Below are positions 1-64,000 of a stretch of DNA of 64,000 nucleotides, in pieces. The notes below the pieces were generated by a model. That model saw nothing but the letters and a program-made list of their open reading frames with translations, did not search any database and was not told the origin of the DNA. Location: the NCBI RefSeq assembly GCF_024281235.1, contig NZ_JAHWXY010000001.1, positions 620,001 through 684,000 on the forward strand, in the 5' to 3' direction. This DNA comes from Shinella daejeonensis. GTDB lineage: Bacteria; Pseudomonadota; Alphaproteobacteria; Rhizobiales; Rhizobiaceae. A program made the position numbers and the translations under genes. The first letter of the stretch is position 1. The number at the start of each line of letters is the position of its first letter.

Positions 1-560
1 CGGCGGATGATCTCCAGCATCAGGTCCAGCGTCGGCAGCGAACCGCCGGTGGTGACGCGCTTGCCGTCGATGACATAGCGCTCCTGCATCACCGCGATAT
101 GCGGATAGGCGGCGGCGAATTCCTCCCGATCCTCCCAGTGGACCGTCACCGAACAACCGTCCAGAAGACTGGCCTGCGCCAGCAGCCAGCTTCCCGATTC
201 GATGCCGGCCATCAGGCTGCGGTAACGGGCGGTGCGCGAAAGCTGCATGCGCAGCGCCGACGTCGCGCTCGTCCGCCACTGGTAGCTGGAGAGCACGAAA
301 AGCGGCTGCGTCTCCTGCTCCGGCCGGAATGCGCCGTCGACGGGTACGGGAATGCGGCTCAGCGTCTCGACAGGCAGGCCGTCCGGCGAGAACAGCCGCC
401 AGCGATAAAGCTGCCGGCCGGAGATACGGTTGGCGGCGCGAAGCGGCTCGATCACCGAGGCGACGAGAATGAGATTCGTTTCGGGCAGGACGAGGATATC
501 GAGGTCGAGTGTTTCGGAAGAAAGGTCCAGCATGGGGTAAGCTTCAGCGATCACCGCCAT
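1..560 (-). CDS. GlxA-family (AraC-type) transcriptional regulator, 3' part cut by window edge
   Basis: The minus-strand frame is open from an ATG at 560 to the left edge (186 codons with no stop). The visible part is the DJ-1/PfpI-like N-terminal domain of GlxA/CdhR-type regulators: it begins with a short strand region (DLDILVLPETNLIL) followed by a stretch on re-ordering of regulatory ligand domains, and continues with ESGSWLLAQASLLDG and the TVHWED motif typical of this family. The AraC helix-turn-helix half lies outside the window. It is divergent from a carnitine operon 87 bases away, as CdhR is in carnitine-degrading Pseudomonas, so a role as carnitine-responsive activator is likely but inferred from context. 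The start could be the ATG ten codons in. Confidence 0.8.
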   Translation of the reverse strand, partial: MAVIAEAYPMLDLSSETLDLDILVLPETNLILVASVIEPLRAANRISGRQLYRWRLFSPDGLPVETLSRIPVPVDGAFRPEQETQPLFVLSSYQWRTSATSALRMQLSRTARYRSLMAGIESGSWLLAQASLLDGCSVTVHWEDREEFAAAYPHIAVMQERYVIDGKRVTTGGSLPTLDLMLEIIR

Positions 561-647
561 AATTGTCAAGATTGCCTCCGAAAAGTGAAAGCATCAAAGT
601 CTTTCTTGTCCCGTAATGACGGCAATGGAATTCTGGGAGGGACAGCC
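561..647. promoter_or_regulatory. Divergent promoter region between regulator and carnitine operon
   Basis: This 87-base gap separates two divergent starts and must hold both promoters. A clear Shine-Dalgarno (GGGAGG, about 635-640) precedes the ATG at 648. I see no perfect palindrome here; the regulator's site cannot be pinned down by eye. Confidence 0.45.
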
Positions 648-1562
648 ATGCCGCTAGCCATGAACCGCGACGTCTTCATCACCTGCGCCGTGACCGGCTC
701 GGGCGACACGGTCGCCAAATCCAATCTCGTGCCGATCACCCCGAAGCAGATCGCCGATGCCGCCATCGACGCCGCCAAGGCGGGCGCCGCTATCGTGCAC
801 TGCCATGTGCGCGACCCGGAAACCGGCGCGCCGAGCCGCCGCAACGACCTCTATCGGGAGGTGACCGAGCGTATCCGCGACGCCGAAGTGGATGTCGTCC
901 TGAACCTGACGGCCGGCATGGGCGGCGATATGATCTTCGGGCCGGTGGAGCAGCCGCTGCCGCTCAATCCCAAGGGCACCGACATGGCCGGCGCGACCGA
1001 GCGCGTCTCCCATGTCGCCGAATGCCTGCCGGAAATCTGCACGCTCGACTGCGGCACGATGAACTTCTCCCTTGGCGACTACGTCATGACCAACACGCCC
1101 TCCATGCTGCGGGCCATGGCCGGGCTGATGACCGAACTCGGCGTGCGGCCGGAGATCGAGGCCTTCGACACCGGTCATCTCTGGTTCGCCAAGCAACTCG
1201 TCGAGGAGGGACTGATCGAGGATCCGGTCCTGATCCAGCTCTGCATGGGCATTCCGTGGGGTGCGCCGGACGACCTCAACACCTATATGGCGATGGTCAA
1301 CAACGTGCCGGCCAACTGGACCTTCTCCGCCTTCTCCATCGGCCGCAACGCCATGGCCTATCCGGCCGCCGCCGTGCTTGCCGGCGGCAACGTCCGCGTC
1401 GGGCTCGAGGACAATCTCTATATCGCCAAGGGCCAGCTCGCCACCAATGCGCAGCTCGTCGAGAAGGCGGTGACCATCGTCGAAGGCATGGGCGCACGGA
1501 TCATCGGCCCGGCCGAGGTGCGCGAGAAACTGAAATTGCAGAAGCGCGCGCCGCGCGGCTGA
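648..1562 (+). CDS. Beta-keto acid cleavage enzyme (BKACE), probable 3-dehydrocarnitine:acetyl-CoA cleavage
   Basis: A 304-residue protein of the BKACE (DUF849, Kce-like) family, whose members split a beta-keto acid with acetyl-CoA. The zinc-binding HxH of the family is visible as His51 and His53 in AAIVHCHVRDPETG, followed by the TAGMGGD and LDCGTMNF segments that line the TIM-barrel active site. Length is normal. In carnitine catabolism this enzyme turns 3-dehydrocarnitine plus acetyl-CoA into betainyl-CoA and acetoacetate; that assignment comes from the dehydrogenase-thioesterase fusion immediately downstream. The start at 648 has a good GGGAGG; an in-frame ATG at 660 is an alternative. 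First gene of the operon. Confidence 0.9.
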   Translation: MPLAMNRDVFITCAVTGSGDTVAKSNLVPITPKQIADAAIDAAKAGAAIVHCHVRDPETGAPSRRNDLYREVTERIRDAEVDVVLNLTAGMGGDMIFGPVEQPLPLNPKGTDMAGATERVSHVAECLPEICTLDCGTMNFSLGDYVMTNTPSMLRAMAGLMTELGVRPEIEAFDTGHLWFAKQLVEEGLIEDPVLIQLCMGIPWGAPDDLNTYMAMVNNVPANWTFSAFSIGRNAMAYPAAAVLAGGNVRVGLEDNLYIAKGQLATNAQLVEKAVTIVEGMGARIIGPAEVREKLKLQKRAPRG

Positions 1563-1609
1563 CGGGATGTGGGGAAGCCGCCCCGCAACGAGAAAAAATG
1601 AGGGAACGC

Positions 1610-3103
1610 ATGACCAGCATCCACAAGGCAGCCTGCATCGGCGGCGGCGTCATCGGCGGCGCCTGGGTCGCCCGCTTCGCACTGGCCGGCATCGACGTCA
1701 ACATCTTCGATCCGCATCCCGACGCCGAGCGCATCATCGGAGAAGTCATGGCCAATGCCGAGCGCGCCTATGGCATGCTCACCATGGCGCCCCTGCCCGC
1801 CAAGGGAAAGGTCACCTTCTGCAAGAGCCTTGAAGAAGCCGTCCAAGATGCTGACTGGATTCAGGAAAGCGTGCCGGAACGGCTGGAGCTGAAGCGCGGC
1901 GTGCTGACCCAGATCGACGCGGCGGCACGGCCCGACGCCCTCATCGGCTCCTCCACCTCCGGCCTGATGCCGACGGACCTCCAGCGCGACATGAAGCATC
2001 CCGAACGTCTGTTCGTCGCGCACCCCTATAACCCGGTCTACCTCCTGCCGCTTGCCGAACTGGTCGGCGGCCAGAAGACCTCGCGCGCCGTGCTGGAGGA
2101 TGCGAAGGCCAAGCTCGCTCCCATCGGCATGAAGGGCGTGATCATCAACAAGGAGATCGAGGCCTTCGTCGGCGACCGTCTGCTCGAAGCCGTCTGGCGT
2201 GAAGGCCTGTGGCTGATCAAGGACGACATCTGCGATACGGAAACGCTCGACGACGTGATCCGCTATTCGTTCGGCATGCGCTGGGCGCAGATGGGCATGT
2301 TCGAGACCTACCGCATCGCCGGCGGCGAAGCCGGCATGCGCCATTTCCTCGCCCAGTTCGGCCCCTGTCTCGCCTGGCCCTGGACAAAGCTCACCGATGT
2401 GGTCGATCTGGACGACGCTCTGGTGGAAAAGATCGCCGGCCAGTCGGACGCCCAGTCCGGCGCGCGCGGCATTCGCGAACTGGAGCGCATCCGCGACGAG
2501 AACCTCGTCGGCATCATGCATGCGCTGAAGGCGAGCGACGAGGGGCGCGGCTGGGGCGCGGGCAAGCTGCTCGCCGAATTCGAGGAACATCTCTGGGCGA
2601 ACGCCGCACCGGGGAAAGTGGAAATCTCCACCACCGAGCCTCTGCGCCTCGTGGAAACGAAGGTCAACGCCGCCTGGGTCGACTACAACGGCCATATGAC
2701 GGAGCACCGCTATCTCCAGCTCTTCGGCGACACGTCCGATGCAATGCTGCGGCTGATCGGCGTCGACTTCGACTATGTCGAGGCCGGCCACAGCTACTAT
2801 ACGGTCGAGACCCACATTCGCCATCTCGGCGAAGGCAAGCTCGGCCAGGCGCTTTACACGACGATGCAGATCCTCGGCTACGACCGGAAGCGGCTGCACT
2901 ATTTCAGCCGCATTCACGACGCCGCCACCGGCGCGGTGATCGCGACCGCCGAGCAGATGTCGCTGCATGTCGACGCCAAGGCCGGCAAGAGCGCCGACGC
3001 CCCGGCCGAGGTGCTGGCGAAGATCAAGCCGATCGCCGAGGCCCACGCCGGCCTGCCGGCGCCGGAGGGCGTCGGCCGCAGCGTGGGACAGAAGCATAAA
3101 TAA
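1610..3103 (+). CDS. lcdH: L-carnitine 3-dehydrogenase fused to betainyl-CoA thioesterase
   Basis: A 497-residue two-domain protein. Residues 1 to about 320 form a 3-hydroxyacyl-CoA-dehydrogenase-like fold with the NAD-binding loop IGGGVIGGAW at residues 10-19 and the STSGLMPTD and HPYNPVYLLPL segments of carnitine dehydrogenases. From about residue 345 a hot-dog thioesterase domain begins, with VDYNGHM (Asp357 region) as its signature. Such fusions are known in Rhizobiaceae, where the thioesterase frees glycine betaine from betainyl-CoA made by the BKACE enzyme encoded just upstream. The chosen ATG at 1610 follows AGGGA; an in-frame ATG at 1598 is possible. Forty-seven bases separate it from the upstream gene, consistent with one operon. 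Confidence 0.92.
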   Translation: MTSIHKAACIGGGVIGGAWVARFALAGIDVNIFDPHPDAERIIGEVMANAERAYGMLTMAPLPAKGKVTFCKSLEEAVQDADWIQESVPERLELKRGVLTQIDAAARPDALIGSSTSGLMPTDLQRDMKHPERLFVAHPYNPVYLLPLAELVGGQKTSRAVLEDAKAKLAPIGMKGVIINKEIEAFVGDRLLEAVWREGLWLIKDDICDTETLDDVIRYSFGMRWAQMGMFETYRIAGGEAGMRHFLAQFGPCLAWPWTKLTDVVDLDDALVEKIAGQSDAQSGARGIRELERIRDENLVGIMHALKASDEGRGWGAGKLLAEFEEHLWANAAPGKVEISTTEPLRLVETKVNAAWVDYNGHMTEHRYLQLFGDTSDAMLRLIGVDFDYVEAGHSYYTVETHIRHLGEGKLGQALYTTMQILGYDRKRLHYFSRIHDAATGAVIATAEQMSLHVDAKAGKSADAPAEVLAKIKPIAEAHAGLPAPEGVGRSVGQKHK

Positions 3104-3225
3104 GGCGACATTCGCGGCCCTTTCATCGCGCCCTTCGGCGCGCTCCTGCCGGGTGGAGAAGGTTTGGCAGGAGCGGTGAGAGGCCACCGCGCACGAAACG
3201 GCCCGCTCGCAGGGAGGAGCAGAGC

Positions 3226-4386
3226 ATGAATTTCGCACTGACAGACGAACAGCAGATGATCGTCGACACCGTCCGCACCTTCGTCGAGACGGAAATCTAT
3301 CCGCATGAGAACGAGGTCGAGCGCAGCGGTCATGTGCCGCCCGAACTCGGCCGGGAAATCGCCCGCAAATGCAAGGAAATCGGCTTTTTCGGCTGCAATT
3401 TCCCCGAGGAGGTCGGCGGCGCGGGCCTCGATCACACCTCCTTCACCCTCGTCGAGCGGGAACTGGGGCGCGGTTCGATGGCGCTCACCGTCTTCTTCGG
3501 CCGGCCGTCCGGCATCCTGATGGCCTGCAACGGCGAGCAGCGCGAGAAATATCTCCTGCCGGCCGTCAGCGGCGAGAAATTCGACGCGCTGGCCATGACC
3601 GAGCCGGACGCCGGCTCGGACGTACGCGGCATGAAGTGCTTCGCCCGCAAGGACGGCGACGACTGGATCGTCAACGGCACGAAGCATTTCATCAGCCACG
3701 CCAACATCGCCGATTTCGTCATCGTCTTCATCGCCACCGGCGAGGAGGACACGCCGCGCGGCAAGAAGAAGCTGATCACCTGTTTCCTCGTCGACCGCGG
3801 CACGCCGGGCTTCGAGATCCGCGACGGCTACGATTCCGTCTCGCACCGCGGCTACAAGAACTGCATCCTGACCTTCGACGATTGCCGGCTTCCCGCCTCC
3901 CAGGTGCTCGGCGAGGTGCACAAGGGTTTCGACATCGCCAACGACTGGCTCTACGCCACCCGCCTGACGGTCGCCGCCACGTCCGTCGGCCGGGCCCGGC
4001 GCGCCTTCGATTATGCCCTCAACTATGCCGCCGAACGCAAGCAGTTCGGCAAGCCCATCGGCGCAAACCAGGGCGTTTCCTTCAAGCTCGCCGACATGAT
4101 CACCGAGATCGATGCCGCCGACCTGCTCACGCTGTCGGCCGCCTGGCGTCTCGACCAGGACCTGCCGTCCAACCGCGAGATCGCCTCCGCCAAGGTCTAC
4201 GCCACCGAAATGCTCGCCCGCGTCACCGACGAGGCGATCCAGATCTACGGCGGCATGGGCCTGATGGACGACCTGCCGCTTGCCCGCTTCTGGCGCGACG
4301 CCCGCGTCGAACGCATCTGGGACGGCACCTCGGAGATCCAGCGCCACATCATCAGCCGCGACCTGCTCAGACCGCTGGGAGCGTGA
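3226..4386 (+). CDS. Acyl-CoA dehydrogenase, probable gamma-butyrobetainyl-CoA dehydrogenase
   Basis: A 386-residue flavoprotein of normal acyl-CoA dehydrogenase length. The FAD/substrate signature AMTEPDAGSDV is present near residue 125, and the C-terminal signature reads RIWDGTSEIQR. At the position where medium-chain acyl-CoA dehydrogenases carry the catalytic Glu (YEGT), this protein has Asp366. By context, between carnitine dehydrogenase and a CaiD-like hydratase, the likely reaction is oxidation of gamma-butyrobetainyl-CoA to crotonobetainyl-CoA. It is preceded by a strong GGGAGGAG and followed after two bases by the CoA ligase, so the two are co-translated. A generic acyl-CoA substrate cannot be excluded. 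Confidence 0.85.
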   Translation: MNFALTDEQQMIVDTVRTFVETEIYPHENEVERSGHVPPELGREIARKCKEIGFFGCNFPEEVGGAGLDHTSFTLVERELGRGSMALTVFFGRPSGILMACNGEQREKYLLPAVSGEKFDALAMTEPDAGSDVRGMKCFARKDGDDWIVNGTKHFISHANIADFVIVFIATGEEDTPRGKKKLITCFLVDRGTPGFEIRDGYDSVSHRGYKNCILTFDDCRLPASQVLGEVHKGFDIANDWLYATRLTVAATSVGRARRAFDYALNYAAERKQFGKPIGANQGVSFKLADMITEIDAADLLTLSAAWRLDQDLPSNREIASAKVYATEMLARVTDEAIQIYGGMGLMDDLPLARFWRDARVERIWDGTSEIQRHIISRDLLRPLGA

Positions 4387-4388
4387 CG

Positions 4389-6455
4389 ATGACCACGCGG
4401 GCCTCCCGTTCCCTCGATCGCCTGATCCGTCCGAAGTCCATCGCCGTCTTCGGCGGAAAGGAAGCGCGGCGGGTCGTGGAGCAATGTGAGAAAATGGGTT
4501 TTTCCGGCGAGATCTGGCCGGTGCATCCACGCGAGAGCGAAATCTTCGGGCGCAAGTGCTACCGCTCCGTCGCCGAACTGCCGGCCGCGCCCGACGCCTC
4601 CTTCGTCGGCGTCAACCGCCAGCTCACCATCGGGATCATCCGCGACCTTGCCGCGCGCGGCGCCGGCGGCGCCGTCTGCTATGCGTCCGGCTTTCGCGAG
4701 GCGGCCAGCGAGCTTGCCGACGGCGACGACCTCCAGAAGGCGCTGGTGGACGCGGCCGGAGACATGCCGATCCTCGGCCCCAACTGCTACGGCTTCATCA
4801 ACATGCTGGACGGCGCGCTGCTGTGGCCCGATCAGCACGGCATGCTGCGCACCGGGCGCGGCGTGGCCGTTCTCACCCAGTCCTCCAATATCGCCTGCAA
4901 CATCTCGATGCAGCAGCGCGGCCTGCCGCTCGCCTATATCCTGACGGCCGGCAATCAGGCGCAGACCGGCCTTGCCGACCTCGCCTTCGCCGTACTCGAA
5001 GACCCCCGCGTCACCGCCGTCGGCCTGCATGTCGAGGGTTTCGACAGCATCGAGGCACTGGAGCGGCTGGCGCTGCGGGCGCGCGAACTGAAAAAGCCGG
5101 TGGTGGCGCTGAAGGTCGGCAAATCCGAACAGGCGCAACGCGCCACCGTCTCGCACACCGCCTCGCTTGCCGGCAACGACGCCGTGTCCTCGGCCCTGCT
5201 CGCCCGTCTCGGCATCGGCCGGGTCGAAACGCTGCCGGAGCTTCTGGAAACGCTGAAGCTGCTGCATGTCGCAGGCCCTCTTGCGGGCTATGCCGTCTCG
5301 TCGATGAGTTGTTCGGGCGGCGAGGCTTCGCTGATGGCCGATGCGGGCGTGAAGCGGAAGATCATCTATCGCGCGCTCAGGGAGGAGCAGCGCCAGCCGC
5401 TGCGCGATATCCTCGGCCAGATGGTGACCATCTCCAACCCGCTCGACTATCACACCTTCGTCTGGGGCGACCGCGAAAAGCAGACCGCCGCCTTCACCAC
5501 CATGATGCAGGGCGACTACGCGCTGAACCTCGTGGTGCTCGACTTCCCGCGCCTCGACCGCTGTGACGCTACCGATTGGGAAACCACCTGCCATGCCGTC
5601 ATCGACGCGGCGCGCGCAACCGGCGCGAAGGCCGGGATCGTCGCCAGCATGGGCGAGAACCTGCCGGAAACCATCGCCGGAATGCTGACGGAAAACGGCG
5701 TCGTTCCCTTCCACGGCATCGAGGAGGCGCTGGCGGCCGCCGAAACCGCCGCCGCCATCGGCGAGATCTGGTCGAAGCCTCTGCCCGCTCCTCTCCTGAA
5801 AGTGGAGCCGGAAGACGGGGACATCGTCACGCTCACCGAACACGACGCCAAGCAGGCGCTTGCCGCCCACGGCCTGCCGGTGCCGCAAGGGGCGGTGGCC
5901 GACACGCCGGCGGCGGCCGCCGACGCCGCCGAAAGCCTCGGTTTCCCGGTGGTGCTCAAGGGGCTCGGCGTCGCCCACAAGACGGAAGCCGGCGCGGTGA
6001 AGCTCGATCTGACCAGCCGTCAGGCCGTCCTTGACGCCGCCACGGCCATGGCCGGCGTCGCCTCGGGATTCCTTGTGGAGACCATGGTGGCAAGACCCGT
6101 GGCCGAACTGATCGTCGGCGCGATGCGCGATCCGGTGGCGGGACCGGTGCTCACCATCGGGGCGGGCGGCATCCTCGTGGAACTGCTGGAGGATTCGGCG
6201 ATCCTGACGCTCCCGGCAAGCGAGGCGGCGATCCGCGAGGCGATTGCCGGCCTGAAGATCGCCAAGCTGCTCTCCGGCTATCGCGGCGCTCCCGAAGGCG
6301 ATACCGACGCGCTGGTCGCCGCCGTCGCATCGGCGGCATCCTATGTCGTTTCAAACGCTTCAATCCTTGAAGAACTGGACGTTAATCCCGTGATGGTGCT
6401 GCCGCAAGGCCACGGCGTCGTTGCCGCCGATGCACTGATCCGTATGAGAAGGTGA
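4389..6455 (+). CDS. NDP-forming acyl-CoA ligase (acetate--CoA ligase family), probable betaine-CoA ligase
   Basis: A 688-residue fusion of alpha and beta parts of ADP-forming acyl-CoA synthetases. A CoA-binding Rossmann domain (about 10-135) is followed by succinyl-CoA-ligase-like domains carrying the phospho-histidine in TVSHTASLAG (His256), then a C-terminal ATP-grasp domain from about 470 (LGFPVVLKGLGVAHKTEAGA). This chemistry activates a carboxylate with CoA and ATP. In this operon it probably makes gamma-butyrobetainyl-CoA or crotonobetainyl-CoA, filling the place of the AMP-forming CaiC of enterobacteria; this is inferred from neighbours. It starts two bases after the dehydrogenase stop and overlaps the next gene by four. 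Confidence 0.85.
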   Translation: MTTRASRSLDRLIRPKSIAVFGGKEARRVVEQCEKMGFSGEIWPVHPRESEIFGRKCYRSVAELPAAPDASFVGVNRQLTIGIIRDLAARGAGGAVCYASGFREAASELADGDDLQKALVDAAGDMPILGPNCYGFINMLDGALLWPDQHGMLRTGRGVAVLTQSSNIACNISMQQRGLPLAYILTAGNQAQTGLADLAFAVLEDPRVTAVGLHVEGFDSIEALERLALRARELKKPVVALKVGKSEQAQRATVSHTASLAGNDAVSSALLARLGIGRVETLPELLETLKLLHVAGPLAGYAVSSMSCSGGEASLMADAGVKRKIIYRALREEQRQPLRDILGQMVTISNPLDYHTFVWGDREKQTAAFTTMMQGDYALNLVVLDFPRLDRCDATDWETTCHAVIDAARATGAKAGIVASMGENLPETIAGMLTENGVVPFHGIEEALAAAETAAAIGEIWSKPLPAPLLKVEPEDGDIVTLTEHDAKQALAAHGLPVPQGAVADTPAAAADAAESLGFPVVLKGLGVAHKTEAGAVKLDLTSRQAVLDAATAMAGVASGFLVETMVARPVAELIVGAMRDPVAGPVLTIGAGGILVELLEDSAILTLPASEAAIREAIAGLKIAKLLSGYRGAPEGDTDALVAAVASAASYVVSNASILEELDVNPVMVLPQGHGVVAADALIRMRR

Positions 6456-7243
6456 TCCTCGTGCCCGGACCGATCCTGCAACGCCGCGAAGGCGGCATCC
6501 TCGAAGTGACCATCGATCGCCCCAAGGCGAACGCCATCGATCTGGTGACCAGCCGCATCATGGGCGAAATCTTCCGCGACTTCCGCGACGACGAATCCCT
6601 GCGGGTCGCCATCGTCACCGGCGCGGGCGAGAAATTCTTTTGTCCCGGCTGGGACCTGAAGGCGGCGGCGGCAGGCGACGCGGTCGACGGCGATTACGGC
6701 GTCGGCGGTTTCGGCGGCATGCAGGAACTGCGCGATCTCAACAAGCCGGTCATCGCCGCCGTGAACGGCATCTGCTGCGGCGGCGGTCTCGAAATCGCTC
6801 TTTCCACAGATTTGATCCTCGCCGCCGAACACGCCACCTTCGCCCTGCCGGAAATCCGCTCCGGCACGGTGGCCGACGCCGCCTCGATCAAGCTGCCGAA
6901 ACGCATCCCCTATCACATCGCCATGGACATGCTCCTGACCGGCCGCTGGCTGGACGCGGCGGAGGCCCATCGCTGGGGATTCGTCAACGAGATCCTTCCT
7001 GCCAATCGCCTGATGGAGCGGGCCTGGGAGCTGGCCCGCCTTCTCGAAAGCGGCCCGCCGCTCGTCTATGCCGCGATCAAGGAAGTCGTGCGCGCCGCCG
7101 AGGGCGAGGACTTTCAGACAACCATGAACAGGATCACCCGGCGTCAGTTTCCCACGGTCGATATTCTCTATTCCAGCGAGGACCAGCTTGAAGGCGCCCG
7201 CGCCTTCGCGGAAAAGCGCGACCCGGTCTGGAAGGGACGTTGA
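6452..7243 (+). CDS. caiD: Crotonobetainyl-CoA hydratase-like enoyl-CoA hydratase
   Basis: A 263-residue crotonase. The segment FFCPGWDLKAAA closely resembles the FFSAGWDLKAAA motif of E. coli CaiD, and Glu114 (GGGLEIAL) and Glu134 (LPEIRSG) keep the same 20-residue spacing as the two catalytic glutamates of CaiD (111 and 131). Expected reaction: crotonobetainyl-CoA to L-carnitinyl-CoA. The GTG start overlaps the stop of the CoA ligase (GTGA), indicating translational coupling; a GTG at 6461 is a weaker alternative. It ends the enzymatic part of the operon, and the thioesterase domain of the lcdH fusion may release the free acid. Confidence 0.87.
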   Translation: MILVPGPILQRREGGILEVTIDRPKANAIDLVTSRIMGEIFRDFRDDESLRVAIVTGAGEKFFCPGWDLKAAAAGDAVDGDYGVGGFGGMQELRDLNKPVIAAVNGICCGGGLEIALSTDLILAAEHATFALPEIRSGTVADAASIKLPKRIPYHIAMDMLLTGRWLDAAEAHRWGFVNEILPANRLMERAWELARLLESGPPLVYAAIKEVVRAAEGEDFQTTMNRITRRQFPTVDILYSSEDQLEGARAFAEKRDPVWKGR

Positions 7244-7299
7244 CGAAAACACCCTTGCGCCGTCTTTTCCGGAAAGGGAGAGTCCGGAAAAGAAGCATA

Positions 7300-7327
7300 T
7301 TGATATCAATAGATTAGAAAATAATTT
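7300..7327 (+). promoter_or_regulatory. Candidate promoter before the ABC transporter genes
   Basis: The 268-base gap 7244-7511 contains an AT-rich tract unusual for this region (about 7290-7345). Within it TTGATA (7300-7305) and TAATTT (7322-7327) are 16 bases apart, a plausible sigma-70-like pair. An in-frame ATG at 7440, preceded by GGAGG, could extend the following gene by 24 residues. No other gene is seen in the gap. Confidence 0.4.
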
Positions 7328-7511
7328 TACACGACGACCCAGGCATTTAAAACTGCGCCGACAGCGAGAAAAAGGAGGAAGGGAAAGATCGGCGGCCAGA
7401 TCCGCAATCGGGACAATTATCGGCCCGGAGGTTGCTTTCATGGCCAAAAACGGAAATCCTGCCAACCAAGACAACAATTGCCCGGCAAGGGCCAACAAAG
7501 GGAACAGGGGA

Positions 7512-9101
7512 ATGACTGACTACACCAAATATCTCACGACACAGGTCTCGCTCGGCCGCATGAATCGCCGCGAATTCATGGGCCGCGCCGCAGCGTTCGG
7601 CATCACGCTGGCGGTGGCTGGAACGATGTTCGAGACGGCGGCCCGCGCGCAGGAACCCAAGCGCGGCGGCCACCTGAAGCTCGGCCTGGAAGGCGCGTCT
7701 GCAACCGACTCGAAAGACCCCGCCAAGAACCTTTCCCAGTTCATGTTCGTCACCAGCCGCACCTGGGGCGACATGCTCGTCGAAACCGAGCCGCTGACCG
7801 GCCAGCCCATTCCCGCCCTCGCCGAATCCTGGGAACCCTCCGCGGATGCGGCGACCTGGAACTTCAAGATCCGCAAGGGCGTCACCTTCCACGACGGCAA
7901 GGAACTGACGGTCGATGACGTCGTCAAGACATTGCAGCGCCATACCGACGAGAAATCGGAATCCGGCGCGCTCGGCGTCATGAAGTCGATCAAGGAGATC
8001 AAGGCCGACGGCGATCATCTCATCCTCGTCCTGACCGAAGGCAACGCCGATCTGCCGCTGCTCCTGACCGACTACCATCTCGTCATCCAGCCGAACGGCG
8101 GCTTCGACGATCCCGATGCGATGATCGGCACCGGCCCTTACAAGGTCACCAGCTTCGAAGCCGGTGTGCGCGCCACCTTCGAGCGCAACCAGGACGATTG
8201 GCGCACCGACCGCGGCTATGTCGATTCGGTCGAGCTGATCGCGATGAACGACACCACGGCCCGCATCGCCGCCCTTTCCTCCGGCCAGCTCCACTACATC
8301 AACCGTGTCGATCCGAAGACCGTCGATCTGCTGAAGCGCGCACCGAATGTCGATATTCTCAGCACCTCCGGCCGCGGACATTATGTGTTCATCATGCATT
8401 GCAACACCGCGCCCTTCGACAACAACGACGTGCGGCTGGCGCTGAAATACGCGATGGACCGCGAGACGATGCTGCAAAAGATACTCGGTGGCTACGGCAA
8501 GGTCGGCAACGACTTCCCGATCAACGAGACCTATGCGCTCTTTTCCGACGATATCGAGCAGCGCGTCTACGATCCGGACAAAGCGGCCTTCCACTACAAG
8601 AAGTCGGGCCACAGCGGTTCGATCCTGTTGCGCACCTCCGATGTCGCCTTCCCCGGCGCGGTCGACGCCGCCGTCCTCTATCAGGAAAGCTGCAAGAAGG
8701 CCGGCATCAACATCGAGGTCAAGCGCGAGCCGGGCGACGGCTATTGGGCCAACGTCTGGAACGCCCAGCCCTTCTCCACGTCCTACTGGGGTGGCCGCGC
8801 GACGCAGGACCAGATGTATTCCACCGCCTATCTTTCGAACGCCGACTGGAACGACACCCGCTTCTTCCGGCCCGACTTCGACAAGCTCCTGCTGGAAGCC
8901 CGTTCGGAACTCGACGACGCCAAGCGCAAGGAGATGTACCGGACCATGGCCATGATGGTGCGTGACGAGGGCGGCCTGATCCTGCCGATGTTCAACGATT
9001 TCGTGAATGCCTGCACCAAGCAGGTGAAAGGCTATGTCCACGATATCGGCAACGACATGTCGAACGGCTACGTCGCAACCCGCGTGTGGCTGGACTCCTG
9101 A
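7512..9101 (+). CDS. ABC transporter substrate-binding protein, dipeptide/nickel (family 5) type
   Basis: A 529-residue periplasmic binding protein. The N-terminus has a twin-arginine-like signal (MNRREFMGRAAAFGITLAV) with a cleavage region near ARAQ, suggesting export by Tat. The mature part shows the family 5 pattern: LAESWEPSADAATWNFKIRKGVTFHDG, the YAMDRE helix and a C-terminal RDEGGLILPMF. It is followed without gap by two permeases and a double ATPase, so it is the capture protein of a complete importer. Its place after carnitine genes suggests uptake of a quaternary amine or a conjugate of one, although family 5 proteins usually bind peptides; the ligand is unknown. Start at 7512 or 7440. 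Confidence 0.88.
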   Translation: MTDYTKYLTTQVSLGRMNRREFMGRAAAFGITLAVAGTMFETAARAQEPKRGGHLKLGLEGASATDSKDPAKNLSQFMFVTSRTWGDMLVETEPLTGQPIPALAESWEPSADAATWNFKIRKGVTFHDGKELTVDDVVKTLQRHTDEKSESGALGVMKSIKEIKADGDHLILVLTEGNADLPLLLTDYHLVIQPNGGFDDPDAMIGTGPYKVTSFEAGVRATFERNQDDWRTDRGYVDSVELIAMNDTTARIAALSSGQLHYINRVDPKTVDLLKRAPNVDILSTSGRGHYVFIMHCNTAPFDNNDVRLALKYAMDRETMLQKILGGYGKVGNDFPINETYALFSDDIEQRVYDPDKAAFHYKKSGHSGSILLRTSDVAFPGAVDAAVLYQESCKKAGINIEVKREPGDGYWANVWNAQPFSTSYWGGRATQDQMYSTAYLSNADWNDTRFFRPDFDKLLLEARSELDDAKRKEMYRTMAMMVRDEGGLILPMFNDFVNACTKQVKGYVHDIGNDMSNGYVATRVWLDS

Positions 9102-10216
9102 TGAGCGACCTCGGACCAGCGCGCGGTCCGGAACCGATGGCGAAGCCGGCTGCGGACGAAGTTCCCCAGCCGGCCGGCGCCGCCGGGCCGACTGCGCCCA
9201 CCCAAGCCGACCTCCCGTCCCAGGACGGCCCGCTCGCGTTCTTCGCCGGCGCCCGCCGGCGCAATCCGCTGATGTCTCTCATTCTCCAGCGCCTTGCCCT
9301 TAGCGTCGCGCTGCTGTTTGCCGTGTCGCTGATGATCTTCGGGGGCGTGGAAGCCCTGCCCGGCGATTTCGCGACCACCTATCTGGGCCAGTCGGCCACG
9401 CCGCAGGCCGTCGCGAACATCCGCAAGGAACTCGGTCTCGACCAGCCGGCGCCCACCCGCTATTTCCAATGGCTCGGCGGAGCGCTGCAAGGCGATTTCG
9501 GAACCTCCTGGGCGTCGCGCAATTCGGTCAGCGAACAGATCGGCAAGCGGCTTGGCAATTCGCTCTTCCTGGCCTTCTTCGCGGCTGCGATCTCGATACC
9601 GCTGGCGGTCGGGCTCGGCATGCTGGCGGTGCAATTCCGCGACCGCTTCCCCGACAAGATCATCAACGTCGTATCGCTGGCGGCGATCTCGCTGCCCGAA
9701 TTCTTCGTCGGTTACCTGCTGATCCTCTTCTTCGCCGTGAACATGGGCGTCGCCACCTTCCCGGCGACCGTCTATGACACGATGACCATCGGCCAGCGGC
9801 TGTCCGCCATCGCGCTGCCGACGGCGACACTCGTGCTGGTCGTGCTTGCCCACATGATGCGCATGACCCGGGCGGCGATCCTCAACGTCATGTCCTCGGC
9901 CTATGTCGAGACGGCGGAACTGAAGGGGCTTTCCGGCCTCAGGATCATCGCCCGCCATGCCGCACCGAACGCCGTCGCGCCGGTGATCAACGTCATCGCG
10001 CTCAACCTCGCCTATCTCGTGGTCGGCGTCGTCGTCGTGGAAGTGGTCTTCGTCTATCCCGGCATGGGCCAATATATGGTCGACGCCGTGACGGTGCGCG
10101 ACATGCCCGTCGTGCAGGCCTGCGGCCTGATCTTCGCCGCCTTCTACATCCTCCTCAACATGTTCGCCGACATCCTCGCGATCGTCGCGAACCCCAGGCT
10201 GAGGCATCCGCGATGA
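9101..10216 (+). CDS. ABC transporter permease, DppB type
   Basis: An inner-membrane permease of 371 residues if the ATG at 9101, which overlaps the previous stop (TGATG), is used. The first 57 residues are rich in Pro and Ala and are not found in ordinary DppB proteins; an ATG at 9272 (MSLILQRLALSV) would give the usual length of about 314. The body has six hydrophobic segments, the PGDF motif after the first helix, and the EAA coupling loop ETAELKGLSGLRIIARHAAPNA that contacts the ATPase. It overlaps the next permease by four bases. Confidence 0.88.
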   Translation: MSDLGPARGPEPMAKPAADEVPQPAGAAGPTAPTQADLPSQDGPLAFFAGARRRNPLMSLILQRLALSVALLFAVSLMIFGGVEALPGDFATTYLGQSATPQAVANIRKELGLDQPAPTRYFQWLGGALQGDFGTSWASRNSVSEQIGKRLGNSLFLAFFAAAISIPLAVGLGMLAVQFRDRFPDKIINVVSLAAISLPEFFVGYLLILFFAVNMGVATFPATVYDTMTIGQRLSAIALPTATLVLVVLAHMMRMTRAAILNVMSSAYVETAELKGLSGLRIIARHAAPNAVAPVINVIALNLAYLVVGVVVVEVVFVYPGMGQYMVDAVTVRDMPVVQACGLIFAAFYILLNMFADILAIVANPRLRHPR

Positions 10217-11040
10217 ACCTTCGTTCCATTCCGCTCAGCGCGTGGATCGGCATGGCCGGCATCGCCTTCGCCCTCATCTGCGCTTTGTTCGCTCCCCTGA
10301 TCGCGCCCTATGGCGAAGCCCAGATCGTCGGCTCCGTCTGGGAGCCGGCAGGCGGCACCTTCCTGCTCGGCACCGACAACCTCGGACGCGACCTGTTCTC
10401 GCGGCTGATCTTCGGCGCCCGCACCACGATCTTCGTGGCGCTGGCCGCCACCGTCCTTTCCTTCTCGCTCGGCATGCTGCTGTCCTTCACCGCAGCCGTC
10501 ACGGGAGGATTGATCGACCAGACCTTCTCGCGCTTCAACGATCTGATGATGGCGATCCCGACGCTGATCTTCGCGCTCGTCGTTCTGGCCGTGCTGCCGC
10601 AGCAGCTGTGGATCCTGATCCTCGTCATGGCGGTGCTCGATTCGACGCGCGTCTACCGCATCGGCCGGGCCGTCGCGCTCGATGTGGCGGTCATGGAGTT
10701 CGTGGAAGCCGCAAGGCTGCGGGGCGAAGGCACCGGCTGGATCATCTTCCGCGAAATCCTGCCCAACACGCTCTCGCCGCTGCTCGCCGAATTCGGCCTG
10801 CGCTTCGCCTTCTCGATCCTGTTTCTGTCCACCCTCTCCTTCCTCGGCCTCGGCATCCAGCCGCCGGCGGCCGACTGGGGCGGCATGGTCAAGGACAACA
10901 AGGATGGCATCATCTTCGGTATTTCGGCGGCGCTGATCCCCGGCGGAGCGATCGCCGGTCTGGCGATCTGCGTCAACCTCGTCGTCGACTGGCTGATGAA
11001 ACGGACCTCCAGCCTCAAGGGAGGGCGCGGCGATGGCTGA
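10213..11040 (+). CDS. ABC transporter permease, DppC type
   Basis: A 275-residue inner-membrane permease, the partner of the DppB-type protein. It has the DppC hallmarks: GTDNLGRDLFSRLIFGARTT after the first helix, the EAA loop (EAARLRGEGTGWIIFREILPNT) and LSFLGLGIQPPAADWGGM near the C-terminus. The ATG overlaps the upstream stop (ATGA) and the gene overlaps the ATPase by eight bases, so stoichiometric expression is likely. Confidence 0.9.
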   Translation: MNLRSIPLSAWIGMAGIAFALICALFAPLIAPYGEAQIVGSVWEPAGGTFLLGTDNLGRDLFSRLIFGARTTIFVALAATVLSFSLGMLLSFTAAVTGGLIDQTFSRFNDLMMAIPTLIFALVVLAVLPQQLWILILVMAVLDSTRVYRIGRAVALDVAVMEFVEAARLRGEGTGWIIFREILPNTLSPLLAEFGLRFAFSILFLSTLSFLGLGIQPPAADWGGMVKDNKDGIIFGISAALIPGGAIAGLAICVNLVVDWLMKRTSSLKGGRGDG

Positions 11041-12664
11041 TCTTCTTTCCGTCAGGGACCTCAAGATCGAGGCGACGAGCTATCCGCCCGGCGAGCGGCC
11101 AAGAACGGTGACCCTCGTCGAAGGCGTCTCCTTCGACGTCGAGAAGGGCAAGGTGCTCGGGCTCATCGGCGAATCCGGCGCGGGCAAGTCGACGATCGGC
11201 CTCACCGCGCTCGCCTACGGCCGCGGCGGCGTGCGCATCACCGGCGGCGAGGTCAGGCTCAACGGCGAAGACCTCCTGAAGCTCTCGCCCGGCGGCATCC
11301 GCAAGGTGCGCGGCGCGAAGGTCTGCTACGTGGCACAATCGGCGGCCGCCGCCTTCAATCCGGCTCACCGGCTTGGCGAACAGGTGATCGAGGCCGCCCT
11401 GAGGCACGGGGTGATGACCCGTGCGGAAGCGGAAGAGCGCGCGCTCTATCTTTTCCGGGTGCTCGGCCTGCCCAACCCGGAGACCTTCGGCCAGCGCTAT
11501 CCGCACCAGGTCTCCGGCGGCCAGCTCCAGCGCGCCATGACGGCCATGGCGCTCTGCCCCAATCCCGAGCTGATCGTCTTCGACGAGCCGACGACCGCGC
11601 TCGACGTGACGACGCAGATCGACGTTCTGGCGGCCATCAAGCACGCCATCGAGGAAACCGGGACGGCGGCGATCTACATCACCCACGACCTTGCGGTCGT
11701 CGCGCAGATCACCGACGATATCCTGGTGCTCCGCCATGGCAAGATGGTGGAATACGGCTCGGTGCAGCAGATCATCGAAGCGCCGCAGGCCGAATACACC
11801 CGGGCGCTCGTCAATGTGCGGGGAACCCGCAGCGAGGAGGCCGTCGACCAGTCCGACACGCTGTTGCAGGTGGAAAACATCACCGCCAACTACTCCAACG
11901 GCTTCACGGTCCTTCACGATGTCTCCCTGCATCTGCCGAAAGGGCAGACGCTGGCCATCGTCGGGGAATCGGGATCGGGCAAATCGACGCTGGCGCGCGT
12001 CATCACCGGCCTGCTTCCGCCCCGGGAAGGCACGATCAGCTTCGACGGCAAGCCGTTGCCGAAGGCGCTGAAAAAACGCTCGAACGACGAATTGCGCCGC
12101 ATCCAGATGATCTATCAGATGGCCGACACCGCGATGAACCCGCGCCAGACGGTGCGCGAGATCATCGGCCGGCCGCTCACCTTCTATTACGGTCTGCGCG
12201 GCAAGGAGAAAAGCGCCCGCGTGAACGAGCTTCTGGACCAGATCGAAATGGGTGGCCAGTTCGCCGACCGCTATCCGGCGGAACTTTCCGGCGGACAGAA
12301 ACAGCGCGTGGCCATAGCAAGGGCGCTGGCGGCCAGGCCCGAACTGATCCTTTGCGACGAACCGACCTCCGCGCTCGACCCGCTGGTGGCCGAGGGGATC
12401 CTCAAGCTGCTCCTGAAGCTGCAGGAGGAAACGCATGTCTCCTACATGTTCATCACCCACGACATCGCCATCGTGCGGGCCATCGCCGACAGCGTGGCGG
12501 TGATGCATCGGGGCCGCGTCGTGCGGTTCGGGCCGAAATCGAAGGCGCTCTCGCCGCCTTTCGACGACTATACCGATCTCCTGCTGAAGTCCGTTCCCGA
12601 AATGGAGATCGGCTGGCTGGAGCGCGTGCTGAAGACCCGCCGCATGGAAAGCGCCGGCAACTGA
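11033..12664 (+). CDS. ABC transporter ATP-binding protein with two fused ATPase domains
   Basis: A 543-residue protein containing two nucleotide-binding domains in tandem, equivalent to DppD plus DppF. Walker A motifs GESGAGKST (about 46-54) and GESGSGKST (about 311-319), signature motifs VSGGQLQ and LSGGQKQ, and Walker B regions FDEPTTALD and CDEPTSALD are all intact, so both sites should hydrolyse ATP. It powers the importer encoded just upstream and closes the operon; a GC-rich hairpin lies 19 bases downstream. Confidence 0.9.
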   Translation: MADLLSVRDLKIEATSYPPGERPRTVTLVEGVSFDVEKGKVLGLIGESGAGKSTIGLTALAYGRGGVRITGGEVRLNGEDLLKLSPGGIRKVRGAKVCYVAQSAAAAFNPAHRLGEQVIEAALRHGVMTRAEAEERALYLFRVLGLPNPETFGQRYPHQVSGGQLQRAMTAMALCPNPELIVFDEPTTALDVTTQIDVLAAIKHAIEETGTAAIYITHDLAVVAQITDDILVLRHGKMVEYGSVQQIIEAPQAEYTRALVNVRGTRSEEAVDQSDTLLQVENITANYSNGFTVLHDVSLHLPKGQTLAIVGESGSGKSTLARVITGLLPPREGTISFDGKPLPKALKKRSNDELRRIQMIYQMADTAMNPRQTVREIIGRPLTFYYGLRGKEKSARVNELLDQIEMGGQFADRYPAELSGGQKQRVAIARALAARPELILCDEPTSALDPLVAEGILKLLLKLQEETHVSYMFITHDIAIVRAIADSVAVMHRGRVVRFGPKSKALSPPFDDYTDLLLKSVPEMEIGWLERVLKTRRMESAGN

Positions 12665-12668
12665 CGCC

Positions 12669-13103
12669 TCAAGGTGCAGGCGCCACCCCGCCGCCGGCGG
12701 GGTGGCCCGCCGTATGCGACAGCGCCCGCAGGGTTTCAAGCGCCCGGCCGGCATCCTGTTCCGGTACGAAAATGTGGTCGTGATAGAACCCCGCCACCAC
12801 ATTGGCGCTGATGCCGGCGGCCGCCAGCGCCGTGGCAAAGGCCGCCGTCAGCCCCACCGCTTGCAGCGAGGAATGAACCGAAAGGGTGATCATCCGCATC
12901 GGCGCGCTTGTCGCAAGGCCTCGCGCCGCGTCCGCCCGCAGAATGAGGGTGACGCCTTCCGCTTCGCGGAAAAGACCGACGGGATCGCGCGCCAGACAGG
13001 CGGCCAGATCGTCCGCCGGCACGCTTGCATAAACGAAGCATCCCTCGGCGAGAACCGGCTGCATGGTGGCCAGGAGCGCATCGAGATCGCGTAATCCGCT
13101 CAT
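12669..13103 (-). CDS. ACT-domain protein
   Basis: A 144-residue protein of the COG3602 type, a small protein with ACT-like regulatory folds (PVLAEGCFVYASVP, ILRADAARGLA, SLQAVGLTAAFATALAAAGISANVVAGFYHDHIFVP). Such proteins probably bind amino acids, but no enzyme partner is known to me. The ATG at 13103 overlaps the stop of the upstream hydrolase (ATGA), so the two are expressed together. Confidence 0.75.
   Translation of the reverse strand: MSGLRDLDALLATMQPVLAEGCFVYASVPADDLAACLARDPVGLFREAEGVTLILRADAARGLATSAPMRMITLSVHSSLQAVGLTAAFATALAAAGISANVVAGFYHDHIFVPEQDAGRALETLRALSHTAGHPAGGGVAPAP
12683..12705. terminator. GC-rich hairpin between convergent genes
   Basis: A perfect 10-bp stem (CCACCCCGCC / GGCGGGGTGG) with a 3-base loop lies just after the ABC operon and inside the 3' end of the converging ACT-domain gene. 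There is no T-run, so it may act as a weak bidirectional terminator or simply block readthrough. Confidence 0.5.
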
Positions 13104-14053
13104 GCCTGAGCCATCCGGCGAAGCGCATCGCACAGCGCGGCGAAGCCGGCGCGGGCGCCCTCGCTCATGAAGCGCGCCCTCAGCCAGGCATGGACCATCT
13201 CGCGCTCCTCGCGGAACTCGACCGAAACGCCGGAAAGCGCCAGCCGCGCCGCATAGACGCGTGCGTCGTCGCGCAGCGGATCGTAATGCGCGGCCGTGAT
13301 AAAGGTGGGCGGAAGCCCTTCGAGACGGCCGGCGGCCAGCGGAAAGGCGTGAGGATGGCCGGCGGGCGCCTTGTAGATATCCCGGTAATAGGCGACATCG
13401 GCCGTGGTCAGACCCGGCGCTTCCGCCATTTCCACATAGGAGCCGGCGGAAAGGTCACCGCCGAGCGCGGGATAGACAAGCGCCTGCCCGAGGATGCCGC
13501 GCAGTTCCTCGTCACGCGCCTTGAGGGCGATCCCGGCCGCCAGATTGCCGCCGGCACTGTCACCGGCGACGATCACCGGCCGGCCCTCGAGCAGAAGGTC
13601 GACCAGCACCGCCCAGCAATCGTCGAAAGCGGCCGGCCAGACGTGTTCCGGCGAAAGCCGGTAGTCAACGGAAACCAGTTCCGCACCGGCGGCCTCGGCG
13701 ATCTCGGCGCAGATCGCGTCGTGACTGTCGAGCGAGCCGACGACGAAGCCGCCGCCGTGAATGTAGAGGATGCGGGCGCGGGCCGTCAGGGCTGCCGGCC
13801 GATAGCGGCGCACCGGGATCCGGCCCGCCACTTTGCCGTCTTCGCTGGTCATGCCCGGCGGCGGCGGCGCATCGAAGGCGGCGCAAAGGGCGTCGTACCA
13901 GCGACGCTGCTGGACGACATCCGCATTCGCCGCATCCGGCGGATAGAAGGAATCCGAAAGCGTGAGAAAGGCCAGGATGCCCGCCTCGTCCGGTATCGGC
14001 CGCTGCTTGCCTCCGCCATCGTCAGCCTGCTCGTTCTCCGGATCCTCTCTCAT
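13100..14053 (-). CDS. Alpha/beta hydrolase of the hormone-sensitive lipase family
   Basis: A 317-residue esterase. The oxyanion-hole motif HGGG starts at residue 99, the nucleophile is Ser166 in GDSAGGN, and the acid and base are in YDPLRDDA and EMVHAWL, so the triad is complete. No signal peptide is present, implying a cytoplasmic enzyme acting on short-chain esters; the natural substrate is unknown. The ATG at 14053 follows a strong GGGGAGG. It is divergent from a DUF1328 gene and overlaps the ACT-domain gene. Confidence 0.85.
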   Translation of the reverse strand: MREDPENEQADDGGGKQRPIPDEAGILAFLTLSDSFYPPDAANADVVQQRRWYDALCAAFDAPPPPGMTSEDGKVAGRIPVRRYRPAALTARARILYIHGGGFVVGSLDSHDAICAEIAEAAGAELVSVDYRLSPEHVWPAAFDDCWAVLVDLLLEGRPVIVAGDSAGGNLAAGIALKARDEELRGILGQALVYPALGGDLSAGSYVEMAEAPGLTTADVAYYRDIYKAPAGHPHAFPLAAGRLEGLPPTFITAAHYDPLRDDARVYAARLALSGVSVEFREEREMVHAWLRARFMSEGARAGFAALCDALRRMAQA

Positions 14054-14215
14054 CGTCCTCCCCTGCCTGCGCGCTCCATCCCGCTTTGCATCCCGATTGG
14101 TCGCACGGCGTCCGTCCCCAGGCAATTGTAATATTTCGCAATCTCCCCGCAACCGGTACCGGCGGCGGGAACGTTTTGCCCGCCCGCGCGTCTTTTCAGA
14201 AAAGGAGACGCCATC

Positions 14216-14389
14216 ATGCTCAAATGGGCCCTTATCTTCTTCGTCATCTCGCTGGTTGCCGGCTTTCTCGGTTTCTCCGGCGTTTCGGCCGCCAGCGCGA
14301 CGGTTGCGAAGGTCCTTTTCGCCATCGCCCTGTTCATTTTTCTCGTCCTGCTGGTTCTTGTTCTCACCGCCGGCAGCCTCGCCCTTTGA
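14216..14389 (+). CDS. DUF1328 small membrane protein (YtjA family)
   Basis: A 57-residue protein made almost wholly of two membrane helices ([17 protein letters not shown] and [19 protein letters not shown]). Length and the WAxxFxxIxxxAGxxGF pattern match the DUF1328/YtjA family found across Proteobacteria and often linked to envelope stress; the function is unknown. A clear AAAGGAG precedes the ATG. Confidence 0.85.
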
Positions 14390-14491
14390 GAAACGAAAAA
14401 GGCGGCCGGCCCGCGACATATTGCGAAATTGCCCGCATCCGACCTTCCGCCCTCCTTCCGCGCAGGCTATAGGGGGTGCAGGAGGACATGC

Positions 14492-15007
14492 ATGGTCTGG
14501 GCATTCCTGGTCGCGGCGGTGGCCATTCTTTATCTCGCACTCCGTTTCCGGCGTTTCCGCAGCTGGGTCGAACCCGTCCTCACGATCGTCGTGGCCATAG
14601 GCCTCGCGGCGGCGCTGCTGATCTGGTTCACCGAAGACCGGTCCGTGCCGGGCAATACGGCGACGGGGGCCGCAAACGGCGACCCCGCCTTCGCCGACGC
14701 GGTGGTTCTCTCCGATCTTGCCGCCGAGCCGGGACAGACCGGAACGAGCTTCCGCATCAGCGGCACGGTCACCAACGGCAGCGCCACCGCGCTGCAATCC
14801 TTCCGGGTCGATATCGTTCTTTCCGATTGCCCGGCGGACGACTGCCGCGAGATCGGGCGCGACAGCGCCCTGATCATCCTGCGGCTGCTACCGGGCGAAA
14901 CCCGGCCGTTCAGCACCTTCGCGGTGTTTCCCGGCAGCGATCTCACGCCGGTGACCGCCGCGCGCTGGGCCTTCACGCTACGCGATCCCCGCCCGCTGAC
15001 ACGCTAA
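14492..15007 (+). CDS. Hypothetical membrane-anchored protein
   Basis: A 171-residue protein with two N-terminal membrane helices (about 1-17 and 28-45) and a periplasmic domain of about 120 residues whose middle (FRISGTVTNGSATALQSFRVDIVLSDC) resembles the beta-sandwich FxLYD-like domains that follow a comparison-of-interactions pattern. Two cysteines in SDCPADDC could form a disulfide. A GGAGG lies just before the start. I do not recognise a specific function. Confidence 0.65.
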   Translation: MVWAFLVAAVAILYLALRFRRFRSWVEPVLTIVVAIGLAAALLIWFTEDRSVPGNTATGAANGDPAFADAVVLSDLAAEPGQTGTSFRISGTVTNGSATALQSFRVDIVLSDCPADDCREIGRDSALIILRLLPGETRPFSTFAVFPGSDLTPVTAARWAFTLRDPRPLTR

Positions 15008-15009
15008 GG

Positions 15010-15108
15010 GCATTTCCAGCAAAAGTGTGAAACGGTTTTGCGTCCGGAAATGCGGAAAGCAAAGGGATAGAGCGGTTCTACCGATACCGTGAAAACCGGA
15101 ACCGCTCT
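15010..15108. repeat. Two-hairpin intergenic repeat of rhizobial mosaic (RIME-like) type
   Basis: Two palindromes lie between convergent genes. The first pairs GCATTTCC (15010-15017) with GGAAATGC (15046-15053), and inside it GCAAAA with TTTTGC. The second pairs AGAGCGGTTC (15069-15078) with GAACCGCTCT (15099-15108). This combination matches my memory of a dispersed repeat common in Rhizobium and Sinorhizobium intergenic regions. It may also serve as a transcription terminator for both neighbours. Confidence 0.6.
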
Positions 15109-15138
15109 GAGGAGCCCGGCGCGGATCGCATCCGGTCT

Positions 15139-16683
15139 TCAGAAATAGATGTCGAACTTCTCCCGCACCGCACGGTCGACCGCAAAATCGAACAGCGGCC
15201 CGCCGGCCTCCGAAAGAATACGGTTCTTGCGCTCGATCGCCTTTGCCACGAGGTCCGGGCGGCCGATTTCCGCCCATTCCTTCGGGCTCGTGCGGTCGGC
15301 GACGGCCGGATAGATATATTCCGTCTGCATCAGCGACAGCGTCTGCGGATCGCCGAGATAATGGCCCGGCCCGTCGAGGCAGACGGAGCGCATCGTCTCC
15401 AGAGAAACCGAATCCTCCGTCACGTCGATGCCGCGTACGCAGCGCTGCACCTGGCCGAGAAGATCGTCGCCCAGAACGAGGCTTTCAAGGCAGAAGCCAA
15501 GCAGCGAGGCGTGCATTCCCACCGCCTCATAGACCATGTTGAGGCCGGAAAGTCCGGCCATGACGTTGGAGATCGCCTGCTCCCATCCGGCCTGCATATC
15601 CGGCAGCTTGGCATCGGCGATACCGGCGGCCGCGCCGCCGGGCAGGCCGTAGAACTGGTGCATCTGCGCGCAGCCGGCCGTCAGCAGCGCCTGCTCGCCC
15701 GAACCGCCGGACATCGCCCCGGTCCTGAGGTCCGAAACGAAGGGCCAGGTGCCGAAGATCGCCGGATGCCCCGGCGCCATGGCGTTGACATAGACGACGC
15801 CCGCAAGGCACTCCGCCACCGCCTGCACGATGGCGGTGGCAAGCGGCGCCGGCGCCGTCGCGCCCGCCTGCCCCGCCGAAAGCAGCAGGATCGGCATGCC
15901 GGCCCGGATGCAGGCTTCCATGGTGATGCAGCTTTCCTCCGCGAACTTCATCGGCGGCACGACGAAGCAGTTGGAATTCGACACGAAGGGCCGCGCCCGC
16001 CATTGGTCCTCGCCGCCGGCCATCATGTGAATGAGATCGAAGCAGCCCGGCACATGGGACGGATCGGAAAAACTGGTGCCGACATGCTTGCTGGTGCCGG
16101 CGCAGCAGCCGTAAAGCGTGTTGATGTCCATCAGGAAATTATCGGCGACGTCGCGGCAGACCATCGCCCGCTGGAAGAAATGCACATTGTCGAGATGATG
16201 GACGATCCGGGCGGCATCGTAGAGGTCCCGTGCCGTCGATTCGCGATACTCCCGTTTCTCGACATCGACGATATGCACCGCAGCGCCCGCCGTGCCGTAA
16301 TAGACGCGGGTGCCGGAAAGCTCCAGGTCGTACCGGGGGTCGCGGCCGCAAAGCACGATGCCGCGCGCGGCGATGGCCAGCATGTCCTCGACCAGAGCGC
16401 GGGGGAAGCGCAGACGCCCGTCGTCGCCGAGGATCGCTCCCGCCCGGGTCATGATCTCGACGCCGGATGCCGGCGCATTGGCAAGGCCGATATTTTCCAG
16501 GGCGTCGAGCGCCGCCTCATGGATACGGCGCACGGCGGCCTCCGTCAGCGGCCTGTACTGCCCGCCCGGCAGGCCGGCGCGGACAGGGCGGATATTCTCC
16601 GCCAGCGGTGCGGCCCGCATGGCGACACGCGCGGCCCGTCCCCCGGCGCGCCGGGAGGTCTGGGTTGCCTCGATGCTGTTCAT
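15139..16683 (-). CDS. Trimethylamine methyltransferase (MttB) family protein, non-pyrrolysine
   Basis: A 514-residue protein of the MttB superfamily (COG5598), with the family segments RVYYGTAGAAVHIVD, GCCAGTSKHVGTSFSD and GAMSGGSGEQALLTAG. The reading frame has no in-frame amber codon, so unlike archaeal MttB it is not a pyrrolysine protein. Non-Pyl relatives demethylate glycine betaine or other quaternary amines onto a corrinoid protein. No corrinoid partner is encoded nearby. It follows the Rieske oxygenase gene in the same operon, which points to glycine betaine, carnitine or proline betaine as substrate; this is inference. A GGGAGGG precedes the ATG. Confidence 0.82.
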   Translation of the reverse strand: MNSIEATQTSRRAGGRAARVAMRAAPLAENIRPVRAGLPGGQYRPLTEAAVRRIHEAALDALENIGLANAPASGVEIMTRAGAILGDDGRLRFPRALVEDMLAIAARGIVLCGRDPRYDLELSGTRVYYGTAGAAVHIVDVEKREYRESTARDLYDAARIVHHLDNVHFFQRAMVCRDVADNFLMDINTLYGCCAGTSKHVGTSFSDPSHVPGCFDLIHMMAGGEDQWRARPFVSNSNCFVVPPMKFAEESCITMEACIRAGMPILLLSAGQAGATAPAPLATAIVQAVAECLAGVVYVNAMAPGHPAIFGTWPFVSDLRTGAMSGGSGEQALLTAGCAQMHQFYGLPGGAAAGIADAKLPDMQAGWEQAISNVMAGLSGLNMVYEAVGMHASLLGFCLESLVLGDDLLGQVQRCVRGIDVTEDSVSLETMRSVCLDGPGHYLGDPQTLSLMQTEYIYPAVADRTSPKEWAEIGRPDLVAKAIERKNRILSEAGGPLFDFAVDRAVREKFDIYF

Positions 16684-16721
16684 TCCAGTCCCTCCCGTTC
16701 GTGCTCCATGTGCGGCGCGCT

Positions 16722-17951
16722 TTACGGCCGGCTGATTTCGTCCAGATACCAGTCGATGTAGCGAAGCTCGTTATGCTCCATCGGCGCGATCGGACCGGGG
16801 GTGAAATAGTGCGATTTCACGCCCCGCGCCGTATGCTCGATGATCGCCTTGTCTTCCGCCGTGGTGACCTTCCAGAGCCAGGTGAGCTTTTCGAGATCGT
16901 AGTCCCGCCCCTCCTCCGCCTGACCGTCAACGAGCCAGATCAGTTCCATTTCGCAGCTTTCCGCCGTCTTGGGGACAAAGCGGTAGATCATGCCGTGATC
17001 GGGATAGCAGACGAGGAAGGTCGTGCCGCCGAGATGGATGGAGGTGACGCCGCCGTCGAAATCCGTGAAGCGCCCCATCAGCGGCGCCACGGCCTTGCCG
17101 TCCTCGCTGCCGCTTTCGACCCCGTCGTAAAGCGCATAGCGGAAGGCGTGGATGGCCTCCCGGCCCTCGCGCGAGGTCTGCCAGTGGTTTCCGGAGCCGA
17201 CCTCGATACCGAGGGATGAGGTCCGCGCCTCCATCGCCGCGTTCAGCGCCTCGATCATGTGCAGCGGCTGCTCCAGCGCATGGGTCTGCGAATATTCGGG
17301 ATGCGCGGGGCCGCAATGATAGCATTCGACATAGTTCTCGACGGCCAGTTTCCAGTTGGCGTCGACCGGATAGGTTCTGCGATAGGCGACTTTCGCGCTG
17401 CCCCAGCCGTATTGGCCGCAGGTCGCCCGCAGCAGGTTCTCCACTTCGGAAAAATCGAGCGGCACGTCTGCGAAGGAAATGAAGATCAGCCCTTCGACGA
17501 CGCGCACATGCAGTTTTTTCAGGCCATGATCCTCACGCCGGAAATCCTTGGGCATCAGGCGCGCCGCTTTCAGGCTGCCGTCATTGCCATAGGTCCAGGC
17601 GTGATAGGGACAAACGAAAACCCGGGCATTGCCCTTCTCCTTCGTGCAGACCTCGGCGCCGCGATGACGGCAGACATTGAGCATCGCGTGGATGGCTCCG
17701 TCCGGCGCACGGGTGACGATCACCTGCTCGCAGTCGATGCGGAAAAGCTCGAAATCGTTGACGTTGGGGATCACGCTTTCATGCGCGACGCAGTGCCAGT
17801 GCCGGCGGAAGACGCGCTCCATGTCGCGCCGGTAGATGGCTTCATCGTGATAGAAGGCCCGGACGAGTCCATGGCCGGGGCGGTGCTCGGCGACAAGTCG
17901 GTCGATCGGATCGGCTGCGGCGGGGATGTTGATATTGTCAGGTTGAAGCAT
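16722..17951 (-). CDS. Rieske oxygenase alpha subunit, probable glycine betaine (quaternary amine) monooxygenase
   Basis: A 409-residue ring-hydroxylating-type oxygenase. The Rieske [2Fe-2S] ligands are Cys94-x-His96 (VCRHRG) and Cys114-x2-His117 (CPYHAW). The mononuclear iron region reads ENYVECYHCGPAHPE, in which a Glu precedes the YH pair; GbcA-, Stc2- and CntA-type enzymes acting on quaternary amines share this ECYHC pattern, whereas classical ring hydroxylases have Asp. Expected reaction: O2-dependent N-demethylation of glycine betaine or stachydrine. It needs a ferredoxin reductase, which is not in the window. The operon partner genes agree with this role. Confidence 0.85.
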   Translation of the reverse strand: MLQPDNINIPAAADPIDRLVAEHRPGHGLVRAFYHDEAIYRRDMERVFRRHWHCVAHESVIPNVNDFELFRIDCEQVIVTRAPDGAIHAMLNVCRHRGAEVCTKEKGNARVFVCPYHAWTYGNDGSLKAARLMPKDFRREDHGLKKLHVRVVEGLIFISFADVPLDFSEVENLLRATCGQYGWGSAKVAYRRTYPVDANWKLAVENYVECYHCGPAHPEYSQTHALEQPLHMIEALNAAMEARTSSLGIEVGSGNHWQTSREGREAIHAFRYALYDGVESGSEDGKAVAPLMGRFTDFDGGVTSIHLGGTTFLVCYPDHGMIYRFVPKTAESCEMELIWLVDGQAEEGRDYDLEKLTWLWKVTTAEDKAIIEHTARGVKSHYFTPGPIAPMEHNELRYIDWYLDEISRP

Positions 17952-18054
17952 GCCACCCTCGTGGAGGATCGAGACCGGTGCACCCCGACCGGCAAGGTTA
18001 TTTCAGCATGTCCATCGGCGGCCCGCCGTCACAGCGGCCCGCCGGCAAGCGGCA

Positions 18055-20505
18055 TCATGCGCGCAGTCTTTCATTCATGGGATCGAAAAGCGGACCATCG
18101 GGCTGGACGACGGCCTTGAAGCGGTCGCCGTAGATTTCCACTTCGATTTGCGTGCCCGCGACGGCAAGCTCGGTCTTCAGCATGCCGAGCGCGATGGATG
18201 TTCCGACGCGATAGCCCCAGTTGCCGGAGGTCGTCTCGCCGACCACCTGACCATCGTGCCAGAGCGTCGACATATAGGGCGCGTCGCATTCGCCGGCCTC
18301 GACGGTCAGCGTCACGAAGCGGCGGGTGACGCCCGCCTGCTTTTCGCGCTCCATCGCCGGCTTGCCCTTGAACATCGGCTTCGACCAGTCGACGAAACGT
18401 TCGAGCCCGCCCTGCAACACGGTGTAATCGGTCGAAAGATCGCCCTTCCAGGCGCGATAGCCCTTTTCGATGCGCAGGCTGTCCAGCGCCTCCATGCCGA
18501 AGGGACGCAGGCCATGCTTTTCGCCCGCCGCCCAGACGGCGTCGAAGATCGCCGCCGTATCCGCGATCTTCGAATGGATTTCCCAGCCCAGTTCACCGGC
18601 GAAGGAAACCCGGACGAGCTGGCACCAGCGGCCGGCGATCCGGCAGCTCTGATGGGTCAGCCAGCCTTTTTGCAGATCGGCGTCGCTGACGTCGGCAAGG
18701 ATGGCGCGCGAATTCGGCCCGGAAAGGATCTGGCAGGAGAAATCGTCCGTCACATTGTCGATCGTGAAATCCGCATTCTCCGGCTTGTGCTTCTCCAGCC
18801 ATTCGAGATCGTGCCACTCGGCGCTGGCCGCGGTGATGAGGAAGAAGGAATCCTCGTCGAGCATCATCACCGACATTTCGGTGACGATGCGGCCCTTGTC
18901 GTCGGAGAAATAGGCGAGGCCGATACGGCCGGGCTTCGGCAGCCTGCCGGTGACGAGCGTCGAAAGCCATGCGCTCGCGCCAGCCCCCTTCACGCGGAAG
19001 CGGGCGAAGCCGGGCAGGTCGAGAATGCCGGCGGCTCCGGTGACGGCGCGGCATTCCTCCTCGATGCGCGGTCGCCAGGGGCCTTCGCGGTTCCATGTCT
19101 GGGTCGCTTCCGCCGACGTGTCGTCGCCGAGCTTTGCATACCACATCGCCCGTTCCCAGCCGTTGTAGGGCCTGAACTGGCCGCCGAGCGCCTTGATGCG
19201 GTCGTGGATCGGCGAGAGTTTCCGGTCGCGGCCCGCCGGCCAGGCGTGCTTTGGAAAATGCATGGCATATTCGTGGCCGTAGATTTCCATGCCCTTGGCC
19301 ACGCAATAATCCTCGTCGGACGCAAAACGCGTAAAGCGGCGCGGATCGCAGGACCACATGTCCCATTCGGTCTCGCCTTCCGTCACCCATTCGGCCAGCA
19401 CCTTGCCTGCCCCGCCCGCCTGGCAGATCCCGAAAGTGAAGACGCAGGCCTCATAGGCGTTCGGCACACCGGGCATCGGCCCGAGAAGGGGATTGCCGTC
19501 CGGCGCATAGGGGATCGGCCCGTTGATCACGCGCGACAGGCCGGCGGTGCCGAGGATCGGCACGCGCTCGACAGCATCGTTCAGATACCATTCGAGGCGG
19601 TCCAGATCATCCGGAAACAGCTGGAACGAGAAATCGTCCGGCATCGGATCGTCCGGCGTCACCCAGTGCGCCTTGCAGTTGCGCTCGTAGGGGCCGAGAT
19701 TCATGCCCGCCTTTTCCTGGCGCAGGTAATAGGAAGAATCCACGTCGCGCAGCAGCGGCAGCTTCTGGCCGGCCTCTTTCGACCAGGCGGCAAGCTCGGG
19801 GATTTCCTCAAAGAGGATATACTGATGGCTCATCACCATCATCGGCACGTCGCGGCCAAACCACTTGCCGACCTCGCGGGCATAATATCCGGCCGCATTG
19901 ACGACCTTCTCGCAGCGGATTTCACCCTGCGGCGTGGAAATCACCCATTCGTCGCCCTCGCGCCTTGCGCCGGTGGCCGGACAGAAGCGGACGACCTTCG
20001 CGCCGAGATCGCGCGCGCCCTTGGCGAGCGCCTGCGTCAGCTGCGCCGGATCGATGTCGCCGTCATAGGGATCGTAGAGCGCGCCCGTCAGGTCGTGCGT
20101 TTCGAGGAAGGGGTACTTCGACCGTATCTCGTCCGGCGACAGGATATCGAGGTCCATGCCCTGATAGCGGCCCATGCCGACGACGCGCTTGAATTCCTGC
20201 AAACGCTCCTTCGAATGGCCGAGGCGGATCGAGCCGGTGACATGGTAGTTCATCGGATAATCGACGCGCTGCCCGAGATCGCGGTAAAGCGAGGCCGAAT
20301 AGCGCTGCATGTTCATGATCGACCACGAGGCGGAGAAGGTCGGCACATTGCCGGCCGCATGCCAGGTGGATCCCGCCGTCAGCTCGTTCTTCTCCAGAAG
20401 GACGCAATCCGTCCAGCCGGCCTTGGCCAGATGGTAGAGGGCCGAAGCGCCGACCACTCCGCCCCCGATGATAACGACCCGTGCATGCGATGGCAGTCCC
20501 GACAT
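18055..20505 (-). CDS. Dimethylglycine dehydrogenase-like flavoprotein (FAD oxidoreductase plus GcvT domains)
   Basis: An 816-residue protein. An N-terminal FAD domain has IIGGGVVGASAL at residues 12-23 and a GSTWHAAG motif, where the His of dimethylglycine and sarcosine dehydrogenases binds FAD covalently. Residues from about 430 form folate-binding GcvT and GcvT-C domains (FMELPGFARFRVKG region and GELGWEIH). Such proteins oxidise N-methylglycines and pass the one-carbon unit to tetrahydrofolate. With the Rieske oxygenase and MttB genes it would continue glycine betaine to dimethylglycine to sarcosine. The start at 20505 has AGGAG at proper distance; it is divergent from a LysR regulator. 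Confidence 0.85.
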   Translation of the reverse strand: MSGLPSHARVVIIGGGVVGASALYHLAKAGWTDCVLLEKNELTAGSTWHAAGNVPTFSASWSIMNMQRYSASLYRDLGQRVDYPMNYHVTGSIRLGHSKERLQEFKRVVGMGRYQGMDLDILSPDEIRSKYPFLETHDLTGALYDPYDGDIDPAQLTQALAKGARDLGAKVVRFCPATGARREGDEWVISTPQGEIRCEKVVNAAGYYAREVGKWFGRDVPMMVMSHQYILFEEIPELAAWSKEAGQKLPLLRDVDSSYYLRQEKAGMNLGPYERNCKAHWVTPDDPMPDDFSFQLFPDDLDRLEWYLNDAVERVPILGTAGLSRVINGPIPYAPDGNPLLGPMPGVPNAYEACVFTFGICQAGGAGKVLAEWVTEGETEWDMWSCDPRRFTRFASDEDYCVAKGMEIYGHEYAMHFPKHAWPAGRDRKLSPIHDRIKALGGQFRPYNGWERAMWYAKLGDDTSAEATQTWNREGPWRPRIEEECRAVTGAAGILDLPGFARFRVKGAGASAWLSTLVTGRLPKPGRIGLAYFSDDKGRIVTEMSVMMLDEDSFFLITAASAEWHDLEWLEKHKPENADFTIDNVTDDFSCQILSGPNSRAILADVSDADLQKGWLTHQSCRIAGRWCQLVRVSFAGELGWEIHSKIADTAAIFDAVWAAGEKHGLRPFGMEALDSLRIEKGYRAWKGDLSTDYTVLQGGLERFVDWSKPMFKGKPAMEREKQAGVTRRFVTLTVEAGECDAPYMSTLWHDGQVVGETTSGNWGYRVGTSIALGMLKTELAVAGTQIEVEIYGDRFKAVVQPDGPLFDPMNERLRA

Positions 20506-20580
20506 TCTCGCTCCTCTTCCTTTGTCCCGGATTTGTGGCAACCAAAGCCCTCTGCGGCAAGCGCAGGATCCGTCTTTATT

Positions 20581-20597
20581 AATCGAAAAATTCGATT
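20581..20597. promoter_or_regulatory. LysR-type operator (T-N11-A dyad)
   Basis: In the divergent gap between the flavoprotein and the LysR gene lies a dyad with 7-base arms, AATCGAA and TTCGATT, separated by AAA. The inner T (20583) and A (20595) give the exact T-N11-A spacing of LysR-type binding sites. It lies 38 bases before the regulator ATG, suiting autoregulation and control of the demethylation operon. Confidence 0.65.
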
Positions 20598-20634
20598 ACC
20601 ATCCGTAGAAACATTCACAAAAAACGGCGTATTC

Positions 20635-21489
20635 ATGCAAATTGTTCTGATTGAGACATTTCTGGACCTGATGGAAACGCGCAATTTCAACCGCACGGCG
20701 GAACGGCTGAACATTACGCAATCAACGGTCACCCACCGCATCAACGCACTGGAGGGAACCTTCGGGCGCAAGCTCTTCGCGCGCAACAAGGGCGGCACGC
20801 AGCCCACCGCGGCGGGCCTGCGCTTCCTCGATCATGCCAAGGCGCTGCAACACCGGTGGCACGAGGCCGCGCGCGCTGTCGAAAGTGCGGGCGCCTATGA
20901 ACGGTCCATGCGCATCGGGCTCCAGCACGATCTTGCCGCCGATTTCGCCGGCGACTGGCTGGCGGCGGTGCGCACCGATCTGCCCGGCACCTCGATCTAT
21001 GTGGAGGTCGACTATTCCAACCAGATGAACCGCGACCTCGGTGCGGGCAATCTCGATCTCGCGATCCTCTTCACTCCGCATTACCTGCCCGACCTGCATT
21101 ACGAGCGTATCGGCGACGTCAGCTATGAGATGGTCAGCAACAGGGTGTCGCAAATCGAGGACGTCAGGCCGGAGGATTACATTCAGGCGGTCTACTCCCC
21201 CGCCTTCGACCGGCTGCATCGCGAGGCGCATCCCGCCCTTTCGACCGCCCCGATCGCCAGCGGCGAGACCACCGCGATCCTTGCCCTGCTGCAAAAGCTC
21301 GGCGGCTCCGCCTTCGTGATGGCCGCCGACGCGCGCCGGCTGTTGCAAAGGGGCGCGGCCGGCCGCGTGGCGGGCGTCGAGCCGATCACCCAGCCCGTCT
21401 ATGCCGCCGTCAACGTCCGCACGCGCCATGCCCACCAGCACCGCAGGATCATAACGGTCATGCAGGCCCTGCTTGCCTCCGCTGCTTGA
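20635..21489 (+). CDS. LysR-family transcriptional regulator
   Basis: A 284-residue regulator. Residues 1-60 are a LysR winged helix (LIETFLDLMETRNFNRTAERLNITQSTVTHRI split across the first 35 residues), followed by the linker helix and a periplasmic-binding-like effector domain. Divergence from the demethylation operon and the dyad between them indicate local control by a methylated amine. No good Shine-Dalgarno is visible before the ATG, but the LysR alignment fixes the start within a few residues. Confidence 0.88.
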   Translation: MQIVLIETFLDLMETRNFNRTAERLNITQSTVTHRINALEGTFGRKLFARNKGGTQPTAAGLRFLDHAKALQHRWHEAARAVESAGAYERSMRIGLQHDLAADFAGDWLAAVRTDLPGTSIYVEVDYSNQMNRDLGAGNLDLAILFTPHYLPDLHYERIGDVSYEMVSNRVSQIEDVRPEDYIQAVYSPAFDRLHREAHPALSTAPIASGETTAILALLQKLGGSAFVMAADARRLLQRGAAGRVAGVEPITQPVYAAVNVRTRHAHQHRRIITVMQALLASAA

Positions 21490-21545
21490 AACGCGCCGCC
21501 GCGACGCTTAAGAACGGCCGGCCGACAGACCGAAGGATCCCCGCC

Positions 21546-21803
21546 ATGACCGCACGCGACCGCTATTCCCGCAAGCTCGAATGCGCCAAATGCGACCACT
21601 CCGGCTATGCCGAAGTGTCGGAGGACGACATGCCGAGCCGCGCGAATCCCGATTTCCGGGTCGATTCGCTACCGCATGGCTTCACCACCGAGCGGGCGTC
21701 GAAATATCCGGACAGGCACATGATCCGCTGCCGCTGCGGCCATGTCTTCAAGTTCCAGCAGAAGACCGTCTACGCCGCCGGCGGCGAGCCGCGGCGATCC
21801 TGA
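21546..21803 (+). CDS. Small zinc-ribbon-like hypothetical protein
   Basis: An 85-residue protein with two cysteine pairs, CAKC near residue 13 and CRC near residue 61, spaced as in a zinc ribbon. The rest is polar and charged. An AAGGA lies before the ATG. It stands alone between a LysR gene and an SDR gene on the other strand. I do not recognise a named family. Confidence 0.6.
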   Translation: MTARDRYSRKLECAKCDHSGYAEVSEDDMPSRANPDFRVDSLPHGFTTERASKYPDRHMIRCRCGHVFKFQQKTVYAAGGEPRRS

Positions 21804-21863
21804 AAGCCGGAGGGGTCGGACGATACCGCCCCGTCCGGAAAGAAAGCGCGGCGGGACGGCCCC

Positions 21864-22637
21864 TCAGCCGCGCCCGACGAGCGGCATCTTCGTCGCCATC
21901 ACCGTCATGGTGAGCACATTCGCGTCGAGCGGCAGGCTAGCCATATAGACGACGGCGTCCGCCACGTGCCGGACGGACATCGTGGGCTCGCTGGCGGTCT
22001 CGCCGTTCGCCTGCAACACGCCGGCGCCCATCTTCGAGGTCATGTCGGTGGCGGCGTTGCCGATATCGATCTGGCCGCAGGCGATGTCGAAGGGCCGGCC
22101 GTCGAGGGCGGTCGACTTGGTCAGGCCGGTGATCGCATGTTTCGTCGCCGTATAGGGCGCGGAATTCGGGCGCGGCGTCGTGGCCGAAATCGACCCGTTG
22201 TTGATGATCCGCCCGCCATGCGGCGTCTGCGCCTTCATCAGGCGGACGGCCTGCTGCGTGCAGAGGAACGCGCCGGTGAGATTGGCCGCCACGACAGAAT
22301 TCCATTGCTCGAAGGAAAGCTCCTCGATCGGCACGGGTGGCGCATTGGTGCCGGCATTGTTGACGAGCACGTCGAGCCGGCCGAATTCCGCACGGATCGC
22401 CTCGAACAACGACTCCACATCGGCGGGATCGCCGATATCGCAGCGGATCGCCCGCACGACATGACCGGTTTCTCCCGAAAGCGTCGCGGCGGCCTCTTCC
22501 AGAACATCCGTCCGCCGTCCGGTGATCACCACCTTGTAGCCCTCGCCGCTCAGCGCCTTGGCGATGGCCAGCCCGATGCCCGTGCCGCCGCCCGTCACGA
22601 GCGCGATCCGTCCCTCTCCGGTCATTTTCCGTTCCAT
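21864..22637 (-). CDS. Short-chain dehydrogenase/reductase (SDR)
   Basis: A classical SDR of about 257 residues. The cofactor loop [10 protein letters not shown] is near residue 13-22, NNAG follows near residue 90, and the catalytic set is Ser of the INNGSISAT strand with Tyr and Lys in YTATKHA. TGRR after the second strand suggests NADP preference. The C-terminal stretch lacks a recognisable specificity motif, so the substrate is unknown. Start choice is uncertain: ATG codons at 22637, 22625 and 22664 are in frame and none has a strong Shine-Dalgarno. Confidence 0.85.
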
Positions 22638-22720
22638 GTCAGATGCTATCTCCCGGTTCCTCATCGTTGCGACCAGGTATCGATAACGCAAACAGGCCGA
22701 CCGTCAAGCGCCGCCTGCCG

Positions 22721-24076
22721 TCAAGCGCCGCCCGCCGGGGTTTCGGAAAATACGATCCGGGCCTCCAATCCGCCGGCCCGGCCTGGCACCGGCGAGACCA
22801 GCATCAGGCGCGCCTGCATCTGCGCCAGCAATCCGTCGGCGATCGCAAGCCCCAGGCCCGAACCCGCCGCACGTGTGGGGCCCCGGGCGAAACGCTTGCG
22901 CAATGCCGTCAGCTCACGTTCGGAAAAGCACGGTCCGGCGTTGCGGATACGAATGTCGCCCTCGGCGGTCACCGCCAGTTCCACCGGCGCGTCCGGCGCA
23001 CCGTGGATCAATGCATTCTCGACGAGATTGCGCAAAACGATGGCGAAGGCGTCGGCGGTTCCCCTATGCCGCACCTGCGACGACAAGGCGTTGGTGAAAT
23101 GCAACCGCGCAGGATCCTCCAGTTCCCGGTCGAAATCGGCCGCCACCAGCGCCGCGACCTCCGCCGGATCGAAAACGGTCTCCGCAAGGCCCAGTCCCGC
23201 GCTCTCCGCCCGGGCGAGTTGCAGCAGGTTCCCGGCAAGTTTCACCAGCTTCTGCAAGGCCGCCTCGACCTGTTCGGCGCGCTGGCGGCCCGGCATCCCC
23301 TTCAGTTCGTCGACCAGCAGCTGCGTCTGCGCCAGCGCCCCGGCCAGCGGCGTGCGCAATTCGTGGGCGCTGTTGGAGGTGAAGGCGCGTTCGGCCGCCA
23401 GCGCATCGCGCAGCCGCGACAAGAGCAGGTTTACCGACCGCAGGATCGGCTTCAGTTCCCGCGGCAATCCGCGCTCCTCGATGGCCGCGAGATTGCCACC
23501 GTCCTTTTCGCCGATCGCCGCGCGCAGGCCATCGATCGGCGCGAGCGTCCGGCGCACGATGAACAGAACCGTCAGCACCGTCAGGGGAACGATCAGCAGA
23601 ACCGGCAGCAACAGCGCCGCCCCACCTTCCACCGCCGCCTCGGTCCGGTTGACCATGTAATCCGCCACTTGCAGGAAGACCGTGCCGTCCGGCGAGACCA
23701 GCGTGAAAATCCGCCGGACGTCGTCCTGCCAGAAACCCGGCTTCAATGGGGCATCAAACGGGGTCGGAGGCGCACTGCCGGAGCGCAACAGCACCCGCCC
23801 GTCCGCCCCCCGCGCCTGATAGGTGAGATATTCCTCCTTCGTCCCGCCGCCGGGATCGGCCGGCCGGAGATCGGGCAAGCCGTTCGTCTCCCGCACGTCG
23901 CTCAGCACGAGCGGCATCAGCCGCTCCGCCGTTTCCTCCATCGAACTGTCGAAGATCTCGCCGAACTCGTCCTGCATGACGAAAATGCCGAAGCCGACCG
24001 CGACCAGCCAGAAGCCGGTGATCGCCACCGTCAGCCACACCATGAGCTGCCGTGCAAGGCTTGTGCGTTCCCTCAT
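22721..24076 (-). CDS. Sensor histidine kinase
   Basis: A 451-residue membrane sensor. Helix one is at about 10-32 and helix two at about 170-190, flanking a periplasmic domain of roughly 135 residues. A HAMP-like region precedes the H-box SAHELRTPL, where His238 is phosphorylated, and the ATPase domain has NLVENALIHG (N-box) and GSGLGLAIA (G-box). The start overlaps the stop of the response regulator (ATGA). With eptA upstream on the same strand it resembles PmrB/BasS and related QseC-type kinases; the signal is unknown. Confidence 0.88.
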   Translation of the reverse strand: MRERTSLARQLMVWLTVAITGFWLVAVGFGIFVMQDEFGEIFDSSMEETAERLMPLVLSDVRETNGLPDLRPADPGGGTKEEYLTYQARGADGRVLLRSGSAPPTPFDAPLKPGFWQDDVRRIFTLVSPDGTVFLQVADYMVNRTEAAVEGGAALLLPVLLIVPLTVLTVLFIVRRTLAPIDGLRAAIGEKDGGNLAAIEERGLPRELKPILRSVNLLLSRLRDALAAERAFTSNSAHELRTPLAGALAQTQLLVDELKGMPGRQRAEQVEAALQKLVKLAGNLLQLARAESAGLGLAETVFDPAEVAALVAADFDRELEDPARLHFTNALSSQVRHRGTADAFAIVLRNLVENALIHGAPDAPVELAVTAEGDIRIRNAGPCFSERELTALRKRFARGPTRAAGSGLGLAIADGLLAQMQARLMLVSPVPGRAGGLEARIVFSETPAGGA

Positions 24077-24729
24077 CGGCCCAGCCTGTAACCGATGCCG
24101 CGCACCGTTTCGATCGCCGCCCGGCCAAGCTTCTTGCGCAGGCGGCTGACATAGACCTCGACCGTATTGCTCTCGATCTCCGCGCCGAAGGCGTAAAGCG
24201 CCTCCTCGATTTGCGCCTTGGAGACCAGCGCCTCCGGCCGGGCCGCAAGCCGGGCCAGAACCGCCCATTCGCGCCCGGACAGGTCGACCGGCCGTCCGGC
24301 GACACAGACCCGCCGGTCGGCAAGCTGGATCGACAGCGAGCCGGCATCCAGCACGGCCCTTGCCGAACCCGCATGGCGGCGGGTGACCGCCAGTATGCGC
24401 GCGCCGAGCTCCCCGAGATTGAACGGCTTGACGAGATAGTCGTCGGCGCCGGCGTTCAGCCCCTCGATCCGGTCGGAAATCCGGTCGTGAGCGGTCAGGA
24501 TGATCACCGGCGTCGCATCGCCCGCCGCCCGCAGCGCGTCGAGCAGCCCCAGGCCGGAACCGTCCGGCAGGCGCAGATCCAGCAAAACGAGATCATAGGC
24601 CACAGTCGCCGTCGCTTCACGCCCGTTCTCCAGATCACGCATCCAGTCGACGGCGTGCCCGATACCGGCCACATAGTCGCGCACCGCCTCGCCCAGAATG
24701 GCGTCATCCTCGATCAGAAGCACACGCAC
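24073..24729 (-). CDS. OmpR/PhoB-type response regulator
   Basis: A 218-residue regulator. The receiver domain has the acidic pair Asp8/Asp9, phospho-acceptor Asp51 in VLLDLRLPDG, and Lys in DDYLVKPFN. The C-terminal winged helix (about 125-218) ends with ETVRGIGYRLGR, typical of OmpR-class DNA binding. It lies 118 bases downstream of eptA and four bases overlap the kinase, so the three probably form one transcription unit like pmrCAB. Confidence 0.9.
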   Translation of the reverse strand: MRVLLIEDDAILGEAVRDYVAGIGHAVDWMRDLENGREATATVAYDLVLLDLRLPDGSGLGLLDALRAAGDATPVIILTAHDRISDRIEGLNAGADDYLVKPFNLGELGARILAVTRRHAGSARAVLDAGSLSIQLADRRVCVAGRPVDLSGREWAVLARLAARPEALVSKAQIEEALYAFGAEIESNTVEVYVSRLRKKLGRAAIETVRGIGYRLGR

Positions 24730-24847
24730 CCGACATTCCTCGCACCGTCCCGCGCCGGCTTCAAGCCGGAGGTCATCGCAGGGAAAGTGAAATCACGTCC
24801 CGCCGCCAATCTCAACAGCCATACGGTCGTAACGGCGCCCCGCGTCG

Positions 24848-26476
24848 CTAGCTCGTCGCATCGAGGCGGCAGGCGGAGACGATATCGAGGGCCGGGTCGC
24901 GCACGGCCGTCTCGACATGCATCAGCCCCAGCACGGTGTGGAAGAGGTTGTCGTGCGATTGCGGCTTCGTCATCCGCGCATCGAGGCACCCGGCGGAATA
25001 GATCTTTTTCGCCTCCCTGCCGAGCCAGAGCACGAAGGGCACATGCGTCTGCTGCGACGGCGCGATCATATAGGGCGTTCCATGCAGGTAGAGACCGAAT
25101 TCACCAAGCGATTCACCGTGGTCCGACATATAGAGCATCGCCGTATCGAGCCGGCCCTGTTCGCCGGCGAGACGATCGATCACGCTTGCAAGGATATGAT
25201 CGGTGTAGAGGATGGTGTTGTCATAGGCGTTGACGATTTCCTCTTTCGAGCAATCGGAGAATTCCGCACTCCGGCAATCGGGCCTGAAGCGGCGGTAGGA
25301 TTCGGGATAACGCAGATAGTAGGCCGGGCCATGGCTGCCGATCTGGTGGAGAACGAGAACCGTGTCGCGTTTCACCGAACCGATCCAGGCATCGAGCCGG
25401 TCGAGAAGCACCTGATCGATACATTCGCCGTCATTGCACAGGCGCGGATCGCCGTCGCTGATCAGGGACTGTTCGCCGACGCGGGAAGCGACCTGCTTGC
25501 TGCCGGTATTGTTGTCCCACCATTCGACATCGACGCCCGCATGGCTCAGGACGTCGAGCAGGTTCTCGCTCGCAAGAGCCTTTCTATGGGTGTAGTCGGC
25601 GCGGCCGTAGACGGAAAACATGCAGGGCACCGAAACGGCGGTTGCCGTGCCGCAACTGGTCGTATCGGAAAAATAGCGGATATTACGGCCGGCAAGCTCG
25701 GGATTGGTCGGGCGTCCATAGCCGCCGAGCGAGAAATTCTCCGCCCGCGCGGTTTCACCGACCACGATGACCGTGAGACGCGGCTTCCTTTCGCCGGTCG
25801 CCACGGCGGCGATACGGGCGTCTTCGCCCAGCGGCGCGGCGACGATGGCGACCTCCTCGCTCCGGCCGATGGCGAAATGGACGGCGTTGGCGAACGGGAG
25901 GACGGGATTGAGCGTGGCGATCCAGTCGCGGTGCTCGCGCATCGCCGCGGCATAGAAGCGCGCGTGCGAAAGCCCGGTCACCAGCGCGATCGCCACAAGC
26001 GGGAGGATGACGAGGAGATTGCCCGCCAGCTTGCGGGGAAACGGCCGGTGGCGAACCCGGACCCAGACGAGCAGCAGCGACGGCAACGCCGCGAAGATCG
26101 CCATATGCAGCAGGAAGCCCGCAGTGATCAGATGGCCGGCCTCGGCGGGGGTCGTCTCGGCCGCATTGCGCACCATCTCGCTATCGATCAGGACGCCGTA
26201 GCGGTCCATGAACCAGGCGCCCGCCGCCGCCATGAAGATCAGCGTAATGAAAACCGGCTTCATGACGAATTTCACGGAGACCGCCACGAACAGGGCGACA
26301 TGGAGGCAGGCAAGGCCGATGGCGATGGACACGAGCGGCGCCGGCCGGCCGTCCAGATAGAGCCAGGCCTTCGTCCAGAAGCTGTCGTTCAGGATCGAAA
26401 GGACATAGATCGCCGTCACGGCGCTGACGGCGATGCTGCCGATCTGCGGACGGCGAAACGCAAGGGGGTGGAGCAT
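24848..26476 (-). CDS. eptA: Lipid A phosphoethanolamine transferase
   Basis: A 542-residue inner-membrane enzyme of the EptA/MCR family. Five hydrophobic segments occupy residues 1-175; the periplasmic alkaline-phosphatase-fold domain follows. The nucleophile is Thr277 in TSCGTATAVSVPCMFS, and metal ligands occur in VGETARAENFS and MSDHGESLGE. Paired cysteines (LCNDGEC, PDCRS with SDCS) match the disulfides of the family. It adds phosphoethanolamine to lipid A or a related lipid, lowering binding of cationic peptides. The adjoining two-component genes suggest control as in pmrCAB. Confidence 0.9.
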   Translation of the reverse strand: MLHPLAFRRPQIGSIAVSAVTAIYVLSILNDSFWTKAWLYLDGRPAPLVSIAIGLACLHVALFVAVSVKFVMKPVFITLIFMAAAGAWFMDRYGVLIDSEMVRNAAETTPAEAGHLITAGFLLHMAIFAALPSLLLVWVRVRHRPFPRKLAGNLLVILPLVAIALVTGLSHARFYAAAMREHRDWIATLNPVLPFANAVHFAIGRSEEVAIVAAPLGEDARIAAVATGERKPRLTVIVVGETARAENFSLGGYGRPTNPELAGRNIRYFSDTTSCGTATAVSVPCMFSVYGRADYTHRKALASENLLDVLSHAGVDVEWWDNNTGSKQVASRVGEQSLISDGDPRLCNDGECIDQVLLDRLDAWIGSVKRDTVLVLHQIGSHGPAYYLRYPESYRRFRPDCRSAEFSDCSKEEIVNAYDNTILYTDHILASVIDRLAGEQGRLDTAMLYMSDHGESLGEFGLYLHGTPYMIAPSQQTHVPFVLWLGREAKKIYSAGCLDARMTKPQSHDNLFHTVLGLMHVETAVRDPALDIVSACRLDATS

Positions 26477-26504
26477 GGGGCTTCCTTTTCCGGCGAAACA
26501 GCCC

Positions 26505-26521
26505 GGCCGTCCGTGACGGCC
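26505..26521 (-). terminator. Hairpin downstream of the isomerase gene
   Basis: A 7-bp stem GGCCGTC / GACGGCC with a 3-base loop lies between the stop of the TIM-barrel isomerase (26588) and the eptA start, both on the minus strand. It could end the sugar operon before eptA. The following sequence has only a short T stretch, so strength is uncertain. Confidence 0.45.
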
Positions 26522-26587
26522 GCTAAACGCCTCCCATGCTCTTCAAACCTGACATGCCGCTGAACGCCGGCGGATACCCGCGCGACG

Positions 26588-27484
26588 TCAGGCCGGCAGG
26601 TGAGGCATCGCCACCAGTTCGGCCTTGCGCCGCGCGGTTTGAAGGCCAAGCTCGATGAAGCGATGGGCATGGCCGGCAAGCGCCACATTGTCCGTCCACA
26701 GATTGCGCCAGATGGCGGTTTTCAGCGACAGATCCTTGTCGACGATGGTGGTGGAAAAGGACTCGAAGGTCACATAATCGTCCCAGCCGATCGCGACCAG
26801 CGCGTCGAAGATCGCGGAAAAGTCGATGGTGCCGGTGCCGAGGTAGCCGCGATGGCTTTCGCCGATATGCACATAGCCGATCCTGTCGGCGGCATGGCGG
26901 ATCGCCAGCCCTACATCCGCCTCCTCGATATTCATATGGAACGTGTCGAGATGCAGGAAGATATTGGAGGCCCCGGTATCCCGGATATAGGCCATGCCCT
27001 GCGCTGCGGTATTGAGCATGTTGCTCTCGAAGCGATTGACGATTTCGAGATTGAGCGTGACGCCCGCCGCCCTTGCGCGATCGGCGACCTTCGAAAGCGT
27101 CGCCACGCTCGTGTCCCAGCCCTTGCGGGTCAGCGTCCGCTCCTGCTTGCCATGGGAGGAACTCAGGATGCCGGCCAGCTTGCTGCCACCGAGATCACGC
27201 ACCAGTGCGACGGCCTTGTCGAGGATATCCACCCCTTTCGCCACCACCGCGCCGTCATCGCTGGAAATATCGCCTTCCGGCGGCAGCCCCATGCTGATCG
27301 CCACGTCGAGGCCGAGGTCGCGAAGACGGCCCGAAAGCCAGCCGACATCGACTTGCGCGGGGTCGAGATAGGAAAACTCAATGAGCTTGAAACCGAGCTT
27401 GTGTGTGCTTTCAAGCGCTTTTTCAAGCTCGGCGCGCGAGGAGCCTGCGCTCCAGACGAAGGAGTGAACACCGATTTTCGACAT
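26588..27484 (-). CDS. Sugar phosphate isomerase/epimerase (TIM barrel, AP-endonuclease-2 fold)
   Basis: A 298-residue cytoplasmic protein of the xylose-isomerase-like TIM-barrel superfamily. Metal-binding segments are visible as LNLEIVNRFESN (Glu of strand 5), LHLDTFHMNIEE (Asp and His) and VHIGESHRGYLG, followed by YVTFESF with the last Glu. These fit ketose 3-epimerases and related isomerases. It is the last gene of the minus-strand sugar operon after the binding protein. It probably interconverts the imported sugar or a keto form of it; the exact substrate is unknown. No strong Shine-Dalgarno is visible. Confidence 0.82.
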   Translation of the reverse strand: MSKIGVHSFVWSAGSSRAELEKALESTHKLGFKLIEFSYLDPAQVDVGWLSGRLRDLGLDVAISMGLPPEGDISSDDGAVVAKGVDILDKAVALVRDLGGSKLAGILSSSHGKQERTLTRKGWDTSVATLSKVADRARAAGVTLNLEIVNRFESNMLNTAAQGMAYIRDTGASNIFLHLDTFHMNIEEADVGLAIRHAADRIGYVHIGESHRGYLGTGTIDFSAIFDALVAIGWDDYVTFESFSTTIVDKDLSLKTAIWRNLWTDNVALAGHAHRFIELGLQTARRKAELVAMPHLPA

Positions 27485-27525
27485 GAACCCGGCCGCTTTC
27501 AGATCGTTGCAAACTGGAGGGAAAC

Positions 27526-27552
27526 GGGACCCGCGACAGCGCCGCGGATCCC
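27526..27552 (-). terminator. Intercistronic hairpin after the binding-protein gene
   Basis: A 10-base stem (GGGACCCGCG with CGCGGATCCC, one mismatch) lies between the stop of the sugar-binding protein and the isomerase start. Such hairpins after binding-protein genes often protect the upstream mRNA and lower expression of the genes that follow. Confidence 0.5.
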
Positions 27553-27575
27553 GCCGGATGAAATGGCGGACCGCC

Positions 27576-28514
27576 TTAGCGGGCGGCCGTCCAGCCCTTG
27601 TAATCCCCGATGTTGTCGGCGGTGATGAGCTGGGGATCGAGAAGAACGACCGGCTCGGCCGGGGTATCGCCGTTCAGGACCTCGACGCCGAGTTTCAGCG
27701 CCTCGCCGGCCATCACATAGGGATCCTGCGATGCGGATGCCTCGATCATCGAGTTGCCGCTGGAAAGCGCCTTTTCGATATCCGGAGCCCCGTCAACCGC
27801 CGTGATGAAGAATTCGCTGCGGTTGAGCTGCTTGGCGGCGAGTTCGGCGCCGATGGCGGTCGGATCGTTGATGGCGAAGACCGCGTCGATCTTGTCGAAG
27901 CGCGTCAGCAGCCCCTGCATGACGGCAAGGCCGCCATCGCGCGATCCCTGGCCGTTCTGGTCGTCCGACAGGATCTTGATGTCGGGATGCTTGGCGAATT
28001 CGTCCTTGCAGCCCTGGACGCGGTCGATGATCGAGGAGGAGGCGGGACCGTTGATGATGACGACGTCACCCTTCCCGCCGAGCTTGTCGGTGATGTACTT
28101 GCAGGCTTCCTCACCCGCCTTGACGTTGTTGGTCATCACCGTGACATTGGCCCCCGGCGCGGAAACGTCGAAGGCGGCGACGACGACGCCGGCGTCCTCG
28201 GCCTTCTTCACCGCCGGCGCGATCGCCTTGGCGTCGACGGCGTTCAGCATGATGATGTCCACGCCCGCGGCGATGAAGCTGTCGATCTGCGAGACCTGCT
28301 TGTTAAGGTCGTAATCCGCCGAAACGGAGATGACCTCGACATTCGGATTGATTTCCCTGGCGCGGTCCTCGATGCCCTTGATGGTCGCGACGAAGAACGG
28401 ATTGCCAAGCAGGCCAACCGAGATGCCGATCTTGTTCAGATCCTTGGCCGTTGCCGGCATGGCGAGCGCCGCGACCATCGCGGTCCCGACGAGCAGTTTG
28501 GAGATGAGACGCAT
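27576..28514 (-). CDS. Sugar ABC transporter substrate-binding protein (ribose type)
   Basis: A 312-residue periplasmic protein with a signal peptide (MRLISKLLVGTAMVAALAMP, cleavage near ATAKD). The mature part is a class I sugar-binding fold: IGISVGLLGNPFF at the start, QIDSFIAAGVDIIMLNAVDA, and the hinge region FAINDPTAIGAEL. It follows RbsB in layout. A strong AGGAGG precedes the start. It is the capture protein of the importer whose permease and ATPase are encoded immediately upstream. The sugar is unknown. Confidence 0.9.
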   Translation of the reverse strand: MRLISKLLVGTAMVAALAMPATAKDLNKIGISVGLLGNPFFVATIKGIEDRAREINPNVEVISVSADYDLNKQVSQIDSFIAAGVDIIMLNAVDAKAIAPAVKKAEDAGVVVAAFDVSAPGANVTVMTNNVKAGEEACKYITDKLGGKGDVVIINGPASSSIIDRVQGCKDEFAKHPDIKILSDDQNGQGSRDGGLAVMQGLLTRFDKIDAVFAINDPTAIGAELAAKQLNRSEFFITAVDGAPDIEKALSSGNSMIEASASQDPYVMAGEALKLGVEVLNGDTPAEPVVLLDPQLITADNIGDYKGWTAAR

Positions 28515-28582
28515 GATTTCCTCCTTCTGTGGCGCCTGTTGCGCCGTTATATCCGGTTGGCACCGGTTCCTCCGGCCGGACC

Positions 28583-29566
28583 TCACGTCCGGCCAAGCCC
28601 TTGCAGCCGATAGCGGTCGAGCGCCACGGCGACGATGATCACGAGACCCTTGATGATGTACTGCCAGATGTCGGAGACGCCGACGAGGATCAGCCCGTTG
28701 GAGAGCATCGCGATGATCAGCGCGCCGATCAGCGTGCCCCAGATCGAGCCGACGCCGCCGACGAAACTGGTGCCGCCGAGGATGACCGCGGCGATGGCGT
28801 CGAGTTCGTAGGCCTGGCCGAGTTGCAGCCCGTTGGCGGCATAAAGGCGGGCCGCCGACATGGCGCCGCCCAGCCCCGACATCAGGCCCGACATCGAATA
28901 GACGAAAAGCAGCACCAGCGACACCTTGATGCCCGTGAGCCGCGCCGCCTCCGAATTGCCGCCGACGGCGTAGATCCAGGTTCCCAGCACGGTGCGTTTC
29001 AGGATCACCCAGGATACGAAGATGGTGGCAAGCGCGATGATCGCCAGCCACGGCACGCCGAACAGCGTGCCGTTGCCGATGAAATCGAACGGCAGGTCAG
29101 GATTGAAGACGGTCGTATCGTTACCGAGCAGACGGGCGATGCCGCGGATCGCCGTCAGCGAACCGAGGGTGACGATGAACGGCGGCAGGCGCATCCAGGC
29201 GATGATCGCGCCGTTGGCGAAGCCGCAGGCAAGCCCGATGCCGATCGCCGCCGGCACGCCGAGCATGCCCATGTCCGGCACCAGCGAGACGATGACGGCC
29301 ACCATCGCCGAGGCGGCGAGGATCGAGCCCACGGAAAGGTCGATGCCGCCCGTCAGGATGACGAAGGTCATGCCGGCCGCCAGCACCGTGTTGATCGACG
29401 CCTGCTGCATGACGATCGACAGGTTGTTGACGGTCAGGAAACGGCCGCTCAGCAGATGAAAGCCCACGGCGAGCAGCACGAGCACCGGCAACATGCCGAG
29501 CGCGGTCAGCGTCGAGCGCAATTTCAGCTTGTCCATCCGCGTCTGTTCGGTTTCGCTAGCACTCAT
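28583..29566 (-). CDS. Sugar ABC transporter permease (ribose type)
   Basis: A 327-residue inner-membrane protein of the RbsC/BPD_transp_2 family, with about eight to ten hydrophobic helices. Family marks include LTGGIDLSVGSILA in the second third and IWGTLIGALIIAMLSNGLILVGVSDIWQ at the end. It pairs with the ATPase encoded 46 bases upstream and the binding protein 68 bases downstream. Confidence 0.9.
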   Translation of the reverse strand: MSASETEQTRMDKLKLRSTLTALGMLPVLVLLAVGFHLLSGRFLTVNNLSIVMQQASINTVLAAGMTFVILTGGIDLSVGSILAASAMVAVIVSLVPDMGMLGVPAAIGIGLACGFANGAIIAWMRLPPFIVTLGSLTAIRGIARLLGNDTTVFNPDLPFDFIGNGTLFGVPWLAIIALATIFVSWVILKRTVLGTWIYAVGGNSEAARLTGIKVSLVLLFVYSMSGLMSGLGGAMSAARLYAANGLQLGQAYELDAIAAVILGGTSFVGGVGSIWGTLIGALIIAMLSNGLILVGVSDIWQYIIKGLVIIVAVALDRYRLQGLGRT

Positions 29567-29612
29567 GGTTCGGTTCCGCCTCTTCTGTCAGGTCTTTTCT
29601 CATCGTCTGAAA

Positions 29613-31154
29613 TCAGGCCGCTTCGCCGGCCGAGCCGGTCGCAAGCGTCATGATCGCCTCCTGCTCCAGCGGCCTTTCCGCCGAGCCGACGATTTCCCCG
29701 GCGATCCGCCCCTCGCGCATGACGAGCACGCGGTCGGCGATACCGAGGATTTCCGGCAGGTCGCTGGAGATCACCACGATGGCGATGCCCTTACGGGCCA
29801 GTTCGTCGATAATGCGATAGATTTCGGACTTCGCGCCCACGTCGACGCCGCGCGTCGGCTCGTCGAGGACCACCACCTTCGGCTCGGTCTCCAGCAGCCG
29901 CGCCAATAGCGCCTTCTGCTGGTTGCCTCCCGAAAGCGCGCTGACGTTGATGCCTGTTCCCGGCGCGCGGATCGAAAGCGACTTCACGGCGCGCTGCGCC
30001 CGCTCCCGCGCTTTCGAAAAGTCGAGGAAGCCGCCCCTCATCGCGTCCTGCGGGATTACGCCGATATTGATGTTGTCGCTGATCGACATGTCGAGGAAAA
30101 GGCCGAGCGCCTTGCGATCCTCGGTGAGATAGGCGATGCCGGCGTCAAGCGCCTGGCGCGGCGAATGGACGGAGACCGGCTTGCCGTCCAGCCGCATCTC
30201 GCCCGTCGTCGACGTATCCGCGCCATAGACGAGACGCGCCAGTTCGGTTCGTCCCGAGCCGACGAGCCCGGCGATGCCGAGCACCTCGCCGGCCCGCGCC
30301 TCGAAGGAGCAATCGTGCACGCGCACCCCGTCGCCCATGTTGCGCACCGAAAGCACCGCCGGCCGTTCGCCGCCCGGCTGGCTGTGCTCCTTCTTGTAAA
30401 AGGACGAGAGATCGCGGCCGACCATCATCGACACGAGCCGGGAGGCCGAAAGCTCGGACCGGTCGAGCGTGCCGACATAGGCGCCGTCACGCAGGACGCT
30501 GACCCGGTCGGAAAGCTGGTAGATCTCTTCCATGCGATGGCTGATGTAGATGACGGCGATGCCGTCGGCCTTCAGCCGGGCGATGACGTCGAAGAGCCTG
30601 CCGGTCTCCCGGGAGGTCAGCGACGTCGTCGGTTCGTCCATGACGATGATGCGGGCGCTTGTCGTCAGCGCACGGGCGATCTCCACCATCTGACGTTCGC
30701 CGAGCGACAGTTCGGACACCATGCGCGCCGCCGAAAAGCCGATTCCGAGCTGCTTGAGGATCGGCTCCGCCCGCCGGCGCATCGCCGCGCGATCGGCGAA
30801 GCCGTAACGGGCGGGCTCCGATCCGAGGAACATGTTCTGCGCCACCGTAAGGTTCGGCGCAAGCGACAGTTCCTGATAGATCACGGCGATGCCGTACGCC
30901 CGCGCCTTCATCGGATCGCCAAGCGCCACCGGTTCACCGTCGATCAGCACCGAACCGCCGGGATCGGCCGTATAGGCGCCCGAAAGGATCTTCATCAGCG
31001 TCGACTTGCCCGCGCCATTCTCGCCCATCAGCGCATGGACCTCGCCCGGATGGGCCGTCAGCGAGACGTCGGACAGGGCTTTCGAGGCGCCGAACGTCTT
31101 GCTGATATTGCGCATTTCCAGGAGCGGCCGCCCCTTCTCCGCCGTTTCGCTCAT
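29613..31154 (-). CDS. Sugar ABC transporter ATP-binding protein (ribose type, two ATPase domains)
   Basis: A 513-residue RbsA-type protein with two nucleotide-binding domains. The first has Walker [11 protein letters not shown] and signature LSLGERQM; the second has the degenerate [10 protein letters not shown] in place of Walker A, as is usual for RbsA, and LSGGNQQK with [15 protein letters not shown]. Its ATG overlaps the stop of the kinase gene upstream (ATGA), indicating a co-translated unit of kinase, ATPase and permease. Confidence 0.92.
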
Positions 31155-32548
31155 GCCTGTCTCTCCTCCCGCTGCCCTGAAAGATCGCCGCGCATCTCCT
31201 CCACGCGGCGGCGCCATTCCTGCCGATAGTCCGAAAGCCCGGCGATGGCCGCCGCCCCGGCGGTCGCGCAATCGTTGACGAAAGGGTTGCGCCCGAGCGC
31301 GTCGAAGACGAGCGCCGCCGCGCCGAAAGCGCTGCCTTCGGGATTGCCGCTCGTATGCACCGTCTGTCCGGGCCGCAACGCCGCCAGCAGCGCGGCATAG
31401 AGCCCTGTTTTCACCAGCCCGCCGTCGATGACGATCGTGTTGCCGGACCCCATCAGGTCGAGCGACAGGTCGGTCATCAGCGTCACATAGAGAAGGGCGG
31501 CTGCGGCCTTCTCCTCGCCTTCCACCGTCGGGCCGACGAAACGGCCCTCATGGCCCGGCACCGGCCCGCCGGCGGCGAAGGACGGCAGCGCGAAGGCTCG
31601 CTTGGCGATGACGCTGGCGATGGCCGCTTCCCCGACCGGCCGGTTCCAGCCCCCGCTCGCCACCTCATATTCCCGCCCCCCCATGAAGCGGATGGTCGCG
31701 ACGGGTCGATGGTCGACAGTGACATTGGCCAGCATGTCGCGTCGAGGATCGAGCGCCTCCAGCGGACTTGCCGGATTGAAGACGATCACCCAGGTGCCCG
31801 TCGACACCAGCGTGAAGTCGGAAAACCCGAGGGACCGGTAGAAATAGAGCGCCGAATTGCTGTCGTGCACGCCGTTATGGACCGCAACGTCGCGCAGGCT
31901 GCCGTCATTGAGAACCACGCGGTGGCTGCCGATGACGCTGCCGGCCGGTGCGAAGGCCGGCATCTTCTTCCGCCACCCCATGCGGTCGACGAGGCTGCTG
32001 AAATCGTCCTTCAGCGGCGCCCAGAGATTGGAATGGCAGCCGAGATAGGACACTTCCGACACCGCGCGACCGGTGAACTTCCAGCCCCAGAACTGCGGAT
32101 AGGCCAGGATCGCCTGCGTCCGGGCGAGAAGGTCCGGCTGACGTTCGCCGAGCCAGAGAATATGGCGCGCATAATTAAGGCCGAGCGGCAGCGGCGGCGA
32201 GAAGGTCTCCGAAAAATCCGGTGCAAGCGGATCGATACGCGCGGCGATGTCGGCCGGCGGCTCCTGTTCGTAATCCAGCACGGGATGCAGAAGCCTGCCC
32301 CCCGCCGTCAGCGCGAAGGTGCATCCATGGCCGGAAAAACACATGCGGCCGACGCCGTGCTCCGCCACGACACGCCTCAGTTCGCCGCGCATCCAGTCGA
32401 ACAGCGCCGCATCGTCGAGAATGCGCAGGCCCTCCTCTTCCCGCCAGACAGGCCGCGTGCGCGCCTCGTCGACGATCACCCCGTCCGCAGAAACGACGAA
32501 AAGCTTGGAATTGGTCTTGCCAAGATCGAATACGGCAATGGGCGTCAT
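31151..32548 (-). CDS. FGGY-family carbohydrate kinase (fuculokinase-like)
   Basis: A 465-residue sugar kinase. The phosphate-binding segment is [14 protein letters not shown] near the start, with [11 protein letters not shown] (phosphate 2) and the adenosine region [19 protein letters not shown]. The catalytic Asp region is [13 protein letters not shown]. The closest kinship I can judge is with L-fuculokinase- and rhamnulokinase-like proteins, so a ketose substrate is likely. ATG at 32548 lies two bases after the DeoR stop and 10 bases after GGAGGAG; a TTG at 32554 is an alternative. Confidence 0.87.
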
Positions 32549-32550
32549 GC

Positions 32551-33330
32551 TCAATTCACTCCTCCCGTATGCGCGATCATCACCGTGACGCCGGCGTCCT
32601 CCATCATCTTCGCCGCCGCATCCGTCAGCCCGTCATCGGTGACGATAGTGCCGACGCGCGAAAGCGGCAACGCCACATGACGCGGCTGGATCGCGAATTT
32701 ACGGCTGTCGGCCAAGAGCACGATCTCGTCGGAACAGGCCGCAAGCTCGCCGATCGCCTTGACCACCAGCGGATGGGATTCAAGCAGTCCCCGGCTGCCG
32801 ATCCCCTGCGTGCCGAGAAAGAAACGGGAAGCGAAGAAGGCGGGCGCGCTGCCGGCCGGATCGTGCACGATGCCCGGCTCGCGAAAGAGTTCGCCGCCGG
32901 CCAGCGAAAGCTGGCAGGTGCCGTGCTCGCCGAGGTGGGCGGCAAGCGGCATGGAGTTCGTCCAGATCCGCAGGCTACGCCGGGCCAGAAGCAACCCGAG
33001 CTGGTAGCAGGTGGAACCGGCATGGACGATGATGGCGTCGCCGTCGCGCACGAGGCTTTCCGCGCGGCTGGCGATGGCGCGCTTGGCCTCCACCGCGATA
33101 TCGCGGTTCTCGTCATAGGGACGGGCGGAAAGCCGCCCGCTGTCGGACGGCTCGATGGCCGACACGCCGCCGTAGACCTTTCGCGCCTGGCCGGATTCGT
33201 GAAGCTTGTCGATATCGCGACGGATCGTGGCCGGCGACACGCCGAGCCGCTCCTGCAACTCGCGCACCGAAGCGAAAGGCGTCTCGCGCAGCAGGTCGAC
33301 GATGGCCCTGTGGCGCTCGGTGTCGTTCAC
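32551..33330 (-). CDS. DeoR-family transcriptional repressor
   Basis: A 259-residue regulator. The N-terminal helix-turn-helix (ASVRELQERLGVSPATIRRDI) is a standard DeoR motif, and the C-terminal sugar-phosphate sensing domain shows GDAIIVHAGSTCYQLGLLL and the final VGTIVTDDGL. The GTG start at 33330 is chosen because GGGAGG precedes it; an upstream in-frame start at 33381 lacks one. It heads the minus-strand sugar operon and faces the aldolase operon, and so probably controls both. Confidence 0.85.
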   Translation of the reverse strand: MNDTERHRAIVDLLRETPFASVRELQERLGVSPATIRRDIDKLHESGQARKVYGGVSAIEPSDSGRLSARPYDENRDIAVEAKRAIASRAESLVRDGDAIIVHAGSTCYQLGLLLARRSLRIWTNSMPLAAHLGEHGTCQLSLAGGELFREPGIVHDPAGSAPAFFASRFFLGTQGIGSRGLLESHPLVVKAIGELAACSDEIVLLADSRKFAIQPRHVALPLSRVGTIVTDDGLTDAAAKMMEDAGVTVMIAHTGGVN

Positions 33331-33416
33331 GGCATCCTCCCTGCTGCTCACTCCCTGAAAGAAAATAATCACAGTCGTCACCGATTATCAATGCCGATGA
33401 GCACATTCATTCACTG

Positions 33417-33445
33417 TTGACGACAATCAATCACCGTCCTACGAT
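33417..33445 (+). promoter_or_regulatory. Promoter of the aldolase operon with an overlapping candidate DeoR operator
   Basis: TTGACG (33417-33422) and TACGAT (33440-33445) are separated by exactly 17 bases. A 10-base motif AATCACCGTC (33429-33438) fills the spacer and recurs with one change as AATCACAGTC at 33367-33376, on the side of the DeoR gene. The repeat is a good candidate operator for the divergent DeoR repressor. Confidence 0.5.
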
Positions 33446-33534
33446 CCAGAACGTAGTTCGCTCAGCCCGGCGACCCGCCTGGACGCGATCCGATCTCGCA
33501 CACGCAGACCCACGCACGCAGAAAGGAACCCGCC

Positions 33535-34653
33535 ATGACCGCAGGCATGCGACCGGAGGATACGCCCGTCATGACCGCGGGCCTGCGACCGGAAAATACG
33601 AAGACGTTCGACGCCTTCCTGGCGCTTTCGCGCGAGATCGGCGCCGACATGCTCAAGACCCAGGGGGCGGGCGGCAACACGTCCTTCAAGCAGGAGGGCA
33701 TCCTGTGGGTAAAGGCCTCCGGCACCTGGCTGTCGCAGGCCGGCGAGCGCGACATCATGGTACCGGTCGCGATAGAGCCGCTTGCCGCAGCCCTGCGGGC
33801 CGGTGACCCGCGCGCGGAAAAGGCGACGGATTTCATCATCGCCGGGCGCAACGGCTCGGGCCTTCGCCCCTCCATCGAAACGAGCTTCCACGCCGTCCTG
33901 CCGCAGACGGTGGTGGCGCATTACCATTGCGTCAACACCATCGCCCTTTCCGTGCTGGAAGACCGCGACGCGATGATCGCCGAACGCATGGCGAAAGTGC
34001 CGGACCTCACCTGGGCGACCGTTCCCTATCGCCGTCCCGGCACGCCGCTCGCCCGCGAAATCGACCGCGTGGCCGGCGACCGGCCCGACGTGCTCATCCT
34101 CTACAATCACGGCATCGTCGTTACCGGCGAGACGGTGGACGAGGTCCGCCTGCGCATCGCCCGTGTGACCGAAGCGCTTCGCCTGCCTGAACGGGAGGGC
34201 GCGCCAGCCGATCCCGCAGCGCTTGCCGCACGGGCGGCCCACTCGGGTTTCCACCCGGCGGAGGACTGCCGCAGTCACAAGACGGCCCTCGACGCGGCGA
34301 GCGCTACCGTCGCGACCGGCGGCTCGCTCTATCCCGACCACGTCATATTCCTCGGCACGGAAATCGGCGTCCTGGCCGGAGACGAGACGGTGAACGCCCA
34401 CGCCGCCGCCCGCAAGGCGGAAGGCCGCGACATGCCGAAAATGCTGCTCGTTCCCGGAGAGGGCGTGCTGCTGTCGGACGAACTGACCGCCGGCGGCCGC
34501 GTGATGGCGCGCTGCCTTGCCGAGGTCGCGGTTCGCATTCCGGCCGACGCCCGGCTGGTCTATCTCGATGCGGCGCAGGAATACGAACTCACCCATTGGG
34601 AGGCCGAGCAATACCGTCAGGCGCTGGATCGTCAGGAAAGCCAAACGGCATGA
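33535..34653 (+). CDS. Class II aldolase/adducin-family protein
   Basis: A 372-residue protein; the class II aldolase domain occupies roughly the first 215 residues, and the rest is a domain common in longer rhizobial relatives. Zinc-ligand histidines are visible in ETSFHAVLPQTVVAHYHCVN, and NHGIVVTGETVDE gives the third; the substrate-side GGNTSFK is intact. The first 24 residues are a near-perfect 12-residue tandem (MTAGMRPEDTPV then MTAGLRPENTKT), so translation could begin at either ATG (33535 or 33571). Probable reaction: cleavage of a phosphorylated ketose made by the FGGY kinases of this locus. Confidence 0.85.
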   Translation: MTAGMRPEDTPVMTAGLRPENTKTFDAFLALSREIGADMLKTQGAGGNTSFKQEGILWVKASGTWLSQAGERDIMVPVAIEPLAAALRAGDPRAEKATDFIIAGRNGSGLRPSIETSFHAVLPQTVVAHYHCVNTIALSVLEDRDAMIAERMAKVPDLTWATVPYRRPGTPLAREIDRVAGDRPDVLILYNHGIVVTGETVDEVRLRIARVTEALRLPEREGAPADPAALAARAAHSGFHPAEDCRSHKTALDAASATVATGGSLYPDHVIFLGTEIGVLAGDETVNAHAAARKAEGRDMPKMLLVPGEGVLLSDELTAGGRVMARCLAEVAVRIPADARLVYLDAAQEYELTHWEAEQYRQALDRQESQTA

Positions 34654-35936
34654 GCGCATCCGGCAGCGCCCGTGCCCCGGCTGTCGCCCTTGGCATCGAT
34701 CTCGGCACCTCGGGCGCACGCGCCGCGGCGCTGGCGGCCGACGGCACCATGGTCGATCTGGCCGCTGCCCCCTTCCCCGACGCGGCGGCAAGCCGCAGCC
34801 CCGCCGCATGGTGGGCCGGCGTCCGCGCCTGCCTTACCGAAATCGCCGCCCGCACGCCGCTCGACACGATAGAGGGCGTGGCCGTGGACGGCACCTCGGG
34901 CACCGTGCTCGGCATCGACAGGAGAGGCGCGCCCGTCACCGCCGCCCTGATGTACAACGACCCCTGCCCCGACGCCGACATCGTCGGGCGCATCGCCCGG
35001 CACGCGCCGGAAAACAGTCCGGCGCGCGGCGCAAGCTCCGCGCTCGCCCGCGCAATCCGTCTGTCGCGCGAAGCCGGCGTGGAACACGTCGTCCATCAGG
35101 CCGACTGGATCGCGCTGCAACTCGGCCTCCCCCGGCCTGCCACCGACGAGAACAATGCGCTGAAGACCGGCTATGATCTTGCCGCCGAACGCTGGCCGGA
35201 CTGGCTGGAGCGCTGCGGCATGGACATCGCCCTTCTCCCGCCGGTGGCGCGCGCCGGCGCGCCGCTGGCCGGTATCGGCGGACCGGCCCGGGCGCTCGGC
35301 CTTCCCCCTGCCGCCCGTTTCCACGCCGGCACCACCGACGGCTGCGCGTCCTTCCTCGCGACCGGCGCCGGCGCCGCCGGAGACGGCGTCACAGCGCTCG
35401 GCTCGACACTGGTGATCAAGCTTGCCTGCCGGACGCCGGTCGATGCCGCGCAATACGGCATCTATTCCCATCGCGTGCTGGATTTCTGGCTGGCAGGCGG
35501 TGCATCCAATGCCGGCGGCGCGGTCATCCGCCGTTTCTTCGACGACGCGGAACTGAAGGCGCTCACGCCACATCTGCGCCCCGAGGAACCGACCGGCCTT
35601 GCCTACTATCCGCTCGCCCGGCCGGGCGAGCGCTTCCCCGTCAACGATCCCGACTGGCCGCCGGTGCTGGAGCCGCGCCCCGCCGACGATCGCCTCTTCT
35701 TCCAGGGGATCCTCGAAGGGCTGACGCGGATCGAGAAATCGGGTTACGATCGGCTGGCCGAACTGGGCGGCCCGCCCCTTCGCTCGCTGCGCACGGTCGG
35801 CGGCGGCGCGGTCAATCCCGCCTGGACGCGGATGCGCGAAACCGCCCTCGGCGTTCCTTTCCTGCCGGCCCGCTCGGCGGAAGCCGCCGTCGGGGCTGCA
35901 TCGCTGGTTCTTGCCGCACGGAGCCTTCCGCCATGA
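34650..35936 (+). CDS. FGGY-family carbohydrate kinase
   Basis: A 428-residue kinase with ALGIDLGTSGARAAAL (phosphate loop), VDGTSGTVLGID, the HAGTTDGCASF region that carries the catalytic acidic residue, and GGGAVNPAWTRM in the C-terminal half. At 428 residues it is shorter than usual for the family (around 480-520). The ATG overlaps the aldolase stop (ATGA), so the two are co-translated. Substrate unknown; a xylulose or ribulose kinase-like role is possible. Confidence 0.82.
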   Translation: MSASGSARAPAVALGIDLGTSGARAAALAADGTMVDLAAAPFPDAAASRSPAAWWAGVRACLTEIAARTPLDTIEGVAVDGTSGTVLGIDRRGAPVTAALMYNDPCPDADIVGRIARHAPENSPARGASSALARAIRLSREAGVEHVVHQADWIALQLGLPRPATDENNALKTGYDLAAERWPDWLERCGMDIALLPPVARAGAPLAGIGGPARALGLPPAARFHAGTTDGCASFLATGAGAAGDGVTALGSTLVIKLACRTPVDAAQYGIYSHRVLDFWLAGGASNAGGAVIRRFFDDAELKALTPHLRPEEPTGLAYYPLARPGERFPVNDPDWPPVLEPRPADDRLFFQGILEGLTRIEKSGYDRLAELGGPPLRSLRTVGGGAVNPAWTRMRETALGVPFLPARSAEAAVGAASLVLAARSLPP

Positions 35937-36778
35937 CGCTTGCCGCCGTTACGTCGCTGGATGACCTCGCCGCCCGCTACGACGCCTTCCTCGTCGACCA
36001 GTTCGGCGTGCTGCGGGACGACGAACGGGCCTATCCCGGCGCAAACGACGCGCTGCTTCACCTGAAGGCGCGCGGCAAGACCGTCGTCATCCTTTCCAAC
36101 TCCGGCCGCAGCGGCGACTATAACGCCGGGCGGCTGATGCGCCTCGGCTTCGACCGGGCCGGCTTCGACCGCTTCCTGACCTCCGGCGACGTTGCTTACG
36201 ACATTCTCGCCCGGGAAACGGCGGGCGACAGCGGCCGCACGCGCTGCCTCACCATATCGAGCGGCGGCGATCACGATCTGGCGGACCGGCTGGCGTTCGA
36301 AAGTGTCGAGGACGCAGCCGAAGCGGACGTGGTGATCATATCCGGCAGCGAGGCCGAAACGATCCCGCTTGCCGCCTACCGCGAACGTCTCGCACCGGCG
36401 GCGGCGCGCGCGGTGCCCTGCTATTGCACCAATCCGGACCGGCACAAACTAACACGCGGCGGCGCGATCGCGCCGGGCGCCGGCAGTATCGCGCTTGCCT
36501 ATCGCGATCTCGGCGGCCCCGTCCGCTGGTTCGGCAAGCCCTATCCCGCAATCTACCGCCATGCCCTGACGCTTCTCGCCCCCGTGCCGGAAAACCGTGT
36601 CATCTGCATCGGCGACAGCCTCGAACACGATATTCGCGGCGCGGCCTGCGCCGGCCTCGCCAGTTGCCTCGTGCGCACCGGCATTCTGGCGGAGAAGGAC
36701 GAGAGCGCCCTGACCGCGCTTGCCGCGGAATACGGCGCATCCCCCGACTTCGTCCTCCCCCGCTTCCGCCATCCCTGA
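35933..36778 (+). CDS. HAD-superfamily hydrolase, class IIA (TIGR01459-like)
   Basis: A 281-residue phosphatase with the layout of NagD-like class IIA enzymes. Motif I is FLVDQFGVL, so the second Asp of the usual DxD is replaced by Phe-Gly-Val spacing (DxFGV) as in this family; motif II is ILSNSGRS; and motif IV is ICIGDSLEHDIRGA. It overlaps the kinase by four bases (ATGA). It may dephosphorylate an intermediate or a dead-end product of the sugar pathway. Confidence 0.82.
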   Translation: MTLAAVTSLDDLAARYDAFLVDQFGVLRDDERAYPGANDALLHLKARGKTVVILSNSGRSGDYNAGRLMRLGFDRAGFDRFLTSGDVAYDILARETAGDSGRTRCLTISSGGDHDLADRLAFESVEDAAEADVVIISGSEAETIPLAAYRERLAPAAARAVPCYCTNPDRHKLTRGGAIAPGAGSIALAYRDLGGPVRWFGKPYPAIYRHALTLLAPVPENRVICIGDSLEHDIRGAACAGLASCLVRTGILAEKDESALTALAAEYGASPDFVLPRFRHP

Positions 36779-36805
36779 AGCGGGACATACGGGGAGACAC
36801 GCCCC

Positions 36806-38470
36806 TCAAAGGCTTGCACGATTGACCGCCCGCAGCTGTTCGGCCAGCGTCGCAACTTCGGCCTCACGCCGGCCTTCGTCCCAGCCGAGCGCGACGGCGG
36901 CGACAGCAGCAATTTCGGCCAGCCCCGCCAGCGTCAGCCTGCCCTCGATCGCCAGCGTCGTGCGGCGCATGACGATATCGGAAAGATGACCGACCATTTC
37001 GTGACGCGCGATCCAGTCGATTTCGCCCCGGGTGTAGCCCTCGACATGGGCGAGCGGCGCATCCTCGCCATGCCCGATATGGGCCAGGATGGCATCGGCG
37101 GTCGTCCCGTAACGAGCCAGCAGCGCCTCGATGCGCGCGGCGGAGAGGCCGCTACCTGCAACGCGTTCGGAAATCCAGCGGCGACGGGACGCCGCGTCCA
37201 CCGGAAAACCGCGCCCGCCACCGATCGGCAGCATCTGCGTGCTGACCTTGCGGCTGCGGCCCAGCCGGGAAAGGATCGTATCCGTCACCTCCTCCGCAAA
37301 GCCGCGGAACGTCGTCCATTTGCCGCCGACAAGCGAGATGACGGGAAACGGCCGGCCGGCGGCAGGCTCCGCGACGGGCGCCGAGTGATCGCGGCTGATG
37401 AGGCCGGGCCGGGTGGCGTCCGACACTGGAAGCGGCCGGATGCCGCTATAGGCATAGACAATCTGGTCGCGGCCGAATTGCAGCTTCGGCAGGAGCGAAC
37501 GCAGGCTGGCGAGGAAATAGTCGATCTCGTCCTCCTCGCAGCGCACCGTATCCGCATTATCCGCCTTGATGTCCGTCGATCCGACCAGCGCGAGGCCGAG
37601 GAAATCGTAGACCAGGCAGATGCGCCCGTCGTCCGCCTCGAAATAGATCATGCGGCCCTTGAGGCTTTCGACCAGTTCGGGATGCCGCAGCAGGATATGC
37701 GAGCCCTTCGTGCCGCCGATCAGCCTGCCGGAAATCCCGAGCGTCGCATTGACGTCGTCGATCCACGGGCCTGCCCCGTTGATGACGATGCCGGCGCGGA
37801 CCTGCCGTTCGACGCCGTCGCGATCCTGCAGCAGCAGCACCCCGTCCTGCTGGCCGCGGAGCGTCGCGCCGTTCATGGCGCGCGACTGCGGGCTTGCGTC
37901 GAGGCCGTCGCGCAGCAATTCCCAGACCAGCCGTTCCGGCCGGCTGATCTTCGCATCGTAATAGATGCCGCCGGCGACGATGCGCGGCGTGAGCGCCGGC
38001 ATTTCCGCCAGTGCCTTGCGGCGGAAGAAGAACCGGTGCCTCGGCATCACGCGATGGCGCGCGCCATAGAGATCGTAGAGCGTCAGGCCAATCTTGATCA
38101 GGACGGCGCCACGGCTGCGCGGCGCGGTGGTGGAGCCGAACAGCGTGCGCAGCGCGGCGAAGGCCCCCTTCATGAGCGAGAAGGACGGAATGAAGGTCGG
38201 CAGCGGCTCGACGCAGTGCGGCGCATTGCGCAGGAGGAGATTGCGCTCCAGCGTCGATTGCGCGACCAGACCGAGTTCCCCCGTTTCCAGATACTTGATG
38301 CCGCCGTGGATGAGGCGCGAGGGCGCAGCGCTGGTGCCGGAGCCGAAATCGGCCTTTTCGACGATCAGGCAGGTGAGCCCCTGGAGGCAGAGATCCCGGA
38401 AGAGCCCCGCCCCGTTGATGCCGGCGCCGAGGATGACGACGTCGAAAGTATCAGCTGTTGCATCCGTCAT
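36806..38470 (-). CDS. GlpD-like FAD-dependent polyol-phosphate dehydrogenase
   Basis: A 554-residue flavoprotein of the glycerol-3-phosphate dehydrogenase family. The FAD loop ILGAGINGAGLFRD is at about residues 12-25, followed by GTSAAPSRLIHGGIKYLE and TKGSHILLRHPELV. It is longer than EryB (503) in this window. It follows an FGGY kinase by 13 bases and belongs to the same operon. It probably oxidises a phosphorylated tetritol or pentitol to a ketose phosphate and passes electrons to the quinone pool. Start at 38470 (ATG) with AGGA; an in-frame start 33 bases upstream is possible. Confidence 0.87.
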   Translation of the reverse strand: MTDATADTFDVVILGAGINGAGLFRDLCLQGLTCLIVEKADFGSGTSAAPSRLIHGGIKYLETGELGLVAQSTLERNLLLRNAPHCVEPLPTFIPSFSLMKGAFAALRTLFGSTTAPRSRGAVLIKIGLTLYDLYGARHRVMPRHRFFFRRKALAEMPALTPRIVAGGIYYDAKISRPERLVWELLRDGLDASPQSRAMNGATLRGQQDGVLLLQDRDGVERQVRAGIVINGAGPWIDDVNATLGISGRLIGGTKGSHILLRHPELVESLKGRMIYFEADDGRICLVYDFLGLALVGSTDIKADNADTVRCEEDEIDYFLASLRSLLPKLQFGRDQIVYAYSGIRPLPVSDATRPGLISRDHSAPVAEPAAGRPFPVISLVGGKWTTFRGFAEEVTDTILSRLGRSRKVSTQMLPIGGGRGFPVDAASRRRWISERVAGSGLSAARIEALLARYGTTADAILAHIGHGEDAPLAHVEGYTRGEIDWIARHEMVGHLSDIVMRRTTLAIEGRLTLAGLAEIAAVAAVALGWDEGRREAEVATLAEQLRAVNRASL

Positions 38471-38483
38471 GATGGAGATCCTG

Positions 38484-40007
38484 CTATTGCGCCGCGTCGC
38501 CAAGACGCCTGAGCCTTGGCCAGAGCGGCTTCATCGCCTCGGCGAGATCGAGGAATATCCGGTATTTCTCGTCATAGGCGCGCTGCCGGCCGGGGTCCGG
38601 CTCATTGGTGGTCTCGATCAATGCCAGGTCGCGCGGATCGTCGGTGGGCGAGGCGAAAAGGCCCGCTCCGGCACCGGCGCACAAGGCCGCGCCCCAGGCC
38701 GCGGCCTCTTCGGTCCGCGTCGCGGTGACCGGCAGGCCGAGGATATCGGCGAAGAGGCCGGCCATGGCGGGATTGCGCGAGATGCCGCCCGTGAGGCGGG
38801 CGGAGGCCGGCGCGAACCCGTCGCGCAGCGCATCGACATGGACGCGATGGTTGAAGGCGATCCCTTCCAGCACCGCGCGCACCAGATCGCCCCGGTCGTG
38901 CCAGGCATTGAGGCCGTAGAAGCCGGCGCTCGACGCGCCGCCGAAGGGCGAGCCGAAAAGATAGGGATGGAAGAAGACGCTCGACGGCCGCCGGCATGCG
39001 GCCGCAAATTCCTCGCCGACGATGTCATGAATGCTCTTGCCGGAGGCTTCGGCCTGCCGCGCATCGCCGCCCCGGAATTCCTCGATGAACCAGTCATAAT
39101 TGGCGGTCGAGGCGGGCGAGATGGACATGTTGTTCCATTCGCCGGGCAGGATGCCGTTGCGGCAGAACCAGCGGCCGTCGACTTTCGGCGCGCGGGACAC
39201 CGTCTCGTTGATCGAATAGGTTCCCGCGATGACCGCGACCATGCCCTCGCCATAGCCGCCCATCCCGAGCGCGGACGCCGTGACGTCGTGGAGGCCGGCC
39301 ATGACGGGCGTGCCGGCGACGAGCCCGGTCAGGCGCGCCGCCTCCGCCGTCACGCCGCCGACAACCTCGGTCGAGGCCGCCATCGGCGGCTGCCGGCCGG
39401 CAAGCCGCTCCAGCCCGAACAGGCCGAATGCGTCCCCGGCATAGTCCTGGGTTCGCACATCGGTGAAGGACGTGCTCGCTTCCGTCCGGTCCGTGCCGAT
39501 CGTGCCGCTAAGACAGAAGCGCAGCCAGTCCTTCGCCGCGATGAAATGGGCGATACGGGCATAACGCTCCGGCTGATGCTCGCGGATCCAGCGCAGGATG
39601 GCCGAGGGCGCCGAGGCGTGGGGCTTCTGCCCGGTCAGTTCCAGCGCGCGTGCGCCGACCTCGCCCTCGTTCCAGGCGTCGGCGATTGGCCCGGCGCGCG
39701 TATCGAGCGAAACGATGGCCGGGCCGAGCGGCCTGCGATCCCCGTCAAGCAGATAGATGCCGTCGCCATGGGCCGTCGCGGCGATCGCGACGATATCGGA
39801 GGCCGGACGGCCGCAGGCGGCCACCGCTTCGCGGATGGCGTCCGCCGTCGCCGCCCACAGGCCGTCCATGTCGCGCTCGACGTGTTGCGGCGCGGGGATC
39901 AGTTGCGGCACGCGGCGGCGGGCGATGGCCAGCACCGTTCCGTCCGCATCGAAGATGACGGCCTTGGTCACCGTCAGGCCGCTGTCTATCCCCATGATGC
40001 AAGGCAT
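38484..40007 (-). CDS. FGGY-family carbohydrate (polyol) kinase
   Basis: A 507-residue kinase with the phosphate loop MGIDSGLTVTKAVIFD, the AATAHGDGIYL segment, GLHDVTASALGMGG with the catalytic Asp, and ARLTGGISRNPAMA in the C-terminal domain. It resembles xylulose, ribulose and erythritol kinases of this family. It lies between a DeoR gene and a GlpD-like gene in the operon of a ribose-type importer, and so forms a kinase-dehydrogenase pair parallel to EryA-EryB. A GGAGG precedes the ATG. Confidence 0.87.
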   Translation of the reverse strand: MPCIMGIDSGLTVTKAVIFDADGTVLAIARRRVPQLIPAPQHVERDMDGLWAATADAIREAVAACGRPASDIVAIAATAHGDGIYLLDGDRRPLGPAIVSLDTRAGPIADAWNEGEVGARALELTGQKPHASAPSAILRWIREHQPERYARIAHFIAAKDWLRFCLSGTIGTDRTEASTSFTDVRTQDYAGDAFGLFGLERLAGRQPPMAASTEVVGGVTAEAARLTGLVAGTPVMAGLHDVTASALGMGGYGEGMVAVIAGTYSINETVSRAPKVDGRWFCRNGILPGEWNNMSISPASTANYDWFIEEFRGGDARQAEASGKSIHDIVGEEFAAACRRPSSVFFHPYLFGSPFGGASSAGFYGLNAWHDRGDLVRAVLEGIAFNHRVHVDALRDGFAPASARLTGGISRNPAMAGLFADILGLPVTATRTEEAAAWGAALCAGAGAGLFASPTDDPRDLALIETTNEPDPGRQRAYDEKYRIFLDLAEAMKPLWPRLRRLGDAAQ

Positions 40008-40079
40008 TCATACCTCCATTTTCCGGCGGATGGCGGACCGGAGCGGCAAGGTCGATGCCTCCGGGGCCAGGCCGAGGCC

Positions 40080-40934
40080 TCAGTCGGCCTGCTCCCCTTC
40101 CGCAACGATGACGTTGATCCCCTTCGTGCGCATGCGCGACAGGTGGGAGATCGGAATATCCTCGTCGACGATGACGACATCGAATTCCTGAAGCGCTGCG
40201 AAATGGTGCAGCGCGCGCCGCTCGAATTTCGTGTGATCCGCCAGAAGCACGCGCTTCGCCGAGCTTTCGAACATCGCCCGCTTGGTTTCCACCGTCTCCG
40301 GCGACTGGTGGTAGACCATGTCGTCGACGATCGCCGATAGCGACATGAACACGGTGTCGGCGCGCAGCCGGCGGATTTCGTTGGTGGTGATATGCCCCAT
40401 GAAGGCGTTGCACCAGTTGTAGAACCGCCCCCCGAGACAGACGAGGTTGAGATCGCTCACCTCCTTCAGCTCGTTGATGAGGACGAGCGAATTGGTGATG
40501 ACCGTCAGCGGCACCTTCGCCGGCAGGAATCGGGTCATCTCGTGCACCGTCGTGGCGTCGTCCATGAAGATCGCCTGCCCCGGCTCGACGAACTGCATCG
40601 CGGCCCTGGCGACGGCTTTCTTCTCCCTGGCCTGCCGGGTGGCGCGATAGGCGTCGGAGGATTCGATCAGGCTCGTCGGCGCCGCCGAAACGACGCCCCG
40701 CGTCTTGCGGAACAGGCCGCGGCTGACGAGTTCGTCGACATCGCGGTGCGCCGTCATCAGGCTGATGCCGAAACGCTCGGTCAGGTCCTCGATGCGGATC
40801 GAGCCTTCGGCGATCACCGTCTCGGCGATCATCTGTCGGCGCACGAGCTGGCGGGCATGCCGGCTGTCGCTCGGCAATTCCTCCGCCAGAAGATCCCTGA
40901 CATCGATTTTCCTGTTCACAAGAGACCCCGCCAT
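40080..40934 (-). CDS. DeoR-family transcriptional regulator
   Basis: A 284-residue regulator. The helix-turn-helix (GSIRIEDLTERFGISLMTAHRDV) lies at about residues 44-66 after an extended N-terminus, and the effector domain holds FMDDATTVHEM and VVDDMVYHQSPETV. It sits between the binding protein of the tetritol importer and its kinase, so it probably senses a phosphorylated intermediate of that pathway. DeoR regulators accompany ery loci in rhizobia. No clear Shine-Dalgarno is visible. Confidence 0.83.
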   Translation of the reverse strand: MAGSLVNRKIDVRDLLAEELPSDSRHARQLVRRQMIAETVIAEGSIRIEDLTERFGISLMTAHRDVDELVSRGLFRKTRGVVSAAPTSLIESSDAYRATRQAREKKAVARAAMQFVEPGQAIFMDDATTVHEMTRFLPAKVPLTVITNSLVLINELKEVSDLNLVCLGGRFYNWCNAFMGHITTNEIRRLRADTVFMSLSAIVDDMVYHQSPETVETKRAMFESSAKRVLLADHTKFERRALHHFAALQEFDVVIVDEDIPISHLSRMRTKGINVIVAEGEQAD

Positions 40935-41020
40935 GCTTCGTCGATAGAGCTGCCGTCTCGTTATCGGGCCACGGGAAGAATGCCAAGCCGGCCTTTCCGG
41001 GAAATACCGGGGCCGGGCAA

Positions 41021-41044
41021 GGGAGCGCCCCCAAGGGCGCTCCC
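41021..41044 (-). terminator. Hairpin after the binding-protein gene
   Basis: A perfect 10-bp stem GGGAGCGCCC / GGGCGCTCCC with a 4-base loop lies nine bases beyond the binding-protein stop and 87 bases before the DeoR start. It likely ends or attenuates transcription after the importer genes. Confidence 0.6.
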
Positions 41045-41052
41045 GCCGTCGG

Positions 41053-42000
41053 TTACTCGCTCAGGACGAAGGGAGCGGTATACTTGTCGACATTGTCCTT
41101 GGTGATCAGCAGGCAATCGAAGAGCTGCTTTTCGCTGGCAGCACCCGTCTCACCGGTCTTGATCACATTATCGGCCTGCTTGACGGCTTCTGCCGAGAAG
41201 ATGGCGACCGGCTGGAGAACGCTGTACTGGAGTTCGCCGGCCTTGATGGCGGCGACAGCATCCGGCGAACCGTCGAAGCCGCCGACCTTCACCTGCTCGA
41301 GCTTGCCGGCTTCCTTGAGGGCCGCAATCGCGCCGAGAGCCATTTCGTCGTTACCGCTGATCACGCCGATGATGTCCGGATTGGCCTGAAGCAGGGACTG
41401 CATCTTGGCGTGGCCCTTGGTGCGGTCCCAGTCGGCCACTTCACGGCCGACCTTTTCGAGATCCGGATACTGCGTCAGCACGGTCTCATAGCCGTTCGAG
41501 CGCGTGGCCGCATTGTTGTCGGCCGGAGCGCCGAAGAGCTCGACGTATTTACCGCTGTCGCCGACCGCCTCGACCCACTGCTGCGCACCGAGTGCTGCGC
41601 CCTGCGCGTTGTTCGAGACGAGCTGCGCCTTGGCAAGGCCTTCCTGGTTGATCTCGGCATTGACGAGGATGACCGGGATACCGGCGGCGACGGCCTTCTT
41701 GACCGCGCCGACGGAACCGTCGGCATTCGCCGGATCGAGGATGATCGCCACCGACTTGTTGGTGATCGCCGTGTCGATCAGGTTGCTTTCCGTGTTGGTG
41801 TCGCCCTTGTGAGCGCCGACATTGGCGGTATAGCCGAGCTTCTCGGCCGTCGCCTTGGCAACCTCGCCTTCCGTGAACCAATACGGGTTGGACGGATCGT
41901 TGACGATGATCGTCATCAGGCCCTCGGCACTGGCCGAGCTGAAGAGCAGCGGCATGGCGGCGGCTGCCGCGAAGAGTACACGCATACCTTTTTTGAACAT
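41053..42000 (-). CDS. Polyol/sugar ABC transporter substrate-binding protein
   Basis: A 315-residue binding protein with a signal peptide (MFKKGMRVLFAAAAAMPLLF, cleavage near ASAEG). The mature part opens with MTIIVNDPSNPYWFTEGEVA and continues with SNLIDTAITNKSVAIILDPA and VISGNDEMALGAI, the ribose-binding layout. Its location opposite eryABCD points to erythritol or a related tetritol; the related rhizobial eryEFG importer has the same three parts. The ligand is not proven. A strong AGGGAG precedes the ATG. Confidence 0.88.
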   Translation of the reverse strand: MFKKGMRVLFAAAAAMPLLFSSASAEGLMTIIVNDPSNPYWFTEGEVAKATAEKLGYTANVGAHKGDTNTESNLIDTAITNKSVAIILDPANADGSVGAVKKAVAAGIPVILVNAEINQEGLAKAQLVSNNAQGAALGAQQWVEAVGDSGKYVELFGAPADNNAATRSNGYETVLTQYPDLEKVGREVADWDRTKGHAKMQSLLQANPDIIGVISGNDEMALGAIAALKEAGKLEQVKVGGFDGSPDAVAAIKAGELQYSVLQPVAIFSAEAVKQADNVIKTGETGAASEKQLFDCLLITKDNVDKYTAPFVLSE

Positions 42001-42122
42001 GGTCTCACTCCCTTTGTTGAGTCCGGTTGTGCCGAATTCCGGCGATAGTCCACTTCCCGCTCCCGGGCCACTCGGTGGTCCGCCTCTCCCGGGCGCAGTC
42101 AGTTCGAGCCGGCCGCCGCTTC

Positions 42123-43163
42123 TCAGCGTCGGCCGTATTTGATGCTGTTCAAGAGAACGGCGGTAACGATCACGGCGCCGGTGAAAACCGTCTGCCAGTA
42201 GGCCGAGACGCCGATGATCACCAGGCCGTCCGACAGGAAGCCGATCACGAAGGCCCCGAGCATGGTGCCGATCACCGTGCCGCGGCCCCCCGTCAGGGCG
42301 GCGCCGCCGATGACGACGGCGGCAATCGCCGTCAACTCGTAGGTGGTGCCGGCCGTCGGCCCGGCGGAGGTGAGCTGCGAGGAAAGCACGAGACCCGCGA
42401 CGGCCGCGCACATGCCGCAAAGCATGTAGACGATGATCTGCACGCGCTTGACCGGCACGCCCGACAGTTCCGCCGCGCGTTCGTTGCCGCCCGAGGCATA
42501 GAGCCAGCGGCCGAAGGCCGTGCGCGTCAGGAGGACATGGCAGACGACCGCGAAGACGAAGAGGACGAGGACGCCGATCGGCACGCCGGCCAGACGATTG
42601 AACCCGAGCCAGTCGAAGCCGGTGTTGCCAAGCTCCGGACGGCCGCCGAGATTGTTGTAGGTCAGCCCGTTCGTCATCAGGAGCGCAAGGCCGCGCGCGA
42701 CATAGAGCACGCCGAGCGTCGCGACGAAGGCGGGTACGCGCAGATAGGCGATCAGAACGCCATTGACCGCGCCGACCGCGGCACCCAGCAGGCAGGTCAG
42801 GATCACCACGACCCAGACCGAAGGATAGAGAATGATGCCGAACTGCGGCAGCGTGACGCCCTGCATCAGGAAACCGGCGACGACGCCGGCAAAGCCCAGC
42901 GTCGAGCCCACGGAAAGATCGATGCCGCCGTTGAGGATGACGAGCAGCATGCCGATGGCCAGCAGGCCGAAGATCGCGACATGCGACGCCATGATCAGGA
43001 AGTTGCTGACGGTGAAATAGTTCGGTGACATCAGCGAGAAGACCACGACGATGGCGATCAGCGCGAAGAAGGCGCGCCCCTCGAACAGGAGTTCGACAAA
43101 GCTCTTCTTGCGCTTGCTGCCGTTCGTCGTCGCCTTCGTGTCGATTGCGGGTGTGACTGACAT
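42123..43163 (-). CDS. Polyol/sugar ABC transporter permease
   Basis: A 346-residue RbsC-type permease with a charged cytoplasmic N-terminus (KRKK) and about ten hydrophobic segments. The LNGGIDLSVGSTLG motif and GRGTVIGTMLGAFVIGFLSDG near the end are family features. It lies in the operon DUF2291 - ATPase - permease - binding protein. Confidence 0.9.
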   Translation of the reverse strand: MSVTPAIDTKATTNGSKRKKSFVELLFEGRAFFALIAIVVVFSLMSPNYFTVSNFLIMASHVAIFGLLAIGMLLVILNGGIDLSVGSTLGFAGVVAGFLMQGVTLPQFGIILYPSVWVVVILTCLLGAAVGAVNGVLIAYLRVPAFVATLGVLYVARGLALLMTNGLTYNNLGGRPELGNTGFDWLGFNRLAGVPIGVLVLFVFAVVCHVLLTRTAFGRWLYASGGNERAAELSGVPVKRVQIIVYMLCGMCAAVAGLVLSSQLTSAGPTAGTTYELTAIAAVVIGGAALTGGRGTVIGTMLGAFVIGFLSDGLVIIGVSAYWQTVFTGAVIVTAVLLNSIKYGRR

Positions 43164-43175
43164 GCTCGAGCGCTC

Positions 43176-44713
<1,538 letters not shown>

Positions 44714-44717
<4 letters not shown>

Positions 44718-45364
44718 TGGACGTCGAACCGCACGGGCGTGACGATCCAGCTTTTCGGATTGACCAGCTTGAAGACGCCCGTCACCGATACGGTCCGGCC
44801 GGCAAGCGCTGCCGGATCGATGTCGCCGAGCACGACCTTCTTCACCTCGTTGTTGATGGCGGAGCCGGCATCCTGATATTCGATCTGGTTCTTGAACTGG
44901 CCGAATTCGATCTGGCCGGTCGCATCGCGCAGGTCCGTGCCGTTCAGCGCCGGGCCGGTCTGCACGCGAACGGTCAATTCGGCGGGGAGCCCTTCGACGG
45001 CCACCACATTGTAGTTCGCCTTGCGCTCGCCGACGACGCCGGTGAAACGGACCGGAAGCACCGGGCCGATCGAGGTCGCGACGCCATATTTCTCGCCCGC
45101 CGCCGCCCTGTCGGCGGCGATCGCCTGCGACAGCTCGACCGCGTCGACGGCGCGCGTCTCGACGTTCTGCCGGATGACCGGGAACTGTTCGGCGCCATAG
45201 GCCTCCGGCGAGAATTTCTGCACCCGGACATCGGCTTCCGAGCCGATGCGCACGATCGTCGTGTCGAAGGCCATCGCGCCGACCAGCACGACGGCGGCGG
45301 CAATGCCGATCCAGCGATAGGACCGGACGGGCGGCGGCGATTTCGAGATCATGGCATCCGTCAT
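44714..45364 (-). CDS. DUF2291-family periplasmic protein
   Basis: A 216-residue protein with one N-terminal membrane anchor (WIGIAAAVVLVGAMAF) and a periplasmic domain with the family core FTGVVGERKANYNVVAVEGLP and TVSVTGVFKLVNP. DUF2291 genes commonly travel with ribose-type importers of polyols, where their role is unknown; they may help the binding protein dock. It heads the minus-strand operon; upstream lies the long regulatory region shared with eryA. Confidence 0.75.
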
Positions 45365-46111
45365 GTCTGTGACCCTGCGGTTGAATGGAAAAACGTCAGC
45401 GGGAACACCGGAACACGCCGGCAGGCCGGCACACAGCGCCGTCACCGGGCATCGATATCCGCCAAACAGAACATGTCATGACATCCTCCCCATGATCGAC
45501 GCCGGCCAGATCTCCTCACCTGCCCGCTGCCGCACTGCACATTCGTTTCGCACTTGCGATATTAATGTGTGATATGTCCCATAGTGTATGTTAAATCTCG
45601 CAGACGTGTCAATCGCCTTTTTCGCGTTACCACACCCTGGAAACACCGCCCACACTACGCCGCGCGCGCCGGAAGCCGGATCGCCGCCCAGCCGAGTGCC
45701 TCAACGTCACCTCGACGGAGAAGGCGTGGAAAATGCCATCAACACCCTGTTTTAAATCTCTATTTTTCAGAAAATCAGCGCCTGCGGGAAACATAAGCCC
45801 GCACACAGCCCTCGCCCGCGATCCCCAGACCCTCGCCCCATCCCGGTCCGTCACTCCTCTCCTTATCAATCCATCATAGCTGAAAAAAAATTCGATGGCG
45901 AAAAATTTTACGAGACATGTGGTAGCTTTATGTTATGTTCTTTTGCGAAGTTCCGGAGGTCTGCGTTAAATTCCTTGTCGGGTCGGCATGACCCTGGCCG
46001 GAAAGGCCGGAGGAAAGATGCGCGCCTTCACGAGACAGTCGGAGGATCGAATGCGTTGTTTCTGGTCAGGCGGGACGACATGGACCGGCACGCGCCGCGC
46101 GGATGCGCGGC
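45365..46111. promoter_or_regulatory. Long divergent control region between the tetritol importer and eryABCD
   Basis: A gene-free stretch of 747 bases. It is AT-richer than its surroundings, above all at 45540-45600 and 45880-45950, and so is likely to carry promoters in both directions and binding sites for EryD and the DeoR protein. The dyad at 45538-45569 is listed separately. I see no plausible gene: the few short frames lack a Shine-Dalgarno and resemble nothing. Confidence 0.55.
45538..45569. promoter_or_regulatory. 32-bp imperfect dyad, candidate operator
   Basis: The outer arms CACATT (45538-45543) and AATGTG (45564-45569) and the inner arms TCGCA (45548-45552) and TGCGA (45555-45559) share one centre; 12 of 16 pairs match. 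Size and symmetry suit a dimer or tetramer of a SorC or DeoR regulator. It lies about 174 bases before the DUF2291 start. Confidence 0.55.
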
Positions 46112-47662
46112 ATGGCTGAGACGGCGGATCTGATCATCGGCATCGACGCCGGCACCTCGGTGATGAAAGCCGTCGCCTTCACGCTTTCCGGCCGCCAGAT
46201 CGCCAGCGCCTCGGTGCGCAACAGCTACCGGACCGGAGAAGACGGATCCGTCACCCAGTCGCTCGCCCAGACATGGAGCGACTGCACGCGCGCGCTACGC
46301 GCGCTTGCCGACAGGATCGAACGTCTCTCCGAACGCGCCGCGGCCATCGCCGTCACCGCGCAAGGCGACGGGACATGGCTTGTCGGCGCTGGAAACCGCC
46401 CGGTCGGCGATGCCTGGCTCTGGCTCGACGCCCGCGCGGCGCCGACCGTCGAGCGGCTTGCCGCGACCGACGCCGACCGCACTCGCTTCGAAGCGACGGG
46501 TACGGGCCTCAACACCTGCCAGCAGGGCGCGCAGCTTGCCCATATGGACCGTCATTTCCCGGAACTGCTCGATGGCGCGGAAGTCGCCATGCATTGCAAG
46601 GACTGGCTTTACCTGAACCTCACCGGCGTTCGCGCCACCGATCCGTCGGAAGTCAGCTTCACCTTCGGCAACTTCCGCACCCGCCGCTATGACGACGATG
46701 TGCTTGCCGCCCTTGGCCTCACCCACCGGCGCGCACTGCTGCCGGACGTGATCGAGGGCACGCAGACCGTTCATCCACTGACGGCCGAAGCCGCCGCCGC
46801 CTCCGGCCTCAAAGCCGGAACGCCTGTCTGCCTCGGTTATGTCGACATGTGCATGACCGCGCTTGGCGCCGGCGTGCGGAGCGAGGGCCGCAACGCCGCC
46901 TGTTCGGCCATCGGCTCGACCGGCGTTCACCTCCAGGCGAAATCCGTTTCGGAGGTCGTGCTGAACGCCGAGCGGACCGGCTATGTCATCGCCCTGCCGA
47001 TTCCCGGCGTGGTGACCCAGGTCCAGACCAACATGGGGGCGACGATCAACCTCGACTGGCTGCTTCAGGTCGGCGTCGATCTTCTCGCCGAATTCGGCGT
47101 CACGGCCGGCCTCGACGACATGATCGGCCGCGTCGACGGCTGGTTTTCCGCCAGCAAGCCCGGCAATATCCTCTACCATCCCTATATTTCCGAGGCCGGC
47201 GAACGCGGTCCCTTCGTCAATGCCCGCGCCCGCGCCGGCTTCACCGGCCTTTCCAGCCGGCATCGTTATCCGGACCTCGTGCGTGCCGTCGTCGAAGGTC
47301 TCGGAATGGCGACGCGCGACTGCTATGCCGCGATGGGCGCGCTTCCCGCGGAACTGCGCGTCAGCGGCGGCGCGGCCCGCTCCGCCTCGCTGCGCAACAC
47401 GCTGGGTGCGGCCCTCGGCGTTCCCGTCCGCGTCAGCGCGCGCGAGGAGGCGGGCGCGGCCGGCGCATCGATGATGGCGGCCGTCGCCATCGGGGCCTAT
47501 CGCAACATGGACGATTGCATCGCCGACTGGGTCACCCCCGAACTGGGCGCGGCCGAACAGCCGAAGCCTGAGGAGGCCGAGCGCATGACACGCCTCTTTG
47601 CCGCCTATACCGATGCGCGGCGAGGCATCGCGCCCGCCTGGGACATTCTGGCTGCACGCTGA
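46112..47662 (+). CDS. eryA: Erythritol kinase
   Basis: A 516-residue FGGY kinase, close to the 518 of Brucella EryA. It has IIGIDAGTSVMKAVAFTLS near the start, VTAQGDGTWLVG, YVDMCMTALGAGVRSEG with the catalytic Asp, and RVSGGAARSASLRN in the C-terminal half. It phosphorylates erythritol to L-erythritol 4-phosphate in the family pathway. Order and lengths of the next three genes (EryB, C, D) support the name. An ATG at 46103 is an alternative start three codons upstream. The long divergent region before it probably holds the EryD operator. Confidence 0.88.
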   Translation: MAETADLIIGIDAGTSVMKAVAFTLSGRQIASASVRNSYRTGEDGSVTQSLAQTWSDCTRALRALADRIERLSERAAAIAVTAQGDGTWLVGAGNRPVGDAWLWLDARAAPTVERLAATDADRTRFEATGTGLNTCQQGAQLAHMDRHFPELLDGAEVAMHCKDWLYLNLTGVRATDPSEVSFTFGNFRTRRYDDDVLAALGLTHRRALLPDVIEGTQTVHPLTAEAAAASGLKAGTPVCLGYVDMCMTALGAGVRSEGRNAACSAIGSTGVHLQAKSVSEVVLNAERTGYVIALPIPGVVTQVQTNMGATINLDWLLQVGVDLLAEFGVTAGLDDMIGRVDGWFSASKPGNILYHPYISEAGERGPFVNARARAGFTGLSSRHRYPDLVRAVVEGLGMATRDCYAAMGALPAELRVSGGAARSASLRNTLGAALGVPVRVSAREEAGAAGASMMAAVAIGAYRNMDDCIADWVTPELGAAEQPKPEEAERMTRLFAAYTDARRGIAPAWDILAAR

Positions 47663-47711
47663 GCGAAACGACGATGGCGCCGCCGCCTGGAGGGCGCCGA
47701 AGGAGAACGAG

Positions 47712-49223
47712 ATGAACGAACCCGAGCCTATTGACCTCTTCGTGATCGGCGGCGGCATCAACGGCGCTGGCATCGCGCGCGATGCGGCGGGGCGCGGGCT
47801 GAAGGTCGTCTTATGCGAGAAGGACGATCTCGCCGAAGGCACGTCCTCGCGTTCCGGCAAGCTCGTGCACGGGGGGCTGCGCTATCTCGAATATTACGAG
47901 TTCCGTCTCGTGCGCGAGGCGCTGATCGAGCGCGAGGTGCTGCTGAATGCCGCCCCGCACATCATCTGGCCGATGCGTTTCGTGCTGCCGCACAGTCCCC
48001 GCGACCGGCCCGCCTGGCTCGTCCGGCTCGGCCTTTTCCTCTACGATCATCTCGGCGGCCGCAGGAAACTGCCCGGCACGCGCACGCTCAATCTCCGGCG
48101 CGATCCGGAAGGTGCGGCACTTCTCGATCAGTATACCCTCGGCTTCGAATATTCCGACTGCTGGGTGGACGACGCCCGTCTCGTGACGCTGAACGCCATC
48201 GGCGCCGCCGAAAAGGGCGCGGTGGTTCTGACCCGTTCGCCGGCCGTCTCCGCCCGTCGCGAAGCCGGCGCATGGACCGTGACCACCCGGAACAGCACGA
48301 CCGGGGAAACGCGCACCTTCCGCGCCAGATGCCTCGTCAACTGCGCCGGCCCATGGGTTTCCGACGTCATCGACCGTGTCGCCGGCTCCCGTTCCCGGCG
48401 CAATGTGCGCCTCGTGAAAGGCAGCCATATCATCGTGCCGAAATTCTGGACGGGCGCGAACGCCTATCTCGTGCAGAACCACGACAAGCGCGTCATCTTC
48501 ATCAATCCCTATGAGGGCGACAAGGCGCTGATCGGCACCACCGACATCGCCTACGAAGGCCGGGCCGAGGACGTCGCCGCCGACGAGACGGAGATCGACT
48601 ACCTGCTGAAGGCGGTGAACCTCTACTTCAAGGAGAAGCTGCGCCGGCAGGATGTGCTGCACGCCTTTTCCGGGGTTCGCCCCCTCTTCGACGACGGCAA
48701 GGGCAATCCCTCCGCCGTGACGCGCGATTATGTCTTCGACCTCGACGAGACCGACGGCGCGCCGCTGCTCAATGTCTTCGGCGGCAAGATCACCACCTTT
48801 CGCGAGCTTGCCGAGCGCGGGATGCATCGCCTCAGGCACATCTTCCCCGATATGGGCGACGACTGGACGGAAAAGGCCCCGCTTCCCGGCGGCGACATGC
48901 CGAACGCCGATTATGAGACCTTCGCCAACACCCTGCGCGACGCCTGCCCCTGGATGCCGCGCAAACTCGTGCATCACTACGGGCGGCTGTACGGCACGCG
49001 CGCGAAAGCGCTGATCGCCGGCGCAACCGGCCTCGACGATCTCGGCCGGCACTTCGGCGGCCAGTTCTACGAGGCCGAGGCCCGTTATCTCGTCGCGGCG
49101 GAATGGGCTGAAACGGCAGACGATATTCTCTACCGCCGCACCAAGCATTATCTGCATCTGACGGAAGACGAGCGCGCCGCCTTCACCGAGTGGTTCGCAT
49201 CCACCCGCCTTGCCGCTGCCTGA
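47712..49223 (+). CDS. eryB: Erythritol-4-phosphate dehydrogenase (GlpD-like)
   Basis: A 503-residue flavoprotein, matching Brucella EryB (502) in length. The FAD motif FVIGGGINGAGIARDAAGRG is at residues 10-29, followed by GTSSRSGKLVHGGLRYLE, RLVKGSHIIVPKF and NVFGGKITTFRELAE. It oxidises the EryA product to a tetrulose phosphate with electrons going to quinone. An AAGGAG lies before the ATG; 49 bases separate it from eryA and the next start is eight bases after its stop. Confidence 0.9.
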   Translation: MNEPEPIDLFVIGGGINGAGIARDAAGRGLKVVLCEKDDLAEGTSSRSGKLVHGGLRYLEYYEFRLVREALIEREVLLNAAPHIIWPMRFVLPHSPRDRPAWLVRLGLFLYDHLGGRRKLPGTRTLNLRRDPEGAALLDQYTLGFEYSDCWVDDARLVTLNAIGAAEKGAVVLTRSPAVSARREAGAWTVTTRNSTTGETRTFRARCLVNCAGPWVSDVIDRVAGSRSRRNVRLVKGSHIIVPKFWTGANAYLVQNHDKRVIFINPYEGDKALIGTTDIAYEGRAEDVAADETEIDYLLKAVNLYFKEKLRRQDVLHAFSGVRPLFDDGKGNPSAVTRDYVFDLDETDGAPLLNVFGGKITTFRELAERGMHRLRHIFPDMGDDWTEKAPLPGGDMPNADYETFANTLRDACPWMPRKLVHHYGRLYGTRAKALIAGATGLDDLGRHFGGQFYEAEARYLVAAEWAETADDILYRRTKHYLHLTEDERAAFTEWFASTRLAAA

Positions 49224-49230
49224 GGACGCC

Positions 49231-50166
49231 ATGGCCCTGACCCTGTCGCTGAACACCAATCCGCTGGTCAACCGCTTCGCCGATCCCGACGATCTGATCG
49301 AGACCGTCGCGCGCGATCTGCGTCTGCGCGACCTCCAGCTCACGCACGAATTCATCAACCCGAGCTGGAACGCCGCGACGATCCGCCGGCTGACGCGCCG
49401 GATGGACAGGGCGCTCCAGCGCACCGGCGTGCGCGTCACCTCGGGCATGACCGGCCCCTACGGCCGCCTCAATCATTTCGGCCATCCCGACGCGGACGTA
49501 CGCCGCTACTATATCGACTGGTTCAAGACATTCGCCGACATCATCGGCGATCTCGGCGGAACCGCCGTCGGCACCCAGTTCGCCATCTTCACCTATCAGG
49601 ACTTCGACGATCCGGTCCGGCGCGAGGACCTGATCCGGATCGCCATCGACTGTTGGGCCGAAGTGGCCGAACACGCCAGAAACGCCGGGCTTTCCTACGT
49701 CTTCTGGGAGCCCATGAGCATCGGCCGCGAATTCGGCGAGACGATCACGGCCTGCCTGTCGCTCCAGGAACGGCTGACGGCCGCCGGCATGGCGATCCCC
49801 ATGTGGATGATGGCGGACATCGACCATGGCGACGTCACCTCTAAAAACCCGGATGATTACGACCCCTATGCTTGGGCGCGCGCCGTTCCGGCGGTCTCGC
49901 CGATCATCCATATCAAGCAAAGCCTGATGGACAAGGGTGGCCACCGGCCTTTCACCGCCGCGTTCAACGCGAGGGGACGCATCCAGCCGGAACCGCTTTT
50001 GCAGGCCTTTGCCGAAGGCGGCGCGGTCGACAACGAGATATGCCTCGAACTGTCCTTCAAGGAACGCGAACCGGACGACCGGCAGGTCATTGCGCAGATT
50101 GCCGAAAGCATCGCTTTCTGGGCGCCCTATATCGAAACCGGCGCATCGGATCTCAGGCCGGGCTGA
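49231..50166 (+). CDS. eryC: Tetrulose phosphate isomerase/epimerase EryC (TIM barrel)
   Basis: A 311-residue TIM-barrel protein, near the 309 of Brucella EryC. Features include LTHEFINPSWN at the start, SYVFWEPMSIGREFGET with the metal Glu, MWMMADIDHGDVTS with Asp and His, and ICLELSFKERE. In Brucella EryC is one of three isomerases that bring tetrulose phosphate to D-erythrose 4-phosphate. The Shine-Dalgarno GAGGA overlaps the eryB stop, so translation is coupled. Confidence 0.87.
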   Translation: MALTLSLNTNPLVNRFADPDDLIETVARDLRLRDLQLTHEFINPSWNAATIRRLTRRMDRALQRTGVRVTSGMTGPYGRLNHFGHPDADVRRYYIDWFKTFADIIGDLGGTAVGTQFAIFTYQDFDDPVRREDLIRIAIDCWAEVAEHARNAGLSYVFWEPMSIGREFGETITACLSLQERLTAAGMAIPMWMMADIDHGDVTSKNPDDYDPYAWARAVPAVSPIIHIKQSLMDKGGHRPFTAAFNARGRIQPEPLLQAFAEGGAVDNEICLELSFKEREPDDRQVIAQIAESIAFWAPYIETGASDLRPG

Positions 50167-50233
50167 CCGCCGCCCGCCCTTTCCGCGGTTCGATCGCAGG
50201 GCGCTGCGGTTGCAGAGGACGACAGGACATCCG

Positions 50234-51178
50234 ATGACCGATCATGAAGACTCCCTCGCCGTCCGCGCCGCCTGGCTGCATTATATCGGCGGCTTCACCC
50301 AGTCCGCCGTCGCCAAGCGGCTCGGCATTCCCTCGGTGAAGGCGCACCGGCTGATCGCCCGCGCCGTCGCCGAAGGCGTGGTGAAAGTCAGCATCGACGG
50401 CGATATCGCCGAATGCGTCAATCTCGAAGTCGACCTCGCCACCCGCTACGGGCTCGACTATTGCGAGGTGGCGCCCGACGTCGACGACGACGCGCTGGCG
50501 CTGACCACGCTCGGCCATGTCGGGGCGGACTTTCTCCGGCGCGAGATCGAGCGCGGCGAGGCGGCCGTCATCGGCTTCGGCCACGGGCGCACCCTTTCGG
50601 CGGTCGTGCGTCATCTCCCGCGCATCGGCGCAAGCGGCACGCGCTTCGTTTCGCTGCTCGGCGGCCTGACCCGCAACTATGCCGCCAATCCCTATGACGT
50701 CATGCACCGGCTGGCCGCCAAGACCGGCACCCAGGCCTATGTCATGCCGGTGCCCTTCTTCGCCAATACCGAGGAGGATCGCGAAGTCCTGCTCTCCCAG
50801 CGCGGGGTCAGCGACGTGTTCAATCTCGCGCGCAGCGCCGATCTCAAGCTTGTCGGCATCGGAACGGTCGACAACCAGGCGCACCTCGTCACATCCGGCA
50901 TGTTGCAGCCCGATGAACTGGCGGAGATCGCCGAACTCGGCGGCGTCGGCGAATTACTCGGCCATTTCTTCGACAGCAAGGGCCGCATCCTCGAGACGAC
51001 GGTGACCGCCAGAACGCTCGCCGCATCCTTCTCCGACTCGGGCAACGACCGGATCGTCGCGATCGCCGGCGGGTCTGCAAAAACCGAAGCCATCCGCGCG
51101 GTGCTGCACAGCCACCGACTTCACGGCCTGATCACCGATGAACGCACGGCGCGCCTGCTCCTGCAAAGCTCCGCATGA
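50234..51178 (+). CDS. eryD: SorC/DeoR-type regulator of erythritol catabolism
   Basis: A 314-residue regulator, near the 316 of Brucella EryD. The helix-turn-helix FTQSAVAKRLGIPSVKAHRL lies at about 19-38, followed by a SorC sugar-binding domain (VIGFGHGRTLSAVV, SLLGGLTRNY, GIGTVDNQAHLV). EryD represses the ery operon and is released by erythritol in Brucella. The place as fourth gene of eryABCD agrees. It ends the operon. Confidence 0.9.
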   Translation: MTDHEDSLAVRAAWLHYIGGFTQSAVAKRLGIPSVKAHRLIARAVAEGVVKVSIDGDIAECVNLEVDLATRYGLDYCEVAPDVDDDALALTTLGHVGADFLRREIERGEAAVIGFGHGRTLSAVVRHLPRIGASGTRFVSLLGGLTRNYAANPYDVMHRLAAKTGTQAYVMPVPFFANTEEDREVLLSQRGVSDVFNLARSADLKLVGIGTVDNQAHLVTSGMLQPDELAEIAELGGVGELLGHFFDSKGRILETTVTARTLAASFSDSGNDRIVAIAGGSAKTEAIRAVLHSHRLHGLITDERTARLLLQSSA

Positions 51179-51362
51179 AGACCGTCGCTTCGGGCCGCAC
51201 CGGGGCGCAAACGAGCCGCCTGCGCAAAGGGCGGGAAGCCCGCTTGTCCCGATCCGTTCGATTGGTCATTATCCGGCCGCACGCGCAAGGGACGAAAGCC
51301 GATCGCTCCGGCGATCCGGGGCCGCCCCCGGCCGGCTTCGCCTTCACGGAGGGGCGAGAAGG

Positions 51363-51578
51363 ATGACACCGGAAAGCTTCATCGATTTCTTCAGATCCCG
51401 CCACGGCTGGAAATGCCGGCCGGGATCTGCGATCTTCGAAGACCTGACCCGCTTCGCCACCGACCAGGCCACCTCCCCCCACGACATCGCCGATCTATAC
51501 GTGATCTTCTGCGTCACACACGCAATCAAGCCAAAAGACACCGGACCGCAAAAGACCGGTCAACCAAACAGCCCATGA
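51363..51578 (+). CDS. Small hypothetical protein
   Basis: A 71-residue protein with a start shortly after a GAGAAGGA. It is polar, with SFIDFFRSRHGWKCRPGS and a helix ending HDIADLYVIFCVTHAI. No family recognised. It lies between eryD and the left end of the integrated element; the gap 51179-51362 holds no clear gene. Moderately likely to be real. Confidence 0.45.
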   Translation: MTPESFIDFFRSRHGWKCRPGSAIFEDLTRFATDQATSPHDIADLYVIFCVTHAIKPKDTGPQKTGQPNSP

Positions 51579-51602
51579 AGGCCACCTCTGGAATTTGGTG
51601 GA

Positions 51603-51653
51603 AATGGTGGGCCCGGAGGGACTCGAACCCCCAACCAAGCGGTTATGAGCCGC
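51603..51653. repeat. attL: 51-bp copy of the tRNA 3' end
   Basis: This is identical over 51 bases to 61439-61489 and matches the 3' half of the tRNA(CAU) gene including the CCA and anticodon stem. After 51653 the sequences diverge (TAATTAGG here, CGGCTCTA there). It is the displaced original 3' end of the host tRNA gene, and it is not a complete tRNA. Confidence 0.92.
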
Positions 51654-51790
51654 TAATTAGGGGTCTATAGTATCATTCTTGTGACCGCAATTTACCTTCC
51701 CTCTTGGTGCCAAGTGTCAATTTTATAAGGCTTTTTCGCGGCCATTGGTAACAAGCGGTATCATTGCGTTTTTCTGGAACACCTCCTATG

Positions 51791-51831
51791 TTGTAGCCCA
51801 CACGTAGCACATAGGGGAGCGCGGGCTACAA
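51791..51831. repeat. Left-end arm-type sites (TTGTAGCCCA, inverted pair)
   Basis: TTGTAGCCCA at 51791-51800 faces GGGCTACAA at 51823-51831, which overlaps the integrase start codon. The pair lies inside a hairpin-capable segment (CCTATGT at 51785-51791 with ACATAGG at 51809-51815). The same motif recurs at 56573-56582 and 61376-61385. These are candidate arm sites for integrase or sites for the AlpA-like protein. The 177-base end 51654-51830 holds no gene. Confidence 0.6.
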
Positions 51832-53201
51832 TGACCAAGAGGCCCAAATCAGAGTTCAATCAGAAATCTGAACTGAAAGACACATCGTTCAAGGCGATGA
51901 AGGTGAAGTATCGAACTGACCCTGACACCGGAAAGAAGACAGCGGTTCGATGGGATTGGATGGATACAGAAGTTCGAGGCTTCGGCGTGCGCGTTGGCAC
52001 AACTGGCAAGCGGACATTCATGCTCTTTACGCGGTTTCCGGGATCGCACGCTCCGACACGTGCCGAGCTTGGGGAGTATACCGGGGCGGGCGGGATGACC
52101 TTGGCGCAAGCCAGAAAGAAGGCCGGAGATTGGCGCGAAAAAATCCGCAATGGGGTTGATCCCCGCGACGAACAAAAAGCTGAATTGGCTGAGAAGGCGC
52201 GGAGGCGCGAAAACACCTTCAAGTCCGTTGTCGAGGATTACATTGCCGATCTGCCAACCCGAAAGCGCAACCGCCATATTGAGCAGGACGAGCGCGAGAT
52301 TCGCCGCGAGCTTCTGGACCCGGCTCGCAATGACTGGATGGATAAGCCCATTGCTGAAATTACAGACGAGCACATAGCGGAGCTAATCGGCGCAATCCGT
52401 GACCGTCCTGCTGTCGGCATGGCCTACAATTCTCTTGGACACATCAAATCTATTTTCGATTGGGCAATGTGGCCTGAGCGTCGTCGTGGATACGGCCTGA
52501 CGGATGATCCGACGCGGAACTTGAAGCCAAAGTATCTACGGCTGCCATCAAAAACTGAAACAGCCCGGACTCGTGTGCTTAGCGATGACGAATTGCGAGC
52601 CTATTGGAATGCGGCGGATTCAATCCCGTATCCCCTTGGGCCATTCTTCAAGCTGCTGCTACTGACAGGGCAGCGAAAGTCCGAGGTGTCGGACGCTGAG
52701 CGCAGTGAGTTCGATGTCGGCGCAAGGCTTTGGACTATCCCGGAAGTTCGGGTGAAGATGGGGCAGGATCATTTACTGCCCATGTCCAGTGCCATGATTG
52801 AGCTTGTTGAAGGGCTGCCGAAACAAGGCAATGGTGATTTCATTTTCAGCGACCGACGGACGAAAGGCGCGAAGCCAATTAACGGCTTCGGTCGGGCGAA
52901 GAAGGCGCTCGATGAAAAGATGCTGGAGTGTTTACGGGAGAAAAATCCCGATGCGGAACTTCGTCACTTTGTCCTGCATGACGTGCGGCGCACTGTTCGC
53001 ACCCGTCTTTCCGCGTTGACTAAATCGGAAGTGGCCGAGCACGTCATCGGTCATTCCAAGCAGGGCATTCAGCGAGTCTATAATTATTATGAGTATTTGC
53101 CAGAAATGCGGGAGGCGCTGGAGGCTTGGGCAGGTGCGCTTGACCGAATTGTGAACCCGCCCACCGGCAACAATGTGCTGGAATTCGCGGCAGGAAGCTA
53201 A
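51831..53201 (+). CDS. Tyrosine-type site-specific integrase
   Basis: A 456-residue recombinase. The N-terminal part carries an arm-binding region (WMDTEVRGFGVRVG, typical of P4-type integrases), a SAM-like core-binding domain follows (about 125-240), and the catalytic domain shows Arg282 in LLTGQRKSE, HDVRRT with His383 and Arg386, GHSKQGIQ, and the nucleophile Tyr in the VYNYYEYL segment. All key residues are present. It lies 177 bases from attL and drives integration into the tRNA(CAU) gene. The start overlaps an inverted arm-type motif. Confidence 0.92.
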   Translation: MTKRPKSEFNQKSELKDTSFKAMKVKYRTDPDTGKKTAVRWDWMDTEVRGFGVRVGTTGKRTFMLFTRFPGSHAPTRAELGEYTGAGGMTLAQARKKAGDWREKIRNGVDPRDEQKAELAEKARRRENTFKSVVEDYIADLPTRKRNRHIEQDEREIRRELLDPARNDWMDKPIAEITDEHIAELIGAIRDRPAVGMAYNSLGHIKSIFDWAMWPERRRGYGLTDDPTRNLKPKYLRLPSKTETARTRVLSDDELRAYWNAADSIPYPLGPFFKLLLLTGQRKSEVSDAERSEFDVGARLWTIPEVRVKMGQDHLLPMSSAMIELVEGLPKQGNGDFIFSDRRTKGAKPINGFGRAKKALDEKMLECLREKNPDAELRHFVLHDVRRTVRTRLSALTKSEVAEHVIGHSKQGIQRVYNYYEYLPEMREALEAWAGALDRIVNPPTGNNVLEFAAGS

Positions 53202-53356
53202 AAAAAGATCAATGAAATCAATAGAAATCTTGTTGACATGTGGCACTTTCACAGATTTTAGGATATGTCAATGGGGGTGCGCTAGCCATTACCCTCTTTT
53301 CTGACTATACTCTGTGTGTTGCGGCAGTGAACCGCGTTTAACCATAGGATATAGCA
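53202..53356 (+). promoter_or_regulatory. Promoter/operator region before the AlpA-like gene
   Basis: An AT-rich gap of 155 bases. TTGACA at 53233-53238 is a consensus -35, and TATACT at 53306-53311 a good -10, but they are not spaced as one promoter, so two start sites may exist. TGACAT (53234-53239) and ATGTCA (53265-53270) form a dyad of 6-base arms, a possible operator. Confidence 0.5.
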
Positions 53357-53548
53357 ATGCGACTCTTAAATATTACAGAACTTCGGACAATCAAGGGCGT
53401 GGATTTCTCCAAGCCCCAAATCTATCGAATGATCGCTGAAGGCCGCTTTCCGCGCCAGCTCCCGATTTCGGAGAAACGAGTCGCTTGGCTCGAATCTGAA
53501 ATTGATGCGTGGATTAGGGAACGAGCCGATGCGCGTATGGCAGCATGA
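53357..53548 (+). CDS. alpA: AlpA-family helix-turn-helix regulator/excisionase
   Basis: A 63-residue protein with the AlpA/MerR-like fold: LNITELRTIKGVDFSKPQIYR then GRFPRQLPISEKRVAWLESEID, matching excisionase-type helix-turn-helix proteins of phage satellites. It lies just downstream of the integrase, and AlpA proteins activate integrase or promote excision in related elements. It could bind the TTGTAGCCCA sites; this is inference. A short AGGA lies before the ATG. Confidence 0.82.
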   Translation: MRLLNITELRTIKGVDFSKPQIYRMIAEGRFPRQLPISEKRVAWLESEIDAWIRERADARMAA

Positions 53549-53614
53549 AAAAACCGCCAAGCGAGGTCCAGTCGCGAAGCGGTCGTTTCATTTGGATATA
53601 GGAATTAAAGCACA

Positions 53615-53854
53615 GTGAATATAGCACGTAAATTGCCGGTTGGTCAAGACCTTCCCGGTGTCATCCCGCCCCTCGATGCGGACAGCGACCGATTGTTGTA
53701 TCTCGTCATGGACGAGCTGCATCGAAGGAAACTTCCAACCATCATCGAACACGCGGAAAAACTCGACTACGTTTATTGGTCGGAAAGCCGGGGCGAATGG
53801 GTCCCTACGTTTTGCCCCGATAAGGTTTACGAGTTCATGCGGGGGATTCGATGA
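53615..53854 (+). CDS. Small hypothetical protein upstream of the primase
   Basis: A 79-residue protein with a GTG start at 53615 (weak Shine-Dalgarno AGGAAT about 12 bases before it). The C-terminal part (DYVYWSESRGEWVPTFCPDKVYEFM) is acidic-aromatic. The stop overlaps the primase ATG (ATGA), suggesting co-translation and a role in replication. Not recognised. Confidence 0.55.
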   Translation: MNIARKLPVGQDLPGVIPPLDADSDRLLYLVMDELHRRKLPTIIEHAEKLDYVYWSESRGEWVPTFCPDKVYEFMRGIR

Positions 53855-56211
53855 CAGCCAGCCTCAAAATTGCACAAAATCTTACGGCGAACGGCTGGCC
53901 CATTCTCGCCGCCAACAGCAACAAAGTCCCCCTCCACCGCGCGTGGGGGGAGACGCAGCTAACCGCCGACGATCTCGACCGGTATTTTTCGGGAACGTCA
54001 AATCTTGTCGGCATTGTCACCGGGCAGCGTTCCGGCGTGTTCGTCATTGATCCCGACGAGAAAGACGGGAAGAACGGTATTGCCGAGTTTCTAAAGGCCG
54101 GTGACGTTCCCGCGACCTATACGGTCAAAACGCGTTCTGGCGGGCGTCATTATTATTTCCGCCATCCGGGGCCGGGAACTTCGATTATCAATAAGACGGA
54201 GTTTCTCCCCGGCGTCGATGTTCGCGGCGATGGCGGCTACGTAGTCGCGCCCGGCAACGAGGGTTATCACGTCATCGATGGCTCTGAGATAGCTTACGCG
54301 CCAGAATGGCTCCTAAAGCTTGTTGCAAAACAGGGGTTGCCGGGGGTCGAAACGATCCCCGAACCGATCAATCCGCTCACGACTGATGAGCACGCTGAAG
54401 CGCTGAGGCGTGCTGAAATTTACCTCAGTAACATCAATGCGGATTGTAGCCGGGACCAATGGCTTTCCGCACTGATGGGCGTTCATTCAATGACGCATGG
54501 AAGCGGCGAGGGCTTTGAACTTGCGGATCGTTGGAGTGCTACCGGTGGCGAAAGCTACAAAGGCTCGAAAGACGTTGCGGATCGTTGGCGGTCCTTCACC
54601 TTTGATCGTTCAGACGGTATCCGCGAAGGTACGTTGCGCCATTTGACAAGTGGCACCAATGCACAATTGCAGGTCGCATTTCCGGACATTCCAGTCGGTG
54701 AGCTACCCGCACCGACTAAGCAACCGGCACAGCTTCCCCAAATTTGGAACGTGCCGGAAGTTCACATAATGGCGGACGCTGCTGAATTGGCCTTGCTGTC
54801 AGCCGATGTTCCGTTCTTCCAGCGTGGCGGGAAGCTTCGCCAGCCCATTGTTACCGATGACGGGGCAATCCTGTCAGAAGTCACGGCGACGAAGATGGTC
54901 GATCATCTTTCACGGGTTGCGCGGTTCACGAAGCTGGTCAACAACAAGAGCGGCCCGAAGGAAGTGCAGATTGCGCCGCCGATGAACATTGCGCAGATTG
55001 TTCTATCGCGTGATGGTGAGTGGAAGTTTCCGCACGTTCATGGCGTGGTTTCAACTCCCACGCTCCGCCGTGATGGTTCAATCTTGTCAGCGCCGGGATA
55101 TGATCAAGCGTCGGGATTGTTCGTCGTGAACCCTGTCACGCTGCCAGCAATACCGGATCAACCGACACGGGACGATGCGCTTGCGGCCCTGCAACTGATT
55201 GCTGGCCTATTCCGCGAGTCGCCATTCATAGATGAGGCAAGCCGATCTGTTGCGCTCTCGGCATTTATGACGCCGATTGTACGTGGTGCGATGGACGTTG
55301 CTCCACTTCACGCCATGGCCGCGCCTGAAATGGGTTCTGGCAAGACCTTTATATGTGACGTGACATCGGCAGCAGTGAACGGCTTCCGATCAATGCCAGC
55401 GCTATCGCACGTCAACGCGACGGAAACGGAAAAGCGACTCACGGCTAAATTGCTACAGGGTCAGCCGACCGTTTTGCTGGACAACGTGAATGGGTCGCTC
55501 GGTTCTGACTTCTTGTGTCAGGCCGTCACCGCCCCGGTCGTGGAAGTTCGCCCGCTTGGTGTTACGGAAATCAAAACCATCCGAAACACTCATACGCTTT
55601 ATGCAACGGGCAACAATTTGCGGGTGGCGAATGACATGGTGCGCCGCACGATCCGGGCGACACTCGACGCCCGATCCGATCAACCATGGCTCCGGGTGTT
55701 TTCCGGCGATCCCATTGGTGACGTGTTGCGTGATCGTGGTCGCTATATCGCCGCTGCGTTCACTATTGCCCGCGCCTACATCGCAGCCGGAGAGCCGTCT
55801 GTCGTTGGTCAATATGCGTCATTCGGTGAATGGAACGCCCGCGTCCGGTCACCGCTCGTTTGGCTCGGCATGGCTGATCCGCTGGAAACCCAACAGGCGC
55901 TCCGGGGCGACGATGAAGGTCGTGAAGTTCTGGCGCAGATCATTGACGCATGGCCTGAAAATGGCGCGTTCACAGCTGCCGAAATTATCAGCTGGTCAAG
56001 CGATCCTATGAACGCTCATCATGGTGCGAAGTTGCGGGGGTTGCTCGAAATGACACCCGCAAGACACCCGCAAAACGCGGGGGTAACACCCGCAAGGCTG
56101 TCAAAGTGGCTCCGGGATAATGTCAATCGAATCGTTGATGGCCGTAAAATAGCGATGAACGAGGACGCTCACCGTAAGGTTAAGGTCTTTTCGGTCGAAA
56201 CCTGCGGGTGA
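53851..56211 (+). CDS. Primase-polymerase with PriCT-2 and ATPase (helicase-like) domains
   Basis: A 786-residue replication protein. Residues 5-165 form a bifunctional primase/polymerase domain with the catalytic Asp67-Pro-Asp69 (FVIDPDEK), SGGRHYYF and PGVDVRGDGGYVVAPG. A PriCT-2 domain lies at about 190-270 (CSRDQWLSALMGVHS). The C-terminal half holds a P-loop at about 495-499 (MGSGKT) and a TVLLDNV Walker B, like the helicase parts of satellite primases. It likely starts DNA replication at the iterons that overlap and follow its own 3' end. The repeated TPA codons near residue 735 come from the iterons. Confidence 0.85.
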   Translation: MTASLKIAQNLTANGWPILAANSNKVPLHRAWGETQLTADDLDRYFSGTSNLVGIVTGQRSGVFVIDPDEKDGKNGIAEFLKAGDVPATYTVKTRSGGRHYYFRHPGPGTSIINKTEFLPGVDVRGDGGYVVAPGNEGYHVIDGSEIAYAPEWLLKLVAKQGLPGVETIPEPINPLTTDEHAEALRRAEIYLSNINADCSRDQWLSALMGVHSMTHGSGEGFELADRWSATGGESYKGSKDVADRWRSFTFDRSDGIREGTLRHLTSGTNAQLQVAFPDIPVGELPAPTKQPAQLPQIWNVPEVHIMADAAELALLSADVPFFQRGGKLRQPIVTDDGAILSEVTATKMVDHLSRVARFTKLVNNKSGPKEVQIAPPMNIAQIVLSRDGEWKFPHVHGVVSTPTLRRDGSILSAPGYDQASGLFVVNPVTLPAIPDQPTRDDALAALQLIAGLFRESPFIDEASRSVALSAFMTPIVRGAMDVAPLHAMAAPEMGSGKTFICDVTSAAVNGFRSMPALSHVNATETEKRLTAKLLQGQPTVLLDNVNGSLGSDFLCQAVTAPVVEVRPLGVTEIKTIRNTHTLYATGNNLRVANDMVRRTIRATLDARSDQPWLRVFSGDPIGDVLRDRGRYIAAAFTIARAYIAAGEPSVVGQYASFGEWNARVRSPLVWLGMADPLETQQALRGDDEGREVLAQIIDAWPENGAFTAAEIISWSSDPMNAHHGAKLRGLLEMTPARHPQNAGVTPARLSKWLRDNVNRIVDGRKIAMNEDAHRKVKVFSVETCG

Positions 56212-56399
56212 CTGCGGGTGTTGTGCGGGTGTTGTCTGAGTATAACACCCGCATCATTTATTCATATTTTTCAATGCTTTGAGATGCGCTGCGGGTGTTG
56301 CGGGTGTTGTTTTTTATTCTAGAGGCTCAAAGTTTTTAAGTCGTACTAATTTCTATTGGGCACCTGATAGATTCACAAACAACACCCGCAACACCCGCA
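56053..56399. repeat. Iteron array, candidate replication origin
   Basis: At least 11 copies of a core TGCGGGTGTT or its reverse complement (some with the last bases altered) occur: 56053, 56064 and 56085 within the primase 3' end; 56203, 56213, 56224 and 56244; then 56290 and 56299 as a head-to-tail pair, and 56381 and 56390 as the same pair inverted. The two pairs form a 23-bp inverted repeat (56290-56312 and 56377-56399) around an AT-rich spacer. This is the layout of iteron-controlled origins such as those of P4-type elements. Confidence 0.75.
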
Positions 56400-56482
56400 A
56401 AGGCTCAATTTCCCCTCTGGAAAGTCTGGAAAATCGCAGCCCGTTGCATCCTCCGGGCTTGTGACTTTTTTCCTAAATCTAA

Positions 56483-56503
56483 AACCAAGCGGTTCACAGC
56501 CGC
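56483..56503. repeat. Internal core-like att site (18 of 21 bases as att, anticodon triplet changed)
   Basis: The 21 bases match the end of the att repeat (51633-51653) except for the central triplet: CAC here in place of ATG, read on the plus strand. On the minus strand the anticodon loop would carry GUG instead of CAU. Both stem arms of the core are kept. No D arm or T arm surrounds it, so it is not a tRNA. Confidence 0.6.
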
Positions 56504-56569
56504 GTGGGCAACATAGGCAACCCCTTGAATCTCATGCTATCTAAGGGTTTGAAGGCCCGTATGCGCTAC

Positions 56570-56584
56570 ATCTGGGCTACAAAT
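56570..56584. repeat. Internal arm-type site, inverted copy of the right-end sequence
   Basis: ATCTGGGCTACAAAT is the exact reverse complement of 61374-61388 at the right end of the element. It lies 12 bases before the ATG of the first packaging gene (56596), so a protein bound here could control the late operon. The gap 56212-56595 otherwise holds iterons and the core-like site. Confidence 0.6.
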
Positions 56585-56595
56585 CGAGGATTTAC

Positions 56596-57006
56596 ATGCA
56601 AAATTTGCCGGGCGTTGCCCCTGATATACAAACGAGAAAGCCGCCAATTGCCGCCACGAAAGACACAGGAAAGCTAAGGCTTCGCACCTTGTCGGATTTG
56701 GACGGTCGATCAACCGCCTACAAAATCGCGGCGGGTCTTCGCGACGACATGATTGCCGATGCTGGCGGTGTGGACGCCCTGAGCGCCGTAAAGGTCAAGC
56801 TCGTCGAGTCAGTCGCCACGATGACCGCCGTTATCGAGCATTATCACAGCCTCATCCTGTCCGGTGACACGACTGTCCCGCTCGGTGAGCTTGCCACCTT
56901 GACGAACACGCGCAATCGCACGGCGCAACTGGTCGGGCTTGGTAAAGCATCGAAGACGCTGGATTTGGACGATTATGTCAGCCAGACCTACGGGGCGAAA
57001 CAATGA
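56596..57006 (+). CDS. Hypothetical protein, first gene of the packaging operon
   Basis: A 136-residue protein; the first 40 residues are flexible and the rest is helical (GVDALSAVKVKLVESVATMTAVIEHYHSLIL). It overlaps the next gene by four bases, and two genes later comes the terminase large subunit, so a small-terminase-like DNA recognition role is possible. No recognisable helix-turn-helix; function not known. Confidence 0.6.
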   Translation: MQNLPGVAPDIQTRKPPIAATKDTGKLRLRTLSDLDGRSTAYKIAAGLRDDMIADAGGVDALSAVKVKLVESVATMTAVIEHYHSLILSGDTTVPLGELATLTNTRNRTAQLVGLGKASKTLDLDDYVSQTYGAKQ

Positions 57007-57206
57007 GTGCCGCCGACACCTATGCCGTGACCGTCCTTCGCGATGCTGTCGAGACGGCCATCATGGAAGGGCGTTTGTCGCCGCTCCAATCTTTCACCAT
57101 GCGTTTGTTTTTGTCCGAAATGGAGAAGACCGCCGAGCCTGCTAACTATCATCGCCGGGCCAATATTGTCGGGCGATTTGTAGATGCCGTTGAGGCGATG
57201 CAATGA
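57003..57206 (+). CDS. Small hypothetical protein between packaging genes
   Basis: A 67-residue helical protein (MSAADTYAVTVLRDAVETA, LQSFTMRLFLSEMEKTAE). ATG overlaps the upstream stop, and its own stop overlaps the terminase start, so it is expressed with the terminase. Not recognised. Confidence 0.6.
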   Translation: MSAADTYAVTVLRDAVETAIMEGRLSPLQSFTMRLFLSEMEKTAEPANYHRRANIVGRFVDAVEAMQ

Positions 57207-58717
57207 CGCCAGAACAGAAGATTATGAACGCCCTTGCCGATACCAACCTTATCGGCGCTGGCCTTGCTCCTGACGGGAACATCGCAACATGGCGCAATTG
57301 GTTCGTCATCGTGAAAGCCGCCCTTGGTCTTGGCGACACGTTGAACGACGAAGAACTTGCACTGTTCAAGCGCCTAAGCGGCGGTCGCGACGTGCCATCG
57401 AAGAGAGTCCGGCGTTGCGTTGTCTTCTCCGGGAGGCGGTCAGGCAAGTCGAACGTCACCAGTGCCATCGGCCTTGGAACGGCATTGTTCGCTGACACGT
57501 CCATGCTCAAACCCGGTGAAATTGGTCACATGATGGTTGTGTCACCGACACGCGATCAATCGGCCAGCATCATGAATTACGCCGAAGGCATGGCGTCGGC
57601 TAGTCCGTTGATCGAACGTCGCATATCGGGGCGCAGCGCCGAAACGCTTAGCCTGAATGATGGTCGTGTTGCGTTGACTGTGAATGCAGCCTCGCACCGT
57701 ACCACACGCGGAAAAACGCTCCTTGGTGCGATTATTGACGAGGCGACACAGCTTCGTGACGCTGAGAGTGCCACGCCTGACGTTGAACTTGTGCGCGCTC
57801 TTGCGCCCGGCCTCCTAAGCACCGGTGGAACGCTTTGGGTTATCTCGTCGGCCTATCGCAAACACGGCTGGATGTATTCGCAGTGGAAAGAGTTCTTCGG
57901 CCGGGATTCCGATGACGTGCTGGTCATTCAGGCCGCCACACATGACCTCAACCTGACGATGACCGAAGAGTCGATCCTTGCGGCTATCGCTGACGATCCA
58001 GAAGCCAACCGGGCCGAGTATCTCAGTGAGTTCCGCGACGATATTGGATCGTTGATAGATGACGCCACGGTTGAAGCGGCTATCAATTACGGTCGGCCTG
58101 CGGAATTGCCTTTCATTCGTGAGAATATGAAGCATCTGACCTTCTTCGCGGATATTTCTGGCGGCAGGCATGATGCCAGCACGTTGTGCGGCGGATTTAA
58201 AAACCCCGATGGCGTGTTCATCCCGGTCGGCCTATGGGGCCGTGACGCGCCGCACGATCCGGCTGCGGTGATTGCCGAGTTCGCACAGATCATTCGACGC
58301 TATGGACGCAATAGCGTCGTTTCTGACAATTACGCTGGCACGTTCGTTTCCGGCAATTTCGAGCGTCACGGCATCAAGTTCACCCGGTCGAGCATGGTGA
58401 AATCGACCATCTATCTCGAAAGCGTGCCGCACTTCATGCAAGGCAAAGTCGAGTTGATCGACCACAAGAAGGCACTTCGGGAGCTTCGTCTTCTAGAGCG
58501 TCGGGTCAGTAAATCGGGCAGAGATGTGGTGGACCACCCGAAAAATGGGTCAGACGACTACATAAACAGCCTGCTTGGTTGCCTCGTACACGTCATGAAG
58601 CCGCCGAGGAATCAGACTTGGGTCGGCCCGACCATCATCTTGGATGGCGTCATTCAAGATGGCCGGAATTATACGGGTGATTATCTCCCTCCCGGCGCGA
58701 CTCGCTCATATTGGTAG
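57203..58717 (+). CDS. Phage terminase large subunit
   Basis: A 504-residue DNA-packaging motor. The ATPase domain has a Walker A-like SGRRSGKS at residues 76-83 and a Walker B Asp179-Glu180 in GAIIDEATQ; a coupling motif follows (WVISSAYRKHG). The C-terminal RNase H-like nuclease shows Asp317 (FFADISGG), Asp375 (VVSDNYAG) and the Asp451-Asp452 pair before YINSLL. All catalytic residues seem intact. Presence of a full terminase in a small element without capsid genes suggests that it redirects or supplies packaging into a helper phage's particles. Confidence 0.87.
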   Translation: MTPEQKIMNALADTNLIGAGLAPDGNIATWRNWFVIVKAALGLGDTLNDEELALFKRLSGGRDVPSKRVRRCVVFSGRRSGKSNVTSAIGLGTALFADTSMLKPGEIGHMMVVSPTRDQSASIMNYAEGMASASPLIERRISGRSAETLSLNDGRVALTVNAASHRTTRGKTLLGAIIDEATQLRDAESATPDVELVRALAPGLLSTGGTLWVISSAYRKHGWMYSQWKEFFGRDSDDVLVIQAATHDLNLTMTEESILAAIADDPEANRAEYLSEFRDDIGSLIDDATVEAAINYGRPAELPFIRENMKHLTFFADISGGRHDASTLCGGFKNPDGVFIPVGLWGRDAPHDPAAVIAEFAQIIRRYGRNSVVSDNYAGTFVSGNFERHGIKFTRSSMVKSTIYLESVPHFMQGKVELIDHKKALRELRLLERRVSKSGRDVVDHPKNGSDDYINSLLGCLVHVMKPPRNQTWVGPTIILDGVIQDGRNYTGDYLPPGATRSYW

Positions 58718-58820
58718 CGGCATCAATCACAATGTCGCCACAAATGATTTTGCAATTATACTAAAGAAAACTATATATAACTCAAATATACACTTGAGAG
58801 ACTGACTAGGCAATCCTTTG

Positions 58821-58864
58821 AATACATTGTATTATCCTGAATAACAGATCGTTATTACTCAGGA
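58821..58864. promoter_or_regulatory. Palindrome and stem-loop upstream of the second late gene set
   Basis: The 154-base AT-rich gap (58718-58871) contains a 13-base palindrome AATACA-T-TGTATT (58821-58833) and then a stem TCCTGA (58835-58840) / TCAGGA (58859-58864) with an inner ATAAC / GTTAT pair. A TTGAAT at 58819-58824 could be a -35. It may act as an operator plus promoter, or as a terminator for the terminase operon. Confidence 0.5.
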
Positions 58865-58871
58865 TTTATTA

Positions 58872-59339
58872 ATGTCAACAGCAACTGAAGAACTTGCCAA
58901 ACTTGAAGACTGGTTTCGCTCCGAGCGTGAAAAGCTTGCCGAACAGGTCGAGGCCGAGAACGAAAAAGCCCGGCAAGCTAATGAGAAAGCCGAGGAAAAG
59001 CGCATCGCCGCGCTCAAGGCCGAGGCAGGGGAACATGCGCGTTACATCGTCGAGGACGTATCTGCGAAGCTGGACGTTGCAATTGCCGAGGTCGCCAAGT
59101 TGCTCAAGGAACGGCTCGCCGCCTTCGACGAAATCCACTCGCGCTACTCGTCGGTTTGCAACCCCGGTCATCACGCCCGGAACCCGCGCATCAATTCGGG
59201 ATGTCTGGGCGAGATTTTGAATATCGCGCTGCGTGAACGTCGGGCTCCGCTGGAGGGTGGTTACAAGCTCGCCGACATGCGCGCCCTTGGTGCTGTGTAC
59301 AGCCCGCCGGAGCCGAAAAAGAAGGCGAAGGCTGAATGA
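58872..59339 (+). CDS. Coiled-coil hypothetical protein
   Basis: A 155-residue protein. Residues 1-95 are highly charged and helical, rich in Glu, Lys and Ala, predicted to form a coiled coil (EREKLAEQVEAENEKARQAN); the C-terminal part has two Cys (SVCNPGHH, SGCLGEI) and ends in a Lys-rich tail. It overlaps the protease gene by four bases. It could be a scaffold-like or DNA-associated part; unknown. Confidence 0.6.
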   Translation: MSTATEELAKLEDWFRSEREKLAEQVEAENEKARQANEKAEEKRIAALKAEAGEHARYIVEDVSAKLDVAIAEVAKLLKERLAAFDEIHSRYSSVCNPGHHARNPRINSGCLGEILNIALRERRAPLEGGYKLADMRALGAVYSPPEPKKKAKAE

Positions 59340-59725
59340 GTACCGATGTAGAAGTCCTGAAGGTCGCGGAAGAACGCTTACTTATCGGATGGGCAGCAGT
59401 AGCCGTTGAAAACAATGCTATCGTCACAGACCTCGAAGGCGACCAGTTTGACGACCCGGAAGACCTCCTGAAGGCCAGTACGGATTTCATGGCTGACACG
59501 CGGCAGTCGCTTCTCCGACATTCCGGGGGACAGGTCGGCACCGTTCTCCACTCCATGCCGTTAACGCCTTCGGTTTGCAAGGCACTCCGAATTGATACGG
59601 GAGGCCGCTTCGGATGGGCGGTCGGCATCAGGATTGATGATGACGAGGTGTGGTCTGCTGTCAAATCCGGCCAGCTTAGGTCCCTAAGTATCGGTGCAAC
59701 CGCCACCAGACATGAAGGAAATTAA
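59336..59725 (+). CDS. XkdF-like putative phage serine protease domain
   Basis: A 129-residue protein. The pattern resembles XkdF-type prohead proteases: LLIGWAAVAVENNAIVTDLEGDQFDDPEDLLKAS at the start, LLRHSGGQVGTV with a His, then GWAVGIRIDDDEVWSAVKSG and SLSIGATA, where the Ser would be the nucleophile. The match is by motif and from memory. It is about the size of the protease domain alone. The N-terminal part usually found in XkdF is encoded by the next gene instead. Confidence 0.6.
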   Translation: MSTDVEVLKVAEERLLIGWAAVAVENNAIVTDLEGDQFDDPEDLLKASTDFMADTRQSLLRHSGGQVGTVLHSMPLTPSVCKALRIDTGGRFGWAVGIRIDDDEVWSAVKSGQLRSLSIGATATRHEGN

Positions 59726-59727
59726 TT

Positions 59728-60177
59728 ATGGCTCGCCGACCGAAACGACTTCGCAACCTTCGCATCCGGGAAATTTCCTTGTGCGAGCGCGGTATGAATC
59801 AACATGCCGAGATTGTCCTTCACAAAGCCGCTGATCCCGCGCCGGAATTTCCCTCCATCGCTGAAGTCGCCAAGGCATTGACCGGTGCCAGTCCGGAAGT
59901 GCTCGAAATCTTCAAAGCGCAACAGGATGAGATGCGCAAAATGCTCGCCGAATTTTCCATTGATAAACAGGATGAAAACATGACCGACCCGAACCACCAC
60001 TGGAACAAAGCCGTCTCGGAGTACGCCGAAAAGAACAATCTCCCGATTTCCAAGGCCGCTGTGGACATTATCACGGCACGTCCGGACATTGTAGAACGCG
60101 CCTACAGTCTTGATGCTCAGACTGCCGTCGCCCGCGAACAGGCGAAGCAAACCCAGCTTTACGGTGGCGCGGCATGA
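59728..60177 (+). CDS. Hypothetical protein with XkdF N-terminal-like motif, possible scaffold
   Basis: A 149-residue protein beginning LRNLRIREISLCERGMNQHAE, which resembles the extreme N-terminus of XkdF-type proteins (RNAxIxxISLVxxGAN). The rest is helical and acidic (EVLEIFKAQQDEMRKMLAEF), as in scaffold proteins. It starts two bases after the protease gene. Together the pair look like an XkdF protein split in two with the order of parts reversed. Confidence 0.55.
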   Translation: MARRPKRLRNLRIREISLCERGMNQHAEIVLHKAADPAPEFPSIAEVAKALTGASPEVLEIFKAQQDEMRKMLAEFSIDKQDENMTDPNHHWNKAVSEYAEKNNLPISKAAVDIITARPDIVERAYSLDAQTAVAREQAKQTQLYGGAA

Positions 60178-60404
60178 GTACCGCCATGGGAAGGCTTATC
60201 ACGGCTCGGCAAAATGAGCTTGCGGCGGAATACGGCAGCGAGAAGCGAGTGCCGGTCTCCCTCTGGAATCCCAGTTACATTCATAATTTTCTGCGCGCTA
60301 ATCGGTCTGATGAATATTATGCCGCGATAAAAGCTGACGACGAAGCATTCGAGGTTAATCGGCGGAAGCAAGCCAAGCGCATTCATGAAGAGATGTACGA
60401 ATGA
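60174..60404 (+). CDS. Small hypothetical protein
   Basis: A 76-residue basic-acidic protein (LITARQNELAAEYGSEKRVPV, RRKQAKRIHEEMYE at the end). It overlaps both neighbours by four bases. Not recognised; phage-like context only. Confidence 0.5.
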   Translation: MSTAMGRLITARQNELAAEYGSEKRVPVSLWNPSYIHNFLRANRSDEYYAAIKADDEAFEVNRRKQAKRIHEEMYE

Positions 60405-60592
60405 ACTGGCGCAAAATCGCGGAAGAAATGGGCGCTGTGCAGGCCACTGGATCAAGCTGGAAAAGGAAAGTCGCCGTTACCCTTGGGAAGACTCAAGGGA
60501 CTGGCGGCTGGTCGCGGCGCATTGTGGAATCCGAAATTGACGGAAAATCGTCTTGGGATCGCGCCGCCGAAGCAGTCTTGAAAGATCAATGA
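60401..60592 (+). CDS. Small hypothetical protein
   Basis: A 63-residue basic protein (MNWRKIAEEMGAVQATGSS, GKTQGTGGWSRRIVESEI). It is the last gene of the overlapping late operon, and a strong hairpin follows four bases after the stop. Not recognised. Confidence 0.5.
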   Translation: MNWRKIAEEMGAVQATGSSWKRKVAVTLGKTQGTGGWSRRIVESEIDGKSSWDRAAEAVLKDQ

Positions 60593-60595
60593 GAA

Positions 60596-60804
60596 TTACA
60601 CCGGGCTGGACGTTGGCCCGGTGTAAGGGGTGGTGAGTGACCTTCAGACCATTCACCACCCTACCAGATCGGACCATCTGTGTGTCTTTGTGACCGTGGT
60701 CTGGTGCGGGAAGTGATGCCGGTCATGAACCCCGCAAAACCGCCGCCGCTGCGGCCCATTAAAAGCGGCAATCACGACAAGGGGCGGCTCACGGGTCGCC
60801 CCTT
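60596..60804 (+). ncRNA. Structured intergenic region with four hairpins
   Basis: Four stems occur in a row: 60596-60626 (11-bp perfect stem TTACACCGGGC / GCCCGGTGTAA), 60628-60661 (GGGTGGTGA / TCACCACCC), 60663-60705 (ACCAGA / TCTGGT), and 60779-60804 (AAGGGGCG / CGCCCCTT, followed by TT, a Rho-independent terminator). The first may end the late operon. The last ends a second transcript, so the part between may be a small RNA, or the whole may be a packaging or recognition site. No protein gene is seen from 60593 to 60825. Confidence 0.5.
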
Positions 60805-60825
60805 TTCATAACGAAGGATTTTTGA

Positions 60826-61056
60826 ATGTCGAAAACACAACGCGCCGAACAGATGCTGACGGAAAAGCAGCGTGCGACCCTGTGGAAACTGCACAGCTCT
60901 GGTAATTACGAACCGGAGAATCTAGCCGAACGCTACGGAATGTCCGAAACTGAATTTGAGTGGTACATCGTCTCAATGCAGGCCGAGCATAACGCGAAAC
61001 AGCGTAAGAAAACCGATTGGGCTGCTAGGTTTGCTGAGCATCGGGCGGCGACCTAA
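60826..61056 (+). CDS. Small helix-turn-helix-like hypothetical protein
   Basis: A 76-residue protein; the middle part (EKQRATLWKLHSSGNYEPENLAERYGMSETEFEWYIV) resembles a helix-turn-helix, and the ends are basic. AACGAAGGA precedes the ATG. It is the last plus-strand gene of the element and overlaps by 32 bases with the converging gene. Function unknown. Confidence 0.55.
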   Translation: MSKTQRAEQMLTEKQRATLWKLHSSGNYEPENLAERYGMSETEFEWYIVSMQAEHNAKQRKKTDWAARFAEHRAAT

Positions 61057-61300
61057 CGCCGTCATGCAAGAAAACCGACTCCCCAAATGAAGGAGCCTTA
61101 GCGTCCATGGGGCCTGTGACGGGGAAGTCAATTGTCAGGACCACTCCATCATTAATGTCAATTTTCACTGAAATGTTTTTGGGTTTGTGAACTGTGTAGC
61201 CGTCATTTTCCGACGGCGTTACTCCCCTTGCTGCCATGTTGGCTACCATTACAGCTTTAATAGCGCTTTCGATCCGCTCTCTAATGTTACGGTCACTCAT
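61025..61300 (-). CDS. Small hypothetical protein at the right end of the element
   Basis: A 91-residue protein, the only minus-strand gene of the element. It starts MSDRNIRERIESAIKAVM and continues with a beta-rich part (NISVKIDINDGVVLTIDFPV). A strong GGGAGGTG lies before the ATG at 61300. It could be a regulator or an accessory (for example anti-phage or toxin/antitoxin) gene, as small genes at this place in satellites often are, but there is no similarity that I can name. Confidence 0.6.
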   Translation of the reverse strand: MSDRNIRERIESAIKAVMVANMAARGVTPSENDGYTVHKPKNISVKIDINDGVVLTIDFPVTGPMDAKAPSFGESVFLHDGVRSPPDAQQT

Positions 61301-61364
61301 TCCACACCTCCCTGTGGTTATCCCCCACGCTACCACATCGGCACGGAATCAAAAGCCGCGCTCC

Positions 61365-61385
61365 CGTAGCCCAATTTGTAGCCCA
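61365..61385. repeat. Right-end arm-type sites
   Basis: CGTAGCCCA (61365-61373) and TTGTAGCCCA (61376-61385) stand in tandem, 54 bases inside attR. The second matches the left-end site at 51791 exactly, and the surrounding 15 bases (61374-61388) repeat inverted at 56570-56584. Confidence 0.6.
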
Positions 61386-61438
61386 GATCGAGTATATCCC
61401 AAACTACAAAATAAAATATCTAATAATTTCAAGGTTTT

Positions 61439-61489
61439 AATGGTGGGCCCGGAGGGACTCGAACCCCCAACCAAGCGGTTATGAGCCGC
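61439..61489. repeat. attR: 51-bp repeat, part of the intact tRNA gene
   Basis: This copy forms the 3' half of the complete tRNA gene at 61441-61516. It is identical to 51603-51653. Confidence 0.92.
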
Positions 61490-61516
61490 CGGCTCTAACC
61501 ATTGAGCTACAGGCCC
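61441..61516 (-). tRNA. tRNA with anticodon CAU (probably tRNA-Ile2; possibly tRNA-Met)
   Basis: 76 bases on the minus strand with CCA encoded. The acceptor stem GGGCCTG pairs at the 3' end with CGGGCCC, the D stem and GTTCGAGTC T arm are present, and the anticodon loop is CTCATAA. The anticodon arm, with loop sequence and following CGCTTGG, resembles the Ile2 tRNAs in which C34 becomes lysidine, more than elongator Met. It is the integration site of the element. Confidence 0.9.
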
Positions 61517-61670
61517 GGTCCGGCGACAAGCGACGGGAACCGCCGGTCAATGGCCGCCGGCGGTGCGCATCGTCTAGACGAATTTTCGGCGACCGACAAG
61601 CGCCGCCGCATTGCGCACACATTCACGGGCGAGAAGCCGTCAGGGACACAACCGGATGGAGATACCTCCC

Positions 61671-62420
61671 ATGATGAAAAAGACCTTCGCCCGCCGCTCC
61701 AGCGCCGGCCTTTTCGCCTTTTCCCTCGCGCTTGCCGCCGCTGTCCCCCTGGCCCATGCCGAAGACAAGGCCGGGCCGCGCGAGGCGACCATCGCGGTCA
61801 CCGGGGAAGGCCGGGCTGAAATGGCCCCCGACATGGCGCTGATCGATCTCGGCGTCGTCAAGGCCGAGAAGACCGCCCGCGAGGCTCTGGACGCCAACAA
61901 CAAGGCGATGGCCGATATTCTGGCCGCCCTCAAGGAGGCCGGGATCGCCGAGCGCGACCTGCAAACCTCCGGTTTCTCGATCAACCCGCAATATCAGTAT
62001 CCGCAAAGCTCCACCGGCGAAAATCCGCCGCCGGTGCTGGTCGGCTACCAGGTTGCCAATACCGTGACGCTACGGGTGCGCGACCTGTCCCGGCTGGGCG
62101 AGATTCTCGACAAGGCCGTGACGCTGGGCGCCAATCAGGGCAACGGCATCCGCTTCGTCAACGACAAGCCGGAGACCGCCGTCAGCGAGGCGCGCAAGAA
62201 GGCCGTCGAGAACGCCATCGCCAAGGCGAAGGAACTGACGGACGCCGCCGGCGTCTCGCTCGGCCGCGTGCTGGAAATCTCCGAGACCTCCTATCGCGCC
62301 GAACCGATGCCCATGGTGCGCGCCATGGCGAAGGATTATGCCGAAAGCGCCGTGCCGCTGGCAGCCGGCGAAAACAGCTACTCCGTCATCGTCAACGTCA
62401 CTTTCGCGCTGAACGACTGA
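61671..62420 (+). CDS. SIMPL-domain (DUF541) periplasmic protein
   Basis: A 249-residue exported protein with a signal peptide (FARRSSAGLFAFSLALAAA, cleavage near AHAED). The SIMPL/BP26 domain follows: ATIAVTGEGRAEMAPDMALI, LQTSGFSINPQYQYP, VANTVTLRVRDLSRLGEIL and ARKKAVENAIAKAKELTDAAG. Family members form channel-like oligomers in the periplasm and are linked to stress. ATGs at 61671 and 61674 are both possible; the GGAG at 61658 fits the first. Confidence 0.88.
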   Translation: MMKKTFARRSSAGLFAFSLALAAAVPLAHAEDKAGPREATIAVTGEGRAEMAPDMALIDLGVVKAEKTAREALDANNKAMADILAALKEAGIAERDLQTSGFSINPQYQYPQSSTGENPPPVLVGYQVANTVTLRVRDLSRLGEILDKAVTLGANQGNGIRFVNDKPETAVSEARKKAVENAIAKAKELTDAAGVSLGRVLEISETSYRAEPMPMVRAMAKDYAESAVPLAAGENSYSVIVNVTFALND

Positions 62421-62498
62421 CATCCCCGGCGGGAGGGACCGCAAGGCTGCCCTTCCCGCCCGCCGGCAGACAAACCGGAAGAAAACCGCACCTCGACG

Positions 62499-62537
62499 CG
62501 AACGGCCCGCCCGGCAGATCCCGGGGCGGGCCGTTCG
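62499..62537. terminator. Strong bidirectional terminator hairpin
   Basis: A perfect 14-bp stem CGAACGGCCCGCCC / GGGCGGGCCGTTCG with an 11-base loop lies between two converging genes. It should end transcription of the SIMPL gene and of the minus-strand gene. Confidence 0.75.
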
Positions 62538-62558
62538 TTGACGATTGCGGCCGCTCCG

Positions 62559-62948
62559 TCAGCGGGAGATGCGCGGGCAACCGCGCACATTGGCGAAACT
62601 GATGCGGGCGATATGCGAATAGCGCAGGCCGGCGACTACGATACGCCGCGGCGAGGCTTCGACGATACGGGCGCGGCGCAGGCCCGCATCCTGCGCCTTC
62701 TGCGCGGCGAGCCACGGCGCGCAGCGGCCGCGATCACGGTGCGGCCCGCGACGATGATAGCGGTCACGACCGTGGTCAGGCATCTGCGCCCAGCCGGCGT
62801 CCCGCCCGTGAAAGCCGTTGCGATAGCCGGCCTGTACCACCTCGGGGCTGGTTCCGCTTGCCGCAAGAGCGGCCGGCACCGATGCGGCCAGCGCGCCGAG
62901 GCCGAGCATGGCCATCAGAAAAACGGTCTTTATCGGGAACGGCATCAT
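62559..62948 (-). CDS. Small secreted hypothetical protein
   Basis: A 129-residue protein with a signal peptide (IKTVFLMAMLGLGALAAS, cleavage near ALAAS). The mature part is basic with many Arg and His (DRYHRRGPHRDRGRCAPW) and two Cys, which may form a disulfide. AAGGAG precedes the ATG at 62948. Not a named family; possibly metal- or surface-associated. Confidence 0.6.
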   Translation of the reverse strand: MMPFPIKTVFLMAMLGLGALAASVPAALAASGTSPEVVQAGYRNGFHGRDAGWAQMPDHGRDRYHRRGPHRDRGRCAPWLAAQKAQDAGLRRARIVEASPRRIVVAGLRYSHIARISFANVRGCPRISR

Positions 62949-63051
62949 CGGCTCTCCTTCGGTTCTTGCCGGGGCATCGGCCCCGGACGATCGGAAGGAA
63001 TTCTGCAATCCGGCCGCTGAACGCAGGCGAAACCGGCCGTTCAGCCGCCGT

Positions 63052-63408
63052 TCAACTTCCGCCGGAAGACAATAGCGCAAGCCGCAGGACACGCCCCTCC
63101 TCCACCTCGATGAGGAGCGCCGCCTCGCGGGAGCGGGCCGTCCCGTCGGGCGACCAGCCGCGCGCCGTCAGCCGGACGGCGATATTGCCGCCGCTCCGAT
63201 CCTCCATCACGAGAGCGTCGCCATAGGTTTCATCGCTTGCCTGGAAGTGGCGGGCCAGCCGCTCGCGAAGCGCCTCGCGGCCCATGTCCATGCCGCCGCC
63301 GAAGCCGGAAAGTGCGATCTCCTCGTCGGCCAGCGCCGCCAGTGCGGAAAAATCGCGGGCGTTGAGCGCCGCGACGACGGCGTGTGCGATAGGGCTGTTG
63401 TCTGCCAT
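63052..63408 (-). CDS. SnoaL-like/NTF2-fold protein
   Basis: A 118-residue protein of cone-shaped NTF2 fold: NSPIAHAVVAALNARDFSALAAL, MGREALRERLARHFQA and DALVMEDRSGGNIAVRL are typical of ketosteroid isomerase-like proteins. Most such stand-alone proteins have unknown substrates. A GAGGAGAGG lies before the ATG. Confidence 0.75.
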   Translation of the reverse strand: MADNSPIAHAVVAALNARDFSALAALADEEIALSGFGGGMDMGREALRERLARHFQASDETYGDALVMEDRSGGNIAVRLTARGWSPDGTARSREAALLIEVEEGRVLRLALLSSGGS

Positions 63409-63476
63409 GATCCTCTCCTCTGGCTGCCTTCTCCAAACGGCCCTGCCCGCCGACGGTTCCCTCACGCAAGGGTCCC

Positions 63477-63899
63477 TCAGGCGGAAAGGTGTAGCGCGAT
63501 CTCCCGCTGGTGCGGCCGGTCGCGATGCTCGAAGAGATAGAGACCTTGCCAGGTGCCGAGCGCCAGTTGTCCGCCGATGACCGGGATGGCGAGGGAAACC
63601 GGCGTCAAGGCCGCCTTGATGTGCGCCGGCATGTCGTCCGGCCCCTCCAGCCTGTGGGTGATCCAATGCATGGAGCGATCGTCCGACGACGGCACGAGCC
63701 GGCGGAAAAACGCCTCCAGATCGCGCCGCACGTCCGGATCGGCGTTTTCCTGAACGAGCAGCGAACAGGACGTGTGCCGCACGAAAAGCGTCAGCAGCCC
63801 TGTCTCCTGCCCTGCATCGCGCACGAAGGCGACCGCCCGCCCGGTGAATTCGTAAAGGCCCTGTCCCCGGGTGGCGACGGTAACGATACCCTGCGTCAT
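63477..63899 (-). CDS. YjbQ-family protein (secondary thiamine-phosphate synthase type)
   Basis: A 140-residue protein of the UPF0047/YjbQ family: FVRHTSCSLLVQENADPDVRRDLE, HRLEGPDDMPAHIKAAL and GTWQGLYLFEHRDRPHQREI are characteristic, with conserved His and Glu residues. The family has been credited with weak thiamine-phosphate synthase activity; the true role is unclear. Confidence 0.85.
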   Translation of the reverse strand: MTQGIVTVATRGQGLYEFTGRAVAFVRDAGQETGLLTLFVRHTSCSLLVQENADPDVRRDLEAFFRRLVPSSDDRSMHWITHRLEGPDDMPAHIKAALTPVSLAIPVIGGQLALGTWQGLYLFEHRDRPHQREIALHLSA

Positions 63900-63902
63900 G
63901 CC

Positions 63903-64000
63903 CTATGCGCCGAGGAACCAGAAGACGCCGCCGCCGACCGCGATGAAGACGATGATCAGGCCCAGCAGCCGGGCGAGCCCTTCGTTGGTGTTCGTGGTGT
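63903..64000 (-). CDS. C-terminal part of a small membrane protein, cut by the right edge
   Basis: A minus-strand frame ends at 63903 with a hydrophobic C-terminus (LARLLGLIIVFIAVGGGVFWFLGA), about 32 codons of which lie in the window. The rest is beyond the edge. It is typical of a single-helix membrane protein; identity unknown. Confidence 0.5.
   Translation of the reverse strand, partial: TTNTNEGLARLLGLIIVFIAVGGGVFWFLGA

Follow-up and report, generated by a model that had tools for sequence, protein, structure and literature searches.

A tRNA-Met-integrated element of Shinella daejeonensis with its own terminase genes and no recognisable portal: a likely phage satellite from a widespread family

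Structure and gene content of the element

The window analysed here is a 64,000 bp stretch of Shinella daejeonensis contig NZ_JAHWXY010000001.1 (620,001 to 684,000), in which an integrated element occupies positions 51603-61489. Repeat search confirmed the exact 51-bp repeats of a tRNA 3' end reported by a first-pass annotation: the left (51603-51653) and right (61439-61489) attachment sites form a 51-nt direct repeat with 100% identity. The repeated sequence is the 3' portion of the integration target, a tRNA-Met(cat) gene (61441-61516, reverse strand), which is complete and contains nearly all of the right copy. The 9,836 bp bounded by the repeat has a G+C content of 0.542 vs 0.655 in the remaining window. 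The tRNA 3' part and right flank are present in 20 of 20 congeners, in none of which does element sequence match within the 1.5 kb fetched beyond that flank; because the left flank sits elsewhere in most of these genomes, no clean empty site was found among the 20.

Inward from the left attachment site, on the forward strand, the element encodes a 456 aa tyrosine integrase (51831-53201; PF13356, PF00589, PF22022); a 63 aa AlpA-family excisionase/regulator (53357-53548; PF05930, 5.5e-14); orf79 (53615-53854), which has a GTG start, overlaps the primase gene by four bases and belongs to no Pfam or PHROG family; and a 786 aa primase-polymerase with a C-terminal part (53851-56211; PF09250, 2.3e-25; PF08707, 5.2e-14; phrog_29234, 6.5e-110; phrog_19930, 2.8e-38). 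Integrase, AlpA and primase-polymerase all exceed their Pfam cut-offs. Directly 3' of the primase gene are six iteron-like TGCGGGTGTTG repeats (56213-56399), four direct and two inverted; all six exact copies in the window fall within this interval (0.04 expected), and they are probably a replication origin. Integration at a specific site, together with an integrase, a regulator and replication genes of the element's own, is a property by which satellites are recognised.

The forward strand continues with a 136 aa TerS-like small terminase subunit (56596-57006), assigned from its family in related elements and a structure model; orf67 (57003-57206), without Pfam or PHROG family; a 504 aa terminase large subunit, TerL (57203-58717); orf155 (58872-59339), coiled-coil-like; a 129 aa XkdF-like prohead protease (59336-59725; Peptidase_S78_2, PF14550, 1.3e-9, 38.5 bits vs a cut-off of 24); orf149 (59728-60177), with a weak match to phrog_3244 (1.5e-5), part of a head maturation protease; orf76 (60174-60404), whose start a second gene caller places at 60186; orf63 (60401-60592), absent from that caller's set; and orf76b (60826-61056; weak phrog_20467, 0.0036). 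The doubtful orf103 (61025-61336, reverse strand, GTG start) was dropped by the second caller. The TerS-like gene and the iterons were unnamed in the first-pass annotation; the integrase, AlpA, primase-polymerase, TerL and XkdF-like protease that it did name were all borne out by Pfam or PHROG profiles. It had also pointed to many four-base gene overlaps, and six occur (starting at 53851, 57003, 57203, 59336, 60174 and 60401), the last two hinging on gene starts and a small ORF absent from the second caller's set.

The best PHROG match of the XkdF-like protein is phrog_1530 (7.5e-16), labelled DNA methyltransferase, followed by the head maturation protease phrog_3017 (3.1e-6), and orf149 is possibly the scaffold part of a head maturation protease region. 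Neither orf155, the XkdF-like protein nor orf149 has a homologue among the other 176 of 177 loci analysed, so the role proposed for these proteins draws on one Pfam and one weak PHROG match.

Terminase subunits

TerL scores weakly against Pfam (17 bits, cut-off 23.7) and clearly against PHROGs (phrog_2, 1.5e-19), and its nuclease part matches the solved TerL 5m1f (E 3.6e-4). Its catalytic residues had been described as intact, and alignment upholds this: the ATPase and nuclease positions G77, G81, K82, D179, E180, D317, D375 and D452 are invariant across 11 TerLs. The TerS-like protein has no Pfam or PHROG match. Its structure model (pLDDT 86.5) finds as top structural match the HK97 TerS 6z6e (Z 9.2; 82 residues superposed with an rmsd of 2.5), a Z of 9 being indecisive for helical bundles, the fold class concerned; the model supports a predicted TerS fold for the 56596-57006 product.

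Searches for portal, capsid and tail genes

Among the element's 14 ORFs (10 scanned against Pfam, 14 against PHROGs), no portal, capsid or tail match emerged beyond the head maturation protease and weak ones (orf155 to spanin, 0.0043, tape measure, 0.11, and major head, 0.25; XkdF-like protein to major head, 0.12; integrase to tape measure, 0.47), in agreement with the claim that capsid and tail genes are absent. No protein without assignment exceeds 155 aa. A typical portal or major capsid protein (MCP) would not fit, so the small ORFs, in which such genes might have been hidden, are too short for either. An element without the gene set for a complete particle is, again, as expected of a satellite.

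The search method is able to detect portals, since portal HMMs matched in 44 of 80 IMG/VR relatives identified by TerL, 42 of them on the same strand and at most 4 kb 3' of TerL. The IMG/VR set has many near-copies; removal of TerLs with identical first 200 residues and of those below 400 aa leaves 62 of the 80, and a portal is present in 32 of these 62. No portal HMM matched in the other 97 loci or in a single one of the tRNA-bounded elements (35 in number) described below, for the latter even at E 0.01. Three Pfam portal families searched across 32 host genomes, which hold 33 of the 35 elements (L190 lying outside this search), found 36 portal places, 0 within elements. Proteins downstream of TerL were scanned as 143 representatives of 154 clusters (70-399 aa), with 6 others scanned singly and 5 being the window's own; the two scans of the 143 matched 44 and 71 families, of which the matches listed include 25 in each case, and a Pfam portal weaker than about 1e-7 could be missed there. 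Among same-strand downstream proteins of at least 400 aa that lack a clear family, that of L026 (568 aa) has weak tape-measure PHROG matches, and those of L120 (554 aa), L121 (563), L190 (990) and L193 (432) have no Pfam match; L149 (413 aa, same strand) and the opposite-strand proteins of L190 (504) and L194 (529) lay outside the family scans.

A family of tRNA-bounded relatives

Relatives found with a TerL alignment (A2) yielded 35 tRNA-bounded elements, the window's included, of 8,629-18,298 bp (median 11,572 bp), hosted by Alpha- and Gammaproteobacteria, Nitrospirota and others. Pattern scans with a single TerL gave zero matches in genome or IMG/VR contigs. Among 60 loci that have a tRNA as well as TerL, direct repeats of at least 15 nt anchored in the tRNA enclose TerL in 35, against 0 of 60 for inverted copies sought by the same search. 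Duplicate loci exist (L115=L020, L137=L021, L156=L022; the TerLs of L071 and L025 are the same), none among the 35. These elements carry a TerS-like gene upstream of TerL in 33 cases, overlapping it by 1-8 bases in 21, an integrase in 31, an AlpA-like gene in 27 (by a profile that could also catch other small HTH proteins), an MCP in 3 and a portal in 0. The window's element has every defining trait: an A2-family TerL, an upstream A6-family TerS, integrase, primase, tRNA site and no portal. The first-pass description of a 'rhizobial' type was too narrow, as the family spans several phyla.

A helical family, 'SCAF', follows TerL in 14 of the 35 elements. Compared with 'pdb_via', its model (pLDDT 91.9) resembles nothing more specific than generic helical bundles, and BFVD gave no match below E 0.001; its gene also lies between TerL and the portal in L054; a scaffold role is for these reasons unproven. 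Across the 177 loci, SCAF showed no link to orf155, orf149 or the XkdF-like protein of the window. Several relatives have tape-measure genes.

One distant relative, Rctr16k (KX853514; 16.7 kb), was left out of A2. It carries a TerL (2.7e-48; 26% identical by tblastn), an integrase, an AlpA-like gene, a tape measure and a Mu-I-like protease, and the TerS profile does not match it. By its size and its 25 features it seems to be 'genome 5' of Gambelli 2016 (PMC5099504). The excerpted text describes that genome as circular, about 17-kb long, sequenced at 219x from the DNA of virus particles and annotated with 'no head proteins'. DNA of this relative thus seems to have been present in virus-particle concentrates.

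Interpretation

Neither the portal and MCP searches nor the survey of relatives overturned the earlier reading of this locus as a phage satellite. We consider it likely that the element is an integrated satellite from a family that supplies a packaging motor and modifiers of head assembly itself and borrows portal, shell and tail. Because it has a DNA-packaging motor but no shell genes, it probably travels within particles built by another virus. With a helper phage active, AlpA and integrase would excise the element from the tRNA gene, and the primase-polymerase would replicate it, starting at the 56.2-56.4 kb iterons. The element's TerS would then select satellite DNA, and TerS and TerL together would drive it through the helper portal into heads of helper capsid protein, while the XkdF-like protease and adjoining small proteins may adapt head assembly or maturation and helper tails would finish the particle. 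The host genome holds three other portal and MCP clusters, HK97-type and prophage- or GTA-like, near C11:1.06 Mb, C11:1.10 Mb and C2:34 kb. In the 20 kb surrounding each of them, BLASTP and the TerL and TerS profiles revealed no convincing similarity to the satellite proteins (best E 0.057), and this search singled out no helper.

The locus might instead be what is left, now inert, of a complete phage after deletion of the genes for head and tail. TerL, TerS and the protease are phage genes, portal-bearing phages with the same TerL superfamily exist, and among congener loci one has a 255-aa portal fragment and another a stop within TerL. Moreover, portal-less and portal-bearing TerLs do not form two clades (8 label changes, 3 forced), implying several switches between these states. 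Decay is nonetheless distinctly unlikely: 35 elements from several phyla carry this compact gene set with attachment repeats in place, which is not the pattern of a lone deletion, and integration and replication genes are retained, yet a portal is recognisable in none of the 35 while being readily found next to TerL in phage contigs that belong to this TerL superfamily, so that relatives are not always full prophages. Frames are open and tightly packed, some contigs that carry TerL, and in which the search found no portal, close on themselves (L066, 9.8 kb; L068, 9.4 kb; L140, 7.9 kb), and dN is well under dS for TerL in relatives (NG86: 0.087 and 0.42 for L147-L157; 0.012 and 0.15 for L066-L068; 0.125 and 1.15 for L133-L140), estimates by which it is under purifying selection.

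Some SaPIs redirect packaging with TerS alone, according to the excerpted text of PMC10690885, and competition for the helper portal by a satellite-encoded TerL is conceivable. The terminase of a classical satellite might therefore mainly disturb or redirect helper packaging, with packaging of the satellite not its chief task. This is unlikely, as invariant ATPase and nuclease residues in 11 relatives, with TerS in the same gene cluster, point to a working motor. That the element is a minimal virus, needing no helper and forming an unrecognised particle of its own, would fit the seemingly particle-derived Rctr16k DNA and the many downstream proteins of the family without assigned function; it is highly improbable given a largest unassigned window protein of 155 aa and smallest relatives (8.6-9 kb) too small for portal, shell and tail.

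Within the preferred satellite reading, we tentatively entertain the possibility of 'ruler' satellites, which encode only those virion parts that set what is packed and the particle size, and take the bulk blocks, portal included, from a helper. Their own parts would be the terminase and, in a swappable slot after TerL, a prohead protease, a helical protein or a capsid-protein homologue, some adding a tape measure. The slot would serve to fit the satellite to one helper or another; in a single MAG, L147 and L157 have TerLs 91% identical and slot genes differing in size and cluster. Satellites in the literature searched, as far as its excerpts go, either borrow the helper's motor or bring both motor and shell. 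If true, a family with a motor but without a portal implies a terminase that must work on foreign portals, making terminase-portal specificity testable, and satellites with their own tape measure would be a new route to remodelling the helper particle.

Comparison with known satellites

P4-like satellites carry the P4 helicase-primase and Psu, Sid and Delta genes, which are absent from the Pfam families listed for 10 element proteins, a scan not aimed at them by name. PICIs and SaPIs, by which packaging is redirected to the satellite, resemble the element in integrase, primase and, in some, TerS. PICIs depend on the helper's TerL and bring at most their own TerS; judged by gene content the element is not a classical PICI, because it encodes its own TerL. 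The capsid-forming PICIs are closer in having their own TerS and TerL and a head maturation protease, and differ in encoding MCP, portal and head-tail connectors (PMC10690885, excerpted text), none of which was found in this element; lacking portal and MCP, it is by the same measure not a cfPICI. PICMIs share integrase, AlpA, primase and the lack of capsid genes, and are described in the excerpts of PMC10803314 with fis insertion, a DUF3987/DUF5906 primase and no identifiable packaging genes, whereas the element sits at a tRNA with a primase-polymerase, a TerS-like protein and TerL.

No description of the family was found in the literature searched, which did not extend to the 2023 satellite survey, the VEIME paper or the 2025 satellite review; the family is widespread and, within that literature, has so far barely been noticed. 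The excerpted texts of Bellas 2015 (PMC4490671) and Gambelli 2016 (PMC5099504) each record one likely member. In the latter, 'genome 5' (apparently Rctr16k) was regarded by its authors as a phage; it is alike in TerL, integrase, AlpA-like and prohead-protease-like genes and the lack of an annotated head protein, and unlike in its TerS result. In the former, ML_43_3791, a 15.8-kb circular genome from cryoconite viromes that was placed among the 'putative satellite phages' of group 8, differs in having ParB and in being a single scaffold without family follow-up, and is compared here by description only; it shares a primase-polymerase, a P4-type integrase and a terminase, has in addition a resolvase and a phage tail gene, and was called a putative satellite.

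Boundaries, gene content and terminase

The element is bounded by an exact 51 nt direct repeat (51603-51653 and 61439-61489) whose sequence is the 3' part of a minus-strand tRNA-Met(cat) gene (61441-61516), confirming the coordinates of the first-pass annotation; the span is 9.8 kb, with a G+C content between repeat copies of 0.542, versus 0.655 in the rest of the window. Its gene order is integrase, AlpA, a small gene, a 786 aa Prim-Pol, six copies of TGCGGGTGTTG (56213-56399; every copy in the window, 0.04 expected), a 136 aa protein, a 67 aa protein, the 504 aa large terminase subunit (TerL), a 155 aa coiled-coil-like protein, an XkdF-like protease, a 149 aa protein and small genes. Six neighbouring ORF pairs show the four-base overlaps cited in the first-pass annotation, although two of the six depend on start choice and one small ORF.

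TerL has a weak Pfam match and a clear PHROGs match, and over its nuclease part it can be aligned to phage TerL domains of solved structure (5m1f, E 3.6e-4). Its catalytic residues look intact, as initially proposed: eight positions are invariant in an alignment of 11 relatives, comprising G77, G81 and K82, which we take to be Walker A, D179 and E180, presumably Walker B, and D317, D375 and D452, presumed acidic nuclease positions. The 136 aa protein has no Pfam or PHROG match. Members of its family lie 5' of TerL in 33 of the 35 TerL-encoding, tRNA-bounded elements (the window's included), overlapping TerL by 1-8 bases in 21; in the window the 67 aa gene separates the two. The structural model (pLDDT 86.5) has as its top match the HK97 small terminase 6z6e (Z 9.2, rmsd 2.5 over 82 residues), followed by the unrelated 8q4h tied with 8pop, HK97 TerS with DNA (both Z 8.8). 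This supports a putative small terminase subunit (TerS), the match being short of proof for a helical protein.

Relatives and their distribution

Querying with the single TerL sequence identified relatives in 11 genomes from 9 genera, out of 397 genomes and 142 genera searched in the order; a TerL profile identified them in 4 among 385 genomes searched for the class and in 4 among 21 for the genus, own genome counted in each. Six named-phage records match, none spanning 80% of the query, the top-ranked at 26% identity. Plasmids gave five matches (two Methylobacterium, two Komagataeibacter, and one Roseomonas over only 34% of the query); in the stretches examined from three of these plasmids, TerL is accompanied by a recombinase and either a primase-type or a VapE/DUF5906 gene, and no capsid gene is annotated. 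TerL modules on Komagataeibacter (pKNA06, locus L015), Methylobacterium and Roseomonas plasmids (L016, L017) typed as non-mobilizable lie near a primase-type gene and a gene annotated 'recombinase family protein'.

An alignment-based search extended the relatives to 245 genome-contig and 85 IMG/VR stretches, the best 80 of each entering an analysed set of 177 loci (at least three repeating others), with a TerL gene called in 172. A tRNA is present as well in sixty of these loci; TerL is enclosed by a direct repeat anchored on the tRNA in 35 of the sixty (repeat length 15-59 nt, only 15-17 nt in seven), compared with 0/60 in an inverted-copy control. The 35 elements measure 8.6-18.3 kb (median 11.6 kb), occupy 15 kinds of tRNA gene, and come from named Alphaproteobacteria (16), Gammaproteobacteria (7), Nitrospirota (3), Acidobacteriota (1) and Binatota (1), the remaining seven, the window's among them, carrying no class label. 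By our gene calls and family profiles they encode TerL (35, by construction), TerS (33), integrase (31) and an AlpA-like protein (27). The window's element is one of a widespread family. In one MAG, two members at different tRNA genes (L147, L157) have 91% identical TerLs and different genes directly 3' of them.

Portal and shell genes

Family profiles on our gene calls found a portal in none of the 35 elements and a major capsid protein (MCP) in three. As a positive control we used IMG/VR relatives with long genes 3' of TerL, where seven of nine such proteins are portals (phrog_146, 2662/12, 145). Portal profiles built from IMG/VR proteins match 44 of 80 IMG/VR loci, 42 on the same strand and within 4 kb 3' of TerL, and none of the other 97 loci, 76 of which extend at least 4 kb past TerL, nor any of the 35 elements even at E 0.01. 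Three Pfam portal families match at 36 places in 32 host genomes, none within an element, a scan covering 33 of the 35 elements (all except the window's and L190). The 36 large proteins 5' of TerL are mainly primase/helicase-type (AAA_25 10, DUF5906 7; Prim-Pol, D5_N, Toprim_3 and DUF7146 3 each), and their complete list of 25 Pfam families contains no portal or capsid family.

The alternative weighed at first pass, a decayed prophage, finds some support in two congeners. In G784 a 255 aa protein (L239:6029-6796), between AlpA and a 466 aa gene of a terminase-bearing locus, has a match (E 2.8e-33) to just a portion of the portal profile and may be either a remnant or a decoy portal; in G778 a stop lies inside TerL. 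This fragment and this stop show that decay and phage ancestry do occur among relatives. On the TerL tree (152 rows) portal and satellite labels require 8 changes, versus approximately 22 when shuffled, so the two are clustered, yet with several switches. Relatives are nevertheless not always full prophages, given portals in 0/35 tRNA-bounded elements versus 44/80 IMG/VR relatives, and purifying selection is evident in pairs of TerL genes (NG86 dN and dS of 0.087 and 0.42 for L147-L157, 0.154 and 0.94 for L157-L174, 0.012 and 0.146 for L066-L068; dS is saturated in many more distant pairs). We therefore favour a predicted phage satellite with a complete terminase and no recognisable portal or shell.

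Genes downstream of TerL

In the window, TerL is followed by orf155, an XkdF/S78_2 protease (PF14550, 1.3e-9; best PHROG labelled DNA methyltransferase) and orf149, weakly like part of a head-maturation protease (1.5e-5). The same slot holds a DUF2213 protein in pKNA06 (2.1e-34), and Rctr16k, a 16.7 kb distant relative, has a Mu-I-like protease (4.9e-29) two genes on from TerL. We take all three to be prohead protease families, and their presence here suggests that the slot has a role in head maturation. Across the 35 elements the slot holds an all-helical protein without assigned role in 14 and a different family, likewise without assigned role, in five, and is unassigned in most others; HK97-type MCPs occur in L121 (not adjoining TerL), L133 and L162. 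The MCP profile matches 13 loci, and a portal accompanies it in just three (L050, L089, L113). Four Gammaproteobacterial loci (L133, L140, L162, L178) carry an integrase and TerS-TerL-HK97-type MCP in a row, with no portal found.

Tape measures occur in six elements: above Pfam cut-offs in L019 (TMP_3, 1.1e-49), L166 (TMP_2) and L175 (PhageMin_Tail), below them in L130 and L182, and by our own profile only in L150. L024 and L026, outside this count, have weak PHROG matches only; L027 and others beyond the tRNA-bounded set have one too, and the window's element has none. The matches listed for pooled downstream proteins include one baseplate-hub protein and, from elements other than the window's, defence-like cargo (Thoeris ThsA/ThsB domains, SMODS nucleotidyltransferase, Panacea-type antitoxin, RadC).

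Signs of mobility in relatives, and candidate helpers

Self-closing contigs without a portal found are L049, L066, L068, L140 and L179, two of them by overlaps of only 51 bases, possibly an assembler leftover on a circle. L049, a 9.5 kb metagenome contig, encodes TerS and TerL together with MCP; its tape measure gene runs in the other direction, and our profiles detect no portal on it. Among its 22 proteins Rctr16k matches the TerL (2.7e-48), integrase (3.6e-58) and AlpA (2.1e-6) profiles and none of those for TerS, the helical family 3' of TerL, MCP or portal; it also encodes a TMP_3 protein (4.2e-16) and a 418 aa protein without family. Its apparent source is PMC5099504, passages of which describe genome 5 as circular, 17 kb long and holding 25 ORFs, sequenced to a depth of 219 from virus-particle DNA, with no head proteins annotated by its authors. 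Of the two concentration methods described there, PEG precipitation includes a nuclease step.

In the window's own genome PF04860 has three matches, none of them within the window. Elsewhere in this genome lie three clusters of HK97-type portal and capsid genes (L201-L203; contig C11 at 1.06 and 1.10 Mb, C2 at 34 kb), which are candidate helpers or a gene transfer agent and share no credible homologue with the element. Across 32 host genomes PF04860 matches 14, PF05136 seven and PF05133 none, so in some hosts the helper may be one that arrives from outside instead of residing in the genome.

Comparison with known satellites

We infer that the element would work like a self-packaging satellite, and it probably carries head-assembly modifiers. 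Our literature search, whose coverage of key satellite work is incomplete, found no description of a terminase-bearing, portal-less family; passages of PMC4490671 and PMC5099504 hold earlier single sightings of likely members. By the features tested, the element belongs to none of cfPICI, PICI or PICMI. The MCP of portal-less loci in its family can be likened to Ccm of SaPIbov5, described in a passage of PMC8569155 as a capsid-protein homologue that alters capsid shape.
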